From Pandoraea norimbergensis (lineage in GTDB: Bacteria > Pseudomonadota > Gammaproteobacteria > Burkholderiales > Burkholderiaceae), in the NCBI RefSeq assembly GCF_001465545.3, contig NZ_CP013480.3, positions 1,612,001 to 1,676,000 on the forward strand: a stretch of DNA of 64,000 nucleotides. The letters run 5' to 3'. This document shows, one piece after another, positions 1-64,000 of the stretch. Each line of letters begins with the position of its first letter. The first letter of the stretch is position 1. Made by a program: the position numbers and the translations under genes. Under the pieces are notes generated by a model. That model saw only the letters and a list, made by a program, of their open reading frames with translations, was not told the DNA's origin and searched no databases.

Positions 1-16
1 AAATGATGCTTCGGCT

Positions 17-47
17 GTCCGGAGGGGGGCTTCTCCCTCCCCCGGAC
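17..47 (-). terminator. Hairpin downstream of gltI
   Basis: GTCCGG (17-22) pairs with CCGGAC (42-47), with G/C-rich bases between them extending the stem. It lies just beyond the 3' end of the minus-strand gltI gene. There is no T-run on the exit side, so it could be an intercistronic RNA-stabilising hairpin before gltJKL rather than a full terminator. Confidence 0.4.
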
Positions 48-89
48 TGCCGACGGACTGCTTTATGGCTTGACTACTGCTTCAACCGA

Positions 90-992
90 TCAGTCGTACG
101 CCTTCGTGACCGGGTCCTTGAACATGGCGCGCATCTCTACCGTCATCGGGTAGTTCATGTTCTGGTTCTTCGGCGGCACCGGCTGCGTGAACCACTTGTT
201 GTACAGCTTCTCCATTTCGCCCGACTTTTCCATGTCGGCGATGACCGTGTTCACCACCTTGGTAAAGGCCGGATCATCCTTGCGCAGCATGCACGCATAG
301 TTTTCGAACTGGAGGTTCGGGCCGACGATCTCGTAACCCTTGGCTTCGTCCGCCGGCAGGGCGGCGCGCTGACCGTACAGCAGCGGCTCGTCCATCACGA
401 AGGCCACAGCGCGGCCTTGCTTGACGGTCAGGAAGCCGTCCGAGTGTTCCTTGGTCTGGATCAGGTTGAAACCGATCTCGCCCTTCTTGCCCGACAGAAT
501 GCGGTCAGCCGTGGTGCCGGCCGTCGTCGAAATGGTCTTGCCCTTCAGGCTGTTCAGGTCGGTGATGCCCGAACCCGTCTTCGCAATCATCTTGATCGAG
601 TACAGGAAGATGTTGTGCGAGAAGCCGACTTGCTTCGCACGCTCGAAGGTGTGGGTGGTCGAGCCGCACTCCAGATCGATCGTGCCGTTTTGCATCAGCG
701 CGATACGGTTCTGCGAGGTGATCGGCGTTTCGGTGATCTTGATGTTCGGCAGGTTCAGGTCTTTCTTGACCGCGTCGACAATCTTCAACGCGATTTCCTG
801 CGAGTAGCCGATCGTCTTGCCCGCGTTGTCCGTGTACGAGAACGGAATCGACGATTCGCGCACCCCGAGTGCGATCACGCCGGTGTCCTTGATCTTCTTG
901 AGCGTTCCGGTCACTTCCTGCGCGCTGGCAGTGTGCGCGAACAGGCTGGCGGCAGCGCTGACGAGCAGCAGAGGGGCAAACAGCTTCTTCAT
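90..992 (-). CDS. gltI: Glutamate/aspartate ABC transporter periplasmic-binding protein
   Basis: This is the periplasmic solute-binding component of a glutamate/aspartate ABC importer. A signal peptide covers residues 1-24 (MKKLF, hydrophobic core, cleavage after TASA). The mature part is a type-3 extracellular solute-binding domain with the family stretch GVIALGVRESSIPFSY near its start. At 300 residues it matches E. coli GltI in length. The start is an ATG with a purine-rich AGGACTGAG upstream. The permease and ATPase genes (gltJKL) are expected beyond the left edge of the window. dadA lies upstream on the same strand, so this corner serves amino-acid uptake and catabolism. Identification is from family sequence; ligand preference is inferred. 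Confidence 0.93.
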   Translation of the reverse strand: MKKLFAPLLLVSAAASLFAHTASAQEVTGTLKKIKDTGVIALGVRESSIPFSYTDNAGKTIGYSQEIALKIVDAVKKDLNLPNIKITETPITSQNRIALMQNGTIDLECGSTTHTFERAKQVGFSHNIFLYSIKMIAKTGSGITDLNSLKGKTISTTAGTTADRILSGKKGEIGFNLIQTKEHSDGFLTVKQGRAVAFVMDEPLLYGQRAALPADEAKGYEIVGPNLQFENYACMLRKDDPAFTKVVNTVIADMEKSGEMEKLYNKWFTQPVPPKNQNMNYPMTVEMRAMFKDPVTKAYD

Positions 993-1161
993 GGTCTCAG
1001 TCCTATAGGAACAAATGGTGCGGTGGTCCGCACCGTTGGAATATCAAACCAAAAATACCGATACAACCAGACACGCCTTCCCAACGGTCCCCGTGGGAGT
1101 GAACAAATGCTTGCCGGCATACGATCGGCCTGGAAGGCCTGTCATGTTCCGGCACCGCGCA
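993..1161 (-). other. Intergenic spacer with hairpin in gltI leader
   Basis: The 169 bp between dadA and gltI holds a perfect inverted repeat GGTGCGG-TGGT-CCGCACC (1017-1034) about 25 bp before the gltI start. A short GGCCT-GGA-AGGCC repeat (1127-1139) sits just past the dadA stop. The first could terminate dadA transcription or shape the gltI leader. No regulator site is recognised. Confidence 0.45.
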
Positions 1162-2418
1162 TTACGCGGCCAGACGGGCAAACCCTGCCAGATCGACGGC
1201 CGGACGCTCGCCATCGATCGCATTGGCGATGACGCGCGCCGCGCCCATCGACAACGTGAAACCCAAACCGCCGTGGCCCACGTTCAGCCACAGATTTCCC
1301 AGCCGCCCCGCACGCCCCAGAATCGGACGCCCATGCGGCGTGGCCGGACGCATCCCCGTCCACTCCAGTGGTGCATGCGCACCGCGCAAGGCCGGGAACA
1401 AGTCGCCCGACAGCGAACGCAAGGCGTCGATGCGATGTTCGGCAATCCGAAAGTCGTAACCGACCAGATCGGCGATGCCCGCCACGCGCAAATGCTCGCC
1501 CAGACTCGCATACACGACCTTGTTGTCGGCATCCGTCACCGACACCTGCGGGCGCGCATCGACCGGTGCGTCGCGATACGTCAGGCTGTAACCCTTGAGC
1601 GGGTACAGCGAAATCGATTCGCCCACGGTGCGCAACAGCGGCATGGCCGCAAGACCGTTGGCGACAACCACGGCATCGACGGCGATATCTCCCGAGCGGG
1701 TGCGCACGGCGCGCACAGTGTCGCCACGCACGTCAAAGCCGGTAACGTCATGCTCGAAGCGCAACGCGCCGCGGGCATGGGCGCCGACGAGTCGCGCCAG
1801 TTCCTTGCACAGCAACTGGCAGTCGCCGGTGCCTTCGCCCGGGGTATGAATCCCGCCCGCCAGTTCGCCGGCAATCTTGCCGAGGGCAGGTTCCAGCGCA
1901 GCACAGGTGGCGGCGTCGACGCGACGCTGCGCGTAACCGAGGCCGTTCGCCAGTTCAAGCGAACGCTCTGCGGCGGCGAGCTTGGCGGCGTCGCGATACA
2001 CCACGAGTTTGCCGCTCAGCCGATAGTCGAACGACACCGACTCCTGTGCGAGAAATTCCAGCATCACTTCGCGGCTATGCAGCCCGAGCGAGAGCAGACG
2101 CAACGTCGAACTGGCATTGGCCTGCGTGTTGCAATGCTTGACGAACTCGAGCGACCAGCGCCAGAAGTCCGGATCGAACGAAGGTTTGATTCGCAACGGC
2201 CCGGTGCGCGAGAACAGCAGTGACGGCAGTTGCGAAAGCACACCCGGTGCCGCCAGCGGCGACACGTAGCCGTAGCTCAACTGGCCGCCGTTGGCGAAGC
2301 TCGTGCCCAGACCCGGACCACGCCCGCTGTCGATGACCGTGACCTCGTGGCCGGCGCGCAGCAACTGATACGCGCTGGCGAGGCCGACGATGCCCGCCCC
2401 GATGACTCCAATATGCAT
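1162..2418 (-). CDS. dadA: D-amino acid dehydrogenase small subunit
   Basis: This is a flavoprotein oxidising D-amino acids (classically D-alanine) to 2-oxo acids at the inner face of the membrane, passing electrons to the respiratory chain. Residues 7-12 (GAGIVG) form the FAD-binding dinucleotide fold. It is followed by a DAO-family domain with the typical FANGGQLSYGYVSPLA stretch after the first Rossmann unit. Near the C-terminus, WTGMRPATPHGRPILG and NVGHGGLGFT are family hallmarks. The 418-residue length is normal for DadA. An in-frame upstream ATG exists at 2550, but translation almost certainly starts at 2418, where the FAD motif begins. A divergent LysR gene suggests regulation by the neighbour. 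Confidence 0.93.
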   Translation of the reverse strand: MHIGVIGAGIVGLASAYQLLRAGHEVTVIDSGRGPGLGTSFANGGQLSYGYVSPLAAPGVLSQLPSLLFSRTGPLRIKPSFDPDFWRWSLEFVKHCNTQANASSTLRLLSLGLHSREVMLEFLAQESVSFDYRLSGKLVVYRDAAKLAAAERSLELANGLGYAQRRVDAATCAALEPALGKIAGELAGGIHTPGEGTGDCQLLCKELARLVGAHARGALRFEHDVTGFDVRGDTVRAVRTRSGDIAVDAVVVANGLAAMPLLRTVGESISLYPLKGYSLTYRDAPVDARPQVSVTDADNKVVYASLGEHLRVAGIADLVGYDFRIAEHRIDALRSLSGDLFPALRGAHAPLEWTGMRPATPHGRPILGRAGRLGNLWLNVGHGGLGFTLSMGAARVIANAIDGERPAVDLAGFARLAA

Positions 2419-2552
2419 GACGATGAATAACAACCAAAAACACAGTGAATTGCAAGGCGGAAAATATTCGCGGCAGCAGGACGGGGACCCCGCCGCAGGC
2501 GCTTTCTCCACGGCCTTTGTTACGCAGTGTAGAACGATAAAAATCGCCAACC

Positions 2553-2574
2553 TATGCGGTTTTGAGGCAGCATA
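2553..2574. promoter_or_regulatory. Candidate LysR operator between dadA and its regulator
   Basis: TATGC (2553-2557) and GCATA (2570-2574) form an exact inverted repeat with a 12-base spacer, close to the geometry of LysR-type sites. It sits in the 214 bp divergent spacer, 135 bp from the dadA start and 59 bp from the regulator start. Function is inferred from position and symmetry only. Confidence 0.45.
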
Positions 2575-2632
2575 TGTCTTTTAGCTATAGGGTCGGCGCG
2601 ACGCGCGGCTCACCACAGAGGCGGCAGCAGGC

Positions 2633-3592
2633 ATGAAATTGCGGCATATCGAGACGTTTCGCGCAGTGGTTCTGACAGGCTCGGCCAGCGGCGCGGCGCA
2701 ACTGCTCAACGTCTCGCAACCGGTGGTCTCACGCGTGCTGCAACACGCCGAGCAACAACTCGGCTTCAAGTTGTTCGATCGCGTGAAGGGCCGCCTCGTG
2801 CCCACGGCCGAAGCGCGCAGGCTCTACCCCGATGTCGAGCGCATCTTCAGCGATCTGGAGCGCCTGCGCACCACCTCGCGCAACCTGCGCCAGCACGGCG
2901 TCGGTCATCTGCGCATCGCCGCCACCCCCAGCCTCGCGCAAAGCCTGCTGCCCGCAGCCATCGAGCGCATGCGGCGGGCGCATCCCGACGTTGTCTTCGA
3001 ACTCATCACGCACCACACGACGGAGATGATCACGGCGATCCTGACGTCGTCGGTCGACGTGGGCATCGTCTCGGCACCACCGATGGCGGCCGGTATCGTG
3101 AGCCGTCCGATTGCGCAGGGGCACATCGTGCTGGCCGTGCCGGCAGCGTGGCCCAAGCTGGCCCGTCGCGGGCAAGCCAGCGCCGAAGCGCTGATCGGCC
3201 GCGATCTCATCAAGCTGCACGACGACACACCGCTGGGCGCACTCATCAATGAGCGTCTGGAACAGACGGCGCTTTTGCAGGATGCCGAAGTGATGGTCCA
3301 GACGTACTCGCTCGCGGCTGCGCTGGTGGAACACGGGCTGGGCTACGCGTTGCTGGACCAGTTCACGGCCGCTAGCGCACACGTGCAGACGCAATGCCTG
3401 TACCGCGTGGCACCGGCCATCGAATTTCCCGTGGAAATGCTGCGCCCGGCGCATGAGCCGGAATCGGTGCTCGCCGATACGTTACGCCGTCATCTGGCGG
3501 ATGTTGCAGAAGAGCTCAGTGCGCGCGCCGAAGCGCTTTGCGAAGGGCGCGAAATCGTCCTCGCGCCCGGTGAGGATGCGGACGAGGGCTGA
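2633..3592 (+). CDS. LysR-family transcriptional regulator, divergent from dadA
   Basis: This 319-residue protein has a LysR-type helix-turn-helix at about residues 4-62 (MKLRHIETFRAVVLTGSASG, then the recognition helix in SQPVVSRVLQHAEQQLG). A periplasmic-binding-like effector domain covers about 90-290. It is transcribed away from dadA with an inverted repeat between the two genes, the usual arrangement for a LysR regulator and its target. A role in controlling D-amino acid catabolism is inferred from position. The overall sequence style resembles the OccR/NocR side of the family, regulators that answer to amino acids, but the inducer cannot be read from sequence. Confidence 0.88.
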   Translation: MKLRHIETFRAVVLTGSASGAAQLLNVSQPVVSRVLQHAEQQLGFKLFDRVKGRLVPTAEARRLYPDVERIFSDLERLRTTSRNLRQHGVGHLRIAATPSLAQSLLPAAIERMRRAHPDVVFELITHHTTEMITAILTSSVDVGIVSAPPMAAGIVSRPIAQGHIVLAVPAAWPKLARRGQASAEALIGRDLIKLHDDTPLGALINERLEQTALLQDAEVMVQTYSLAAALVEHGLGYALLDQFTAASAHVQTQCLYRVAPAIEFPVEMLRPAHEPESVLADTLRRHLADVAEELSARAEALCEGREIVLAPGEDADEG

Positions 3593-3629
3593 GGCAGCGC
3601 CATCACGTCCTTGCCGAATCACGGCGGTG

Positions 3630-4250
3630 TTACCGGCAACCCGGTTCGCTCTTCACTTCGAAGTAAGAGAACGGCTGTCCTTGCAGCTTGCCCGCCAGCG
3701 ACGGATAGTTTGCCGCCACGAAGCGGCGTGCACCGGCCATATCGAACTCGGTGCGTAACCATATCTGCCCGTCGTGACTGTCGAGCACGAGGGTGCCCGC
3801 ATAAATGACATCGCCCCGGCGCACTTGCACCGTCGGCACCTTGCGGCCCTTGCAATAGCGGAAGCGGTAGCTGTTGTCGGCGGGGACGAATTCCATCGGG
3901 CCGAAGCGCTCGTTGCGCATGAGCGGCGAAACTCGCATGGCGACAAACCCGCGCGTCGGCGGGTTGGTGTTGAGGGTGCGCGTGACTTTGCCGCCGACGA
4001 TGCCGTTGACGGTCTGCGAGAAGTCCGAGTAGTTCCACGGCCCCCAGGTGCTTTGCAAAGGCGTGTCGAGCCCGACGATCACGATGGCGTATTCGTCGAG
4101 GGTGTCTTCGGTGAGTTGGGGATTGGGCGGGACGCCCTTGGAACTGCACGCGGCGAGCAGCGCCGCAGTGAGAAGTGCCACAGTGACAAGCGCCGCGCAC
4201 TGCGCAGCAAAGGGGGACAACAGGGCGCGTAACGTTTGCGACGACCTCAT
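3630..4250 (-). CDS. Putative lipoprotein of unknown function
   Basis: This 206-residue protein has a lipoprotein signal: a charged start, a hydrophobic stretch and the lipobox LLAAC with Cys35 as the lipidation site. The mature part shows no domain I recognise. It is rich in aromatic and polar residues and contains TWGPWNYSDFSQTVNGIVGG and a Cys near both the middle and the C-terminus. The start at 4250 is chosen because GGAGG lies 7 bases upstream and the signal peptide begins there; a longer frame reading upstream to 4439 runs into dbpA. It follows dbpA on the same strand with a 37 bp gap and could be co-transcribed. Function unknown; cell-envelope location is a confident inference. Confidence 0.82.
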   Translation of the reverse strand: MRSSQTLRALLSPFAAQCAALVTVALLTAALLAACSSKGVPPNPQLTEDTLDEYAIVIVGLDTPLQSTWGPWNYSDFSQTVNGIVGGKVTRTLNTNPPTRGFVAMRVSPLMRNERFGPMEFVPADNSYRFRYCKGRKVPTVQVRRGDVIYAGTLVLDSHDGQIWLRTEFDMAGARRFVAANYPSLAGKLQGQPFSYFEVKSEPGCR

Positions 4251-4287
4251 TGCAGCCTCCTTGCCGCGCGCGGCGTGGGTAGGTAGC

Positions 4288-5703
4288 TTAGTCCTGCTGC
4301 ATGTACCGCACTTTGACCTTACGGTTCTTGACGCGACCGTCGTTGAGCTTGCGCAGCGCCACGGGGGCGATATCGCGCTCCACAGCAATATACGTGAAGT
4401 TCTCGAGCACGTTGATCTTGCCGATCTGGCTGGCCGCAAAACCTGCCTCGCCGGTCAGCGCGCCGAGCACGTCGCCCGGACGGATTTTGTCTTTCTTGCC
4501 GCCATACATCTGAAGGGTCACCATCGGCGGCAGCAAATGGCCGGCGCCCGACGGCGTCAGCTCGTCGAGCTTGTGCCACGGCACTTCACGGCCTTGCGAC
4601 GCTTCGATCGCCCCCACCCGGCCCATCTCGTTCATGCTGACCAGACTGAACGCCCAGCCGTCTTCGTCCGCGCGGCCGGTACGGCCAACACGGTGCACGT
4701 ACACCTCGGGGTCGGGCGTCACGTCCACGTTGATCACGGCTTCGAGCTGGGTGATGTCGAGCCCGCGCGCGGCCACGTCGGTCGCGACAAGCACCGAGCA
4801 GCTACGGTTCGCAAACTGAATCAGCACCTGATCGCGCTCGCGCTGTTCCAGATCGCCATGCAGCGTCAGCGCGTGGAAGCCTTCGGCAAGCAGCACGTCG
4901 GTCAGATCGCGGCACTGGGCGCGGGTGTTACAGAACGCAATCGTGCTGACTGGGCGGAAGTGGTCGAGCAACAGCCCCACGGCGTGCAGACGTTCTTCTT
5001 CGCGCACTTCGTAAAAGCGCTGGCGAATCTTGCTGGCGTCGTGCTTTTCTTCAAGGCGAATCTCGCGCGGCGAGCGCAGCAGGCGCTGGGCGAGCTTGCC
5101 GATCCCTTCCGGATAGGTCGCCGAGAAGAGCAGCGTCTGGCGCGAGGCCGGCGTCTGGCGGGCAACCGTGGCGATGTCGTCGAAGAACCCCATGTCGAGC
5201 ATGCGGTCGGCTTCGTCGAGCACCAGCGTCTTCACGTTGGCCAGCGAGAGCGTTTCGCGCTCAAGGTGATCCATGATGCGGCCCGGCGTGCCCACCACGA
5301 TGTGCGCGCCGTGCGCGAGGCTCTCAGCCTGCGGACGCAGCGGGGCGCCACCGCACAGCGTAAGCACCTTGACGTTGTCTTCGGCGCGGGCGATGCGGCG
5401 CACTTCCTGCGCGACCTGCTCGGCAAGCTCGCGGGTCGGGCACAGCACGGCGGCCTGCACGTTGAAGTCGCGCACATCGACGCGCTGGAGCAGTCCGAGC
5501 GCGAAGGCGGCGGTCTTGCCGCTGCCGGTCTTGGCTTGTGCAATGAGATCGTGCCCGGCGAGCATGTCGGGCAGCGCGGCGCCCTGAATGGGCGTCATCG
5601 AGACGTAACCGAGCCGTGCGAGGTTCTCCTGCATGGCAGGCGAGAGCGGCAGGCTCGAGAAGGGGGCGCCGTCGGCGCGTGAATCGGGGGCTTTTGAAGT
5701 CAT
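4288..5703 (-). CDS. dbpA: ATP-dependent RNA helicase DbpA
   Basis: This DEAD-box helicase is a 50S ribosome assembly factor that acts at helix 92 of 23S rRNA. Motifs run in order: Q motif near residue 40, AKTGSGKT (57-64), PTRELA (~89-94), DEAD (162-165), SAT (193-195) and HRVGRTGR (~335). The last ~75 residues match the DbpA-type RNA-binding domain (for example KIRPGDVLGALTGEAG), which separates it from RhlE or SrmB. The 471-residue length is typical. The ATG at 5703 is preferred; a TTG two codons upstream is also open. No Shine-Dalgarno lies at normal distance. A consensus -10 box ends 5 bases before the ATG, which suggests a leaderless transcript. Confidence 0.93.
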   Translation of the reverse strand: MTSKAPDSRADGAPFSSLPLSPAMQENLARLGYVSMTPIQGAALPDMLAGHDLIAQAKTGSGKTAAFALGLLQRVDVRDFNVQAAVLCPTRELAEQVAQEVRRIARAEDNVKVLTLCGGAPLRPQAESLAHGAHIVVGTPGRIMDHLERETLSLANVKTLVLDEADRMLDMGFFDDIATVARQTPASRQTLLFSATYPEGIGKLAQRLLRSPREIRLEEKHDASKIRQRFYEVREEERLHAVGLLLDHFRPVSTIAFCNTRAQCRDLTDVLLAEGFHALTLHGDLEQRERDQVLIQFANRSCSVLVATDVAARGLDITQLEAVINVDVTPDPEVYVHRVGRTGRADEDGWAFSLVSMNEMGRVGAIEASQGREVPWHKLDELTPSGAGHLLPPMVTLQMYGGKKDKIRPGDVLGALTGEAGFAASQIGKINVLENFTYIAVERDIAPVALRKLNDGRVKNRKVKVRYMQQD

Positions 5704-5708
5704 GCGCA

Positions 5709-5714
5709 ATTATA
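5709..5714 (-). promoter_or_regulatory. Consensus -10 box abutting the dbpA start
   Basis: Reading the minus strand, TATAAT occupies 5714-5709 and is followed by TGCGC and then the ATG at 5703. A start site 6 bases after the -10 box would coincide with the A of the ATG. The -35 region is weak (TTGGAC lies only 13 bases upstream), so the call rests on the perfect -10 hexamer and its position. Confidence 0.45.
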
Positions 5715-5896
5715 CCGGCTTATCTCCGTCCAACCGGCGGGGTGCCGGCGCTGCCATACTGGGCGTCGTGCCGCCGTAGCGGGCTGCCGCCGCGGGTTGC
5801 CGCCGGTCTCCCCGACGCACCATTGCTGCCCGGGGCCACCCGGCGTAGCATGGCCTTGCCTGTCGATGACTCGTCCCATTCCTGCCGAGGTTTTTC

Positions 5897-8800
5897 ATGC
5901 CTGCGCATCCGGAAGAGAAGGTCCGCCAGCACATGGCGGAAGTCGTGACCATGGCGCGCGAGCGCGCGCCCGACGTCGCTGCCCAGTTCGAACCCTTCGT
6001 ATTGCATTACTACGGTCTTGCCGATGCCGAGGAGGTCGTCTCGCGCAGTGTCGCCGATCTTTATGGCGCGGCGATGGCGCATTGGCAACTGGGGCAGAAA
6101 TTCGTGTCCGGCCAGCCCCGCATCCGTATCTACAATCCCACACTCGACCAGCACGGCTGGCATTGCAGCCACACGGTGGTCGAGATCGTCAACGACGACA
6201 TGCCGTTTCTCGTCGACTCGGTGACGATGGAAATCAACCGGCAGGGGCTGGCGCTCCACTCGGCGTTCCACCCCGTCTACCGCGTCACCCGAGATAACAC
6301 TGGCAAACGGATTGCTGTGGCCCCCGGCGGCGGTATCCGGCGCAGCACCATGCCGGCTATCGGCGACGGGGCCAGTGCAGCCAGCCCGAGCGGCAAGACA
6401 GCGCGTGGCGGCACAGGCAACGGCGGTGCTGCGGGCGCGGCACAGGTCGGCGCGCTGCTCGGCGCTACAGCCGCAGCGGGCGCGGCCTCGCCAACTGGCG
6501 ACGGTGGTGGCGCCAGTCAGGACGGGGGGCGTTTCGAATCGTATATTCACATCGAAGTCGACCGCTTCTCCGAACCCGAGCGCATTCAGGCGCTTGCCGA
6601 CGGCCTGCAACGCGTGCTCGGCGACGTGCGCGCAGCGGTGGAAGACTGGCGCGCGATGCAGGCGGCGGCCCACGCGGCCATCGAGGCGCTCACGCAACGG
6701 GCGGCGCAGAAGGGCGTGAGCGAGCAGGAGCGGGCGGAAGTGGACGAGGCGCAGGCCTTCCTCGACTGGATGCTCGGCCGCCACTTCACCTTCCTGGGCT
6801 ATCGCGATTACGAACTCGTGGAGCGCGACGGCGCGCATTATCTGCAAGGTGTGACGGGGACCGGGCTGGGCGTACTGCGTGAATCGCGCCGCGACGCCGC
6901 GTCGCCCGACGTCACCCGCCTGTCACCGGGCGCCATCGGCATCGTGGAAGCCAGCACGCCGATATTCCTTACCAAGGCGAACTCGCGCGCCACCGTGCAC
7001 CGGCCGGGCTATCTGGACTATGTGGGCGTGAAGCGCTTCGACGCGCAGGGTCGCGTTTGCGGCGAGCGCCGCTTTCTGGGCCTGTACACATCAACCGTCT
7101 ATATGGTGCCGGTGGAAGATATCCCGCTGGTGCGCCGCAAAGTTGCCGAAGTCATCGGGCGCACGGGTTTCCTGCCTAACGGCCATCTGGCCAAGACGCT
7201 CGTCACCATTCTCGAACAGTACCCGCGCGACGAACTCTTCCAGATCGATGTCGACGCGCTGGCGGAAATTGCGCTTGGCATTCTGCGCTTGCAGGAGCGC
7301 CAGCGTACGCGGCTCTTTGTGCGGCGCGACCGGTTCGACCGTTTCGTGTCGTGCATGGTGTTCGTGCCGCGCGAGAAATTCAATACGGACCTGCGCGTGC
7401 GGGTGCAGAACCTGTTGCTGGCGGCCTATCACGGCACCGGCGTGGAATTTACGCCGCAACTCTCCGAGTCGATGCTCGCGCGCATTCACATTACCGTTCG
7501 CACGGAGCCCGGCCATGTGCCCGACGTCGATGTGAACGAACTCGAAGCGCGCATCGTCGAGACGTCGCGCCGCTGGCAGGACGACCTCTCGGAAGCCCTG
7601 CGGGAGCAGTTGGGCGAAGAGCGGGGTATGCGGGCGCTGCGTCGCTATGCGCAGGCGTTCCCCGCCGGGTATCGCGAAGACTATGCCGCGCGCGTGGCAG
7701 TGCGGGACGTGGAATTGATCGAGCCGCTGCTGGGCGCGCGCCAGTCGGCCACGGGTTGCTCGCAGTTGTCGATGCAGCTTTATCGTCCGCTCGAAGCCTC
7801 GCCCGGCGCGTTGCGTTTCAAGATTTATCAGGCGGGCGAACCCATCGCCCTCTCGCGCAGCCTGCCGATGCTGGAGCATCTTGGCGTGCGCGTGAACGAC
7901 GAGCGGCCGTATCGCATTGAGACCGCTGACTCGGGCGCGATCTGGATGCACGATTTCGGCATGACGAGCCTCGATGGTGCCGACGTCGATCTTGAAAATG
8001 CGCGGGCGCGTTTCGAAGACGCCTTCGCGCGTATCTGGGCGGGCGACGTCGAGAACGACGATCTGAACCGGTTGGTCTTGCAGGCCGGGCTCACGTGGCG
8101 CGAAGTGCGCATCCTGCGCGCGTACGCCAAGTACATCCGGCAAGTCGGCTCGACCTTCAGCAATGCCTATATAGAAAGCGCACTGACGGGCAATCCGTCC
8201 ATTGCAGGGCTGCTCGTGCGGCTATTCCTTGCACGCTTCGACCCGGCGCTTCCAGCGCAGACGCGCACCCATCAGTCGGAGCGGTTGCGCGCACAAATCC
8301 ATGCGGCGCTCGAAGACGTGCCCAATCTCGACGAAGACCGCATCCTGCGCCAGTTTCTCGGGGTGCTGGAGGCGACGCTGCGCACCAACTACTTCCAGCG
8401 CGGGAAGGACGGCACGACGCAGAAGCCTTATCTGTCGTTCAAGTTCGATCCGTCGAAGGTGCCGGGTTTGCCTGAACCGAAGCCGATGTTCGAGATCTGG
8501 GTGTATTCGCCTCGGGTCGAAGGGGTGCACCTGCGCGGCGGGCGCGTGGCGCGTGGCGGTTTGCGCTGGTCCGACCGACGGGAAGATTTCCGCACCGAAG
8601 TGCTGGGCCTCGTCAAAGCCCAGATGGTGAAAAACACCGTGATCGTGCCGGTGGGCTCGAAGGGCGGGTTTGTCGTCAAGCAGCCGCCGGCGCCGGGCGA
8701 TCGCGACGCCTTTCTGGCCGAAGGCGTGGCGTGCTATCAGACCTTCCTGCGCGGTTTGCTCGATCTGACCGACAACTATGTCGACGGCCAACTCGTGGCG

Positions 8801-11002
8801 CCGGCCGACACCGTGCGATACGACGCGGACGATCCGTATCTCGTGGTGGCAGCCGACAAGGGCACGGCCACGTTCTCCGATTATGCAAACGCCATTTCGG
8901 CGGAGTACGGCTTCTGGCTGGGCGACGCGTTTGCGTCGGGCGGCTCGGTCGGCTACGACCACAAGAAGATGGCGATCACTGCGCGCGGTGCGTGGGAGTC
9001 GGTCAAGCGGCATTTCAGCGAGATGGGCGTCGACACGCAAACGCAGGACTTCAGCGTGGTCGGTATCGGCGATATGTCGGGCGACGTGTTCGGCAACGGC
9101 ATGCTGCTCTCGAAGCATATCCGGCTGGTGGCGGCGTTCGATCACCGGCATATCTTTCTCGATCCGACGCCCGATGCGGCGGCCTCGTTCGCCGAGCGCG
9201 AGCGGCTGTTCCAGCTGCCGCGCTCCAGTTGGGGCGACTACGACGCCAAGCTGATTTCCGCGGGTGGCGGCATCTTTCCCCGCAGTGCCAAGACGATTGC
9301 GCTCTCGCCCGAGGTGCGTGAGCTAATCGAGACGGACGCCACCGAAATGGCCCCGACCGACCTGTTGCGCGCCTTGCTGAAGGCACCTGTCGACTTGCTC
9401 TACAACGGGGGTATCGGCACCTACGTGAAGGCGAGCACGGAATCGCACGCGCAAGTGGGCGACCGGGCGAACGATGGGTTACGCGTGAACGGGCTCGACC
9501 TGCGATGCAAGGTCGTTGCGGAAGGCGGCAATCTCGGCCTGACGCAATTGGGCCGTATCGAATACGCGCAACACGGCGGACGGATCAACACCGACGCGAT
9601 CGACAATTCGGCGGGCGTCGATTGCTCCGATCACGAGGTGAACATCAAGATTTTGCTGGGCATCGTGGTGGCCGATGGCGAGATGACGCTCAAGCAACGC
9701 AACACGTTGCTCGCCGAGATGACGGAAGAGGTCGGCACGCTTGTGCTGCGCGACAACTATCTGCAAACGCAGGCGTTGTCGCTCGGGCGTTTGCGTGCGG
9801 CAGCGGCGCTCGACGGCGACGCCCGGTTCATGCGGTATCTCGAACGGGGCCAGCGGCTTGCGCGGGCGATCGAGTTCCTGCCCGACGACGAGGCGCTCGA
9901 CGCACGGCGCGCGGCGGGCACGGGGCTGACATCACCCGAGCGTGCCGTGCTTATGGCGTACAGCAAGATGTGGCTCTACGACATGCTGCTCGCCAGCACG
10001 TTGCCCGATGCGGAATTCGTCGCGGAAGAATTGCCGACGTATTTCCCGACGCCGTTGACCAGCCGGTGCGGCGCGGCCATGACGCGGCACCCGCTCAAGC
10101 GCGAAATTCTGGCGACGATGCACGCCAATGCGCTCGTCAACCGGGCGGGCGTGACGTTCGTCCATCACCTGAGTGAGGAGACGGGCGCCGACCCGGTGGA
10201 TGTCGTGCGCGCGAGCCTTGCAGCACGCGGTGTGTACGGGCTCGACGCCTTGTGGGAAGAAGTCGACGCGCTCGATGCCCGTGTGTCGCATGAAACGCAG
10301 GCGGCGTTGTTCACCGCGCTCGCGCAGTGGCACGAGCAAGCGACGCTGTGGTTCCTGCGTCGTCGCCTGACGGACGTGCCGCAAACGGTGGAGCGTTTGC
10401 GTGGCGTGCTCGATCCGTTGCTGCCGACACTGGATTCGCTCGTGAGCGGCGAGGCGGCTGAAGAAGCGCGGGCGAAGCGTCAGACCTTCGTCGATGCGGG
10501 CGTGCCGCCTGCGCTGGCGCAGACGGCGGCCGGTATCGGCGCGCGCGTGGCCTTGCTCGATATTGCCGAAGTGGCGAGCACAAGCCGATGCGAACCGGCA
10601 CTGGCGGCGCAGGTGTATTTCGCGCTCGACCAGCCGCTGGGCTATGGCTGGCTGCACGCAGGGGTGCTCGGGCTGCCGGTGCAATCGCATTGGCAGCGTC
10701 TGGCGCGGGCCACCTTGCTGGAGGAGTTGTCCATCCTGCGGCGGCGTTTGACGGCGAGCGTGCTCGACGGCGAGCCGACGAAAATGACGGAAACGACGGA
10801 AACCACGGATGCGGCATCAGACAAGTCCGTCACGGCGCCCGCCAGCACCCAAGCCGACGCCCGGGTGGCTGACTGGCAGCAGGCGCATGCCGACTCGCTG
10901 GCCCGCTATCACCGTGTGCTGGCCGACCAGGTGGCGTCGGGCAGCGCCGATCTGGCGATGCTCTCGGTCAGTCTGAAATCGCTCGCCGAAGTCGGACGAT
11001 GA
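5897..11002 (+). CDS. gdhB: NAD-specific glutamate dehydrogenase, large (180 kDa) class
   Basis: It oxidises L-glutamate to 2-oxoglutarate and ammonia with NAD+, in the cytoplasm, as a catabolic enzyme. The 1701-residue protein has long N-terminal regulatory (ACT-like) segments and a central Glu/Leu/Phe/Val dehydrogenase domain. That domain has PVGSKGGFVVK (~918-928), GIGDMSGDVFGNGM (~1055-1068) and LLYNGGIGTYVKAS (~1167-1180), plus a helical C-terminal region. The usual length is about 1610. The surplus comes mostly from a Gly/Ala/Ser-rich, low-complexity insert at about residues 143-212. The ATG at 5897 follows a short GAGG. It sits alone; glutamate-binding protein and D-amino acid dehydrogenase nearby fit an amino-acid catabolism neighbourhood. 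The gene symbol follows Pseudomonas usage. Confidence 0.95.
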   Translation: MPAHPEEKVRQHMAEVVTMARERAPDVAAQFEPFVLHYYGLADAEEVVSRSVADLYGAAMAHWQLGQKFVSGQPRIRIYNPTLDQHGWHCSHTVVEIVNDDMPFLVDSVTMEINRQGLALHSAFHPVYRVTRDNTGKRIAVAPGGGIRRSTMPAIGDGASAASPSGKTARGGTGNGGAAGAAQVGALLGATAAAGAASPTGDGGGASQDGGRFESYIHIEVDRFSEPERIQALADGLQRVLGDVRAAVEDWRAMQAAAHAAIEALTQRAAQKGVSEQERAEVDEAQAFLDWMLGRHFTFLGYRDYELVERDGAHYLQGVTGTGLGVLRESRRDAASPDVTRLSPGAIGIVEASTPIFLTKANSRATVHRPGYLDYVGVKRFDAQGRVCGERRFLGLYTSTVYMVPVEDIPLVRRKVAEVIGRTGFLPNGHLAKTLVTILEQYPRDELFQIDVDALAEIALGILRLQERQRTRLFVRRDRFDRFVSCMVFVPREKFNTDLRVRVQNLLLAAYHGTGVEFTPQLSESMLARIHITVRTEPGHVPDVDVNELEARIVETSRRWQDDLSEALREQLGEERGMRALRRYAQAFPAGYREDYAARVAVRDVELIEPLLGARQSATGCSQLSMQLYRPLEASPGALRFKIYQAGEPIALSRSLPMLEHLGVRVNDERPYRIETADSGAIWMHDFGMTSLDGADVDLENARARFEDAFARIWAGDVENDDLNRLVLQAGLTWREVRILRAYAKYIRQVGSTFSNAYIESALTGNPSIAGLLVRLFLARFDPALPAQTRTHQSERLRAQIHAALEDVPNLDEDRILRQFLGVLEATLRTNYFQRGKDGTTQKPYLSFKFDPSKVPGLPEPKPMFEIWVYSPRVEGVHLRGGRVARGGLRWSDRREDFRTEVLGLVKAQMVKNTVIVPVGSKGGFVVKQPPAPGDRDAFLAEGVACYQTFLRGLLDLTDNYVDGQLVAPADTVRYDADDPYLVVAADKGTATFSDYANAISAEYGFWLGDAFASGGSVGYDHKKMAITARGAWESVKRHFSEMGVDTQTQDFSVVGIGDMSGDVFGNGMLLSKHIRLVAAFDHRHIFLDPTPDAAASFAERERLFQLPRSSWGDYDAKLISAGGGIFPRSAKTIALSPEVRELIETDATEMAPTDLLRALLKAPVDLLYNGGIGTYVKASTESHAQVGDRANDGLRVNGLDLRCKVVAEGGNLGLTQLGRIEYAQHGGRINTDAIDNSAGVDCSDHEVNIKILLGIVVADGEMTLKQRNTLLAEMTEEVGTLVLRDNYLQTQALSLGRLRAAAALDGDARFMRYLERGQRLARAIEFLPDDEALDARRAAGTGLTSPERAVLMAYSKMWLYDMLLASTLPDAEFVAEELPTYFPTPLTSRCGAAMTRHPLKREILATMHANALVNRAGVTFVHHLSEETGADPVDVVRASLAARGVYGLDALWEEVDALDARVSHETQAALFTALAQWHEQATLWFLRRRLTDVPQTVERLRGVLDPLLPTLDSLVSGEAAEEARAKRQTFVDAGVPPALAQTAAGIGARVALLDIAEVASTSRCEPALAAQVYFALDQPLGYGWLHAGVLGLPVQSHWQRLARATLLEELSILRRRLTASVLDGEPTKMTETTETTDAASDKSVTAPASTQADARVADWQQAHADSLARYHRVLADQVASGSADLAMLSVSLKSLAEVGR

Positions 11003-11054
11003 TGTTGTCGTACCACCTTGCCATCGCGTTGTTGTGATATTGGCTGGTCTCATA

Positions 11055-11080
11055 CGGGGCGGGGATTTTCTCCCGCCCCG
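11055..11080 (+). terminator. GC-rich hairpin after the NAD-GDH gene
   Basis: CGGGGCGGG (11055-11063) pairs perfectly with CCCGCCCCG (11072-11080) around an 8-base loop GATTTTCT, 53 bases after the stop codon. No T-run follows, so it may act with Rho or as an RNA stabiliser rather than as a canonical intrinsic terminator. Confidence 0.5.
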
Positions 11081-11103
11081 GCTCACATGTCATTCCAAAT
11101 TGA

Positions 11104-11123
11104 GTGTGATTGAGTCATCACAC
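11104..11123. promoter_or_regulatory. Operator-like palindrome upstream of the first YhhS-like exporter
   Basis: GTGTGAT (11104-11110) and ATCACAC (11117-11123) are a perfect inverted repeat around TGAGTC. The symmetric centre TGAGTCA recurs in a palindrome ahead of the paralogous exporter gene at 24644. Role inferred from symmetry and shared core. Confidence 0.4.
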
Positions 11124-11279
11124 CTCATCAAATCCGTCAACTATTAAGCGTTTACACAAAAGACGCAAAACGGCGTATCATTCGGGAAAACCCTAGGATT
11201 GAACTGGCCCGCGCAAATGCTTGCCCATTGCGCGGGTTGTTACGTCCTGGGGTTTCGTCGATTCTCTTTTCCCTTCGCA

Positions 11280-12542
11280 ATGTCAAACGACGCCCGCACC
11301 CCTACGCAGTTTGCGACGACGCTGCAAATCGTCTCGACCGTGTTCTTCACGTTCCTCTGCTACTTGACCATCGGTTTGCCGCTCGCGGTGTTGCCGTCGT
11401 TCGTGCATGTGGATTTGGCTTACAGCTCTGTCATTGCCGGTCTGGCGATCAGCGTGCAGTATCTGGCGACGTTGCTCTCCCGCCCGTACGCCGGTCGCAC
11501 GGCGGATGCGTGGGGGCCGAAGCGCACGGTGCTGTGCGGTTTGGTCGCGTGCGGCGCATCGGGCTTGCTCGTGGCGCTCGGCGGCGTGTTCTCCGGCGTG
11601 CCGTGGCTCTCGCTGGTGGCGTTGATTCTCGGGCGTCTGGTGCTGGGCTTTGGTGAAAGCTGGGTGTCGACCGGCGCGATCATGTGGGGCATCGGACAAG
11701 TGGGCCCGGCGAATACCGCACGAGTGATTTCGTGGAATGGCGTCGCGACGTACGGCGCACTGGCGCTGGGCGCACCGCTCGGTGTCGCCCTCGACAACGC
11801 ATACGGCATCGAGGCCTTGGGTGGCGCGATTGCGCTGTCCGGTGTCGTGGGTTTGCTGTTGGCCCGCATCAAGCGTGCGACGCCTGTGATTCATGGCGAG
11901 CGTCTGGCGTTTCGTGCGGTGCTGGGGCGTGTGATGCCGTTCGGCATGGGGCTGGCGTTGGGCTCGATCGGGTTCGGGGCGATCTCCACGTTCATTACGC
12001 TGTACTACGCCAGCCATCATTGGGACAACGCTGCACTGGCGCTGACTGCGTTCGGCGTGTGTTTCATGGGCGTTCGGCTGGCGCTGGGCAGCAGCATCGC
12101 GCGCTTTGGCGGTTATCGCGTCGCGATGGTGTCGTTTGCACTGGAAGCCTTCGGCCTGATCGTGCTTGGCGTTGCCCCGACCGGCTTTACGGCGTTGCTG
12201 GGCGCGGCACTGGCGGGCGCGGGTTTCTCGCTGGTGTTCCCGTCGCTGGGCGTGGCAGCGGTGAACCTGGTGCCGGCGCAGAATCGCGGCGCGGCGCTGG
12301 GCGCTTACTCGGTATTTCTCGACGTTGCGCTGGGTGTGACCGGGCCGGTCGCTGGCTTGATCGTCGGCGCCTATGGTTATGCCGAGGTGTACCTGTGCGC
12401 TGCCGTGGCCGCCGTCGCTGCGGTGTTGCTCACGGTCTGGATGTCGCGTGCCGCCCGGGCACGTGCGGCCAGTGAAGCGCAGGAAGCCGACGAAGCTGGC
12501 AAGGCAGCCAGCGGCGCCAAGAAATCCCCACAAGCGGCGTAA
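11280..12542 (+). CDS. MFS transporter, YhhS-like
   Basis: This 420-residue major facilitator superfamily protein has about 12 hydrophobic segments. The MFS motif A region between helices 2 and 3 reads [16 protein letters not shown] and a motif-C-like stretch [19 protein letters not shown] follows. It resembles the E. coli YhhS/YfcJ group of putative exporters. The C-terminal ~30 residues are Ala/Lys/Glu-rich and cytoplasmic. The chosen ATG at 11280 puts the N-terminus 10 residues before the first membrane helix; an upstream ATG at 11199 would add a Cys-rich stretch unlike the family. A paralogue lies at 24644-25849. The substrate is unknown. Confidence 0.86.
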
Positions 12543-12918
12543 TCCCGCACGGCGGCGACAAGCCGCCGTTGCGGTGAAAATGCGCCGCTGACGCATCGAT
12601 GGGTATCCACCCATAACGCGTGCACTCCAGCGATCTCTCGAAAGAATCCCCGTACATTGCCAACACGCCCTCGGATGTTCCGAGGTTTGATGGAAATATT
12701 TCGGTATCCGAAATGATATGTAGTGGATGGAGTTTCCCGGAGTGAGTGATGGGGCAGAGATCGCGTGCGAGTGGAAAACGGGAAGCCGGCAGTTGCGGCA
12801 CGCAGAATTTAATTTGCCCCGAGAGCGATTCGAAGAAGTGCTGGTTTGCCGGCGCTTCGGCGGTCAAATGATGTAAGCCGACACCTTCTGGGACTCCGGA
12901 TTCTTTTGCGAGGCAGTG
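12543..12918. promoter_or_regulatory. Intergenic region with two adjacent 7-3-7 palindromes
   Basis: This 376 bp gap has no gene I can support. It holds two perfect 17-base palindromes in a row: CCTCGGA-TGT-TCCGAGG (12669-12685) and ATTTCGG-TAT-CCGAAAT (12698-12714). They share a TCGG...CCGA core and are spaced 29 bp centre to centre. They lie about 200 bp before the small exported protein at 12919 and could be operators or small hairpins. The rest shows nothing recognisable. Confidence 0.4.
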
Positions 12919-13347
12919 ATGGCAAGCGGACGAGCGATAGCAGCAGTACTGGTGACATTGGCGCTTGTGATGGCCGCGCGCTCGATGCGCCCACCGGCAT
13001 CACAATCCGAGTCTGTCCCTCAGCGATGTCCTGTTTCTCAGGAGGTTGTCCGACTGATGGGGGCGAGGGGATATGCGATGCTCAGTCACCAGGGTGACGA
13101 CTGGTTGCCTTTGATGGTGCCCCCTGGTGGCGGCCGTGACGATGCGCCGCCCATGCTCGTCAACTGCACCTATGCGTTGGTATCCGACGCGGGTGTAGAC
13201 GCGTTCTACTGGCCGGCCGAGACCAAGGCGGACACCTCGTTGCCCTTGGGCGTGAGGCGTTTAAGTGTTCCGAAGGGGTCTTTCGGCACGCTGATGTCGC
13301 TCTGCAACACGAGCGCGGGCCCGGGGCAGGGACGGTGCAGGGGGTGA
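12919..13347 (+). CDS. Small exported protein of unknown function
   Basis: This 142-residue protein begins with a positively charged N-terminus and a hydrophobic stretch (about residues 6-20, AIAAVLVTLALVMAA), which reads as a signal peptide or membrane anchor. The rest has four Cys in the mature part, suggesting periplasmic disulfides, and no domain I recognise. The ATG at 12919 is used; a GTG sits one codon earlier. GCGAGG upstream can serve as ribosome binding site. It is convergent with the MocR-type gene, with only 16 bp between the stops. Real coding is supported by the signal-like N-terminus and position; function is unknown. Confidence 0.6.
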   Translation: MASGRAIAAVLVTLALVMAARSMRPPASQSESVPQRCPVSQEVVRLMGARGYAMLSHQGDDWLPLMVPPGGGRDDAPPMLVNCTYALVSDAGVDAFYWPAETKADTSLPLGVRRLSVPKGSFGTLMSLCNTSAGPGQGRCRG

Positions 13348-13363
13348 CCGGGCGGCGCGTGAA

Positions 13364-14992
13364 TCACCGGCCAACTTTGCCTTGCGCGGCAACAATCGCG
13401 GCCAGTCGTTTGATGAGCGACGGAATACGTGCCGCGTCCGTATCGCCGTAGCCGATGACGAGCCCGTTATCGGCCGGTTGCGGATCGAGTGCGAAGCTCG
13501 ACAGTGCGCGTGGCCCCATGCCTTCGCGCAAGGCGGCCGCCACAATCGTCTTGTCGTGGAATGTAGGATCGAGACGTACCGTCAGATGCAGACCGCAACG
13601 CTCGCCGATGACCGCGTATGCCGGATCGAAGTGTTCGGCGAGTGCCTCGCGCAAAGCGGTCTGGCGCTCGCGATACAGGCGTCGCATGCGGCCCAGATGT
13701 CGCGCGAATTGTCCGCTGCGGATGAAGTCGGCCAACGCCAGTTGTTCGAAGCGATGGCCGCCGCGAAGCAGTTCATCGAGGGCATCTCGCGTTTGCGCGG
13801 CAAGTTGGGTTGGCAAGATCAGAAAACCGAGCCGCAGTGCGGGAAACATCGTCTTGCTGAACGTGCCGACGTAGACCACCGGCGCGTCGGGCACCATGCC
13901 TTGCATGGCGGCGATCGGCTCCCCTTGATGGCGAAACTCGCTGTCGTAATCGTCTTCCAGAATCCACGTGCCGTAGTGGCGAGCCTGCGCAATGAGGTCG
14001 AGCCGGCGTGACGCCGACAGCACACTGCCCAGCGGGTATTGGTGCGATGGCGTGACGTACACCAGACGCGGCGTCGACGCGGCCCACGCACCCGGCGGAA
14101 TCACGATGCCTTCGTCGTCGACACGCATGGCTTGCACGCGTACGTCGCTCGCGTGAAAGGCGGCTTTTGCGCCGCGATATCCGGGGTCTTCCATCCATAC
14201 CGTGTCGCCGGGGTCGGTGAGCAGGCGCACGCAGAGGATCAGCGCTTCGTGGGCTCCTTCCGTGATGACGACTTGCGACGCGTCGCAACGCACACCGCGA
14301 GAGATGCGTAGGTGTTCGGCGATGGCTTCGCGCAGCGCGGGTTCGCCCAGCGGGTCGCCGTAGTGATAGTGGCGTGGTTGCGCTTCGCGCATCACGCGCT
14401 CTAGCGTGCGGCGCCATGTGCTGGCCGGAAATCGCGTGAGGGAGGGCACGCCCGGCACGAAGGGCAATGGCGATTCGTTCGCCCGTGCGGCGTGGCTTGT
14501 GGCGGGCAAGCGCTGCACCCGGCGTGACGCGCTCGGCGCGGCGGCAGGCGAGTCGCTGACGTTGGTCTCGGGTGTCTGGCTCGCGGCGTCGACGCTCATG
14601 GTTTTGGCGACAGCCGAGTCCCCGGTCGATCTGCGGCGGGCCGATTGTTTAGCTGCTTCTTCGGCCACACGCGGGTCGAGCGAGAGCTGGGCGACACGGG
14701 TGCCAAGCCGGTGCGGCACGATGAAGCCTTCGGCGGCCAGTTGGTCGTAGACGATCGACACCGTGTTACGTGAGACAGCGAGATCTTCCGCGAGCGTGCG
14801 CGAGGCCGGCAAGCGTGCCCCGGCGGGAAGCCGTCCTTCGAGAATGGCGTGCTTGAGCCGGGCAAGCAGTTGCTTCTGGAGCGAGAGGCCACGTCCCGTG
14901 CCGGTGTTCAGCGGGCTGTCGAACAGCGCGGCGACGTTCTCGGGCCCCGGATCGTTGTGAATCTCACTGACGTGCTTGGCGGATGCTGACAT
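13364..14992 (-). CDS. MocR/PdxR-type regulator: GntR HTH fused to aminotransferase domain
   Basis: This 542-residue regulator has an N-terminal GntR winged helix (about residues 38-105, including LPASRTLAEDLAVSRNTVS) and a C-terminal fold-type I aminotransferase-like domain. Lys380 in TFSKTMFPALRLGF is the expected PLP Schiff-base residue, so cofactor binding looks intact. Between the domains lies an unusually long Ser/Thr/Ala-rich linker (~115-170). Such proteins often control PLP synthesis (PdxR), GABA use (GabR) or neighbouring transport genes. The gene diverges from the GNAT acetyltransferase with a 108 bp spacer, so that gene is the likeliest target. Target and ligand are inferred. Confidence 0.9.
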   Translation of the reverse strand: MSASAKHVSEIHNDPGPENVAALFDSPLNTGTGRGLSLQKQLLARLKHAILEGRLPAGARLPASRTLAEDLAVSRNTVSIVYDQLAAEGFIVPHRLGTRVAQLSLDPRVAEEAAKQSARRRSTGDSAVAKTMSVDAASQTPETNVSDSPAAAPSASRRVQRLPATSHAARANESPLPFVPGVPSLTRFPASTWRRTLERVMREAQPRHYHYGDPLGEPALREAIAEHLRISRGVRCDASQVVITEGAHEALILCVRLLTDPGDTVWMEDPGYRGAKAAFHASDVRVQAMRVDDEGIVIPPGAWAASTPRLVYVTPSHQYPLGSVLSASRRLDLIAQARHYGTWILEDDYDSEFRHQGEPIAAMQGMVPDAPVVYVGTFSKTMFPALRLGFLILPTQLAAQTRDALDELLRGGHRFEQLALADFIRSGQFARHLGRMRRLYRERQTALREALAEHFDPAYAVIGERCGLHLTVRLDPTFHDKTIVAAALREGMGPRALSSFALDPQPADNGLVIGYGDTDAARIPSLIKRLAAIVAAQGKVGR

Positions 14993-15100
14993 GACGTGGC
15001 ACCATTAGATTGCTTCAATGTGGTGCTTTTTATCGTACCATCAATGCGTTACTTTGGTGTCGTGACACTTGCGTCCATCACGTTCCTGGAGAGGACATTC

Positions 15101-15826
15101 ATGACTGAAGCAACGCTGTTCAACGAATACGATCAACCTATCGGGCCGCCCGTGCCGGAGTGGACGCCGCGCGCACAGCCGCCCCGCACCCCCATCATTG
15201 GCCGTTACTGCCGTGTCGAACCGCTCGACGTGGAGCGTCACGCGAAGGATTTGTTCGACGCCTACGCGAGCGCTCCCGACGGGCGTGACTGGACTTACAT
15301 GGGCGTAGGCCCGTTCCCCGATTTCGATACCTACTACACGCATGCCACCAAGCAGGCCGCCTCTACCGACCCGATGCACCATGCGGTGATCGATCTGGAG
15401 ACGGGCAAGGCGGTGGGCACGCTCGCACTGATGCGAATCGACACGGCCAATGGCGTGATCGAAGTGGGCCACGTGGCGTATTCACCGTTGCTCAAGCGCA
15501 CCCGCGCGGGTACGGAAGCGCAGTACCTGCTGCTCAAGCGTGCCTTCGACGAGTTGGGTTATCGCCGATACGAATGGAAGTGCGACGCGTTGAACGCGCC
15601 GTCGCGCCGCGCGGCCACGCGCTACGGCTTCACCTTCGAGGGCATCTTCCGTCAGGCGATCGTCTACCGTGGCCGCAGCCGTGACACGGCGTGGTTCTCG
15701 ATCACCGACGGCGAGTGGCCTGCCATCAGCCGTGGTTTTGCGCAGTGGTTGTCGCCGGAGAATTTCGATGCCGAGGGTGAGCATCGGGCGAGTCTGGCCG
15801 AACTGATTTCGGTCGCGAAGGGATAA
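15101..15826 (+). CDS. GNAT-family N-acetyltransferase
   Basis: This 241-residue protein belongs to the RimJ/RimL-like (Acetyltransf_3) branch of GNAT enzymes. It has the typical arrangement of an N-terminal substrate region, a central beta sheet with AVIDLETGKAVGTLALMRID and a late segment YEWKCDALNAPSRRAATRYG, the usual acetyl-CoA-proximal stretch. Proteins of this type acetylate amino groups of small molecules or peptides. The ATG at 15101 has GGAGAGG upstream at good spacing; an upstream in-frame ATG at 14996 lies in the divergent promoter region. It faces the MocR-type regulator and ends in a strong terminator. The substrate is not evident. Confidence 0.86.
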   Translation: MTEATLFNEYDQPIGPPVPEWTPRAQPPRTPIIGRYCRVEPLDVERHAKDLFDAYASAPDGRDWTYMGVGPFPDFDTYYTHATKQAASTDPMHHAVIDLETGKAVGTLALMRIDTANGVIEVGHVAYSPLLKRTRAGTEAQYLLLKRAFDELGYRRYEWKCDALNAPSRRAATRYGFTFEGIFRQAIVYRGRSRDTAWFSITDGEWPAISRGFAQWLSPENFDAEGEHRASLAELISVAKG

Positions 15827-15840
15827 CCTTCCGATAAAAA

Positions 15841-15874
15841 AACGCCCCGCTGGAAGCGATTCCAGCGGGGCGTT
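15841..15874. terminator. Bidirectional intrinsic terminator
   Basis: AACGCCCCGCTGGAA (15841-15855) pairs perfectly with TTCCAGCGGGGCGTT (15860-15874) around the tetraloop GCGA. T's follow on the plus strand and an A-run precedes it, giving T's on the minus strand. It serves the GNAT gene and the convergent purine permease gene. Confidence 0.93.
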
Positions 15875-15932
15875 TTGTCGTTCAGAGACTGGCGTTGCGC
15901 GTTGGCGCACTGCCAGCCAGTCTCGCCGGATT

Positions 15933-17225
15933 TTATCCCGGGAAGAACGCGTACTTCAACACGAACAGCACAGCGATGACCCATGCGGCCGGGTGCACGT
16001 CCTTCGCACGGCCCGTGAACAGCTTGAGCACGGCGTAGGAAATGAAGCCGAATGCCAGACCCGTCGCGATCGAGTACGTGAACGGCATGGCCAGGGCGGT
16101 CAGGGCGGCCGGGGTGGCTTCCGTGATGTCGTCCCATTCCACGTCGAGCAGTTCGCGCAGCATCAGGCCGGCCACGTAGAGCAGGGCCGGCGCCGCGGCG
16201 TAGGCCGGGACCGAACCTGCCAGCGGCGCGACGAACAGTGCCAGGATGAACAGCCCGGCGATGGTGAGGGCGGTGAGGCCTGTACGACCGCCGGCTTGCA
16301 CGCCCGAGGCGCTTTCCACGTAGGCGGTGGTGCTGCTCGTGCCCAGCAGCGAGCCGAAGAAGATGGCGATCGAGTCGGCGAACAGTGCGCGTCCGAGCCC
16401 CTTGTATTGCGTGCCTTCGAGCAGACCGGCGCGCTTGGCCACGCCCATCAGCGTGCCGGTAGCGTCGAACACTTCGACCAGCACGAAGGCCAGAATCACG
16501 TGCACGAAGCCAGCGTGCAGTGCACCGGGGATATCGAGCTGGAGGAACGTCGGCGCGAGGCTCGGCGGCATGGCGAACACGCCCTGAAACTGGTTCAGGC
16601 CGAGCACCATCGAGAGCACCGTCACGACGAGAATGCCGATGAGGATGGCACCTCGAATGCGCAGGGCATCGAGCACGGCGATCAGGAAGAAGCCGAAGAT
16701 TGCGAGCAGGGCTTGCGGCGAGTGCAGATCGCCGAGGCCGATCTTGGTGGCCGGGTTGGCCACGACGATGCCGGCGTTACCCAGTGCGATGATCGCGAGG
16801 AACAGACCGATACCGGCCGCGATGGCGCAGCGTAGCGATTTGGGTACCCCGGCAATGAGCCACGATCGCACCCCAGTCACGGTCAGGATGATAAAAATAC
16901 ACCCCGAGATGAAGACTGCGCCCAGCGCTTGCTGCCAGGTGTAGCCCATGGCACCCACCACGGTGAACGCGAAAAATGCGTTCAGGCCCATACCGGGGGC
17001 CATACCGATCGGGTAGTTGGCCACGAAGGCCATGATCACCGAGCCAATCGCCGCCGCCAGACACGTCGCCACGAACACGGCACTCTTGTCCATGCCGGTG
17101 GTGCCGAGAATGTTGGGGTTGACGAAGATGATGTAAGACATCGTCAGGAAGGTGGTGAGACCTGCCACCATCTCTGTCCTGACATTGGAGCCATGCTCCT
17201 CGAGTTTGAAGAATTTGGTCAGCAA
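15933..17225 (-). CDS. NCS2-family purine permease, AzgA-like
   Basis: This 430-residue inner-membrane protein of the AzgA branch (COG2252) imports adenine, guanine or hypoxanthine with protons. It has many hydrophobic helices and family signatures: TEMVAGLTTFLTMSYIIFVN near the N-terminus, PGMGLNAFFAF (~75-85) and VEVFDATGTLMGVAKRAGLL in the second half. Length is normal. The start at 17225 is an ATG; the porin gene lies upstream on the same strand with a 90 bp gap. It may complement the allantoin genes at 59.8-61.4 kb in purine use, though it is not linked to them. Exact base preference is not readable here. Confidence 0.9.
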   Translation of the reverse strand: MLTKFFKLEEHGSNVRTEMVAGLTTFLTMSYIIFVNPNILGTTGMDKSAVFVATCLAAAIGSVIMAFVANYPIGMAPGMGLNAFFAFTVVGAMGYTWQQALGAVFISGCIFIILTVTGVRSWLIAGVPKSLRCAIAAGIGLFLAIIALGNAGIVVANPATKIGLGDLHSPQALLAIFGFFLIAVLDALRIRGAILIGILVVTVLSMVLGLNQFQGVFAMPPSLAPTFLQLDIPGALHAGFVHVILAFVLVEVFDATGTLMGVAKRAGLLEGTQYKGLGRALFADSIAIFFGSLLGTSSTTAYVESASGVQAGGRTGLTALTIAGLFILALFVAPLAGSVPAYAAAPALLYVAGLMLRELLDVEWDDITEATPAALTALAMPFTYSIATGLAFGFISYAVLKLFTGRAKDVHPAAWVIAVLFVLKYAFFPG

Positions 17226-17315
17226 CGTGCGCTCCTATTCACTTTGTTATGCCGTCGTCCGTGTGCAGCGGGGGCGCGCGCATTGTACTGCGCGCGCGCC
17301 GTGCTGCCGAGTTTG

Positions 17316-18359
17316 TCAGAACTTGGTGCGCATGCCCACCCCGAAAGTATTGCCGGCTTCCAGCCCCGACACCTTGTCGTTGAGGTAGGCGGCATACAGA
17401 TCGGTGCGCTTGGAGAGGTTGTAGTCGTAACCGACGGCCCACGTGTTGCGGCTCACGTTATTGGCACCGGTGTTCTTGGTATAAGCGTAGGACGCCATGA
17501 CACTGCCGCCACCGAGCGGCACTGACACACCGAACTGGCCGCCGTTGGACGTGAGGTTGCCGCCGGTGATGTTGTTCTTGATGTACTGATACTGGCCGTA
17601 GAGCTTGACGATCTGGAAGTCGTACGTGAGACCGGCCTGCAACGCTTGCTGATTGCGGAAACCGGTAATGCCGGCTTGATCGTCGGGCGTCGAATCGAAT
17701 TTCACTTGCTGGAACGCGACGGTGGCAGCGAGCGGGCCATGGAAGTACATGGCGGCGGCGCTCCACTTGTTCTGGCCGGCCTCACCGGCCTTGTTGCCGA
17801 ATGCGTACGAGAAGCTAGCGCCCAACCCCTTGTAGTCGGGCGTGGCGTACATCACGCCGTTGCTCCAGCCGGAGTCACCCACGATGCCTTGCCCCGATTG
17901 GCCAAGGAACGTGTGATAGACCATCGGGCTGAAGGTATAGGAATCGACAAACGGGTTGAACAGAATCGTCGACACGAAGTACGACGTGGTCAACCGGCCC
18001 ATCGTGATGGTGCCGAGCGTGTTCGACTGGAGACCCACGTAGGCGTTGCGCGAGAAGAAGCTATCGCCCGTGTAGCGGCCGTAGTTACCGTTTTGCGGCA
18101 GGAAGAAGTCTTCCAATACGAAGATGGCCTTGAGACCATCGCCCAGATCTTCGCTACCCTTCATGCCCCAGTACGACGTGGACATGCCGCCGCCGCCCTG
18201 TGTCCATGCCCGCTCGCCGCCGGGTATTTTAGCCGCGCCGACCCAAGCGTCGACCTGCCCGTAAAGCGATACGTTGGATTGTGCTTGTGCCGCCCCTGCC
18301 GCCGCACCACAAACCGCGAGGGCGAACGCGCCCCGCAGCCATCCCGCTGCCTTGCTCAT
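17316..18359 (-). CDS. Gram-negative porin, Burkholderia-type
   Basis: This 347-residue outer-membrane trimeric porin has a signal peptide of about 26 residues ending AQAQ, followed by the characteristic SNVSLYGQVDAWVG start of Porin_4/OmpC-like betaproteobacterial porins. Alternating beta strands fill the body, and the last residue is Phe (GVGMRTKF), the C-terminal signal for barrel assembly. It forms a diffusion channel for small hydrophilic solutes. The N-terminal region carries a Gly-rich loop (GGGGMSTSYWG). The gene has its own long upstream region (18360-18737), consistent with regulated expression. Confidence 0.94.
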   Translation of the reverse strand: MSKAAGWLRGAFALAVCGAAAGAAQAQSNVSLYGQVDAWVGAAKIPGGERAWTQGGGGMSTSYWGMKGSEDLGDGLKAIFVLEDFFLPQNGNYGRYTGDSFFSRNAYVGLQSNTLGTITMGRLTTSYFVSTILFNPFVDSYTFSPMVYHTFLGQSGQGIVGDSGWSNGVMYATPDYKGLGASFSYAFGNKAGEAGQNKWSAAAMYFHGPLAATVAFQQVKFDSTPDDQAGITGFRNQQALQAGLTYDFQIVKLYGQYQYIKNNITGGNLTSNGGQFGVSVPLGGGSVMASYAYTKNTGANNVSRNTWAVGYDYNLSKRTDLYAAYLNDKVSGLEAGNTFGVGMRTKF

Positions 18360-18737
18360 GAATGTGTCTCCGTCTCGTTTTGATTTATGCGTGCGCCTTG
18401 TACAGTTGTTTCACCGATGCATTTCAGGGGCACGCCCGAGTCATTGACACTGACTTCACGTTGCGCGGTATCGGTGCTGCTTTAAGGCGTGATCATTATT
18501 ATCAAGACGGTAATGTCGAAATATCATCGGGGTTTGATACTCGGTATTACGTTGTGAACTTCATACGGCGCGGGTTAACACCGAAGTTTTCTTAAAAAAC
18601 TTTCAAAAAAATGGCCGTCGCGATGGACGGCCTTAAGTCTCTTGAATCGTAGTGTTGATTCTTGAGACGAGCAGGAAACTGGTGGACTTCCTATTTCTAG
18701 GCAAGCGACAGGCGGGAGGGCGAGTGGATTCGAAATC
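18360..18737 (-). promoter_or_regulatory. Porin upstream region, AT-rich
   Basis: The 378 bp between the porin start and the end of the next minus-strand gene is more AT-rich than its surroundings. It should hold the porin promoter and regulatory sites. I see no clear consensus promoter. A terminator for the upstream gene occupies 18604-18632. Confidence 0.5.
18604..18632 (-). terminator. Intrinsic terminator for the gene at 18738-19484
   Basis: On the minus strand GGCCGTC (18632-18626) pairs with GACGGCC (18619-18613) across a 6-base loop and is followed by a run of seven T's. It lies about 105 bp after the stop codon of the orphan gene. Confidence 0.85.
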
Positions 18738-19484
18738 TCATCGCGGAGGAGCCAGCATGACGGGAACTGGTCGCGCCTGCACAATACCGGCGTCCACGGG
18801 GGCTATTCCGTCTCTGCCGCCATTGAGCGCGCTCATCGCTTGTACAAGTCCGTCGGCGTAATAGTGGCGGCGCGGGGGCGGGGGGAAGCACGGAGAGTCG
18901 CCCCATTGTTGCGTGACGGGGTCCCACTGTGCGTAGCATTCCTCATATCTATAAACAGATGGTGAGTCCCCGTTGGGATACGTCTCCATGCTTTGATGAG
19001 GTGCTCCCGGCAAGACATTGATTGGCACGTCCACATGCGGGCGGTTGGCCGAGATATCTGTGAAGCGCCCCGAACGTTCCGAATTCAGACCCAACGTGTC
19101 GGCGTTGTCGTTCACCCATTGCGCGAAGACATCCCAAAGTTGTCGATTGTGAAGTAAGCCCGGAATCCGCAGTTCTTGACCCGAGAATCCATCAGTCGAG
19201 CGGACAACAACTACCTCCGGCGGGTTATTGCGCCAAACGGGATATTTTCCGTAGCCGTTGGTCGGGCTGGAGAATAAGTCTATTTTGTCTGGCCATTTGT
19301 CCTTGAATTCGTATTCGAGCGGATGCTTGTAAAAATTGGACTGGTGCGACGGCGATGCGGGATGGGGGGAGATATAGGGCCAGTTTTGCTTCAACAGATG
19401 ACGCGTTGTCGAATTCATCTGGGCATTAGACACTTCGTTGTCGCGCGGGTTGCCATACGCAACGGGGCTGTAGACTGCATTCAT
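18738..19484 (-). CDS. Orphan protein of unknown function
   Basis: This 248-residue protein resembles no family I know. No signal peptide or membrane helix is visible. The sequence is rich in Asn, Pro, Tyr and Trp, with a polyproline patch (CFPPPPRR, near residue 200) and a Pro/Ala-rich C-terminus, so it is soluble and probably partly extended. The ATG has GGAGA eight bases upstream and a strong terminator follows, both signs of a real, independently transcribed gene. Base composition looks lower in GC than adjacent genes, and it borders a large palindrome, so horizontal acquisition is plausible. A secreted effector or a phage/plasmid remnant would be possible, but nothing in the sequence shows either. 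Confidence 0.68.
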   Translation of the reverse strand: MNAVYSPVAYGNPRDNEVSNAQMNSTTRHLLKQNWPYISPHPASPSHQSNFYKHPLEYEFKDKWPDKIDLFSSPTNGYGKYPVWRNNPPEVVVVRSTDGFSGQELRIPGLLHNRQLWDVFAQWVNDNADTLGLNSERSGRFTDISANRPHVDVPINVLPGAPHQSMETYPNGDSPSVYRYEECYAQWDPVTQQWGDSPCFPPPPRRHYYADGLVQAMSALNGGRDGIAPVDAGIVQARPVPVMLAPPR

Positions 19485-19701
19485 CGCATTATCTCCAAAT
19501 GACTTTCAGAGCCTCTTAGACGGAAGTGTCTTAACGGCTCGCGTTCAATCTGTCACACAAATCGAGCGCGATATTCGAAGTCATATGGAGTTGGGAGTCG
19601 TCATTGCTGTCATGTGAAAAATCATTGCGGACACACTGGGAAATTGGCGTTTGGTGTTGAGCTGACACTTTGACGCTGCCTCGGTCAGCGCCTGCGGTCT
19701 G

Positions 19702-20301
19702 CCGCCGGTACGGCCCCCGTTTTCGTCGCTCCCCGTTACTCGCTTTGGAAAACGGGGACCGCACCGACGGCCATCTCTATTCCTTCGCATCGTCGCAACC
19801 GATTGTCCCACCCACATCGCTATGCTCCGCCACTCTCCCATCCCGATAACACCATCTCCTCCAACGTAAAGGGTCTCGCCAGTCGTCCCCACGTGCTTCG
19901 CATCTGCTGGTGACGACCGTCGAGACCCTCGCTCCTCCCGATGTCGTTCTCCATGCCCGGTCCACGAAGGTCTCCGTAGTGAATACCCATGGGACTCAAC
20001 GCGAAGCGGGTCTCCCGAAGCGATCACCTGACCCGACCGGGAGTCAAGAAGTACCGCGGGGATGTCGAGGGTCTCGGCGCCCATCCCCAGCAGATGCAAA
20101 GCACGTGGGGATGGGCGACGAGGCCCTCTGCGTTGGAGAAGGCGGTGTTATCGGGATGGGAGAGTGGCGGGGCATGGCGACGTGGGTAGGGCGATCGGGG
20201 GCGACGTTGTGATGGCGTGAGACGAGCTGTCGGGCCGGTCCCCGTTTTCCAAAGCGAGTAACGGGGAGCGACGAAAACGGGGACCGGGCCGGCGGCCGAC
20301 C
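19702..20301. repeat. ~600 bp imperfect palindrome: two inverted copies of a structured element
   Basis: The sequence from 19702 inward matches the reverse complement of the sequence from 20301 inward. Long exact blocks are shared, such as CGTCGCTCCCCGTTACTCGC and CGCCACTCTCCCATCCCGAT. Each copy begins with an outer hairpin: CCCCGTTTTC/GAAAACGGGG at 19715-19724 and 19748-19757 in the left copy, and GGTCCCCGTTTTC/GAAAACGGGGACC at 20237-20249 and 20273-20285 in the right. Each also has an inner hairpin (19871-19928; 20069-20126). The inner stems differ in sequence but keep pairing. Weaker symmetry continues through the centre. The remaining flanks of the 19485-20388 gap hold no supported gene. 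Confidence 0.8.
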
Positions 20302-20388
20302 ACGGGCGTGTGAGTCTCGGGAACTCAGTGCATCGCAAAGGTCATCGTCAGCCACGAACGCCGCAAGCCGCAAGCCAAACGCCACCGC

Positions 20389-21228
20389 TCAACGCACCGC
20401 CCGCCAATCCGCGTTATGCGCCGCCAGCCAGTTTTCAGCCAATTGCGGATCGCCGTGGTTGTTCGGATGGAACCCCGTCGACATGTACTTCAACATCGGC
20501 CCAGTGCAACGCCACACCACGCCATCGCGGCCGAAGAACATGGTCGTGAAACCCCACCACGTACTCGGTTTGAATAACGTCCCGTCGCGCCACAAATTGC
20601 TAATCGTCTGCGCATGACTTTCCAGCGCGAACATCATCAACACGTACACATACGTGAGAATGCGCATCCGCTCGCTGCCACCCAACGCGCGATACAGATC
20701 GAACGCTACCGCCTTGTGCTCGGTCTCTTCCGCCGCATGCCAGCGCCACATCAGTCGCATCTTCGGCTCGGCCTTCGCCAGCCAGCGGTCGTAACGCAAC
20801 GCGCCGTCGCCGAACACCGCCGTGCAATGCTCATACGCCGCAGTCACCGCCAGCATGTACATCGGCGAAAGCTTGCGGCGCCGCGCAAATTGAATCCGCC
20901 GCGTCGCCCAGTTTTCCCAATGGTTCACCAAACCCTGCTTGGTCAACTGTGCGTTGTACTGCCCGTGGATATGGCGGTGCGTCGCTTCCTGTCCGATGAA
21001 CTGCGCAATGTCGGCGCGCAATTTGTCGTAGCGCGCATCCTCAGGCAGACGATCCATCGTGTCCCGAACGGAATCGATAAACGACTGCTCGCCAACCGGG
21101 AAACTCATCGACAATGCGTTGTAGTACATCGTGCGGTAGGCATCCCCACTGTGCCAGTGGCGCTCGAAGCCACTCGCCAGATCGACCGTAAGCTTGCGAA
21201 CGGTAAGGGCTGAAGTGTCTGTGGTCAT
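20389..21228 (-). CDS. Metal-dependent hydrolase-like protein (PF10118 family)
   Basis: This 279-residue protein matches the bacterial family annotated as putative metal-dependent hydrolase (PF10118, COG3687). It has a largely helical fold with conserved Glu/His clusters that probably bind metal: FIGQEATHRHIHGQYN (about residues 88-103), YEHCTAV and WHAAEETEHKAVAFD (about 165-180). The arrangement recalls ferritin-like di-iron proteins. The reaction is not established. It diverges from a TetR-type gene 158 bp away, the classical arrangement for a TetR repressor and a lipid- or xenobiotic-related enzyme. Regulation by that protein is inferred. Confidence 0.85.
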   Translation of the reverse strand: MTTDTSALTVRKLTVDLASGFERHWHSGDAYRTMYYNALSMSFPVGEQSFIDSVRDTMDRLPEDARYDKLRADIAQFIGQEATHRHIHGQYNAQLTKQGLVNHWENWATRRIQFARRRKLSPMYMLAVTAAYEHCTAVFGDGALRYDRWLAKAEPKMRLMWRWHAAEETEHKAVAFDLYRALGGSERMRILTYVYVLMMFALESHAQTISNLWRDGTLFKPSTWWGFTTMFFGRDGVVWRCTGPMLKYMSTGFHPNNHGDPQLAENWLAAHNADWRAVR

Positions 21229-21386
21229 GGCGCTTGCCTCTCAAATATCTCAACAGGTTGGGCGGAATCGCAACGGCCGGGTTTCGTGCCACCGGCGTGT
21301 CGTCACTTGAATTCCTCAACGAATGTGAGCATTATTCATTTCTTGCGCACTTTGCCGCAACTCGCTTCCCGCTCAGGTTTTTCGAC

Positions 21387-22037
21387 ATGTCCACACCTAA
21401 ATCGCCCGCCCCGCTCAATGCCCCGTCCACTATGCGAAAGCGGCCGATGCAAGCCCGCGCGCAACACACGGTGGAGACCATTTTCGAGGCCACTGCTCAG
21501 GTTCTTGACGAGGAAGGCGAGGGTGCGCTGACGACCAATCGTATTGCCAAGAAGGCCGGATTCTCGATCGGCACGCTGTATCAGTACTTCCCGACCAAGG
21601 AAGCGATCCTGCTCGCGATGATTGCCCGCGAACGCCGTCGGGTGATGGACGAACTCAACGAACGGCTCGCGCGCGCAGCAGAAGAGGGCGCTGACCCGGA
21701 GCGCGTGATTCGCGAGCGGCTGCGTGTGCTGATCGAAGCGTTCGGCTCCGGCGGACGCGTGAAGCGCTCGCTCATCAAGATGGCCTGGCAACTCGATCAT
21801 CACGAAAACATCATGCAGGCCCTGCGCGAAGCCTCGGAACACATTGCCATCGCGATGGCTCGACGCGATGCACCGGGCATGCGCCCGCCTACCGCCGCGA
21901 CGGTGTTCGTGCTCACCCGCGCCGTCATGGGCACGCTGCGCTCGGCAGCGCTCGAAGACTCGCCATTGCTTGGCACTCCGGAGTTCGAGGACGAGCTTTA
22001 CCGGTTATGCTGGGGCGTTTTGCGCGCAGACGTTTGA
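21387..22037 (+). CDS. TetR/AcrR-family transcriptional regulator
   Basis: This 216-residue regulator has an N-terminal TetR helix-turn-helix (about residues 18-70; ALTTNRIAKKAGFSIGTLYQ is the recognition region) and a helical ligand-binding C-terminal domain. An extended frame reaches upstream to 21234, but the ATG at 21387 fits the family length and leaves room for a promoter. It is divergent from the PF10118 gene and 92 bp upstream of the Na/Pi cotransporter gene. It may control either; the divergent gene is the better guess. Its stop codon lies inside an array of 11 bp repeats that fills the gap to the next gene. Confidence 0.88.
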   Translation: MSTPKSPAPLNAPSTMRKRPMQARAQHTVETIFEATAQVLDEEGEGALTTNRIAKKAGFSIGTLYQYFPTKEAILLAMIARERRRVMDELNERLARAAEEGADPERVIRERLRVLIEAFGSGGRVKRSLIKMAWQLDHHENIMQALREASEHIAIAMARRDAPGMRPPTAATVFVLTRAVMGTLRSAALEDSPLLGTPEFEDELYRLCWGVLRADV

Positions 22038-22082
22038 TTGTCGTTTTAGTGTCGTTTGAATGTCGTTTGCATGGCGTTTAAG
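22028..22082 (+). repeat. Helically phased 11 bp tandem repeat
   Basis: Four consecutive 11-base units follow the consensus TGTCGTTTNAN at 22039, 22050, 22061 and 22072, preceded by a degenerate fifth copy at 22028 that overlaps the TetR stop codon. The unit length is close to one turn of DNA, so all copies face the same side. The array lies 48 bp before the cotransporter start. Confidence 0.75.
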
Positions 22083-22129
22083 TAAGGCTTGGGTGTCTTC
22101 TCTCCCGTCGCACTAAGGAAACGCGTTCC

Positions 22130-23737
22130 ATGGGCGAAATCGTCAAGGCGGTAAGCATTCTGGCTGGCGGTGTCGGCATCTTTCTAGTCGGCATGTCGAT
22201 GATGTCCGACGGCCTCAAACTTGCCGCCGGACCTGCTCTCGAACGTATCCTTGCCGGGGCCACACGCACGCGCTGGCAAGCCTTCGCCTCGGGCGTACTG
22301 GTCACCGCCATCACGCAGTCGTCATCGGTCGTGACGATTGCCACCATCGGGTTCGTCAACGCGGGCCTGCTCAAGCTCGGCGGCGCGCTCTGGCTGATGT
22401 TCGGCTCGAACCTCGGCTCGACGATGATGGGCTGGATCGTCGCCGTCATTGGCCTGAAATTCAATATCGATGCCTTCGCCCTGCCGATGATCGCAGTCGG
22501 TGTTGCCTTGCGCCTCACCGGTGCAGGCTCGCGACGCGGGGCCATCGGTAACGCACTCGCCGGTTTCGGCCTGCTCTTCTTCGGCATCTCCCTGCTGCAA
22601 TCGGCCTTTATCGATATGGCCGGCGCGATTCGTATGCCCGACGGGGAAGGGCCACTCGATGTCCTGCTGCAAGTCGTCGTGGGTTTCGTGCTGACCTGCA
22701 TCGTGCAGTCGTCCGCTGCCGCGATGGCCATTACGTTGACCGCTGCGCAAAACGGCATGCTCGGCGCGCAAGGCGCTGCCGCTGTCGTGATCGGCGCGAA
22801 CGTCGGCACCACGGTGACCGCCGTCATTGCGGGCATCGGGGCCACCCCCAACGCGCGCCGGGCTGCCATGGCGCACGTCGCGTTCAACGTCGTCGCTGCG
22901 TTGGTGGCGCTGCTCCTTCTGCCATGGATGATCGGCGCGATTACCGCTGCCATGAAATGGCTGGGCTACACCGACGATCCGGCTATCAAGCTCGCCATCT
23001 TCCACACGACGTTCAACGTGCTCGGCGTGCTGCTGATGATTCCGCTCGCCACGCCGCTGTTGCACTGGCTACAGCGGCGTTTTCGGACGCGGGAAGAGGA
23101 CGAGGGCGCGCCGCAGTTTCTCGATGACAACGTGCTTCAGGTGCCGCAACTGGCCGTGGAAGCGCTCAAGCACGAAGTGGATCGACTTGGCGATATGTGC
23201 CGCCATATGGTGCGCGGCGCACTCCTCGGGACCAGCGCCGGCGTGCTGGCACAAGAGCACGCTTCGGTCACGCGCCTGGGCGGCGCGTGCCAGACGTTCG
23301 CGGAGCGCATGAGCCGCGTAGCGATGGAGGCCGCCGCTGCACAGGCACTGGCCGACACGCTGCGCACACTTCGCTACTACGAGAGCGCGGCGGAGCAAGC
23401 CGTCGCCGCTGCGGCACTGCGAGACCAGACGACCACGGCGACGGCAGGCTCCGATGTCTATGCCGCCTTCCTGCGCGAAGCGACGGCACTGCTCGATCAC
23501 GTGGAAGGCGATGCCATGCCCGCCGATGGCGGTCAGTCGCTGACGACGCACGCCGCCGCGATGGAAGCCTCTTACGGCGGACTCAAGGCGAAATTGCTCG
23601 CCGACGGCGCAGCAGGCACCGTGCGTATCGCCGTCATGGAAGAAGCGCTGCGCCGCTACAGCGCCCTGCGGCGCGCGTTGCAACAAACGGTCAAGGCAAG
23701 CACGCGTCTCGCGAGAGGCACGGACCCGATCGACTGA
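22130..23737 (+). CDS. Na/Pi cotransporter family protein with PhoU-like C-terminus
   Basis: This 535-residue inner-membrane protein has the two inverted Na/Pi cotransporter (PF02690) repeats, each with the QSSS-type motif: TAITQSSSVVTIATIGFVNA (~62-81) and CIVQSSAAAMAITLTAAQNG (~190-209). A soluble C-terminal ~200 residues is helical and resembles PhoU. The family (NptA/YjbB) moves phosphate using sodium; E. coli YjbB has been linked to phosphate export. No phosphate-regulon box is visible upstream, and the preceding 11 bp repeat array may hold regulatory sites. The start is an ATG after AAGGAAACG. Confidence 0.9.
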   Translation: MGEIVKAVSILAGGVGIFLVGMSMMSDGLKLAAGPALERILAGATRTRWQAFASGVLVTAITQSSSVVTIATIGFVNAGLLKLGGALWLMFGSNLGSTMMGWIVAVIGLKFNIDAFALPMIAVGVALRLTGAGSRRGAIGNALAGFGLLFFGISLLQSAFIDMAGAIRMPDGEGPLDVLLQVVVGFVLTCIVQSSAAAMAITLTAAQNGMLGAQGAAAVVIGANVGTTVTAVIAGIGATPNARRAAMAHVAFNVVAALVALLLLPWMIGAITAAMKWLGYTDDPAIKLAIFHTTFNVLGVLLMIPLATPLLHWLQRRFRTREEDEGAPQFLDDNVLQVPQLAVEALKHEVDRLGDMCRHMVRGALLGTSAGVLAQEHASVTRLGGACQTFAERMSRVAMEAAAAQALADTLRTLRYYESAAEQAVAAAALRDQTTTATAGSDVYAAFLREATALLDHVEGDAMPADGGQSLTTHAAAMEASYGGLKAKLLADGAAGTVRIAVMEEALRRYSALRRALQQTVKASTRLARGTDPID

Positions 23738-23869
23738 CCGGCGGGGCGTTTCAGAGGGCGCAGTGCCCCGTGTCAACGTCGCGTGACCCATCGCCGACAG
23801 TGAGCGACGGCGCGAGAGGGAGGGCGGCGAGGGGGAGGGCGGCCAGCACATCGCACCGAGAACGATATC

Positions 23870-23936
23870 TACCAATATGGTAGAAAAAATACCAAATTGG
23901 TTTGTTGTTGATTTATAGTTAACGCACGCTGCGTTA
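23870..23936. promoter_or_regulatory. Cluster of operator-like palindromes
   Basis: TACCA-ATA-TGGTA (23870-23882) and TACCAAATTGGTT (23890-23902) are similar 13-mers spaced 20 bp centre to centre, and a third perfect repeat TAACGCA-CGC-TGCGTTA follows at 23920-23936. The AT-rich block lies 65-130 bp before the small membrane protein gene at 24001. Two like sites two helical turns apart suggest a cooperative repressor. The cognate regulator is unknown. Confidence 0.5.
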
Positions 23937-24000
23937 GCGGAATCGTTCGTCGAATCCTTTGCGTCGTGGCACCTCCCCCCATCCACCGCTAAGGACTGTT

Positions 24001-24243
24001 GTGCTGAATTTCATCCGGGACGCGATCGCGCTCATCAAGCGGCACAAAGGTGCGTTCGTCGTGCTCAACGTGACGTTCTTCGGCCTTGTCGGCCTGAGTT
24101 TTTTCACCGCCTCCGACAAGCCGGACCTGCCGCCTGAGCGCGAACCGCGTGTGCCGATCCGGGTCTTGGTGCATGCGCCACTCGTCAAAGCCGGGCGGTT
24201 CATTTTCTGTCTGCCGCCATCCGGCCACTGTGGCCGTCGCTGA
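24001..24243 (+). CDS. Short membrane protein, possibly a truncated gene
   Basis: This 80-residue protein starts with GTG at 24001, preceded by AAGGA at good spacing. Residues 2-16 are amphipathic with basic residues (FIRDAIALIKRHKG), followed by one hydrophobic helix (about 18-35) and a Pro/Arg-rich tail. The N-terminal pattern, a short basic helix leading into a first membrane span, resembles the beginning of longer integral membrane proteins. The C-terminal 25 residues look unstructured, so this may be the 5' remnant of a larger gene. The palindrome cluster upstream argues that it is, or was, regulated. Function unknown. Confidence 0.5.
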   Translation: MLNFIRDAIALIKRHKGAFVVLNVTFFGLVGLSFFTASDKPDLPPEREPRVPIRVLVHAPLVKAGRFIFCLPPSGHCGRR

Positions 24244-24643
24244 CGACGTCGCGTGTTGATTCGTGTTGTTGCGCTGCGTCACCTCATCTTGCGTTACACG
24301 AAACGCCCCGCTAGAATCCGCAAATGATTGATGGCAGACGGTGACGATTCATGTGACTCACATGATGATGTGCCGGTGTCACGTAAGCGTTCACGTCAAC
24401 CAACGCATTCTCCGCGACAGCGGTCGGTCAGTCCGGCTTATCGGTCGAGGGGTGTGCGTTCGTATGTCGACCGCCGGACAATGCCATCCATTGCGCCGGT
24501 CCTCTTCCGCGCTGCGCGTCTCCCTTCCCCTGATTTTCCCGATTCGATTTTCCTGACGACCTCCCGCGTCGCGGTCATTCGACTGCCGGCCTGCATCGCC
24601 ATTGCTTTGTCGTGTGCGCCGGTCTTACGTGGAGTCTTCTCGC
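24244..24643 (+). promoter_or_regulatory. Upstream region of second YhhS-like exporter, with palindrome
   Basis: This 400 bp stretch has no gene I can support. A perfect 15-base palindrome CATGTGA-C-TCACATG lies at 24350-24364. Its centre reads GTGAGTCAC, sharing TGAGTCA with the palindrome ahead of the paralogous exporter at 11280. The remainder shows no clear promoter. Confidence 0.4.
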
Positions 24644-25849
24644 ATGTCGTCTTCCGCTGCATCGCCCGCTCAAGCGGCTGCCGCAGCACCCGCCAACGCC
24701 ACCGCGTTGCTGGTGCGCTTTTCTCTCAATGTGTTTCTCGCCTGCCTGACCATCGGCATGTCGCTCTCGGTCGTGCCGCTGTTCGTGCACGACACGCTCG
24801 GGTATCACAACATCGTCGTCGGCTTCGCCGTCGGCATTCAGTCGCTGGCCACAGTGCTCACCCGCAAGTTCGCCGGACGCACCGCCGATCAGCGCGGCGC
24901 CCGTGTCGCCTTGCAACGCGGCCTGCTGTTCGTCGTACTGTCGGGCATCGCGTTGCTCGCGACCAGCCTGCTCGTATTGCCCGCCGGGCCGCGCCTCGGC
25001 GTGCTCACGGTCGCGCGTTTGCTGCTGGGCGTCGGTGAAAGCCTCGTCATTACGGGCACGCTCACCTATGCCATCGGCAGTCTCGGTGCCCCGCAGTCGG
25101 GCCGCGTGATGTCGTGGACCGGTGCCGCCATCTTCGGGGCGCTCGCCGTCGGTGCGCCGGTCGGGCTCTCGCTCTACGGCAGCACGTCGCTCGTGGGCGT
25201 GGCCGTCGCCACCTGTCTGTTACCGTTCATCGGATGGTGTGTGATCGCGCGCATTCCCGCCGTCGCGCCCGCCCATCACGCAGGCGGCGCACTGCCGTAC
25301 TCACAGGTGCTGCGCATCGTCTTTTTGCCGGGGCTCGCCCTTGCCATGCAGGGGGTCGGCTTCGCCGTGGTCGGCGCATTCGTCGTGTTGTTCTTCGACT
25401 CGGCGCGCTGGTCGGGTGCCGCGTTGGCGCTGTCGGCATTCGGGCTGGCGTTCGTGCTGATGCGCCTGATCGGCGGGCGCTGGCCCGAGCGATTCGGCAA
25501 TCTGCGCGTCGCGCAGATTTCGATGATCGTGGAAGCGCTGGGTTTGCTGCTGGTGTGGCAAGCACCGGGCGCAGGCGTGGCACTCGTGGGTACGGCGCTC
25601 GCCGGTGCCGGTGCATCGCTGATCTTTCCGTCGCTCGGTATCGAAGTCGTTAAGCGCGCACCGGCAGCCAGCCGCGGCACCAGTCTGGGGACGTATGCCG
25701 CGTTTCAGGACATCGCCATTCTGCTGACCGGGCCGCTGGCCGGTGCCGTTGCCAATCCGTTCGGCTATCGCGCTGTGTTTCTTTGCGGTGCCGTCGCGGC
25801 CGTGCTCGGTGCGGTCGTGGTCGTTACATTGCGTGCACGTCGCCGCTGA
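24644..25849 (+). CDS. MFS transporter, YhhS-like (second paralogue)
   Basis: This 401-residue MFS protein has 12 predicted spans. Family features include TRKFAGRTADQRGARVAL at the motif A loop and GVGESLVITGTLTYAIGSLG. It aligns along its whole length with the protein at 11280-12542, so the two are paralogues of the YhhS type. The ATG at 24644 is preceded by an Ala/Ser-rich, poorly conserved N-terminus of about 20 residues. It overlaps the convergent PhzF-family gene by 26 bp at the 3' ends, leaving no room for a terminator between them. The substrate is unknown; efflux of small molecules is the usual suggestion for the family. Confidence 0.87.
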   Translation: MSSSAASPAQAAAAAPANATALLVRFSLNVFLACLTIGMSLSVVPLFVHDTLGYHNIVVGFAVGIQSLATVLTRKFAGRTADQRGARVALQRGLLFVVLSGIALLATSLLVLPAGPRLGVLTVARLLLGVGESLVITGTLTYAIGSLGAPQSGRVMSWTGAAIFGALAVGAPVGLSLYGSTSLVGVAVATCLLPFIGWCVIARIPAVAPAHHAGGALPYSQVLRIVFLPGLALAMQGVGFAVVGAFVVLFFDSARWSGAALALSAFGLAFVLMRLIGGRWPERFGNLRVAQISMIVEALGLLLVWQAPGAGVALVGTALAGAGASLIFPSLGIEVVKRAPAASRGTSLGTYAAFQDIAILLTGPLAGAVANPFGYRAVFLCGAVAAVLGAVVVVTLRARRR

Positions 25850-26729
25850 TCCAGCACCCGGCTGCGGCGTCGAGCGTATCGCGTAGCGTCACGGTGATGG
25901 CTGACGGATGCCCCATCGCCACGCCCTGACGCACCACGACGCCGCGCTCGCCCGGGCGCAGCCAACCAAAACGGCGTGCGCCGTAGAGCAGGGCGGCGGC
26001 CGCAATGCCGGTCGCCGCATCTTCCGGATATCCCGACGAACGCGGAAATTGACGGGCCTGCAAGATCGGCAGCGATTTGCCGTCGCCGACATCCTCGCGC
26101 GCACACGGGTACAAGCCCGTGGAGCCGATGGCGTCGCAGGTGGCTAGCATCGTTGCGAAGTCGGGTCGGAGCGCTTGCAGTTGCGCCACATTGCGCAACG
26201 GGACGAGGGTCTTCACGCGGCTGGTGGCGGCATTACAGATGCCCTCCAGCGCAATGTCGTCCGGCGAGATTCGCAACGCCGCGCAAATGGCGGCGATGGC
26301 GCTCGCGTCGATGATCGGTTCCGTGCGTCCCGCCGGTTGGCTGACTTCAATATGCTCGCCGTCGGCTGCCACTCGGCCTTCGACGATCCCGCTCAACGTT
26401 TCGATCCGCACAGGCTTGCCGTCCCAACGCCCCTCGCGTCGCAACACCCACAACGACCCCAGCGTCGCGTGCCCGCACATCTCCATCTCGTGATTTGGCA
26501 CGAAGAACCGGAAACGCCAGTCGTTGCCGCTGTCTTCAGGGGCCATGACAAATGCGCTTTCGTGGCCGTAATGGGCCGCGACACGCCGCATGTCTTCGGC
26601 GCTCATCGCATCGGCATCGAGCACGATGGGGGCCGGGTTGCCGCCGTTGTCGGCCGCCGGAAAAACACTGACCAGCGAGACAGCGGCCGGTGCGGGAAGT
26701 GAAAACGGAAGTGGGCTGTGCAACGTCAT
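25824..26729 (-). CDS. PhzF-family isomerase-like protein
   Basis: This 301-residue protein of the PhzC/PhzF (COG0384) family adopts the diaminopimelate-epimerase-like two-lobed fold. Seen features are VSVFPAADNGGNPAPIVLDA near the N-terminus (family FxxNPAxV region), FFVPNHEMEMCGHATLGSLW (about residues 72-91) and SGYPEDAATGIAAAALLYG (~211-229). The catalytic acid of PhzF is a Glu in the first lobe; here the equivalent region reads NHEMEMCGH. No phenazine genes are nearby, so a housekeeping or detoxifying role is more likely than phenazine synthesis. Its 3' end overlaps the exporter gene by 26 bp. Confidence 0.88.
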   Translation of the reverse strand: MTLHSPLPFSLPAPAAVSLVSVFPAADNGGNPAPIVLDADAMSAEDMRRVAAHYGHESAFVMAPEDSGNDWRFRFFVPNHEMEMCGHATLGSLWVLRREGRWDGKPVRIETLSGIVEGRVAADGEHIEVSQPAGRTEPIIDASAIAAICAALRISPDDIALEGICNAATSRVKTLVPLRNVAQLQALRPDFATMLATCDAIGSTGLYPCAREDVGDGKSLPILQARQFPRSSGYPEDAATGIAAAALLYGARRFGWLRPGERGVVVRQGVAMGHPSAITVTLRDTLDAAAGCWISGDVHAM

Positions 26730-27272
26730 AGGCGTGGGGAAATCGCAGGAATCAATCGTGAAAGATTACGCTTTGCGCGGGGTGTCCGTCAGCCTCTTCG
26801 AAAAGGTATTTTCGGACGCGCGCCGCATATTGCCGGTGTGTCAGTGCTGGTGTGGCCCGCACGGCAAGGCGATGCGCGAATGACATGGCGACGATTGATG
26901 CGCGATGTCAATTCGCGTGGAACGTCACATTGTTACGACAAGCGAAACCGCATGCACTTTCAGAAAATAACCATTGACTGAATCAGTGCTCGAAGTCGAG
27001 CGGCGTTTGTTGGTTTACAATCGCGCCGGCCTCCCGAAAACGAAAGGGGATGGCAGGGTGAGAACCGTGGCGCATCGGCCTATCCGGCTGGGGCGCAACG
27101 TCCGGAGACAAGGCTTCGGGCCCCGTGTGATGCATTCCCGTCACGCGAGAATCGTGCGGTCTGTGAGAGCAGTCGAGTAGGTAAGGCAGCGTGATCGGTG
27201 CGAGTGGTCCGTAGGCAGTGTTGCAGTGGCAGTTCTGGCTGCGAGGGCAGCCAAAAGATCGAAGTGGAGACC
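26730..27272 (+). other. Long intergenic region, possible structured leader
   Basis: The 543 bp between divergent phzF-like and ACS-transporter genes holds no supported ORF. TACAAT at 27014-27019 is a plausible -10 box for the transporter, which would give a leader of about 250 nt rich in G/C-paired segments (27030-27260). I compared it by eye with FMN, TPP, cobalamin, glycine, c-di-GMP, yybP and guanidine riboswitch consensus and found no full match. Confidence 0.4.
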
Positions 27273-28583
27273 ATGAGTACTATCGCTAGCGGTACCAATA
27301 CCGGCGCACGCACGCGCGAAATCGAGGCGCAAGCCTACGCGAAAGCCACCTGGCGTTTGTTGCCGTTCCTGTTCCTGTGTTACGTCGCGGCCTACCTTGA
27401 CCGCGTGAACGTCGGCTTCGCCAAGCTGCAAATGCTGAACGATCTTCAGTTCAGCGAGACGGTGTACGGTCTGGGGGCCGGCATCTTCTTCATCGGTTAC
27501 TTCTTCTTTGAAGTGCCGAGCAACATCATCATGCACAAGGTCGGCGCCCGTCGCTGGATCGCCCGCATCATGATCACGTGGGCCGTGCTCTCGGCCGCTA
27601 CGCTGCTCGTCAAGACACCGACGCAGTTCTATCTGGTGCGCTTCTTCCTTGGTGTGGCAGAGGCCGGGTTCTTCCCGGGCATCGTGCTGTATCTCACGTA
27701 CTGGTTCCCGGCACAACGCCGTGGGCGCATGAACGCGCTGTTCATGATCGGTATTCCTATCGCCGGCGTGTTTGGCGGCCCGCTGTCGGGCTGGATTCTC
27801 TCCGCATTCAATGGCGTGGGCGGCTGGGCCGCATGGCAATGGCTGTTCTTCATCGAAGCCATTCCGTCGGTGATCCTCGGCGTGGTCACGCTGATGTACC
27901 TGCCGAACGGCATCCGCTCGGCCTCGTGGCTGTCGGACGAAGAGAAGACGATTCTCGAGAACAACATCGCACAGGACGGCGCAGGCAAGGCACAACACTC
28001 GATCGCGTCGGTGTTCACCAACAGCCGCGTGTGGCTGATGGCACTGATCTACTTCTGCTGCATGATGGGCCTCTATGGCATCGGCTTCTATCTGCCGACG
28101 CTGATCAAGGCCAGCGGTGTGAAGAGCGCGCTCGACGTCGGTCTGTTGACCGCCATTCCCTACGCTTGCGCTGTCGTGAGCATGATCACCGTGGCCCGCA
28201 GCTCGGACCGCACGGGTGAGCGCCGCTGGCACTTTGCCGTGGTCTCGTTCGCCGGTGCCATCGGTCTGTATCTGAGCACGGTGTGGGGCAATAACGTGCC
28301 GCTGGCCATGGTCGCGCTGTCGATCGGCACGGCAGGCATGCTGGCCACGATGCCGGTGTTCTGGACGTACCCGAGCGCACTGCTCGTGGGCGGCTCGGCA
28401 GCCGCGGCCATCGGCATGATCAACTCGATCGGCAATCTGGCCGGCTTCGTGAGCCCGTTCATCATCGGCTGGCTCAAGGACGTGACGCAAAGCACCAACG
28501 CAGGCATGTACTGCGTGTCGGCGGCGCTCGCGCTCGGTGCCGTGCTGGCACTCACGCAGTCGAAGGCTCAGGTCAATCGCTGA
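27273..28583 (+). CDS. MFS transporter, anion:cation symporter (ACS) family
   Basis: This 436-residue permease has 12 spans and strong ACS-family signatures: RLLPFLFLCYVAAYLDRVNV in helix 1, VPSNIIMHKVGARRWIARIM at the helix 2-3 loop, and FLGVAEAGFFPGIVLYLTYW (about residues 124-143). Members import organic acids such as tartrate, phthalate, glucarate or nicotinate with protons. The ATG at 27273 follows GTGGAG and replaces a longer frame from 27198. It stands alone with its own strong terminator and no enzyme gene nearby, so the substrate cannot be guessed from context. Confidence 0.9.
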   Translation: MSTIASGTNTGARTREIEAQAYAKATWRLLPFLFLCYVAAYLDRVNVGFAKLQMLNDLQFSETVYGLGAGIFFIGYFFFEVPSNIIMHKVGARRWIARIMITWAVLSAATLLVKTPTQFYLVRFFLGVAEAGFFPGIVLYLTYWFPAQRRGRMNALFMIGIPIAGVFGGPLSGWILSAFNGVGGWAAWQWLFFIEAIPSVILGVVTLMYLPNGIRSASWLSDEEKTILENNIAQDGAGKAQHSIASVFTNSRVWLMALIYFCCMMGLYGIGFYLPTLIKASGVKSALDVGLLTAIPYACAVVSMITVARSSDRTGERRWHFAVVSFAGAIGLYLSTVWGNNVPLAMVALSIGTAGMLATMPVFWTYPSALLVGGSAAAAIGMINSIGNLAGFVSPFIIGWLKDVTQSTNAGMYCVSAALALGAVLALTQSKAQVNR

Positions 28584-28650
28584 TGCGATTGATGTAATCG
28601 TCTCATGTCATCAGTCACCCGGTTTGCGCCGGGTGGCGAGACAAATAAAA

Positions 28651-28675
28651 AAGCCGGCAATTGGATTGCCGGCTT
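28651..28675. terminator. Bidirectional intrinsic terminator
   Basis: AAGCCGGCAA (28651-28660) pairs with TTGCCGGCTT (28666-28675); an A-run precedes and an eight-T run follows. It ends the ACS transporter transcript and the convergent icd transcript. Confidence 0.95.
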
Positions 28676-28779
28676 TTTTTTATTTGCTGCGTGCGACGCG
28701 TTGAAGATCGGTGGCAGCAGAGCGGCCCGCAAGGGCCACCCGTGCTGCAACGTCACACAAGCATCGCTTGGGGTACGAC

Positions 28780-31020
<2,241 letters not shown>

Positions 31021-31486
31021 CGCGAAGTCTCGAATCCAAGAATCAGGAAAAGGTGGGGGAACGCCGCCGACTGGAAACAGCCCGGTAGCCATGTGCGAAT
31101 TTCCCTGATTGTGACACGGGTCGGGGGCAAAACTGAAATGCCTTTTCGTAATGTGAAGGCTTAGGTCTTATATAAGACTCGCCCTATAGGCCCCGTCGGA
31201 CGGTTCAAACGCCCGCAGCATGCGGCACTCGGCCCTTGCGGTGGTGGCAAGGCGGCCGTGTCGAGGCACAAGCCAACGCTTGCCGACGCACGCGCAGCGA
31301 AAAATACGAACGGATCATCGCGAAAAAGGCAATGAAAACGACGCCGTTGCGGATGAGGCGATCAACTTCGGGACTGCTGGGAATTAAATTGCGCGGGGAG
31401 GGAGTTGCGCAAGAATCAGTATTTCGGAGGTGGGCTTTTCCGTCTCGGGGACTGACTCACCGCTGAGTCGGAAAAGCCTGAAATAC
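31021..31486 (-). promoter_or_regulatory. icd upstream region with perfect palindrome
   Basis: The 466 bp between icd and tRNA-Val contains no supported gene. A 14-base perfect palindrome GTCTTATATAAGAC at 31165-31178 lies in an AT-rich stretch and could be a regulator site overlapping the icd promoter. The right part (31417-31488) is a long inverted repeat treated separately. Confidence 0.45.
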
Positions 31487-31488
31487 TG
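31417..31488 (-). repeat. Long inverted repeat overlapping the 3' end of tRNA-Val
   Basis: CAGTATTTC (31417-31425) and GGCTTTTCCG (31433-31442) pair with CGGAAAAGCC (31469-31478) and GAAATACTG (31480-31488). Inside lies a further perfect stem GACTCA-CCGC-TGAGTC (31454-31469). The outer arm runs into the encoded CCA of the tRNA. It may terminate the tRNA transcript or guide 3' processing; no T-run is present. Confidence 0.65.
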
Positions 31489-31561
31489 GTGGGTGGTACA
31501 GGGATTGAACCTGTGACCCCTGCCGTGTGAAGGCAGTGCTCTACCGCTGAGCTAACCACCC
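31487..31561 (-). tRNA. tRNA-Val (anticodon CAC)
   Basis: The minus strand folds as a full cloverleaf: acceptor GGGTGGT/ACCACCC, D arm GCTC...GAGC, anticodon stem CTGCC/GGCAG with loop TTCACAC (anticodon CAC, reading GUG), and T arm ACAGG/CCTGT with TTCAATC. Discriminator A and an encoded CCA follow. It lies 255 bp downstream of dnaQ on the same strand. Confidence 0.97.
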
Positions 31562-31816
31562 AAATCATTAACTAAATCAATGACTTAGTGTTGATTGCTG
31601 AAGCTTTCGTTTCGCAATCAGGAGCAGAACTTTAACTGTTTTCGTAGAAGTCTGCAACCTTTCTTTTAATCTTATTTTGCTGCCGTCGTGATGATATCTC
31701 TCGATCACTTCACGTCGTTTCTTGCGATGACTCGCAAGCAGCAAAGAAAGCGATTATAGGGACGTTTTTTGCGCTTGTGAAGGGGTTCCTGCGAAAATTT
31801 CGCAGAAATCGCCAAC

Positions 31817-32554
31817 TCACGCTGCGGGTGCCGCTTCGCCTTCAGGCGGTGCCGGTTCCGTGCGCCACACGCAGGTGCCCTTGATGCCCTTGTCGATCTC
31901 GCTCAGCACGCCGTCGTGCATCGTCACTTCTTCCGCGGCGGCAAGAATGACCGGCAATTCGAACTGACGCAACGAGATCTTCTCGCGCTGATTGCCGTCC
32001 TCATCGTCGCCATCGCCCGCGTCGATCACGAGGCTCTTCTGACCCCGCGTCATCGCCAGATAGACGTCGGCCAGCAATTCCGCGTCGAGCAATGCGCCGT
32101 GCAGCGTACGGTGCGCGTTGTTCACGCCCAGACGTTCGCAAAGTGCATCGAGCGAGTTGCGCTTGCCGGGGAACATTTCGCGCGCACGCAGCAGCGTGTC
32201 GATCAGGCTCGCGCAGTTCTCCATAAACGGCGGCCAGCCCATGCGGCCGAATTCCATGTCGAGGAAGCCCAAATCGAAGGCCGCGTTGTGGATGATGATC
32301 TCGGCGCCACGGCAATACTCACGCAGCTCTTCGGCCACGTCGGCAAACTTCGGTTTGTCGGAGAGAAATTCGGTGGTCAGGCCGTGCACTGCCAATGCGC
32401 CCGGATCGCTGTCGCGCTCGGGGTTGATATAGAAGTGCAGGTTGTTGCCGGTCAGGCGGCGATTGACCAGTTCCACGCAACCGATTTCCAGCAGGCGGTC
32501 ACCCGTCCTGGGGTTCAGGCCAGTGGTTTCGGTATCGAGAATCAGTTGTCGCAT
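31817..32554 (-). CDS. dnaQ: DNA polymerase III epsilon subunit (3'-5' proofreading exonuclease)
   Basis: This 245-residue DEDDh exonuclease is the proofreading subunit of the replicative polymerase. The motifs are ILDTETTGLNP with Asp7 and Glu9, HNAAFDLGFLD for motif II (about residues 92-102) and HRTLHGALLDAELLADVY for motif III (about 147-164). The C-terminal ~60 residues are acidic and variable, where DnaQ tethers to the alpha subunit. It follows rnhA on the same strand with a 66 bp gap, matching the common linkage of rnhA and dnaQ in proteobacteria. Identification is firm. Confidence 0.95.
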   Translation of the reverse strand: MRQLILDTETTGLNPRTGDRLLEIGCVELVNRRLTGNNLHFYINPERDSDPGALAVHGLTTEFLSDKPKFADVAEELREYCRGAEIIIHNAAFDLGFLDMEFGRMGWPPFMENCASLIDTLLRAREMFPGKRNSLDALCERLGVNNAHRTLHGALLDAELLADVYLAMTRGQKSLVIDAGDGDDEDGNQREKISLRQFELPVILAAAEEVTMHDGVLSEIDKGIKGTCVWRTEPAPPEGEAAPAA

Positions 32555-32620
32555 GGTGTTCGGTGTCTTTCAGAATTGGCTTGCAGGCATCGGGCTAAAT
32601 CGAGATGCGGGCGCAGGCGG

Positions 32621-33061
32621 CTATGCCCGGCGCAGACTCTCGACGCCGCGATTGGCGAGTTGGTCAGCGGCTTCGTTGCCTTCGTGACCGGCGTGGCCCT
32701 TCACCCAGCGCCACTCGATGTCGTGCTTTTGCGAGACGGCATCGAGTTCTTGCCAAAGGTCGGCGTTCTTCACGGGTTCCTTGGCGGCCGTTTTCCAACC
32801 GCGCGCCTTCCAGCCGTGAATCCACTCGCTGATGCCTTTCTGCACGTATTGCGAATCGGTGTGAAGCACCACCTGGCAGGGCTTGTTCAGCGCCTCGAGC
32901 GCGCGGATCACCGCGAGCAATTCCATGCGGTTGTTGGTCGTGTTGGCTTCGCCGCCGAACAGTTCCTTGCGGTGCTTGCCTGCGACGAGCAGGGCGCCCC
33001 AGCCGCCGGGGCCGGGATTGCCTTTACAGGCACCGTCGGTATAGATATCAACTTGCGGCAA
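32621..33061 (-). CDS. rnhA: Ribonuclease HI
   Basis: It cleaves the RNA strand of RNA-DNA hybrids. The 146-residue protein has all four catalytic acids: Asp9 ([12 protein letters not shown]), Glu47 ([10 protein letters not shown]), Asp69 (LHTDSQYV) and Asp133 ([12 protein letters not shown]). Translation appears to start at a TTG codon (33061): no in-frame ATG or GTG lies before the first catalytic residue, and GAGAGA stands upstream. The length equals other RNase HI proteins only with this start. It sits between a methyltransferase gene (17 bp upstream) and dnaQ, probably in one operon. A TTG start would keep its translation low. Confidence 0.95.
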
Positions 33062-33078
33062 GGTTATCTCTCAAACAA

Positions 33079-33936
33079 TCAATCAGGCAGGTCGGCCATT
33101 TCCGCGATCTTGCGATGCGTCGTGTTGGGCGTGGCCACCGGCGCCGCAGCCGGCTGGAGGCCGAGTATACGCTTGCGCACTTTGCCGACCAAGCGCATGC
33201 CGCGCACGCGCTTGACCGCACGCACCGCATAAAGCGCACCAAAAATCGGCCACCACCGGTCGCCGGCCGGTTCCATGAAGTCGAACCGTTGCAGCCAGTG
33301 TTCGCCCCGCAGCGGCGGGCGGTAGCACCCGAACCGGCCACGGTCGATATCGAACGAGAGCAGCTTGAGCCAGTCCTTGAGCCGCGTGAACGCGATCAGG
33401 TCGGCCCCCGGCGGCAGGAACGGTGCGCCAGCCAGCTTGCCGAGTTCTTCACGGGCGCCCCACAGACTCAGATTGTTGAAGCCGGTGATGATCACCTGCC
33501 CCTCGGGGACCAGAATGCGCTCGACTTCGCGAAGAATGTCGTGCGGGTTTTCTGCAAATTCGAGTACGTGCGGCAACACGACGAGATCGGTGCTGGCCGT
33601 GGCGATAGGTAATTCGTCGAAGCGGCTAACGAGGATGTCGCGCGTGACCATCTCGGGCGATGCCGTGTCGCATGACAGGTTGCCGGTGGTATCACTGGCG
33701 GCCTTGGTCATCAGGGGAGGGGCTTCCGCGCCGCGCGGCGCGGTGAGGACGAGACCCCGGTAAGGCATGCGGTTCTCGCGCAGCGTATCGAGCTCGGGGC
33801 GGCCAAGTTGCAGCGCATGATAGCCGAACAGATCCCCGACCCATTGGTCGAAGAGGGCCTGTTCCCATGCAAGCGCGTAGCGGCCTGGCGGTGAGACGAG
33901 CCAAACGGGCCAGTCTATAATCGGACGTTCTGACAT
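33079..33936 (-). CDS. SAM-dependent methyltransferase
   Basis: This 285-residue class I methyltransferase of the Methyltransf_11 kind is recognisable by the post-I region LVVLPHVLEFAENPHDILRE (motif around residues 118-137) and the following VERILVPEGQVIITGFNNLS. The first SAM-binding loop is not a textbook GxGxG: the region DTLRENRMPYRGLVLTAP is where it should lie. In betaproteobacteria this gene is regularly found between gloB and rnhA, but its substrate is unknown to me. The ATG at 33936 is only 14 bp from the divergent gloB start, so promoters of each gene must lie inside the other. It is likely the first gene of the rnhA-dnaQ unit. Confidence 0.85.
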   Translation of the reverse strand: MSERPIIDWPVWLVSPPGRYALAWEQALFDQWVGDLFGYHALQLGRPELDTLRENRMPYRGLVLTAPRGAEAPPLMTKAASDTTGNLSCDTASPEMVTRDILVSRFDELPIATASTDLVVLPHVLEFAENPHDILREVERILVPEGQVIITGFNNLSLWGAREELGKLAGAPFLPPGADLIAFTRLKDWLKLLSFDIDRGRFGCYRPPLRGEHWLQRFDFMEPAGDRWWPIFGALYAVRAVKRVRGMRLVGKVRKRILGLQPAAAPVATPNTTHRKIAEMADLPD

Positions 33937-33950
33937 GGTGGCGAGTATAT

Positions 33951-34778
33951 ATGGATGCGCACGCAGATGCGGTGACCGGGCAGTCGACCGGTACACTGAC
34001 CGTCTTTCCCGTCCCTGCGTTCCAGGACAATTATCTCTGGGTCATCGATAACGGCAAAGATGCCGTGGTCGTGGACCCGGGCGACGCCGCGCCGGTGCTC
34101 GCCTATCTCGATGCGCGCCATCTGACGCTGCGCGCCATTCTCATCACGCACAAACATGCCGACCACATCGGTGGCGTCGACGCGTTGCTTGCACGCTTCA
34201 ATGTGCCGGTGCACGGTCCGGCGCACGAGCCGATCGCCTGTGTCGATCATCCGCACGAAGGCGGTGAGACGTTTACGATCGAATCGCCGGCCATGACGCT
34301 GAATGTCGTCGATGTCCCCGGTCATACGCTGGGCCACATCGCTTACTTCCTCGGCGAAGGGGCGGCAGGTGCACCCCGGCTGTTCTGCGGCGACACGCTG
34401 TTCTCGTGCGGTTGCGGCCGACTCTTCGAAGGCACGCCAGCGCAGATGCTGACGTCGCTCGACAAGCTCTCGGCGTTGCCGCCGACCTCGCTCGTGCATT
34501 GCGCGCATGAATATACGCTATCGAATATTCGCTTCGCGCTGGCGGTCGATCCCGACAATCAGGCGCTGGTGAACTGGCACGACAAGGCGACAGCGCTGCG
34601 TGCCGCAGGTCAGCCCACGCTGCCCACGACGCTCGCCCAAGAGCGCGCCACCAACCCGTTCCTGCGCAGCGATGCCCCGGCGGTGGTGGCGTCTGCCGAA
34701 GGTCATGCCGGGCGCCCATCGCTCTCGCGTGAAGCGGTCTTCGCGACCGTGCGCGGCTGGAAAGATACCTTCCGTTAA
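33951..34778 (+). CDS. gloB: Hydroxyacylglutathione hydrolase (glyoxalase II)
   Basis: It hydrolyses S-lactoylglutathione to lactate and glutathione in methylglyoxal detoxification. The metallo-beta-lactamase motif THKHADHIGG (residues 66-75) binds the two metals, with further ligands in VPGHTLGHIAY and LFCGDTLFSCGCGRLFEGTP and a C-terminal HAGRPS-type glutathione-binding region. The 275 residues exceed the usual ~255 because of an N-terminal extension before LTVFPVPAFQDNYLW. A TATAAT at 33916-33921 inside the divergent methyltransferase gene is a plausible -10 box. It ends with a hairpin 22 bp downstream. Confidence 0.94.
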   Translation: MDAHADAVTGQSTGTLTVFPVPAFQDNYLWVIDNGKDAVVVDPGDAAPVLAYLDARHLTLRAILITHKHADHIGGVDALLARFNVPVHGPAHEPIACVDHPHEGGETFTIESPAMTLNVVDVPGHTLGHIAYFLGEGAAGAPRLFCGDTLFSCGCGRLFEGTPAQMLTSLDKLSALPPTSLVHCAHEYTLSNIRFALAVDPDNQALVNWHDKATALRAAGQPTLPTTLAQERATNPFLRSDAPAVVASAEGHAGRPSLSREAVFATVRGWKDTFR

Positions 34779-34800
34779 GCGGGCTCACTAGTCGCGAGAA

Positions 34801-34824
34801 CGTCAGGCTGTCAACAGCCTGACG
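34801..34824 (+). terminator. Hairpin downstream of gloB
   Basis: CGTCAGGCTG (34801-34810) pairs perfectly with CAGCCTGACG (34815-34824) around loop TCAA, 22 bp after the gloB stop. A T-run is missing, so it is a weak or Rho-assisted terminator. Confidence 0.6.
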
Positions 34825-35056
34825 TGCCATAACCTCTGTCCCAATCCGAGCGTTGACACCTGCACGGGTGCCTGCTCCGCCTTGCCGTATCGCCCCGGAT
34901 GTGATGTTTCGGTGTCATATCGATGGCATCGTATATGGGCAAAATGCGCGAAGTACGTGTGGCGAAGCGTTGACAATTCAGGCCTTCGATCTAAGGAATA
35001 ACCCTGATTTTTCGGGCGTTTTGGGCGAATATTTGCAAAAAATTTAGGCATAAAGG

Positions 35057-35085
35057 TTGACGCATCCGAAGGGTTTCCTTAACAT
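35057..35085 (+). promoter_or_regulatory. Probable sigma-70 promoter of mltD
   Basis: TTGACG (35057-35062) and TAACAT (35080-35085) are separated by exactly 17 bases and lie 45 bp before the mltD start. The rest of the 351 bp gloB-mltD gap contains the gloB hairpin and a second TTGACA at 34970-34975 without a good -10 partner. Confidence 0.6.
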
Positions 35086-35129
35086 CCTTGCCAATTTCAT
35101 GAAGATGTCACCCTATTCGAGCCCGATCA

Positions 35130-36836
35130 ATGCGACTTATCGTTAGCTTGCTTCTGACGCTGCTTCTGGCGGCTTGTGCCAGTACAGCGCCACCTACAGG
35201 TGCATCGAATTCCACGCCCGAAGCGCAGAGCAAGTCGCCGCTCGCATCGAATGCCAAGGGAAAGCAACGCGTGTCGAGCGATCAGACGATCGACCTTGAT
35301 ACCGACTCGATCAATGATCTGGCCTACGGCAGCGACGATGCCGACCTCTGGGCCCGCATCCGCCATGGCTTCTCCATTCCCGATCTCGACACCGATCTCG
35401 CGCAGGACCGCACGCAGTGGTACGCGCAGCGCCCCGAGTACGTGGAGCGCATGATCCAGCGTTCGAACAAGTATCTGTTCCATATCGTTGAAGAGCTTGA
35501 GCGCCGTCATATGCCGACGGAACTCGCGCTGCTGCCGTTCGTGGAAAGCGCCTACAACCCGCAAGCGCTGTCGACGGCCAAGGCCGCCGGCATGTGGCAG
35601 TTCATCCCGAGCACCGGCAAGACGTACAACCTGAAGCAGAACATGTTCCAGGACGAGCGCCGCGACGTGCTCGCCTCGACCACCGCCGCACTGGACTACC
35701 TGTCGAAGCTGTATGCGATGTTCGGCGACTGGCATCTGGCACTGGCCGCGTACAACTGGGGCGAAGGCAATGTGCAACGCGCCATCGACCGCAATCAGGC
35801 GCAAGGGCTGCCGACCGATTATCTGAGCCTGCGCATGCCGACCGAGACGCGTTACTACGTGCCGAAGTTGCAAGCGATCAAGAACATCATTGCGCACCCG
35901 GAGCTCTACAGCGTGAAGCTGCCGGAGATTCCGAATCACCCGTATTTCGTGAGCGTGACCACCAAGCGTGACATCGACGTGGCGCTGGCCGCCAAGCTGG
36001 CCGATCTGCCGCTCGATGAATTCCGCGCACTCAACCCGTCGTTCCGCAAGCCGGTGATTCTTGGTGCTGCCCAGCCGCAGATTCTGCTGCCGTTCGATAG
36101 CGCCGAAGTTTTCCAAAAGCGCCTGAAGGGCTACGACAAACCGCTGTCGAGCTGGACGACGTACACGTCGGCATCGCGCGAGCGCCCGGAAGACGTGGCT
36201 CGCAAGCTCGGCGTCGACGCCGCCGTGATTCGCTCGGTGAACAACATTGCGCCGCGCATGCGTCTGAAAGCGGGCTCCACGCTGCTGGTGCCGCGCTCGG
36301 ATGACATCGACGAAGACATCAGCGCATCGGTGGCGACCAACGCCGTGCTGGCGCTGGAGCCGGATCTGCCCGACACCCGCAAGGTGATGGTGCGTGCCCG
36401 CAAGCACGACACGCTCGCCGCCGTCGCATCGCGCAGCGGTGTCTCCGTGGCCCAGATCAAGGGCTGGAACCATCTGCGCCGCGACGCGCTGACCGGCGGG
36501 CAACTGCTGGTGCTGCATGTGCCGGTGAAGGATGCGTCGCGTGTGATGGCGGCGTCGGCAGCGCCTGCTGCCCCTGTCGCCGCGTCAGCCAGCAAGGATG
36601 ATGACGACGCGCCGCGCACGCGTCTGGTCAAGGGCAAGAACGGCAAGATGATTCGTGTGGTCGACCACCGTCCGGCCGCCAAGACGACCAAGACCGTGGC
36701 ATCGACCGCGAAGGCTGCACCGGCCAAGTCGGCTGGCAAGGCACCGGCAAAGGCGGCGACCAAGACGGTTGCCAAGACGGCAGCTAAGCCGGTCGCCAAG
36801 GCCCCTGCCAAGGTCACGAAGACCGCACAGCGCTAA
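35130..36836 (+). CDS. mltD: Membrane-bound lytic murein transglycosylase D
   Basis: This lipoprotein cleaves peptidoglycan glycan strands to 1,6-anhydromuropeptides. The signal peptide ends in the lipobox LLAAC (Cys16), after MRLIVSLLLTLLLAAC. The SLT domain follows, with catalytic Glu139 in LPFVESAYNPQA and the family stretches GMWQFIPSTGKTYNL and AAYNWGEGNVQRAI. Two LysM modules lie at about residues 345-395 and 425-470. The last ~75 residues are a Lys/Ala/Pro/Thr-rich tail, positively charged and probably disordered, which E. coli MltD lacks in this form. The length of 568 is long for the family mainly because of that tail. It is monocistronic with its own promoter and terminator. Confidence 0.94.
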   Translation: MRLIVSLLLTLLLAACASTAPPTGASNSTPEAQSKSPLASNAKGKQRVSSDQTIDLDTDSINDLAYGSDDADLWARIRHGFSIPDLDTDLAQDRTQWYAQRPEYVERMIQRSNKYLFHIVEELERRHMPTELALLPFVESAYNPQALSTAKAAGMWQFIPSTGKTYNLKQNMFQDERRDVLASTTAALDYLSKLYAMFGDWHLALAAYNWGEGNVQRAIDRNQAQGLPTDYLSLRMPTETRYYVPKLQAIKNIIAHPELYSVKLPEIPNHPYFVSVTTKRDIDVALAAKLADLPLDEFRALNPSFRKPVILGAAQPQILLPFDSAEVFQKRLKGYDKPLSSWTTYTSASRERPEDVARKLGVDAAVIRSVNNIAPRMRLKAGSTLLVPRSDDIDEDISASVATNAVLALEPDLPDTRKVMVRARKHDTLAAVASRSGVSVAQIKGWNHLRRDALTGGQLLVLHVPVKDASRVMAASAAPAAPVAASASKDDDDAPRTRLVKGKNGKMIRVVDHRPAAKTTKTVASTAKAAPAKSAGKAPAKAATKTVAKTAAKPVAKAPAKVTKTAQR

Positions 36837-36868
36837 GACGCTTCAGACGCAGCACAAGTTTGTACCCG

Positions 36869-36896
36869 ACGCCCGTGAGATCACTCTCACGGGCGT
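36869..36896 (+). terminator. Intrinsic terminator of mltD
   Basis: ACGCCCGTGAGA (36869-36880) pairs with TCTCACGGGCGT (36885-36896) around loop TCAC and is followed by TTTTGTTTTT. Confidence 0.95.
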
Positions 36897-37033
36897 TTTG
36901 TTTTTCCCCTCGGTAAGCGGTTACCGATTCCGGGCACCTGCCTTCGGAAAATTCCCATAAATGCACTGGCTCTCGTTTCCTATGATGGAGACGCGGACGA
37001 TTCCGTTCGTGCCCATGACATAAGGAGTGCTAA

Positions 37034-37216
37034 ATGAATAAGGCAATGGCAACTGCGAAAGAAGTGTCCGAACTCGAAGCGCTGGCCGCCGTGGACGCCA
37101 CGCATGCCACGCGTGGCGTGCTCGGCAACGACGCGGAAGGCATCACGCTCCTGCCGCTGTGCTTCAAGCCGATCTGCATTCCCACGTTGCCGCCGCTGAC
37201 CGGGGGCCATGCCTGA
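37034..37216 (+). CDS. Lasso peptide precursor, pandonodin-like
   Basis: This 60-residue precursor has a 27-residue leader ending HATR and a 33-residue core that starts GVLGNDAEG. Thr sits at leader position -2, as lasso B/C enzymes require. Gly1 and Glu8 of the core can form the eight-residue isopeptide macrolactam ring. The core has an unusually long tail with Cys16 and Cys21 in LCFKPICIP, able to form a second, disulfide-closed ring. This agrees with what I recall of pandonodin, a lasso peptide from Pandoraea with a long disulfide-bearing tail; identity should be confirmed by alignment. AAGGAG precedes the ATG at good spacing. The gene overlaps the B gene by 8 bp. Confidence 0.92.
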
Positions 37217-37970
37217 GGTGTCCGACCCGACACACATCGGAACCGGCGCGTGTGCGGACGCGCCGGTTTTCCGTCATCTGGCACCCGATGTTCACATCGC
37301 GGGTATCGACGGTCACGTCGTGGTGCTCAAGCTCTCGGATGACCGCTACTTCAATCTCTCCTACAAGCACTCGCAGGGGTTGCGCCGATTGATCGGCTGG
37401 CGCGTTGACGGCGATATTCCCGGTGATGTTCTGCTCGCCACGCAGGCGATGTTCGACGCACAAGGCATTCTCGCGCCCGGTGCGCACGCCACGCCCGATC
37501 CCCGTATTGCGAAACGCGATATGTCGCCGCGACTCGGCTTCGACGCATGGCTCGCCATGCCCGCCGACGTGACGCGCGAGTCGCGGGTGCGTGACGTGAT
37601 GCGCGCGGGGTACTGGCTCTGGCAGGCCCAGCGCGTGACGCGGCGCGCGCGCATGCGCGGTGTGGTCGACATGGTGGCGCGCTCGCAGTCCGGCGTTAGA
37701 ACGCAGTACGGCGCGCCTCAGGACTATCTGCCTTACGTGGCCGCGATGCACAGCGCCGCGCTGGTATATCCGCAATGCTCGCCATGTTTGCCGTGGTATG
37801 CCGCGCTCACCGCTTGGTGCGCACGCGACGGCTTGCGCCTGCGGCTGGTGATCGGCGTACAGCGTCAGCCCTTCTATGCGCACGCGTGGACGGAGACCGA
37901 CGCGCGGGTGATTGGCGACGACTTACGCCGACGCGAGCAACTCGCCGTGATCTACGAGACACCGGTCTGA
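37209..37970 (+). CDS. Lasso peptide B protein (leader-recognition domain fused to leader protease)
   Basis: This 253-residue fused B protein has an N-terminal PqqD-like RiPP recognition element (about residues 22-100, containing [20 protein letters not shown]) that binds the leader. The C-terminal transglutaminase-like cysteine protease cuts it off. Cys193 in [10 protein letters not shown] is the likely nucleophile, with His225 in YAHAWTE; an Asp follows in TDARVIGDD. The usual sequence after the Cys is LxRSLAL; here it is LPWYAAL. Its ATG lies inside the last codons of the precursor gene, so the two are translationally coupled. It acts with the cyclase in the cytoplasm to fold and close the lasso. 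Confidence 0.93.
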
Positions 37971-38043
37971 TTTGCGACCGAGTTGGCGTCGCACCGATTG
38001 TTGAATCCCTCAAACATTCAAGCATCCCAGCACGGAGCCATTG

Positions 38044-39801
38044 ATGAAACTTGCCCGCCTGAGACCGGGACCTGCCGAGCGGCACGAACCCTTTCCCGAC
38101 GCCGTGGTGATGCGCGGTCTGGACGGCGTGCCGGTGGCGCGCATTCGTCCCGATGCCGACAGTACGCGGCTGCATTCGAGCGGACAGAGCGAACTGCTGG
38201 CCTGGTACATCAGCGGCACGTTGTTTCTCAAGGAGGATGGCCGGGAGGTCGCCCCGGGCATGGATGTAGCGCGGTTGGCGCTGGAGTCGCCCGAGCGCTT
38301 TGTGGAGCGTTACTGGGGGCACTATCGCGTCATCGTGCATGACCGCTGGCGTGGCACGACGCTGGTGCTCTGCGACCCCTGCGGGCAGTGTCCGACGTAC
38401 TACCGCTTTTGCCGCGATGGCGCCGTGCATGTGGGGGCTGACCCGGCAGCACTGGTCGACGATCATCCCAGCTTCGATAGCCTCGCGCTGAAGTCGTTTC
38501 TCGTGCATGGCGATCTGGGAGGCGTGCAGTGTGCGCTTTACGATGTCGAGCGGCTGCCGCTGGGCCACGCGCTGTGGATCCCGGAGCGCGGTGCGCCACA
38601 AACGCGTGTCGTGTGGTGGCCTGACTGGCGGATGGCCGATCACGATGCGCAGAACGTGGCCTCGGGCGAGGGCCTGTTGCGGCTACTGCGACGTTCGGTG
38701 GAACGTAGTGTCGGCGACCGGCCTGCGGTGCTTGAACTGTCGGGCGGCGTAGAGTCGACCTCGCTCGCGCTGGCACTCGCCGAGTCGGGACGGGCGGACA
38801 CCTGTACGGCGATCAATCATCGCGATCCGTCGTCGCCGTCGAGCGACGAGTCGCATCATGCCGGCAGCGTCGCGCGCCATGTGCGCATGGCCTTCGAGCG
38901 GCTGGATATCGACTGCGCAGCGTTCTCGCCATCGCCGTCGTCGGCAATCCCGCGTCTCGCCCGCCCGGCACTGCATCTGTGCATGCTGGCGCAGCTCGAT
39001 GCCGTGCGTGAGCGGCTGAGTACCTACAGTGGCCATCGGCTGGTGAACGGCCACGGTGGTGATGCCATTTTTCTTGCACCGCCGCCCAATGGGGCATTTC
39101 TCGATGCTTTTGCGGACGGTCAATGGCGCCGTGCATTCAGCGCATGGCGCGATCTGGCAGTGATGCAGCGCTTGCCACTGTGGTGGGTCGCGCAGGGCGC
39201 GTTCGCGCAACTCGGGCAGCGTCATGCGAACCCGGATGCCGCGCTCTCGACGGGGCTGCTCACGCCAGCGGCCCGCATTGCCGATACGCCGCGCACTGAA
39301 CCGTTGGCGTCGGCGTGGCTGTCGCGCTGGGCGTTGCGCGTGCGTCCCGGCAAGCGGGCGCAGGTCCTCGGCATTCTCGGCAACCTGCGCGACGTGGAAG
39401 TGCAACCATCGCTCGCCCCGGCAGGTACGGTATTTCCGTTCCTCACACAGCCCATGGTCGAAGCGGGGTTGAAGATGCCGACCTACCGCCTGTTCAATGC
39501 GATGCATAACCGCCTGCCGCTGCGCCGCGCAGCGTATCTGGCGAGCGGGTTGCCGAATCTCTGGCGGCGTGACAAGGGCGTGTTGACGGGCATGGTGGGG
39601 GCCGGCGCTGCAGCGAATCTGGCCCATGTCGAAGAGGTCTGTCTCGACGGTTATTGCGCCGCATCGGGCTGGATTGACCGCGACGCTTGCCGCCGGGCGA
39701 TCGGACGCGTGGCGCACCATCATCTCGAATCGATGACGACGATCCGCCGGCTGTACGCGATCGAAATGTTCGTACGCGGTTGGCGCGCGGGCGCGGTATG
39801 A
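38044..39801 (+). CDS. Lasso cyclase (asparagine synthetase-like, C protein)
   Basis: This 585-residue ATP-dependent cyclase adenylates the Glu8 side chain of the core and joins it to the new N-terminal amine, forming the isopeptide ring. The C-terminal two thirds is an asparagine-synthase fold with the PP-loop at residues 233-238, reading SGGVES instead of the more common SGGxDS. The N-terminal third corresponds to the glutaminase-like domain of AsnB but lacks the catalytic N-terminal Cys, as is normal for lasso cyclases. The ATG at 38044 has CGGAG upstream; a TTG precedes it directly. A 73 bp gap separates it from the B gene, and it overlaps the exporter by ATGA. Confidence 0.92.
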   Translation: MKLARLRPGPAERHEPFPDAVVMRGLDGVPVARIRPDADSTRLHSSGQSELLAWYISGTLFLKEDGREVAPGMDVARLALESPERFVERYWGHYRVIVHDRWRGTTLVLCDPCGQCPTYYRFCRDGAVHVGADPAALVDDHPSFDSLALKSFLVHGDLGGVQCALYDVERLPLGHALWIPERGAPQTRVVWWPDWRMADHDAQNVASGEGLLRLLRRSVERSVGDRPAVLELSGGVESTSLALALAESGRADTCTAINHRDPSSPSSDESHHAGSVARHVRMAFERLDIDCAAFSPSPSSAIPRLARPALHLCMLAQLDAVRERLSTYSGHRLVNGHGGDAIFLAPPPNGAFLDAFADGQWRRAFSAWRDLAVMQRLPLWWVAQGAFAQLGQRHANPDAALSTGLLTPAARIADTPRTEPLASAWLSRWALRVRPGKRAQVLGILGNLRDVEVQPSLAPAGTVFPFLTQPMVEAGLKMPTYRLFNAMHNRLPLRRAAYLASGLPNLWRRDKGVLTGMVGAGAAANLAHVEEVCLDGYCAASGWIDRDACRRAIGRVAHHHLESMTTIRRLYAIEMFVRGWRAGAV

Positions 39802-41645
39802 CGAGGCAAGCTGGCTGGCAGGCGCTATGTTTTGTGCTGCGAAGGCTCTGGGCGCGCGAGACGCAGACATCGCGTCATCGTGTTTGGGTGGTGATGGCGG
39901 CGCTGGCGGCGGCGTTCATGCTGGCGTTGCGGCTTGTGGCGCCGTGGGTGCTCGGGCTCGCGGTCGATGCACTGACGGGCGAGCGGGCAGTCGGTTATGC
40001 GTTGCCGTTGGCGACGGCCTACGTGGTGCTTTGGTCGGCAGCGGCGATTGGCGAGCGCGGCAAAGACTTGTTGATTCAGCGCGCGATGGAAGACCTGCGA
40101 CGACGTACGGCACTGGGTTATCTGTCGCGGCTTGTCGGCCTGCCGGCGCATCGCGCACGCGAGGTGAATGCGGGACAGACGCTGGATTGCCTCTTCCGTG
40201 TGGAGGTGGCGTTGCCTGTCATCGTGACCGGTCTGGTGTTCGGGTTGCTGCCGCTGGCGGTGCAGGTGCTGGCGACGGGCATCATCCTGATGGTCAACTT
40301 CGGTGCGATGTACGGAGTGTTGCTGGGCGCTACGGTGGTGGCCTATGTGCTGACACTGCGTCCATCGCTTGCCCGTGTGACGCGCCGCGAAGCGCAGGCG
40401 AACGATATCTCTCGTGCCACGATGGGGGCGCTTGCTGACACGCTGACGCAACTCGAATGTGTGAAGACGTTTGCGCAAGAGCCCGCAGAGATCGGCCGAC
40501 TGTCGCAACGCCTGCGCACGCGCTATGTAGCGGCGCTCGCGACGGCGACTACGGCGCAGGTCACGAGTGCGTGTCAGATGGCGATCATGGCGCTCGGGGT
40601 GTCGGCCATGACGCTGCTCGCTGTGCGTGACGTCATGCGCGGCGCGGAACCCGTCGGCACGCTGGTGCAGATCAACGCCTATCTGCTGCAATTCGCGCTA
40701 CCGGCGGCGATGCTGGGCGCGCTGGTGTCGCAAGTGGCGAGAGCGCTGGTCAGTGTTGACGAGCATCTGCGCGATGCCACGAGTGGGCCGATGACGGACG
40801 ACGTGGAAGGCGTGGAAGATGTGGACGCAGCGAAAGAGGCGAACGAGTCGGGACAAGGCGGCGCAACTGCGGCGGCAGGTGCTCTGGCCGTGCCGTCACC
40901 GCGCGCCCCGTGCATCGAACTTGATCAGGTCGGCGTGACGCTGGGTGACGGCACGCCGGTGGTTGCGCGTGTCAGCCTCAGAATTCGTGCCGGAGAATAC
41001 GTGGCAATCGTCGGACCGTCGGGCGCTGGCAAATCCACGTTGTTGCGCCTGATGACAGGGCTCACGTTACCGACGCAGGGGCAGGTGCGCATCGATGGTC
41101 GTGCGCTCAATGGTGTCGCCGCGACGGCACTGCGTCGTGTGACCGGATTCGTCACACAAGACTGCCGGCTGTTCGACCGGTCCGTGTTTGAGAATGTCGC
41201 CTATCGAGCGGGCCTGCTCAATGCAGCGCTTCCCGACGATCCCGCGATTCGCGACGAATTCATGCGTGTGGCGACCCTTGCCGAAGTGCCGGACGTGATT
41301 TCGGTCATGGGACTGTCCGGCGGGGAGCGTCAACGGGTAAACATCGCCCGCGCTCTGTGGGGGCGCCCCCGATGGCTGCTGTTCGACGAACCCACCGCTG
41401 CGCTCGACGCCCTCACCGAAGCCCGCATCCTCAACCGTCTGGCTCACGAACGTGCAGGCGCGACATGCGTGGTCGTGGCCCATCGGCTGGCGGCCATTTG
41501 TCGCGCCGACCGGATTGTCGTGATGGATCAAGGGCATATCGTCGACGTCGGCACCCACTCGGCGCTGCTCGCCCGAGGTGGCCTGTACGCCCGTATGTGG
41601 CAGGCGCAGCAGGCCGATCTCGGGGCCGAAGCCGTGCTTGGCTAA
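39798..41645 (+). CDS. Lasso peptide ABC exporter (D protein)
   Basis: This 615-residue half-transporter exports the mature peptide and provides self-immunity. Six membrane helices fill about residues 25-310. A Gly/Ala/Asp-rich linker (~325-370) follows, then the ATPase domain: Walker A GPSGAGKST with Lys412, signature LSGGERQRV, Walker B WLLFDEPTAALD and the His switch VVAHRLA. Its ATG overlaps the cyclase stop (ATGA at 39798-39801), showing tight coupling. The longer in-frame start at 39687 lies inside the cyclase gene and is not used here. No isopeptidase, kinase or regulator gene accompanies the four-gene unit. Confidence 0.93.
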   Translation: MTRQAGWQALCFVLRRLWARETQTSRHRVWVVMAALAAAFMLALRLVAPWVLGLAVDALTGERAVGYALPLATAYVVLWSAAAIGERGKDLLIQRAMEDLRRRTALGYLSRLVGLPAHRAREVNAGQTLDCLFRVEVALPVIVTGLVFGLLPLAVQVLATGIILMVNFGAMYGVLLGATVVAYVLTLRPSLARVTRREAQANDISRATMGALADTLTQLECVKTFAQEPAEIGRLSQRLRTRYVAALATATTAQVTSACQMAIMALGVSAMTLLAVRDVMRGAEPVGTLVQINAYLLQFALPAAMLGALVSQVARALVSVDEHLRDATSGPMTDDVEGVEDVDAAKEANESGQGGATAAAGALAVPSPRAPCIELDQVGVTLGDGTPVVARVSLRIRAGEYVAIVGPSGAGKSTLLRLMTGLTLPTQGQVRIDGRALNGVAATALRRVTGFVTQDCRLFDRSVFENVAYRAGLLNAALPDDPAIRDEFMRVATLAEVPDVISVMGLSGGERQRVNIARALWGRPRWLLFDEPTAALDALTEARILNRLAHERAGATCVVVAHRLAAICRADRIVVMDQGHIVDVGTHSALLARGGLYARMWQAQQADLGAEAVLG

Positions 41646-41986
41646 CGCGCTTGGTTCGGCTCGCTGGTTGCCCGCGCCCCGAGCGGCTAACCCATCCCCC
41701 CGCGTTCTCCTCGTCAGACTTGGCAATATTCTCCGCGTAATCCCTAGGTTCTACAGCGCCCTGAGCCGCCCCCGGGGTAAGCCTTCCGTAAGCGTCAACG
41801 CGCACACTGAACGTGAGGCATCCTAGGGTGTCCGACGAATTCCATGCCATACCCGCTTTGCTGTCGATACCCGCTCGGTGTATCGACATTGCCGGCTTGA
41901 TCCGGCGCCGCGCGTAGTCCAGTCCTGTGCTGCATTCAGCGAGGGTGCGACGCGCGCGAGCCCACCAAAACATGCAAGGAGACATC
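41646..41986 (+). promoter_or_regulatory. Intergenic region with a spaced pair of CCTAGG motifs before prpE
   Basis: This 341 bp region has no supported gene. It carries CCCTAGG at 41742-41748 and CCTAGGG at 41822-41828, in inverted arrangement 79 bp centre to centre. Such CTAG-centred sequences are rare in GC-rich DNA. They could be activator sites for prpE. No terminator is obvious after the exporter gene. Confidence 0.4.
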
Positions 41987-43888
41987 ATGACTTCGTATGC
42001 GTCGTTTCACGCCCGCTCGGTGACGCCCGAATCGCGCGAGGCGTTCTGGGAGGAACAAGCGCGTCTGATCGACTGGGAGACGCCATTCACCAAAGTGCTC
42101 GATTACGACAAGCCGCCGTTTGCCCGTTGGTTTGTCGGTGGCCGCACCAACCTTTGCCACAACGCGGTCGATCGCCATCTGCCGTCGCGTGGCTCGCAAA
42201 ACGCGCTGATCTGGGTGTCGACGGAAACCGAACAGGAGCGCGTGTACACCTACGACGCGCTGGCCGCCGAGGTCAATCGCATGGCCGCGTCGTTGCAATC
42301 GTTGGGCGTGACGCGCGGCGAGCGCGTACTGATCTACATGCCGATGGTGCCCGAGGCGCTCTTCGCGATGCTGGCCTGCACCCGCCTCGGCGCAATTCAC
42401 TCGGTGGTGTTCGGCGGGTTTGCGTCGGTGAATCTTGCCGCCCGCATTGACGATGCGCGCCCGAAAGTGATCGTGTCTGCGGATGCCGGCTCGCGCAACG
42501 GCAAGGTGGTGCCCTACAAACCGCTGCTGGACGAAGGGATTGCGCTGGCACAAAGCAAGCCGGGCAACGTGCTGCTCATCGACCGTGGCCTCGCGCCGAT
42601 GGATCGGGTCGAAGGGCGCGACGTCGACTATGCGGCCCTGCGCGAGCAGCATCTCGATGCGTTGGTGCCGTGCGAGTGGCTCGAATCTAGCGAGCCGTCG
42701 TACGTGCTTTACACGTCGGGGACGACGGGCAAGCCGAAGGGCGTGCAGCGCGACACGGGGGGCTACGCGGTAGCGTTGGCTTCGTCGATGCAGCACATCT
42801 TCTGCGCGAAGCCGGGCGACACGATGTTCTGTGCGTCAGACATCGGGTGGGTGGTCGGGCATAGCTACATCGTGTATGCGCCGCTGCTCGCAGGCATTGC
42901 CACGGTGATGTACGAGGGCACGCCGATTCGTCCGGACGGTGGCATCTGGTGGCGCATTGTCGAGAAATATCGGGTGACGCAACTGTTCACGGCACCGACG
43001 GCAATTCGCGTGCTCAAGAAGCAGGACCCTGCGTATCTCACGCAATACGATTTGTCTTCGCTGCGGCTGATCTTCCTCGCGGGCGAGCCGCTGGACGAGC
43101 CCACGGCGCGATGGCTGACGGACGGTGTGGGAAAACCTGTGGTCGACAACTACTGGCAGACGGAAACGGGTTGGCCGATTCTTGGGATGGCGCGTGGTAT
43201 TGAGGAACTGCCGAGCAAGCTGGGCTCGCCGGGCAAGGCCGTGTATGGCTATGACGTGAAGCTGGTTGACGAGGTCACCGGCGAAGATTGCGGGCCGAAT
43301 CAGAAGGGCGTGCTGGCCATCGAAGGCCCGCTGCCGCCGGGGTGCATGAGCACGCTGTGGGGCGACGACGCGCGCTTCGTCAAGACGTACTGGGAGACGG
43401 TACCTGGGCGCCAGTTGTATTCGAGCTTCGACTGGGGCGTGCGCGACGACGATGGCTATTACTTCATCCTTGGGCGCACGGACGACGTGATCAATGTGGC
43501 GGGTCACCGGTTGGGGTCGCGCGAGATCGAGGAGAGTATTGCGAGCCATCCGGCGGTGGCGGAAGTGGCGGTGATCGGCGCGCAGGACGCCCTCAAGGGG
43601 CAGGTGGCCATCGCGTTCGCCGTGCTGCGTCAGCCGGCGTTGGCAGAGACGGTGGAGCAGCGGATGGCGCTGGAGGGCGATGTGATGAAGACAGTGGACA
43701 AGCAACTGGGCGCGGTGGCGCGTCCGGCGCGCGTGTACTTCGTGTCGATGCTGCCCAAGACACGTTCGGGCAAGCTGCTGCGCCGAGCGATTCAGGCGAT
43801 CTGCGAGGGCCGCGAGACGGGCGATCTCATCACGTTGGAAGACCCGACGGCGCTGGAACAGGTGCGTGAGGCCGTGCGAGGGAAGTAA
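41987..43888 (+). CDS. prpE: Propionate--CoA ligase / acyl-CoA synthetase
   Basis: This 633-residue AMP-forming ligase activates propionate (and acetate less well) to the CoA thioester, feeding the methylcitrate cycle. Seen motifs are the P-loop YTSGTTGKPKG with the following GVQRDTGGYAVAL typical of PrpE, the adenylate-binding DNYWQTETGW, FDWGVRDDDGYYFILGRTDD with the hinge Asp, and the C-terminal PKTRSGKLLRR with Lys596, the residue acetylated in related enzymes. AAGGAGA stands 8 bases before the ATG at 41987. The rest of the prp operon is not adjacent. Distinguishing PrpE from acetyl-CoA synthetase rests on overall resemblance and is fairly sure. Confidence 0.9.
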   Translation: MTSYASFHARSVTPESREAFWEEQARLIDWETPFTKVLDYDKPPFARWFVGGRTNLCHNAVDRHLPSRGSQNALIWVSTETEQERVYTYDALAAEVNRMAASLQSLGVTRGERVLIYMPMVPEALFAMLACTRLGAIHSVVFGGFASVNLAARIDDARPKVIVSADAGSRNGKVVPYKPLLDEGIALAQSKPGNVLLIDRGLAPMDRVEGRDVDYAALREQHLDALVPCEWLESSEPSYVLYTSGTTGKPKGVQRDTGGYAVALASSMQHIFCAKPGDTMFCASDIGWVVGHSYIVYAPLLAGIATVMYEGTPIRPDGGIWWRIVEKYRVTQLFTAPTAIRVLKKQDPAYLTQYDLSSLRLIFLAGEPLDEPTARWLTDGVGKPVVDNYWQTETGWPILGMARGIEELPSKLGSPGKAVYGYDVKLVDEVTGEDCGPNQKGVLAIEGPLPPGCMSTLWGDDARFVKTYWETVPGRQLYSSFDWGVRDDDGYYFILGRTDDVINVAGHRLGSREIEESIASHPAVAEVAVIGAQDALKGQVAIAFAVLRQPALAETVEQRMALEGDVMKTVDKQLGAVARPARVYFVSMLPKTRSGKLLRRAIQAICEGRETGDLITLEDPTALEQVREAVRGK

Positions 43889-43906
43889 CAGGCGGGTGGT
43901 TGTAGA

Positions 43907-43947
43907 GCGCTGCGGCACAGTTGATTTTTCGGACTGTGCCGCAGTGC
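43907..43947 (+). terminator. Terminator hairpin after prpE
   Basis: GCGCTGCGGCACAGT (43907-43921) pairs along 15 positions (one G-T) with ACTGTGCCGCAGTGC (43933-43947) across an 11-base loop; TTT follows. Confidence 0.85.
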
Positions 43948-44005
43948 TTTGGAAAAGCGATGATGGGATGATAGCTGCTGGCCCCTCGCTCTCCGGAAGT
44001 TCTCC

Positions 44006-44578
44006 ATGCAGCTCACGTCGTCTGAACGATTTGACCAGTTCATCGGTACTCAACTGGCTGAGGCAGTCCTGCCTCGCACAACGCTCGACTTCGATGCCGA
44101 ACTGGCGTTGTGGCATCGCAATCTCGATATTTTCTACAAGTTCGTTGAGTCGAGCCTCTCACCGTATGTGGAGGACGGGCGTGTGCTCGTGCGTTACGGC
44201 GAGGTACAGATCAGGGAGGCGTTGATCGGCGTCTATCGGGCGCGTTGCGCGCAGCTCCACATCGGCAGGGACGAGGTGACGTTGACCCCGGTCGGGACCC
44301 TCCTGCGGAGCTCGCGCGGGCAGATCAACATGAAAGGCCCGCACGGCAGCGCTCGCTTTGTCGTGGTCCCCCCGGAAGTCTCGCGTCGGTGGCGCCGTGC
44401 TGATAACCCCCTTTGGTATGGCGAGCCCGGAGACGAGAATTCGGCACCCGAAACTTGGATCTGGAAGCTTGCCATGCCCCAGCGAGATACCACTTTCATC
44501 CACGTTGATGCGGAATTTTTCCAGGAAGCCCTGATGGGTGTCACCGCGGGGATATGCCTTGACGATGATGATCGTTGA
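44006..44578 (+). CDS. Unknown protein, first gene of an overlapping pair
   Basis: This 190-residue soluble protein belongs to no family I can name. No signal peptide or membrane segment is visible. It has a Trp/Arg-rich middle (VSRRWRRADNPLWYG, about residues 126-140) and a C-terminal acidic end. Its last codons overlap the next gene by 14 bp, so the two are probably translated as a pair. GC looks lower than in prpE, and the pair is inserted between two unrelated metabolic and transport genes, both signs of an accessory module. A toxin-antitoxin or defence-type partner is conceivable because of the second gene, but nothing in this protein shows nucleotidyltransferase or DNA-binding motifs. 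Confidence 0.68.
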   Translation: MQLTSSERFDQFIGTQLAEAVLPRTTLDFDAELALWHRNLDIFYKFVESSLSPYVEDGRVLVRYGEVQIREALIGVYRARCAQLHIGRDEVTLTPVGTLLRSSRGQINMKGPHGSARFVVVPPEVSRRWRRADNPLWYGEPGDENSAPETWIWKLAMPQRDTTFIHVDAEFFQEALMGVTAGICLDDDDR

Positions 44579-45125
44579 ACCTGAGCAGCGCGGTGTGCCA
44601 ACGTCAATGCCCTCTCCAGACGACACCACCCGATGTTGGCGGGATATCCGTCGAGCACTTGGCGCCTACTGCGAAACCTGTGTCTCGGGTCGCCATTCAC
44701 GAGGTCGTCCCGCCGATGGTCAAGCGGATGAAGCCAACGACTCAAGTTGTGAGACGTTAGCGGTGGAACTCGATCATGCCGGATCGTTGATGCTCCTTGC
44801 TGCGGTGGAGGGCGCAGTCCGGATCGACTATCAACGACGTGTGCGCGGCTGCTCTCGAGATCGTCTCTCACGGGCCATGCGTTCCTTGCACAGGAAAAAG
44901 GGGCATCGCGCACGCTTTGAAAGCGATTTGCTTCGTCTTTGGGGTGAGGAGGCCTTGGTCCAACGAGAAACTATCCAGGACTTGATTTATGCCATGCGCT
45001 ATCGACACTGGCTGGCGCACGGTCGATGTTGGTCCGAGGATCTGCATAGGGACTACGCATTCGATGACATTGACGAGATTGCCGTTGCATTCATGGAGGG
45101 TATGCGAACATACGCGGATCCGTGA
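44565..45125 (+). CDS. HEPN-like protein with R-x4-H motif, second gene of the pair
   Basis: This 186-residue protein has a C-terminal helical segment with RHWLAH (Arg147 to His152), fitting the R-x4-6-H signature of HEPN-domain ribonucleases, embedded in YAMRYRHWLAHGRCW. I recall similar uncharacterised proteins with an RHWLAHGRYW-like block followed by a Tyr-Asp-Phe-Asp-Asp stretch, as here (YAFDDIDEI). The N-terminal half is basic and variable. Starts at 44538 (GTG), 44565 or 44568 are possible; 44565 is chosen as an ATG overlapping the previous stop. Function as an RNase toxin is inference from the motif alone. It ends 22 bp before the drug exporter gene. Confidence 0.68.
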   Translation: MMIVEPEQRGVPTSMPSPDDTTRCWRDIRRALGAYCETCVSGRHSRGRPADGQADEANDSSCETLAVELDHAGSLMLLAAVEGAVRIDYQRRVRGCSRDRLSRAMRSLHRKKGHRARFESDLLRLWGEEALVQRETIQDLIYAMRYRHWLAHGRCWSEDLHRDYAFDDIDEIAVAFMEGMRTYADP

Positions 45126-45147
45126 TTTCCGTCGATGACGTGGCGCT

Positions 45148-46608
45148 ATGACCGAACCCACCCTCACTGCCTGGCGACAAAAGGCGATGCTTCTCGTCGT
45201 GTCCGTTGGCTTCTTCATGCAGACGCTGGACTCGACAATCGTCAACACGGCATTGCCTGCTATGGCACGCGATCTCGGTCAGTCGCCGCTGCACATGCAG
45301 GCAGTCGTCATTGCCTACGCACTGACAATGGCTGTGACGATTCCGCTCTCGGGGTGGTTGGCCGACCGGCTCGGCACACGCATCGTTTTCACGAGCGCAC
45401 TGACGATCTTTTCCATCGGCTCGGCGATGTGCGCCTATTCGACCACGCTCGATGCGCTCGTCCTCTGGCGAGTGGTGCAGGGGTTTGGCGGCGCTATGTT
45501 GTTGCCCGTGGGGCGTTTGGCGGTGCTTCGCGCATTCCCGCGCGAGCAATACCTGCAAGCACTGGCGTTCGTCGCCGTGCCGGGCATGATCGGTCCGCTG
45601 ATCGGCCCGACCCTTGGCGGCTGGCTGGTCAAGGTGGCCTCGTGGCATTGGGTCTTCCTCATCAATGTGCCGGTGGGCGTGCTCGGCTGCGTCGCGGCGC
45701 ACTTCTTTCTGGTCAATGCGAGGGCACCACATCAGACCCGGTTCGACATCAAGGGTTACCTGCTCCTCTCCGTCGGGATGATTGCCACGTCGCTGGCGCT
45801 CGACCGTCACGCGGACATGGCCGGGGCGCATGCCCTCATGCTCGTGTTGCTGGTCGTCGGGTTTGCCGGTTTCGTCGCCTATGGGCTTTATGCCAATCGC
45901 ACGCCGCAGCCGCTGTTCTCGCTGGCGATGTTCCGCGTGCATACGTTCAGCGTTGGCCTGCTGGGCAACCTGTTTGCGCGTATCGGCATTGCGGCGGTAC
46001 CTTACCTCGTACCGCTATTGCTTCAGGTCAGTCTTGGCTATTCCGCATTCGAGGCGGGGTTGCTCATGTTGCCGATCACGATCACCGGCATCTTTGCCAA
46101 GAGCCTCGCGACGCACTTGGTGACGCGGTACGGTTACCGTTCGGTGCTGGTCTGGAACACGATCCTCGCGGGCGTGGTGATGGCGAGTTTCGCGCTGGTG
46201 ACGCCGCATTACCCGGTGCCATTGCTCATCGTGCAGTTGGGGATTCTCGGCGGTGTGAATTCGATTCAGTTCACCGCGATGAATACGCTGACGCTCAAGG
46301 ACTTGAATCCGGACGATGCCAGCGGCGGCAATAGCCTGTTCTCGCTGGTGCAGATGCTGGCGATGAGCTTCGGTCTGACGGTCGGCGGCGCGTTGCTCGT
46401 GACGTTCACCGGGGCGTTTGGCGAGAGCGCGGGCGTTGGTGCGTTGCCGGCGTTCCGCGCAACGTTTGCTTGCGTCGGGTTCATCACCTGCTGTTCGGCA
46501 TGGATCTTCGCGCAATTGACCGATCGGGAACAACTCGCGAACGACGAACACGTGACGCCCGCACAGGCCGCTGCCGCAGCCACGACACCGCCGCCGCCCG
46601 CCAACTAG
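45148..46608 (+). CDS. MFS multidrug exporter, DHA2 (14-span) family, MdtD-like
   Basis: This 486-residue inner-membrane drug:proton antiporter of the EmrB/QacA class resembles E. coli MdtD. Family features are LDSTIVNTALPAMARDLG in helix 1 (motif D1), GWLADRLGTRIVF at motif A, RVVQGFGGAMLLPVGRLAVL at motif B and PGMIGPLIGPTLGGWL at motif C. The C-terminal 25 residues are Ala/Thr/Pro-rich and cytoplasmic. It follows the HEPN-like gene closely (22 bp) but is likely unrelated to it in function. The ribosome binding site is weak. It is convergent with a LysR gene. Confidence 0.88.
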   Translation: MTEPTLTAWRQKAMLLVVSVGFFMQTLDSTIVNTALPAMARDLGQSPLHMQAVVIAYALTMAVTIPLSGWLADRLGTRIVFTSALTIFSIGSAMCAYSTTLDALVLWRVVQGFGGAMLLPVGRLAVLRAFPREQYLQALAFVAVPGMIGPLIGPTLGGWLVKVASWHWVFLINVPVGVLGCVAAHFFLVNARAPHQTRFDIKGYLLLSVGMIATSLALDRHADMAGAHALMLVLLVVGFAGFVAYGLYANRTPQPLFSLAMFRVHTFSVGLLGNLFARIGIAAVPYLVPLLLQVSLGYSAFEAGLLMLPITITGIFAKSLATHLVTRYGYRSVLVWNTILAGVVMASFALVTPHYPVPLLIVQLGILGGVNSIQFTAMNTLTLKDLNPDDASGGNSLFSLVQMLAMSFGLTVGGALLVTFTGAFGESAGVGALPAFRATFACVGFITCCSAWIFAQLTDREQLANDEHVTPAQAAAAATTPPPPAN

Positions 46609-46669
46609 GCGACGTTGACTGTCACCAAGCGGTACGAAGGCTCCGGCGACACCGGCAGCGTGAAACGCG

Positions 46670-47596
46670 TCAGTCGCGTGCAGCGAGCGGCCGGTCAAGA
46701 ATCTCAGGCGCACGGATTGCATCGATCAGCAGCCCGAGGAACGCTTCGACGGGCGCGGGCAGTGTGCGGCCAGCCATCGTCTGCACTTGCAGCGAGCGCT
46801 GATGTAACGCCGGGTTGCGGATCGGAATGGCGACCAGACCTTCCGGCGCGAGGCGGCTGCGTACGGTCAGCAGGCCGGTGAGGGTGACGGCGTTACCTGA
46901 GCGCACAAAGCTGTGCAGTGCCGCGTGGTAGTTGCTGACGAACACGGGCTCGAACAACAGCCCTTCGAGCGTGCAGCACAGATCGAACATCTGCCTGATG
47001 GTCACACCGGCATTCGACAGCGCGAGCGGGTAGGGCAGCAGGTCAGCCAGCGCCACATCGCGACGCTTCGCCAACGGATGCGCGCGTGCCATCAACGCGT
47101 AGATCGGTGCGGGCTGGGTGTGCACGACCTGCACGCCTTTTTCCGGCGCCACGCTGAAACAAACCGCAATGTCGGCCTCACCATCGCGCACCCGCTCGGT
47201 TGCCACGAACGGTGAGACGACATCGAGCAGGAAATGCGCGCCGGGGTAAGCCTCTCGGAAGCGCGCGAAAACCTGTGGCAGGAAATCTCGCGCTACACCC
47301 TCGGCGCTTGCCACGCGAATCGTGGCGCGTCCCACTTCAGTCAGCCCCCGAATTTCCGACGTCACCCGCTCGGCATCGAGCAAGACGCGCCGCGCGTGAT
47401 CGGCCAGCATTTCTCCCGCCTCGCTAAGCACCATGCCCCGAGGACGTCGCTCGAACAGTGGCGTGCCCAGATCCTCTTCCAGCTTGGCGATCTGTCGGCT
47501 CAGTGCCGATACCGCGACGTGCAGGCGCTCCGACGCGCGGCTGAGCGACCCGGTTCGAGCCACTTCGAGAAAGTAACGCAAGGCGTGAGTTTGCAT
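46670..47596 (-). CDS. LysR-family transcriptional regulator, divergent from the M20 peptidase
   Basis: This 308-residue regulator has an N-terminal LysR helix-turn-helix (about residues 2-60: MQTHALRYFLEVARTGSLSR, with SALSRQIAKLEEDLG as recognition part) and an effector-binding domain from about 88 onward. The in-frame start at 47653 would add 19 residues that are untypical; the ATG at 47596 puts the HTH at the very N-terminus as is usual. It diverges from the M20 peptidase gene, with a perfect 17-base palindrome in the 242 bp spacer. It probably controls the peptidase and its now truncated transporter. Inducer unknown; a peptide or N-substituted amino acid would fit. Confidence 0.88.
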   Translation of the reverse strand: MQTHALRYFLEVARTGSLSRASERLHVAVSALSRQIAKLEEDLGTPLFERRPRGMVLSEAGEMLADHARRVLLDAERVTSEIRGLTEVGRATIRVASAEGVARDFLPQVFARFREAYPGAHFLLDVVSPFVATERVRDGEADIAVCFSVAPEKGVQVVHTQPAPIYALMARAHPLAKRRDVALADLLPYPLALSNAGVTIRQMFDLCCTLEGLLFEPVFVSNYHAALHSFVRSGNAVTLTGLLTVRSRLAPEGLVAIPIRNPALHQRSLQVQTMAGRTLPAPVEAFLGLLIDAIRAPEILDRPLAARD

Positions 47597-47675
47597 GGGC
47601 GAGATGGGGCCATGGACAAGGGCGGAAACAACGATAGGCAAAGGCGCTGACACGCGCGGAATGCTCGCTTTCTGC

Positions 47676-47692
47676 TTTGCCGAAACGGCAAA
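47676..47692. promoter_or_regulatory. LysR-type operator candidate
   Basis: TTTGCCG-AAA-CGGCAAA is a perfect 17-base palindrome containing the T-N11-A pattern, placed between the divergent LysR and M20 peptidase genes, 80 bp from the regulator start. Confidence 0.6.
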
Positions 47693-47838
47693 GAAACGTT
47701 CGAAATATTATCATTGTTGTCAAAAAAACCGACTTCTAGAATGGCCTGAACGGTTGTGCCAGAGCGTGCTACCGACACGCGTCGCAGCGCTTGTGCGAGC
47801 CCCGGCCGCCGTCCCCATAAGCCATCTGGAGACATGCA

Positions 47839-49236
47839 GTGACCCGTAATGCCGCAATTGCCCAAGCCACCGCCCAATACGATTCGGGCGCATTTCTCGA
47901 TACCCTCAACCGCCGCGTGGCGTTCAAGACAGAGAGTCAGGAAGCTGATAGCGGCGAGATTCTCCACGCTTATCTCGCAGACGAAATGACCCCCGCGCTC
48001 GCCGCGCTGGGTTTTACCTCGCGTATCGTGCCGAACCCGGCGCCGGGCGGCGGTCCGTTCCTGATTGCGGAACGCCGCGAAGGTGACGACCTGCCCACGG
48101 TGCTGACCTACGGTCACGGCGACGTGGTGCGTGGCTACGACGCGCAATGGCGCACCGGCCTGAAGCCGTGGGAGATCGTCGTCGAGGGCGACCGTTGGTA
48201 CGGACGCGGCACCGCGGACAACAAAGGGCAGCACACGATCAACCTGGCGGCGCTCGCAGAAGTACTCGCCGCACGCGGCGGCAAACTTGGCTACAACGTG
48301 AAGATGATCGTGGAGATGGGCGAGGAAATGGGCTCGCCCGGCCTGCACGCAGTCTGTGAACAACTGCGCGAGGAGTTGCGTGCCGACGTCCTGATCGCCT
48401 CCGACGGTCCGCGCTTAGCAGCAACGCACCCCACGGTCTTCCTCGGCTCGCGCGGTCTCGTCAACTTCAAGCTGAGTCTGAATCTGCGTGAAGGTGGTCA
48501 CCACTCGGGCAACTGGGGCGGCTTGTTGCGCAACCCGGGCGTGGTGCTGGCCAACGCGATTGCGTCGATGGTCGATGGCAACGGCAAGATTCTGGTCGAA
48601 GGGCTCCGTCCGCCGGCGCTGCCTGCGTCGGTGCGCCGCGCGCTTGCCGGTCTGGAAGTCGGCGGTGGTCCGAACGATCCCGAAGTCGATGCCGACTACG
48701 GCGAGCCGGGCCTGACCCCAACCGAGCGCGTGATCGGCTGGAACAACATCGAAGTGCTGGCGTTCAAGACGGGCAACCCCGAAAAGCCGGTCAACGCGAT
48801 TCCCCCCTACGCCTATGCCCACATGCAGATCCGCTTCGTGGTCGGCACTGACTGGGAGCGACTGGGCGAGATCGTACGCCAGCATCTCGACGCGCACGGC
48901 TTCACGATGGTCGATGTGGAAGTGGAGCGCGGGGTGATGGCGACGCGCCTTGATCCGGAGGACCCGTGGGTGTTGTGGGCACTGGCGTCGATGCGCGAGA
49001 CCACCGGCAAGCCGCCGGTCCTGCTGCCCAATCTCGGTGGCACGTTGCCGAACGATGTGTTTGCCGACGTGCTGGGCTTGCCGACATTGTGGGTGCCGCA
49101 TTCATACCCGGCCTGCTCGCAGCATGCGCCCGACGAGCACTTGCTTGGCTCGGTGGCGCGTGAGGCGTTGCAAATCATGGCGGGATTGTTCTGGGATCTG
49201 GGCGACGTCGATCTGAAAGAGGGAAAACCGCGATGA
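47839..49236 (+). CDS. M20-family metallopeptidase
   Basis: This 465-residue zinc-dependent amidohydrolase/peptidase is related to ArgE, DapE and carboxypeptidase G2. The metal site is readable: YGHGDVVRG (about residues 94-102), RGTADNKGQ with the bridging Asp (about 133), EMGEEMGS with the catalytic Glu pair, and the C-terminal HSYPACSQHAPDEH with a His ligand. Translation starts at GTG 47839 with GGAG eleven bases upstream. Such enzymes remove N-acyl groups or cleave short peptides; the substrate is unknown. Its stop overlaps the ATG of a transporter gene (ATGA), but that gene is broken after 57 codons, so the original peptidase-transporter pair has been disrupted. Confidence 0.9.
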   Translation: MTRNAAIAQATAQYDSGAFLDTLNRRVAFKTESQEADSGEILHAYLADEMTPALAALGFTSRIVPNPAPGGGPFLIAERREGDDLPTVLTYGHGDVVRGYDAQWRTGLKPWEIVVEGDRWYGRGTADNKGQHTINLAALAEVLAARGGKLGYNVKMIVEMGEEMGSPGLHAVCEQLREELRADVLIASDGPRLAATHPTVFLGSRGLVNFKLSLNLREGGHHSGNWGGLLRNPGVVLANAIASMVDGNGKILVEGLRPPALPASVRRALAGLEVGGGPNDPEVDADYGEPGLTPTERVIGWNNIEVLAFKTGNPEKPVNAIPPYAYAHMQIRFVVGTDWERLGEIVRQHLDAHGFTMVDVEVERGVMATRLDPEDPWVLWALASMRETTGKPPVLLPNLGGTLPNDVFADVLGLPTLWVPHSYPACSQHAPDEHLLGSVAREALQIMAGLFWDLGDVDLKEGKPR

Positions 49237-49403
49237 ACACATCTGCAACCGCCTCCGGGGCGGGGCACACGGGAAGTCTTCCGGATGTCGGCGCGGAAGC
49301 TTCTTCCGATGCCCGCACGACCGCCCACGTGCCCGTCTACAAGTTGATCGTTGCCACGTCGATTGGCAATGCGCTCGAATGGTATGACTTGATCGTCTAC
49401 GGT
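49233..49403 (+). pseudogene. 5' fragment of an MFS transporter (metabolite:H+ symporter type)
   Basis: The first ~57 codons of an MHS-family permease remain: a Ser/Thr/Ala-rich N-terminus followed by VYKLIVATSIGNALEWYDLI, the unmistakable start of helix 1 in this family (compare ProP, KgtP, ShiA types). After VYG the frame continues as unrelated sequence for 27 codons and stops at 49485-49487. The normal gene would be about 430 codons. The break at about 49403 coincides with the end of the haemagglutinin fragment on the other strand. It overlaps the peptidase stop by ATGA, so both were one operon. Confidence 0.85.
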
Positions 49404-50383
49404 TGCCGTCACCCGCATGCGCGACTGTACCGCTGGTGTTGTCGAATGTCCGTGTCTCGATCCGTGCGTCACGCGCGGCAAGCTTGATGGCTCCAGTGCG
49501 ATTGCTCAGGGCTTCCGTGATGTTCAGGTGCGCGGGCGCATCGCCCTGCGGGTCGGACTGCACAATCTCGCCCGTGTCGTTGTCGAGCCGGACTGCATTC
49601 ATCGTCAACCGGGCGGAGGACATCTGCCCGCGAACGTTGCGGATCGTGTTAGCCGACGTATCTAGATGGCCAGCCGTATCCAACTTGCCGCCGGAATTGT
49701 CCAGAACATTGCCCACGGCAAGCACGACGTGTTGACGGGCGAGAATCTGACCGCCGGTGTTCAGAAGGCTGCCCGCCGTCTCGAACCGGAACGTACCGTC
49801 CGATGCCCATCTCCCGCTATTGATGGCATTGCCGGCCGTAACGGCCACATCGCCCTTGCCAGCGATCTCGCCTTGGGTGTCGTTGCACGAGGCGTTGAGC
49901 AACTCGCGGGACACGTTGATTCGCATCTCCGCATCGCTCAACGCCAATAAACGACCGCCGTCGTTGTGCAGCGCCCCAGCGTCGAGCGAGAACAGGCCGC
50001 CCGATTGAATCAGACCGACTTGATTGCTCATCAACCCGTGCGTGAGCAAGTACAGCGCGTGCTGCGCGGAGACGGTGCCTCTGTCATTGCGCCCGCTATC
50101 CGCGCTCACACGCATCGTGCCGTTGGTGGCGAGTGTGCCGTCGGCGTTATCAAATAGGCCCGTTGACAGGCGCAGCACCCCCGCGCCCGCGTGCTCGATC
50201 TTGCCCGACGTGTTGTCCAGCGCCGTCGAGGTGACTGACAGGTCCTCGCCGTTGGCGGTGATTTGGCCGTTGCGGTTATCCAGCGCACCGGGAAGGGCGA
50301 GTTTCGTGGAGGATGTTCCCCACTGAGAGATGCTGCCGCCCCGATTGCTTAACCCGGCGGAGGTCACTGACAGGTGCTGCGTC
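49404..50383 (-). pseudogene. Internal fragment of a filamentous haemagglutinin/CdiA-type gene
   Basis: About 325 codons of continuous minus-strand reading frame consist of ~20-residue haemagglutinin repeats of the pattern LDNxxGxI...LxVTxxxL. Examples are ALDNRNGQITANGEDLSVTS and ALDNTSGKIEHAGAGVLRLS, and later NVLDNSGGKLDTAGHLDTSA. This is the beta-helical shaft of a two-partner-secretion exoprotein. No start codon region, secretion (TPS) domain or C-terminal toxin remains. The upstream end is joined to a truncated ShlB-type gene, the downstream end to the transporter fragment. The open frame suggests recent decay. Confidence 0.88.
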
Positions 50384-51121
50384 GGCCGAGATCACCCCCG
50401 GGATTAGCCGCAGCGTCAGGCGACCGCCCGTCAGATCCTGTTCGGGCACCACCACGCGTGTCGTCAGCCAGCCGCGGGCCAACACGGCATCTGTGGCGAA
50501 GGTTGCTATCTGGGTGACCCCCGCAGCCCCCGCGCACTGCGTGATGAACGGCGTCAGGGCGCTGTGCATGAATTCGAATGACGCAGGGAGAGGCGTACCG
50601 TCCACGGTGGCGACATCGATGTCGCGAAGCACCACGCATGGCGCTTCCGCCGGTAGCGTGGTCAGTGGCGCGGTGTCAGGCGCCGTTGGTGCGGCGGGCG
50701 CGACAGGTGTGACGGGGGACAGGCGGACATCGGGGGCGTCGCTACGTCGGCCGCGTTCTTCGGTCTCGCGCCGTTGCTGTTCGAGCCGCTGGTCTTGCAC
50801 GCCCTGACGGGTGGCGTCGCGAAGGTCGGGGAGGGGAACGGGCTGTACGGGCCGTGTAGCTTGAGTGGACGGTGCGGTGTCGGCGGCGTTCGCCACAAGG
50901 GAGACGGCGAGGACAAGCGCTGCGGCAACTGCATGCGCAATACGGCGTCGCGCCGCGAGCGTTCGGCACCATCCACCGCATCTGAGGACTATGTCGCCGA
51001 TGCGGGGCGGGAAAAAATCAAGACTGGCACGGTGTGTCACGAATGCATTGCCCGATGATGAGTTCGAAAACGCAGCGCGCAACAAGACACCCGTCGGCCG
51101 AAGGCCGTCGGTACGTGTCAT
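50373..51121 (-). pseudogene. 5' fragment of a ShlB/FhaC/HecB-type outer-membrane transporter
   Basis: About 250 codons remain of the two-partner-secretion translocator: a signal-peptide-like RRRIAHAVAAALVLAVSLV, a Gln/Arg-rich linker (QRLEQQRRETEERGR), and a POTRA_2 domain (CVVLRDIDVATVDGTPLPAS through LTTRVVVPEQDLTGGRLTLR). The frame breaks after LIPGVISADA, just where the barrel should begin; the full protein would be ~560-590 residues. The junction at 50373-50383 leads straight into the haemagglutinin repeats, with short overlapping sequence (GACGCAGCA) readable from both sides. The fragment is non-functional as a transporter. Confidence 0.87.
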
Positions 51122-51555
51122 TTCGTGTGCGCACGCAGGTGCGGGAGGAGGGCGTAAAAGCGAGCACGACAGGCGTGCTACAGCCGGGGGGGCTTACACC
51201 TACGCGTTAGGCCGGGGTTTGCAATGAGAACCACAGATGGCGAAACAGACAGCGATTTTGTCAGTCTGGCGGTGACTTGTAATTGTAAAAATCGCTCAAA
51301 TGACGAGAATCGGAATCGTCCGATACGGTGTTACGTGATATCCCAAGCTGTTTTTGGCATGTGGACGCATGATTTAAGCATTTGGTAATCGCGAGCCGAT
51401 CGCTCGTCGATACCTCGCGTTTTCCCCAGTCCCCGGCCCGAAATCCGAGCTTGTAGCGGGTAATTTTTTTCGCTAGTATTTTAGGCATAAACTATTTACG
51501 ATTTAACAAAGATCGACGTGAACGGTGTGTGGTCTGTGTTTTCCGGAGGGTGGAG
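51122..51555 (+). promoter_or_regulatory. Promoter region of the aromatic CoA operon
   Basis: This 434 bp stretch is without a supported gene. Its right part is AT-rich and should hold the operon promoter. A perfect repeat ATCGGA-ATCG-TCCGAT lies at 51309-51324. A strong GGAGG-type ribosome binding site (51545-51549) precedes the first gene. The left part held the promoter of the decayed ShlB-type gene. Confidence 0.45.
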
Positions 51556-53898
51556 ATGAATATCGTCTGTATCGGTGGCGGTCCTGCCGGCCTGTATTTC
51601 GGGTTGTTGATGAAGCTGCGCCAACCGTCGCACCGCGTGGTGGTGGTCGAGCGCAATCGTCCGTACGACACCTTCGGTTGGGGCGTGGTGTTCTCCGACG
51701 CCACCATGGACAACCTCCAGGTCGCCGATCCGGTGAGCGCCGCACAGATCAACGAGGCCTTCAATCACTGGGACGACATCGATATCCACTTCGAAGGCCG
51801 CACCATCACCTCGGGTGGCCACGGCTTCATCGGCGTTGGCCGCAAGAAGCTTCTCAATATCCTTCAGGCACGGTGTGAAGCGCTCGGCGTGGAACTCGTC
51901 TTCGAGACGGATGTTTCCGACGATCAGGAGATCGCCCGCCGTTATCAAGCCGATCTGGTGATCGCTTCCGATGGCCTGAACAGCCGCATTCGCACCCGTT
52001 ACGCCGACTCGTTCCGCCCCGACATCGACACGCGCAAGAATCGCTTCGTCTGGCTCGGCACGCATCAACGCTTCGACGCCTTCACCTTTGCATTCGAGAA
52101 AACCGAGCACGGCTGGTTTCAGGCTCACGCCTACCAGTTCGATGCCGACACGTCGACGTTCATCGTCGAGACCCCCGAGGAAGTCTGGCGCGCCCACGGC
52201 ATCGACCAGATGAGCCAGGAAGAGGGTGTGAAGTTCTGCGAGCAACTGTTTGCCAAGTACCTCGGCGGCAATGAGCTGCTGAGCAACGCCAAGCACCTGC
52301 GCGGCTCTGCGATCTGGATTCAGTTCCCGCGCGTGATCTGCGAGCGTTGGGTGCACTGGAACGATATGGACGGCAAGCGCGTGCCGGTGGTGCTGATGGG
52401 CGACGCTGCCCACACGGCGCACTTCTCCATCGGCTCGGGTACCAAGCTCGCGCTCGAAGACTCCATCGCGCTGGCCGACGGTCTGGGGACCGACGGCGTC
52501 GATGCGCTGCCGCGTGTCCTCAACGATTACGAGGCAGCGCGCAGCATCGAAGTGCTCAAGATTCAGAACGCCGCGCGTAATTCCACGGAATGGTTCGAGA
52601 CCGTCGATCGCTACGCCAATTTCTCGCCGGAACAATTCGCCTACTCGCTGCTGACCCGCTCACAGCGCATCTCGCACGAGAATCTGCGCGTGCGCGACGC
52701 GGCTTATGTCGACGGTTTCGAAGACTGGCTTGCGTCGCACGCGGGTGTGGAACGCACCGCCGGTCAGCACTCGATTCCGCCGATGTTCACGCCGTTCAAG
52801 GCACGCGGACTCACGCTCAAGAATCGCATCGTGATGTCGCCGATGGCCATGTATTCGGCCGTTGACGGCGTGCCGGGCGACTTCCATCTGGTGCACCTTG
52901 GCAGCCGCGCGCTGGGCGGCGCAGGCATGATCGTCGCCGAAATGACCTGTGTGTCGCCCGACGCACGTATCACGCCCGGATGCCCGGGGCTGTGGAACGA
53001 CACGCAACGCGACGCGTGGAAACGCATCGTCGATTTTGTGCACGCCGGCGGCGACGCGAAGATCGCCATGCAGATCGGCCACGCCGGACGCAAAGGCTCG
53101 ACGCGCCTCGCGTGGGACGGCATCGACCAGCCGCTCGATGACGGCAACTGGCCGCTCATTTCTGCCTCGCCGCTGCCCTATATCGACGGTGTCTCGCAGA
53201 CGCCCCGCGAAATGACGCGCGCCGACATGGACCGCGTGAAAGACGACTTCGTGCAAGCCACGCGCCGCGCAGCCGAGGCCGGTTTCGACTGGCTTGAACT
53301 GCACTGCGCGCACGGCTATCTGCTGTCGAGCTTCATCTCGCCGCTGACGAATCAGCGCAGCGATGAATACGGCGGCTCGCTGGAGAACCGCCTGCGCTAT
53401 CCGCTCGAAGTGTTCCACGCGGTGCGCGCCGTGTGGCCGGAGAACAAGCCGATGTCGGTGCGTATTTCCGCCAGCGACTGGGTCGAAGGCGGCATCACGC
53501 CGGACGACGCAGTGCTCATCGCCCGTGCCTTCAAGGCCGCAGGCGCCGACCTCATCGATTGTTCGTCGGGTCAGGTGAGCAAGGAAGAGAAGCCGGTTTA
53601 TGGCCGCATGTTCCAGACGCCGTTCGCCGATCGCGTGCGCAACGACGCCGGTATTCCGACAATTGCCGTGGGCGCCATCTTTGAGGCGGATCACGTGAAC
53701 AGCATCATCGCGTCGGGCCGCGCAGACCTGTGCGCACTGGCGCGCCCGCATCTGGCCGACCCGTTCTGGACGCTGCACGAAGCGGCAAAGATCGGCTACA
53801 AGGATCTCGCGTGGCCGGCGCAGTACTATGCCGGCAAACGTCAGTACGAGACCAATCTGGAACGTGCTGCCGCCTACGCACAACAGATCGGTAAATAA
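51556..53898 (+). CDS. Two-domain aminobenzoyl-CoA monooxygenase/reductase
   Basis: This 780-residue fusion flavoenzyme has residues ~1-400 as an FAD aromatic monooxygenase ([10 protein letters not shown] at 6-15, [12 protein letters not shown], and the second FAD motif [20 protein letters not shown]). Residues ~410-780 are an old-yellow-enzyme-type NADH:FMN oxidoreductase ([20 protein letters not shown], then [22 protein letters not shown]). This architecture is that of anthraniloyl-CoA monooxygenase (EC 1.14.13.40) of Azoarcus evansii, which hydroxylates and reduces 2-aminobenzoyl-CoA, and of proteins labelled salicylyl-CoA 5-hydroxylase. The CoA ligase and RidA gene in the same operon favour the aminobenzoate substrate. 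Confidence 0.9.
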
Positions 53899-53907
53899 GG
53901 ACGCGTG

Positions 53908-54732
53908 ATGACGCAACAGACAACGCCGGCTATTGCGGCTATCGCCGCAGTGCCCACTTCGCTGACAGGCGTGCACGCCCTCGTGACGGGCGGCGCTCGC
54001 GGCATTGGCGAAGCCGTGGCGCGCTCGCTGCTCGCACAGGGCGCGCGTGTGACGCTGCTCGGGCGCAGCGAGGCTGCGCTTGAGGCAGGGGCGAAGGCAC
54101 TGGCCGCCCACGGTGAGGTCAATTGGGTGAGCGCTGATATCGCCGATGCCGCCGCTGTCGAAGCCGCTTTCGCGCGCGCAGCGGAACGCTTCGGACCAGT
54201 GCAGGTGCTCGTGAACAACGCAGGGCAGGCGGTGAGCGCACCGTTCGGCAAGACCGACAGCGCGCTGTGGCAACAGATGATCGGCGTGAACCTGACCGGG
54301 ACGTTCCACTGCATTCAGGCCGCGCTGCCCGCGATGGTGACCGCCGGCTGGGGCCGAATCGTCAATGTGGCAAGCACGGCCGGGCTGGTCGGGTATCCGT
54401 ACGTCACCGCCTATTGCGCAGCGAAGCATGGGGTCATCGGTCTCACGCGGGCGCTGGCGCTGGAAGTCGCCAAGAAGGGCGTGACGGTCAATGCCGTCTG
54501 CCCGGGCTACACCGAGACCGACATTCTGCGCGACACGATTGCGAACATCGTCGCCAAAACGGGCCGCAGCGAAGCAGAGGCGCGCGCTGAATTGGCCAAA
54601 CACAATCCCCAAGGACGTCTGGTGCAACCGGATGAAGTCGCTGACACGGTGCTGTGGCTGTGTCAGCCCGGCGCGGGCGCGATCACCGGCCAATCGGTCG
54701 CGGTTGCTGGTGGCGAAGTCCTGACAGGCTGA
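53908..54732 (+). CDS. SDR-family dehydrogenase (3-hydroxyacyl-CoA type)
   Basis: This 274-residue short-chain dehydrogenase has the cofactor motif [10 protein letters not shown] (about residues 27-36), NNAG (~100) and the catalytic Ser/Tyr/Lys set: the Ser in VNVASTAG, then YCAAK. In the operon it is best read as oxidising a 3-hydroxyacyl-CoA intermediate formed after reduction and hydration of the ring. GTG and ATG starts are adjacent; the ATG at 53908 has AAGGA upstream. It follows the monooxygenase with a 9 bp gap. The exact substrate is inferred from the operon. Confidence 0.87.
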
Positions 54733-54796
54733 TAACAATCGAATGGCGTCAGATGGCCCGATCACGGTGCCGATGACACCCAAGGAGGCAAAGGTA

Positions 54797-55660
54797 ATGA
54801 GTGACGTGAAACTGACCATGGCGCACCACAAGCGCCCGTTCGCGAACTTCGAGGCCAAGCATTTTCTGTGGTCGGTGTCGAACGACGCCCAAGGGCGTCC
54901 GAGCATCGGCACCATCACGCTGAACCGGCCCGACAAGAAGAACCCGCTCACGTTCGACTCGTACGCCGAGCTGCGCGATCTGTTCCGTGGTCTGGTCTAC
55001 GCAACGGACATCAAGACGGTGGTCGTGACGGGCGCGGGCGGCAACTACTGCTCGGGCGGCGACGTGCATGAAATCATCGGCCCGCTCACGCAGATGCGCA
55101 TGCCGGAACTGCTCGATTTCACGCGCATGACGGGCGATCTCGTCAAGGCGATGCGCGCGTGTCCGCAGCCGATCATCAGCGCAATCGACGGCATTTGCGC
55201 CGGTGCGGGCGCAATGATGGCGCTGGCCTCGGACATGCGTCTGGGCACGCCGCAGACGAAGACGGCATTCCTCTTCGTGCGTGTGGGGTTGGCCGGTGCC
55301 GATATGGGGGCCTGCACGCTGCTGCCGCGCATGATCGGTCAGGGCCGCGCATCGGAGCTGTTGTACACGGGGCGCGTGATGACGGCGGACGAGGGGCTGC
55401 AATGGGGCTTCTTCAATGCGTTGCACGATGGCGGCGCGGTGCTCTCGGCAGCGCAAACGCTGGCCGATCAGATTGCTTGCGGCCCGACGTTCGCGCATGG
55501 CGTGACCAAGAAGCTGCTGCATCAGGAATGGAACATGGGCGTGGACGAGGCCATTGAGGCCGAAGCCGAAGCGCAGGCCATTTGTATGCAGACGCAAGAC
55601 TTCCGCCGCGCTTACGACGCTTTCGTCGCGAAGCAGAAGCCGGTATTCAAGGGCGACTGA
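54797..55660 (+). CDS. Enoyl-CoA hydratase/isomerase family protein
   Basis: This 287-residue crotonase-fold protein has [18 protein letters not shown] near the start, the oxyanion-hole segment [16 protein letters not shown] (about residues 76-91) and [20 protein letters not shown] (~128-147) with the second backbone amide. The ATG at 54797 is chosen for its strong AAGGAGG; an open frame extends to 54743. It should hydrate or hydrolyse an unsaturated alicyclic CoA intermediate made by the monooxygenase/reductase. It belongs to the seven-gene aromatic operon. Confidence 0.87.
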
Positions 55661-55673
55661 GGCGAGCCAAACG

Positions 55674-56882
55674 ATGAGCCAGAACACGACGCACAACGTG
55701 CACGTCAGCACCCCGCAGAACGCCCGCAATGGCGACTTCCTCGCGTGGCCGTTCTTTGACGAGGCGCATCGCCAGCTCGGCACGCAACTCGACGCGTGGT
55801 GCACGCAAGAGCTGCATGTCGATCATCACGCTGACACCGATGCGACCTGCGTGTCGCTGGTGCGCCAGTTAGGTCGCGCGGGTTGGTTGAAGTATTGCGT
55901 GCCCGCCAGCCACGGCGGCGCGCTCGACAAACTGGACTCGCGCGCGCTGTGCGTGTTGCGCGAGACGCTGGCCCGTCACGACGGGCTGGCCGACTTCGCT
56001 TTCGCCATGCAAGGGCTCGGCAGCGGGGCCATCACGCTCGCTGGCAGCGACGACCTGAAGCAGCGCTATCTGCCGCGTGTCGCAGCGGGTGAGGCGATCG
56101 CGGCATTTGCCCTGTCGGAACCTGAGGCGGGGTCGGACGTCGCGGCAATGGCTTGCACGGCAACACTCGACGGCGATCACTACGTGCTCAACGGCGAGAA
56201 GACGTGGATCTCGAACGGCGGCATCGCCGATTTCTATTGCGTGTTCGTGCGCACGGGGGAAGCGCCGGGCGCGCGCGGCATCAGCGCCTTCGTGGTCGAC
56301 GCCGATACGCCGGGGCTGACGATCGCCGAGCGTATCGACGTGAGCGCGCCGCATCCGCTCGCGCGTCTCAAATTCGACAACTGCCGGGTGGCGGCGTCGC
56401 AGCGATTGGGGGAAGCGGGGCAGGGCTTCAAGGTCGCGATGATGACGCTCGACATCTTCCGGGCATCGGTCGCCGCGGCGGCGCTGGGTTTCGCGCGCCG
56501 TGCGCTGGACGAAGGGCTGGCTCGTGCGAAATCGCGCCAGATGTTCGGTCAGACGCTCGCCGACTTTCAACTGACGCAGGCAGCGCTGGGCGATATGGCG
56601 ACGTCCGTGGACGCGGCGGCGCTGCTGACGTACCGCGCGGCATGGCAGCGCGATGTGCTGGGGCAGCGCACCACGCGCGAGGCCGCGATGGCAAAGATGT
56701 TTGCGACGGAATCGGCACAGCAGGTCATCGACCGTGCGCTGCAAATGTTTGGTGGTGCCGGGGTCGTGTCGGGCGCCATTGTGGAACGGCTTTATCGTGA
56801 AATTCGCTCGCTGCGAATTTACGAAGGGGCCACGGAAGTGCAAAAACTGATCATCGCGCGCGAACTGCTTAAAGACGGCTAG
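55674..56882 (+). CDS. Acyl-CoA dehydrogenase
   Basis: This 402-residue FAD-dependent acyl-CoA dehydrogenase carries the family signatures [18 protein letters not shown] (about residues 145-162) and, near the C-terminus, [20 protein letters not shown] followed by [18 protein letters not shown]. The catalytic-base region lies in the last 40 residues. In this operon it likely desaturates a ring-derived CoA ester. The ATG at 55674 lies 13 bp after the hydratase stop. The stop codon sits inside a short three-fold repeat of GACGGCTA (56874-56897), which looks accidental. Confidence 0.88.
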
Positions 56883-56980
56883 ACGGCTAGACGGCTGAAC
56901 GTTGCTAACGGCACGTTGACCGCCGGCCACTGGCCGACCTCATGCTGCATTGCTGGATTACCGGGGGCAAGGAGAAGCAC

Positions 56981-58624
56981 ATGGAACGATCTGGACATCT
57001 CGACACTTTCGCGCGCGACAATCTGCCGCCCGCCGATCAGTGGCCCGAGTTTCTGCTCGACAATCCCGACGTGGCGTATCCGGCGCGCATCAATTGCGCC
57101 GCGGAATTGCTCGATCGAACGATTGCACAAGGGCGCGGCGACGCACCGGCGATTTACTCGGTCGAGAACGGCCAGCCGACGACCACGTCGTATCGCGGTC
57201 TGCGCGAGATGGTCGACCGGATTGCTCATGTGTTGTGCAACGACATGGCACTGGTGCCGGGCAACCGCGTGTTGCTGCGCGGCCCGAACAATCTGTTCAT
57301 GGCGGCGGCTTGGCTCGCGGTGATCAAGGCGGGTTTGGTCGGCGTGCCGACGATGCCGCTGTTGCGCGCGAAGGAACTCAAACAAATCATCGACAAGGCG
57401 GAAGTCAGCGCCGCGCTGTGCGACGGCCGCCTGAAGGAAGAGCTGGAATTCAATCGCCAGACGGGGCATGAGTATTTCTGTCCGGCGTTGACGCAGGCGG
57501 TGTACTTCCACGACGCAGGTGAGCACTCACTGGAGGCCCGCATGGCGCGTCAGCCGGCGAGCTTTGAGGCTTGCGACACGGCGGTGGATGACGTCTGTCT
57601 GATCGCGTTCACGAGCGGCACGACGGGGCAACCGAAGGGCACGATGCACTTTCATCGCGACGTGCTCGCGATGTGCGATCTGTTCCCGCGTCACGTGTTG
57701 AAACCGGGGCCGGACGACATCTTCTGCGGCACTCCCCCGTTAGCGTTCACTTTCGGTACAGGCGGCTTGCTTACGTTCCCGCTGCGTGTGGGGGCGGCGA
57801 CGGTGCTGCTCGAAAAGCTCACGCCGGACTCGCTCTTGCAAGCCATTCAGGACTATCGCGCGACGATCTGTTTTACGGCGCCGACGTTCTACCGTCAGAT
57901 GGCCGGGTTGGTAGGTAAGTACACGCTATCGAGCCTGAAGAAGACGGTCTCGGCGGGCGAAGCGTTGCCGGATGCGACGCGCCAGTTGTGGAAGCAGGCG
58001 TCGGGTATTGAGATGATTGACGGGATCGGCGGCACGGAGATGATCCACATCTTCATCTCGGCCGCGAACGGCGACGTGGTGCCGGGCGCGATCGGTAAGC
58101 CGGTACCGGGCTACATCGCGATGATCGTCGACGAGAACATGCAGCCGTTGCCGCCGGGCAAGGTCGGCAAGCTAGCGGTGAAGGGCCCGACAGGGTGCCG
58201 CTATCTCGCGGATTCGCGCCAGAAGAACTATGTGAAGCAAGGCTGGAATCTGCCGGGCGACACGTTCATGTGCGACGAAGCGGGCAATTACTACTATCAG
58301 GCGCGCTCGGACGACATGATCGTCTCGGCGGGCTATAACATCGCGGGCCCGGAGGTGGAGTCGGCGCTGTTGCAGCACCCCGCCGTCGCGGAGTGCGGCG
58401 TGGTAGGGGCGAACGACGACGCGCGCGGTCAGATCGTGAAGGCGTACGTGGTGCTCAAGCCGGGTCAACCGAGTGACGAGGCTATGGTGAAGACACTTCA
58501 GGAGTATGTGAAGGCTAACATCGCGCCTTATAAATATCCGCGTGCCATTGAGTTCGTGGACGCGCTGCCGCGCACGGAAACGGGCAAATTGCAGCGCTTC
58601 AAGCTGCGGCAGATGGCGCAGTAA
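56981..58624 (+). CDS. 2-aminobenzoate/benzoate-CoA ligase family enzyme
   Basis: This 547-residue AMP-forming ligase of the benzoate-CoA ligase subfamily carries out the entry step: aromatic acid + ATP + CoA. Motifs are the P-loop FTSGTTGQPKGTMHFHRD (~200-217), IGGTEMIHIFIS (adenine-binding, where benzoate ligases have GSTE), DMIVSAGYNIAGPEVE and the C-terminal PRTETGKLQRFKLR with the catalytic Lys. In the Azoarcus aminobenzoate pathway the matching enzyme is anthranilate-CoA ligase (EC 6.2.1.32). AAGGAG precedes the ATG at 56981. Substrate choice between aminobenzoate, benzoate and salicylate rests on operon context. Confidence 0.9.
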   Translation: MERSGHLDTFARDNLPPADQWPEFLLDNPDVAYPARINCAAELLDRTIAQGRGDAPAIYSVENGQPTTTSYRGLREMVDRIAHVLCNDMALVPGNRVLLRGPNNLFMAAAWLAVIKAGLVGVPTMPLLRAKELKQIIDKAEVSAALCDGRLKEELEFNRQTGHEYFCPALTQAVYFHDAGEHSLEARMARQPASFEACDTAVDDVCLIAFTSGTTGQPKGTMHFHRDVLAMCDLFPRHVLKPGPDDIFCGTPPLAFTFGTGGLLTFPLRVGAATVLLEKLTPDSLLQAIQDYRATICFTAPTFYRQMAGLVGKYTLSSLKKTVSAGEALPDATRQLWKQASGIEMIDGIGGTEMIHIFISAANGDVVPGAIGKPVPGYIAMIVDENMQPLPPGKVGKLAVKGPTGCRYLADSRQKNYVKQGWNLPGDTFMCDEAGNYYYQARSDDMIVSAGYNIAGPEVESALLQHPAVAECGVVGANDDARGQIVKAYVVLKPGQPSDEAMVKTLQEYVKANIAPYKYPRAIEFVDALPRTETGKLQRFKLRQMAQ

Positions 58625-58638
58625 GGGAGGAGTGAACT

Positions 58639-59109
58639 ATGTCGGGGACTGACGTGGCCACGCATGCATTCGTGAAGCCGCTGCTGGTGCGCTTCAAGCA
58701 TTGCGATCCGGCAGGCATCGTGTTTTATCCGCGCTACTTCGAGATGATCAACGATCTGGTCGAAGACTGGTGCGCCGAAGGGCTAGGATTGTCGTTCGGC
58801 GAAATGCATCTGCGCGATGGACTGGGCGTGCCGACGGCAAATGTCGAATGCCGGTTCAGTGCACCGAGTTTTTTAGGCGATACGCTGACGCGTTCGCTGG
58901 AAGTCACGCGTCTCGGACGCTCGTCAATGACGCTGCGTATCCGCTTTGCGGGCGCAAACGACGAGACGCGTTTGCAAGCCACGCTGGTGTTGGTCTGGGT
59001 CGCGAAAGGCGAGGGCGGCAAGCCCGCACCCATCGCGGTACCCCCGGCCCAGCGCGCGGCAATTGTGCGCTTTGCCGCACCCGATTCTGTAATTGAAGGA
59101 GTGACCTGA
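58639..59109 (+). CDS. Hotdog-fold acyl-CoA thioesterase (4-hydroxybenzoyl-CoA type)
   Basis: This 156-residue thioesterase of the 4HBT/YbgC type has LLVRFKHCDPAGIVFYPRYF (about residues 14-33), where the Asp is the catalytic residue of this clan. It probably releases free CoA from dead-end or stalled aromatic CoA esters. GGGAGGAG precedes the ATG, and the stop overlaps the next start as TGATG (59107-59111), so translation is coupled to the RidA gene. It is the sixth gene of the operon. Confidence 0.9.
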   Translation: MSGTDVATHAFVKPLLVRFKHCDPAGIVFYPRYFEMINDLVEDWCAEGLGLSFGEMHLRDGLGVPTANVECRFSAPSFLGDTLTRSLEVTRLGRSSMTLRIRFAGANDETRLQATLVLVWVAKGEGGKPAPIAVPPAQRAAIVRFAAPDSVIEGVT

Positions 59110-59519
59110 TGCTGCAAGTTCTGCAACCGCCCGAGTGGGCGAAACCGCGCGGCTACGCGAACGGCATGGCGTTCGAGATGTCGGTAGGCAGCCGCATCGT
59201 GTTTGTCGGCGGTCAGATCGGCTGGAATGCGCAGCAACGCTTCGAGACGGACGATTTCGCACTGCAAGTGCGTCAGACGCTGGAAAACATCGTGGCGATT
59301 CTGGCGGAAGGCAACGCGAAGCCGGAACACATCGTGCGCATGACCTGGTACGTGAAGAACAAAGCGGAGTATGTGGCTAACTATCCGGCGATCGGTGAGC
59401 ATTACCGCGCAGTCATCGGGCGCCACTTTCCGGCAATGACGGCTGTGGAAGTGGCCGATCTGGTGGAAGACGAAGCTAAGGTGGAAATCGAAGTGACCGC
59501 GGTGGTGCCTGCGGCCTGA
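59109..59519 (+). CDS. RidA-family enamine/imine deaminase
   Basis: This 136-residue member of the RidA/YjgF family has the usual early segment GSRIVFVGGQIGWNAQQRFE and the C-terminal half where the family places its substrate Arg. RidA proteins hydrolyse reactive enamines/imines to ketones and ammonia. As the last, translationally coupled gene of a CoA operon it would fit removal of the amino group from the 2-amino-oxocyclohexene-carboxyl-CoA formed from 2-aminobenzoyl-CoA. That role is inference; it is the best sequence argument that the substrate carries nitrogen. Confidence 0.88.
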   Translation: MLQVLQPPEWAKPRGYANGMAFEMSVGSRIVFVGGQIGWNAQQRFETDDFALQVRQTLENIVAILAEGNAKPEHIVRMTWYVKNKAEYVANYPAIGEHYRAVIGRHFPAMTAVEVADLVEDEAKVEIEVTAVVPAA

Positions 59520-59530
59520 TTTTTTTCGCT

Positions 59531-59628
59531 AGCGGGGAAGGGACGGAAAACCTCCCCGCTGGACAGACCGAAGCCCCTTCCCGCTGCTCAGACAGTGTTC
59601 AACTCGCCTCGGGAAGGGGCTCCGGTCT
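59531..59628. terminator. Cluster of alternative hairpins after the RidA gene
   Basis: AGCGGGGA (59531-59538) pairs with TCCCCGCT (59553-59560), directly after a T-rich stretch. A longer hairpin has 18-base arms (59565-59582 and 59611-59628; AGACCG, one mismatch, AGCCCCTTCCC). The first arm can also pair with CCCCTTCCCGCT (59574-59585), so the folds compete. It probably ends the plus-strand operon. Confidence 0.6.
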
Positions 59629-59703
59629 ATCCTCATCCACCGCGCTGGTCCCTCCGGCGACACCGCCCCCTCCGCTCCTTATTTCCTCTTCCCGCCAAAC
59701 AAA

Positions 59704-59726
59704 AACGCCAGACATCGTCTGGCGTT
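59704..59726 (-). terminator. Intrinsic terminator of the allA transcript
   Basis: AACGCCAGAC (59704-59713) pairs with GTCTGGCGTT (59717-59726) around a 3-base loop. On the minus strand it is followed by TTTTGTTT. It lies 35 bp after the allA stop; on the plus strand a weaker T-tract (CTTGTTT) follows. Confidence 0.88.
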
Positions 59727-59760
59727 CTTGTTTGATCCCCTGTAAGGCTGTCTCTGTCTG

Positions 59761-60294
59761 TTACGCAGCTTTCTGCTCGCCCTGCACTTTGTCCAACTCG
59801 GCCTGCGTCAACCAATACGATCCCGGCAAATCCTGCTCATCACAGTTGTGACCCTCACCACCCCGGTCCACCACGATGAAGTCACTTACCTCATGCAGCG
59901 CCAGCAACGGGTGATGCCACACACCACGTGCGTAATTCACGCCCTGCCAACCATCCGAGACGAACGCTCGCATCTGGCTCACGTCCAACTCGCCCGCCGG
60001 TGCTACCACCACCAAATACGGCAAGGTCTTCAACGGAATGAACGCCTGACTGCCCAACGGGTGACGCTCCAACATCTTCACCTCGTACGGCAACGTGCGC
60101 GGCTGACCTCGAAACACATTCACCAACGTGCGGCCACCCTCCGGCCCCAAATCCACCGTCGCCAAATCGTGATACCGCTCAGTCGTCCCGCCATTGATCG
60201 CGAAATGCTTCGCCCCCGCCAACTCGATCACGTCGCCAAACGCCGCAAACGACTCACGCGTCAACCGCTCTATCTTCAATGCCGGACCCGCCAT
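59761..60294 (-). CDS. allA: Ureidoglycolate lyase
   Basis: It splits ureidoglycolate into glyoxylate and urea, the last step of the allantoicase route of purine nitrogen use. The 177-residue cupin-like protein has [20 protein letters not shown] (about residues 68-87), PYLVVVAP and VWHHPLLAL with metal-binding His residues. The ATG at 60294 has AAGGAG upstream; a longer frame to 60402 overlaps the allantoicase gene and is not used. It follows alc by 80 bp on the same strand and ends in a strong terminator. Confidence 0.93.
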
Positions 60295-60374
60295 ATCACG
60301 CTCTCCTTCTTGTTTTATCCACTCGCGCACTCGCCGCCCGACTCTGCGGGCGGCAGTTGCACTCTGTCTTTTGC

Positions 60375-61394
60375 TTACTGCTTTCCGCCCAACCGGCCCC
60401 ACAGGCGCAGGCGCGACACGCCCCCGTCCGGGATGATGTTGAACCGGATATGCGTGATCGCACCCAGCTTCTGAATCTGCTCTTCAAAGAAGAACTGCTT
60501 GTCCATCGCCAACTTCTGCTCAGGCAACAACACGGGCCAGAACATGGACTGCGTAATCAACGACTGCTCGGTACCACCCGTGACGTACGCGCCCTGAATG
60601 GAGCAGCGGTCAGGGAAGTTGCCCTTGAAGTGCGCCGTATCGACTTCGATCTTGCCGATCTCGCCCGGCTGCGCCAGCGCAATGATCGCCCAGTCGTTAC
60701 CCGGCTCACGACGGCGGCGCGTCTCCCAACCATCACCCATGTTCACGCCACGGCCCGGCATCAACAGGTTCGACGCCAAGCCGAAGTGCTGGTTGTTGGC
60801 CGCGACGACGTAGCCGCCGTTTTCCATGGCGATCAGGTCGATCAACTCGTCGCGCGAACGATTGTTCCAGTCGCTCTGCGGCAAGCCATACAGGCGCAGG
60901 CGCGCCAGACCACCGTCCGGATACAGGTTCACGCGCACGTGCGTGGCCGGGCGCTGGCTGGTGATGTCGTGATAGTGATGCGAGTTGCCTTGCAGCGTGG
61001 TCGACGCGAGCAGCTCGAACCACTCGGCGTTCTCTGCCGGGGCGCCGTCGGGGCTGTAGCAGCCTTCCAATGAGGCGGCCGGCGGGAAGTTGCCCGTGAA
61101 GTGGCTGGTGTCGAGATCGACGCCGAACAACACGCCCGGACGCGCCAGCTTGACGATGCACCAGTCGTAACCGTTGACGCGCTTGCGACGCGTCTCCCAA
61201 CCATCCATCCACTTGCCGTTGTCGTCGTACTTGCCGGGGATGAACACGGCAGGGTCGGGGTTGAGCATGCGCTCTTTGGCCGCGAAGAATTCGTCGCTGG
61301 CGACCAGTGCCTGTGCACCCAGACGCGGATCAGCCAGATTGACGTAACGGCGCACGAAATCCGGTGCGTTCGGGTCTTGCGGGGCGAGGGCCAT
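60375..61394 (-). CDS. alc: Allantoicase
   Basis: It hydrolyses allantoate to ureidoglycolate and urea (EC 3.5.3.4). The 339-residue protein contains the duplicated allantoicase beta-sandwich. The first repeat includes [20 protein letters not shown] and the second [20 protein letters not shown], each followed by an [17 protein letters not shown] strand (first copy [13 protein letters not shown]). Both repeats look intact. It lies between dctA-like and allA genes on one strand, forming a likely operon for allantoate use. Allantoinase and uricase genes are not in the window. Confidence 0.95.
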
Positions 61395-61508
61395 GTTGCG
61401 TTGAACTCCAGATGAAGTGGCCGACGCCGTGGGGGGGGCGTCGGCGAAAGTGTTGTGAGTCGACCTTGAGTGACTCGTTTGCTTAATTTGTCGGTGCTGT
61501 CAGTGGCA

Positions 61509-62831
61509 TCAGTGCTGCATAACCGGCGCAACCTCTGCGGCGTCGGCTTCCGCCACTTGCGTCACCGGCTCGTACGGCAGCTTGCCGTTGAGTACCTGAT
61601 GCGCTCTCGCAAAGTCGACGTCTTTCTCCCACGCGGCCACGACGAGCGTCGCCACGCAGTTGCCCAGCAAATTGGTGATCGCACGGGCAATCCCCACGAA
61701 CCAGTCGACCGGCAGAATCAGCACGAGACCAATTACCGGAATGGCGGGGATTGCCGCCAGCGTCGCGGCCAGAATCACGATGGCGGAGCCCGGAATGCCG
61801 TGCGCACCCTTGGACGTCAGCAACGATACGAGCACGACGAGAATCAGATCGTGGATCGACAGCGGGGTATTGGTGGCCTGCGCAATGAAGATGACCGCGA
61901 GCGTCAGGTAGATGGAGAACCCGTCGAGGTTGAACGAGTACCCGGTCGGCACGACCAGACCCACGGTGGACTTCTTGATGCCCATCCACTCGAGCTTGCG
62001 CATCACGGTCGGCAACACGGCATCGGATGACGCCGTGCCCAGCACGATGGACAACTCTTCGCGGAAGTATTTGATGAACTTGAAGATGTTGAAGCCCGCC
62101 AGACGCAACACGCCGCCCAGCACCACGGTCACGAATACGGCACAGCTCAGATAGAACACAAAGACGAGCATGCCCAGTTGCTTGAGCGACGACGCACCGT
62201 ATTTGCCAGTGGTGAACGCCACGGCACCCAACACGCCCAGCGGCGCCAGACGGATGATGAACGCCATCACGCGGAAGAACACGTGGCTCAGGTCTTCAAT
62301 GAAACGTGCGACCGGCTTGCCCCGCTCGCCAAGCGCAGCCAGCGCACAGCCGAACATCACGGAGAAGACGAGAATTTGCAGGATGTCGCCCTTGGCGAAC
62401 GCGTCGGTAATCGTGTTGGGGATGATGTTCAACAGGAAACCGGCGGTGTCTTTGAGACTCTTGGCGTTCTCGGTGTACGCCGCCATCGCGCTCGGGTCGA
62501 GGCTGCGAATGTCGATGTTCATACCGACACCCGGGCGCGTCACCCACGCCAGCACGGCACCGATCACCAACGCAAAGGTGGTGATGATCTCGAAGTACAC
62601 GACGGCCTTCACGCCGACGCGGCCCACTTTGCGCAAATCGCCCGCGCTCGCCATACCGCTGACGACCACGCAAAAGACGATGGGGCCAATGACCATCTTG
62701 ATGAGCTTGAGGAAGCCATCGCCCAACGGACGCAAGGACTCGCCCAATTGCGGAAACCAGATGCCGAGTGCCACGCCTACTACCAACGCGATGACGACTC
62801 GGCCAAACAACGAACGGAACAGCCTGGGCAT
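61509..62831 (-). CDS. dctA: C4-dicarboxylate/H+ symporter, DctA-type
   Basis: This 440-residue member of the dicarboxylate/amino-acid:cation symporter (DAACS) family has eight helices and two re-entrant loops. Signatures are LGTASSDAVLPTVMRKLE (serine-rich hairpin 1 region, about 265-282), VPTGYSFNLDGFSIYLTLAV (~295-314) and SKGAHGIPGSAIVILAATLA (~345-364). DctA imports succinate, fumarate and malate. Placed ahead of alc and allA it may be co-transcribed (114 bp gap) and could bring in a related acid such as ureidoglycolate or allantoate-derived compounds, which is speculation. GAGGAGA precedes the ATG at 62831. Confidence 0.9.
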   Translation of the reverse strand: MPRLFRSLFGRVVIALVVGVALGIWFPQLGESLRPLGDGFLKLIKMVIGPIVFCVVVSGMASAGDLRKVGRVGVKAVVYFEIITTFALVIGAVLAWVTRPGVGMNIDIRSLDPSAMAAYTENAKSLKDTAGFLLNIIPNTITDAFAKGDILQILVFSVMFGCALAALGERGKPVARFIEDLSHVFFRVMAFIIRLAPLGVLGAVAFTTGKYGASSLKQLGMLVFVFYLSCAVFVTVVLGGVLRLAGFNIFKFIKYFREELSIVLGTASSDAVLPTVMRKLEWMGIKKSTVGLVVPTGYSFNLDGFSIYLTLAVIFIAQATNTPLSIHDLILVVLVSLLTSKGAHGIPGSAIVILAATLAAIPAIPVIGLVLILPVDWFVGIARAITNLLGNCVATLVVAAWEKDVDFARAHQVLNGKLPYEPVTQVAEADAAEVAPVMQH

Positions 62832-63184
62832 GGTGTGTCTCCTCTGCCTGCGTAGATCTTGCGGATTTTGTTGATCTCTACTTCGACGGATTGCTCTTTC
62901 GGGGGCTCTGCGGTACAGCGCTTTCCTCACCATCAGCCAGTTTATCGTTACAAGTCATACCGGTCTGACCAGTGGTGTTATGGCGAATATTAGAAAGTCA
63001 ATATGTGGCGGTCAAGGCGCACGCGCTGAGGGGATACCCTAGGGTCGTGACTGACTCGCGAGACGCGGGTTTCGCAGGCTGAACCCGTACGGTTTCTCGG
63101 GTATGACGGCCGGAACTTCGGTTTCCGGCGCGGGGTCGCACTGGGTATCCCCAACAAGTCGCAAACACAAGTCAGGGAGACGCC
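62832..63184. promoter_or_regulatory. Divergent promoter region between dctA and the SDR gene
   Basis: The 353 bp spacer has two operator-like elements. ACCGGTCTGACCAGT at 62959-62973 is near-symmetric and fits the TGGTCnGACCA consensus of FadR-type (FCD) GntR regulators at all but one position. ACCCTAGGGT at 63036-63045 is a perfect 10-base palindrome like the CCTAGG motifs before prpE. No gene is supported within. Confidence 0.5.
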
Positions 63185-63952
63185 ATGCGAATGAAAGACA
63201 CGGTGGTACTCGTCACGGGCAGCGCGCAGGGTATCGGGCGCGCAATCGCCATCCGGCTGGCACAGGAAGGTGCGCGCATCGTGGTGGAAGACCGGCAGGA
63301 CAGCACGATGGCAAAGCAGACGCTGGACGCGGTGCGCACGGCGGGTAGCGATGGTTGTGTGATCGCTGGCGACGTTGGGCGCGTAGCCGATGTTCAGGCG
63401 GTGGTGGCGAAGGCGGTCGAGCAATTGGGGCGGCTGGACGTGCTGGTCAATAACGCCGGAGTGGAGCGCCGAGCCGCCTTTCTGGACGTGACGGAAGCCG
63501 ACTACGACCTCGTGCTGGACATCAACCTGAAAGGCGCGTTCTTTCTCACACAGGCCTTTGTGAAGCACCTTCGCGACACGAAGCGCGGCGGGCGCATCGT
63601 CAACGTCAGTTCGGTACACGAAGAGTTGCCGTTTCCCCACTTCACCAGCTATTGCGCCAGCAAAGGCGGCATGAAGATGATGATGCGCAATCTCGCCATC
63701 GAACTCGCGCCGCTCGGCATTACGGTGAATAACGTCGCGCCCGGCGCGGTTGGCACGGCGATCAATCAGCAACTGCTCAAGAACCCGGCGGAACTCGACG
63801 CGCTGCTTGCCAACATCCCGCTTGGCCGTCTTGCCGATCCGAGTGAAGTGGCTAACGCGGTGCTGTTTCTCGCGTCGCCGGAAGCCAGTTACGTGACGGG
63901 GACGACGGTGTTCGTCGATGGCGGGCTGCTCTGGAATTATTCGGAGCAATGA
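63185..63952 (+). CDS. SDR-family oxidoreductase, glucose 1-dehydrogenase-like
   Basis: This 255-residue classical short-chain dehydrogenase has [10 protein letters not shown] (about residues 11-20) for NAD(P) binding, NNAGV (~90), INVS-type Ser in [12 protein letters not shown], and YCASKGG with the catalytic Tyr and Lys. The [18 protein letters not shown] stretch resembles Bacillus-type glucose 1-dehydrogenases. GGGAGA stands before the ATG. It is divergent from dctA and directly followed (2 bp) by another coding start at 63955, so it begins an operon that continues beyond the window, perhaps for sugar or polyol oxidation. Confidence 0.88.
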
Positions 63953-63954
63953 CC

Positions 63955-64000
63955 ATGACCGACACCGCGCAACGCACGCTCTCGCAAGGGGGCATGACGC
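63955..64000 (+). CDS. Start of a further coding region, cut by the window edge
   Basis: An ATG at 63955, 2 bp after the SDR stop, opens a frame of 15 codons to the window end (MTDTAQRTLSQGG...). The tight spacing suggests the next gene of the SDR operon. Too short to identify. Confidence 0.4.
   Translation, partial: MTDTAQRTLSQGGMT

Follow-up and report, generated by a model that had tools for sequence, protein, structure and literature searches.

Which peptide does the four-gene lasso operon in this stretch of Pandoraea norimbergensis DNA encode, and is that peptide already known? The stretch analyzed (the window) is 64,000 nt in length and covers positions 1,612,001–1,676,000 of contig NZ_CP013480.3; the P. 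norimbergensis genome consists of a single contig, 6,167,370 bp long. The same contig has an autoinducer synthase (luxI) gene at contig positions 1418662–1419441 (PF00765, 44.8 bits, cut-off 24), and PMC9355198 prints these same coordinates for ppnI of NZ_CP013480.3. The pan operon is at window positions 37034–41645 and consists of panA, panB, panC and panD, with all four frames open. The features of the region, in window positions, are:

35130–36836, plus strand: mltD, the left neighbour, with SLT and LysM domains
36943–37009, plus strand: upstream block, TTCGGAAAATTCCC ... TATGAT ... GATTCCGTTCG, a candidate promoter or regulatory region
37034–37216, plus strand: panA, the 60-aa pandonodin precursor, with its leader at 37034–37114
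37115–37213, plus strand: core of panA, 33 residues identical to 6q1x, with Gly1, Glu8, Cys16 and Cys21
37209–37970, plus strand: panB, 253 aa, a predicted leader peptidase, B2/transglutaminase-like
38044–39801, plus strand: panC, 585 aa, an asparagine-synthetase-like lasso cyclase
39798–41645, plus strand: panD, 615 aa, an ABC exporter with Walker A at 406, LSGGE at 506 and Walker B at 527
41927–43888, plus strand: a prpE-like acyl-CoA synthetase gene, the right neighbour

The first 8 bp of panB are also the last 8 bp of panA, and the panD ATG at 39798 overlaps the panC stop by 4 bp (ATGA). The panC ATG at 38044 is 73 bp past the panB stop. An earlier sequence-only reading had the B, cyclase and exporter genes following one another without gaps and with ATG overlaps; the overlaps are present at the panA-panB and panC-panD junctions, but the 73 bp between panB and panC are a gap. 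Aligned sequences from upstream of panA, 18 in all (from 16 pan-bearing genomes and two relics), show the upstream block to be conserved. On the far side of it, MltD has a long tail after the LysM domain that is rich in Lys, Ala and Pro (36630–36833), and the protein is between 541 and 576 aa long in 32 genomes.

The leader of PanA ends in ...DATHATR, which places Thr at position -2, and the core spans Gly1 to Ala33. Lasso precursors typically have Thr at -2, Gly at core position 1 and an acidic residue at positions 7–9. PanA conforms with Thr(-2), Gly1 and the acid Glu8, and its translation confirms the 60-residue precursor with these residues that had been read from the letters. A sequence search shows that 33 of 33 core residues are those of PDB 6q1x_A, pandonodin; a full-length match with 100% identity and an E value of 1.8e-19 is not a chance match. 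The computed monoisotopic mass of the core with ring and disulfide is 3306.75. The pandonodin paper is said to be that of Cheung-Lee, Cao and Link (2019).

The letters given for pandonodin in the excerpted table of a review (PMC12427821) are those of the PanA core, and Cys16 and Cys21 are marked there as bonded. Excerpts of PMC12427821 and PMC13352647 describe this bond as a tail-tail disulfide. The PMC13352647 excerpt also gives pandonodin a length of 33 residues with an 18-residue tail, and describes 6Q1X as its solution structure, a threaded lasso with the tail through the ring. The source of pandonodin is P. norimbergensis, and panABCD was expressed in E. coli with about 2 mg/L obtained, as stated in an excerpt of PMC7549694. 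The species cannot be told from the core by itself, as the exact core is common to three of ten intact operons, that of the window included. The encoded product is pandonodin itself and no variant, and the cluster is the published one, very probably in its strain of origin. Of the earlier suggestion of pandonodin or a close variant, the first alternative is the right one, and the system is indeed known; the further remark that the locus of this strain is not known is very likely wrong, given the P. norimbergensis origin in the PMC7549694 excerpt. The finding is real and already known, and novelty is confined to comparative side observations. It arrives again at a natural product and a producer that are both in print, which is a useful check of the earlier reading and little beyond.

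PanB matches the lasso_biosyn_B2 model NF033537 (60.5 bits, cut-off 33) and also PF13471, the latter over residues 144–249. Residues 1–143 gave no Pfam match at E ≤ 10 and no sign of a B1/RRE part; the "fused B protein" read earlier is shown in part only, through the PF13471 match. PanB residues Cys190, Cys193 and His225 are invariant in ten intact copies. PanC matches Asn_synthase, PF00733 (43.2 bits, cut-off 21), and falls far under the cut-offs of two NCBIfam macrolactam/lasso cyclase models (87 bits against 300, and 21 against 525). The motifs SGGVES (233), GHGGD (336) and RRDKG (508), which are taken to be catalytic as in asparagine synthetases, are all whole in the window copy. The predicted PanC structure has a mean pLDDT of 85.3, and its best matches are beta-lactam synthetase (E 3e-15), the amidotransferase TsnB9 (4e-15) and asparagine synthetase B (5e-14). 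A search of solved structures by sequence found no relative of PanC (best E 0.22) or PanB (0.71). The PF00733 and fold matches uphold the asparagine-synthetase-like cyclase of the earlier reading, with the NCBIfam cyclase cut-offs not reached, and the ABC exporter was also correctly read, as PanD matches ABC_tran and ABC_membrane.

In the proposed biosynthesis, PanB would cut the leader off after Arg(-1), PanC would close the Gly1-Glu8 ring around the tail, and PanD would act as the exporter. As the operon has no gene for a dedicated disulfide-forming enzyme, the Cys16-Cys21 bond probably arises without one. An excerpt of PMC13003496 (2026) describes a fusion precursor in E. coli whose leader was excised by PanB and whose isopeptide bond was formed by PanC.

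The distribution of the operon was analyzed in 32 Pandoraea genomes, one per species. The mltD-to-prpE stretch was taken from all 32, with the window supplying that of P. norimbergensis, and A, B, C and D were mapped on it by tblastn. mltD is present in all 32 genomes and adjoins pan in all 16 that bear it. prpE is downstream of mltD in 30 of the 32 and was not found there in G017 and G029. Genome-level matches number 16 for panC and 14 each for panA and panB. The site has a complete ABCD operon in ten genomes (G000, G002, G004, G006, G009, G015, G019, G022, G024 and G026), an operon with a frame-split cyclase in one (G027), a partial operon in five and no pan genes in 16. The sequence-only reading had proposed comparing the core with published pandonodin and with other Pandoraea genomes; the first comparison gives 100% over 33 residues, and the second gives complete operons with similar cores in 10 of 32. 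The partial loci are L042 in G001, L037 in G005 (P. bronchicola), L038 in G010 (P. communis), L046 in G014 (P. horticolens) and L039 in G018 (putative P. oxalativorans). In G027 (L043), panC lies in two frames that are split near residue 200, which may be a genuine lesion or an artefact of sequencing. Thirteen of the 16 empty stretches were compared with the pan loci of seven genomes (G017, G025 and G030 were left out). In G003 (L033), otherwise with no pan gene, the upstream block and the panA leader survive as relics; a weaker relic, of the upstream region and seen mostly by eye, is present in G031 (L047).

A panC tree (15 sequences, without G027) and a flank tree display the same four groups; the flank tree covers 30 of the 32 genomes, only 21 of which contribute prpE, and support for its deep branches is weak (51, 56 and 61%). 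The trees, partial copies and relics taken together give what appears to be one old operon, vertically inherited and lost piecewise several times. A recent horizontal island was considered and is less likely, since pan occupies one site in all 16 pan-bearing genomes and the two trees agree in their groups. A single site in one genus shows the operon in various stages of its loss. Among the 18 cyclases listed from a protein collection, in a search that scored the best 7993 candidates only, those from other genera are at most 37% identical.

Across the ten complete operons the leader has an omega of 0.325 and the core one of 0.084, with 0.099 for panB, 0.060 for panC and 0.080 for panD; in the flanks of the same genomes it is 0.067 for gloB and 0.043 for mltD. 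The core has a mean pairwise identity of 0.91, the leader 0.80, B 0.78, C 0.85 and D 0.81. There are seven core versions, the published one being present in three genomes. Thr(-2), Gly1 and Glu8 are invariant in all ten complete operons, as are Cys16 and Cys21, both of which are kept in every intact core. A core that is near-constant over seven versions next to a drifting leader is an argument for a specific conserved target. Conservation this strong points to a single conserved target or task more than to diversifying warfare. In the clade without panD (G005, G010 and G014), core omega increases from 0.085 to 0.50 (LRT 15.4, p 9e-5), and the value of 0.50 tested against omega 1 gives a p of 0.044.

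These comparisons bear on two other readings of the window itself. Variants with two to five core changes are present in seven of the ten intact operons, and a product of this kind, a close pandonodin variant from another species or strain, would be conceivable here; the identity of 33/33 core residues rejects it and makes it scarcely credible. The operon could also be silent or decayed in the window strain. Decay is frequent in the genus, with five partial loci and one frame-split cyclase among 16 pan-bearing genomes, and a scan upstream of panA found no sigma-70 consensus pair. Silence or decay is nevertheless very improbable, as the window has four open frames, a conserved upstream block and a PanC with no change at 60 otherwise invariant sites (leave-one-out). 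It is close to certain that the window operon is the pan operon of Pandoraea norimbergensis, with the whole proposed mechanism.

All five partial loci have lost panD and keep a full-length open panC, and none has both core and panB intact. panD is absent in four, and a remnant is present in G001. G001 has panA without the core, with panB and panC open. In G005, panA is full length and has Thr(-2), Gly1, Glu8 and both Cys residues with many other changes, and panB is gone. The PanA sequences of G010 and G014 have Met at -2 and Ser in place of Cys16, and at residue 8 G014 has Asp and G010 has Gly. The panB deletions of these two genomes differ, and His225 is replaced by Asn in G010 and by Arg in G014. 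In G018 neither panA nor panB is left; the upstream block persists despite their deletion and adjoins panC. Other lasso proteases that might serve the orphan cyclases in trans were considered and rejected: in the 32-genome search, no PF13471 member above the cut-off was found outside the pan locus in G005, G010, G014 or G018, and the one match elsewhere in G010 is below the cut-off.

Sixty PanC sites are invariant in the ten intact copies and eight distant homologues. Changes at these sites number one in G001, one in G005, three in G010, three in G014 and four in G018. In a leave-one-out control there are no changes in nine of the ten intact copies and one in the other. Seven further proteins, taken from the database by sequence alone, comprise four without change at these sites, P0017 with one, P0020 (P. 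communis) with four and P0022 with five. The SGGVES, GHGGD and RRDKG motifs are altered in four of the five partial loci: G235D in G001 and G018, D340N and R508Q in G010 and G014, and D510E and K511N in G018. All three motifs are kept in G005 PanC, where the change is E269A.

A codon model of our own, distinct from PAML and using F3x4 with one omega class or two, was fitted to panC. In its two-class form, background omega is 0.061 and that of the five broken lineages is 0.141, on branches that mix time before and after loss (two classes against one: LRT 50, p 1e-12; against omega 1: LRT 429). Taken singly, G001 panC is not distinguishable from the single-omega fit (p 0.11). Four intact control branches have panC omegas of 0.031, 0.022, 0.041 and, in G024, 0.145; given this last value, the raised omega of the broken lineages is not specific to them. 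The cleanest comparison is between G010 and G014, where the panD junction looks common to both by eye. Their panC sequences differ by 28 non-synonymous and 64 synonymous changes (omega 0.137 [0.08–0.21]), and their panB relics by 16 and nine over 96 codons (omega 0.56 [0.26–1.5]); Fisher p is 0.004. The panA omega of this pair is 0.42, but panA is a poor yardstick because omega is already 0.28–0.36 between intact pairs. The neighbouring genes of the pair have omegas of 0.08 (gloB), 0.02 (mltD) and 0.03 (prpE), and panC omega in intact pairs is 0.03 (G004-G009) and 0.10 (G024-G026). With D340N and R508Q in both G010 and G014, panC seems to have remained constrained after the loss of residues kept by distant homologues; 96 codons of one gene in one species pair make this suggestive but no proof.

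The simplest reading of the partial loci is stepwise decay. The alternative is that panC persists in the partial-operon species through a second, non-lasso job. A full-length panC in five of five partial loci, with a complete panD in none, is in its favor, and this retention is not an artefact of a search for C only because each gene from A to D was mapped in every one of the 32 intervals. The omega of the broken lineages is also far from 1, and in G010-G014 panC is well below the panB relics in spite of the common D340N and R508Q. However, an intermediate omega is also expected from recent loss, the broken-lineage value is twice the background with intact G024 alike, and the panB comparison consists of 96 codons from one species pair. 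Invariant residues have changed in all five partial loci and motifs in four. In G027 panA, panB and panD look complete and the cyclase is the only visibly broken gene, and G003 and G013, of the same flank-tree clade, are without any pan gene. A second job is on balance unlikely. Its more specific form is that the PanC of P. communis and P. horticolens, and perhaps of G018 and G001, would be a selected orphan pseudoenzyme with substituted catalytic residues and a new, non-lasso task, following loss of the exporter and of a working precursor or protease; this is somewhat more doubtful still. A literature search found no case of a lasso cyclase with a job outside lasso synthesis; it was a weak search, one part of which covered 15 of 123 papers, and none of those 15 contains the words lasso peptide. 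If orphan PanC were truly selected, it would represent a lasso cyclase with a function outside lasso synthesis.

A further A-B-C cluster is present in G022 (Pandoraea sp. PE-S2T-3), away from pan, with a cyclase 58% identical. Its precursor is one open frame of 123 residues on the minus strand (L071:11978–12346; G022:C37:633977–634345). The frame can be read as two tandem leader-core units, each with Thr(-2), Gly1 and Glu8, and B and C genes come next. The second unit might have its own start at an internal GTG. No PanD-like exporter was found near this cluster among the listed frames of 90 codons or more. The search of the protein collection with the two-core precursor found only its own record, and among 398 genomes drawn from the family there was no other match past residue 62. 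No two-core lasso precursor was found in the titles or abstract openings searched.

A comparison of pandonodin and the window locus shows the same 33-residue core, the same genes (panA, panB, panC and panD) and the same species, and no difference was found. The microcin J25 and capistruin systems (mcj/cap ABCD) have the gene order A-B-C-D, in which B is one protein and D is an ABC exporter. The pan operon has this same order; pandonodin itself differs in having 33 residues with an 18-residue tail. The core sequence of LP2006 differs from that of pandonodin in the table excerpted from PMC12427821. The felipeptin cluster has an oxidoreductase gene, filE, whereas the pan operon has no extra gene; class IV clusters have no common gene beyond A–D, as stated in a PMC9266682 excerpt. 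The likeness of pandonodin to the class IV peptides LP2006 and the felipeptins, as they are described in that same excerpt, is one disulfide within the tail.
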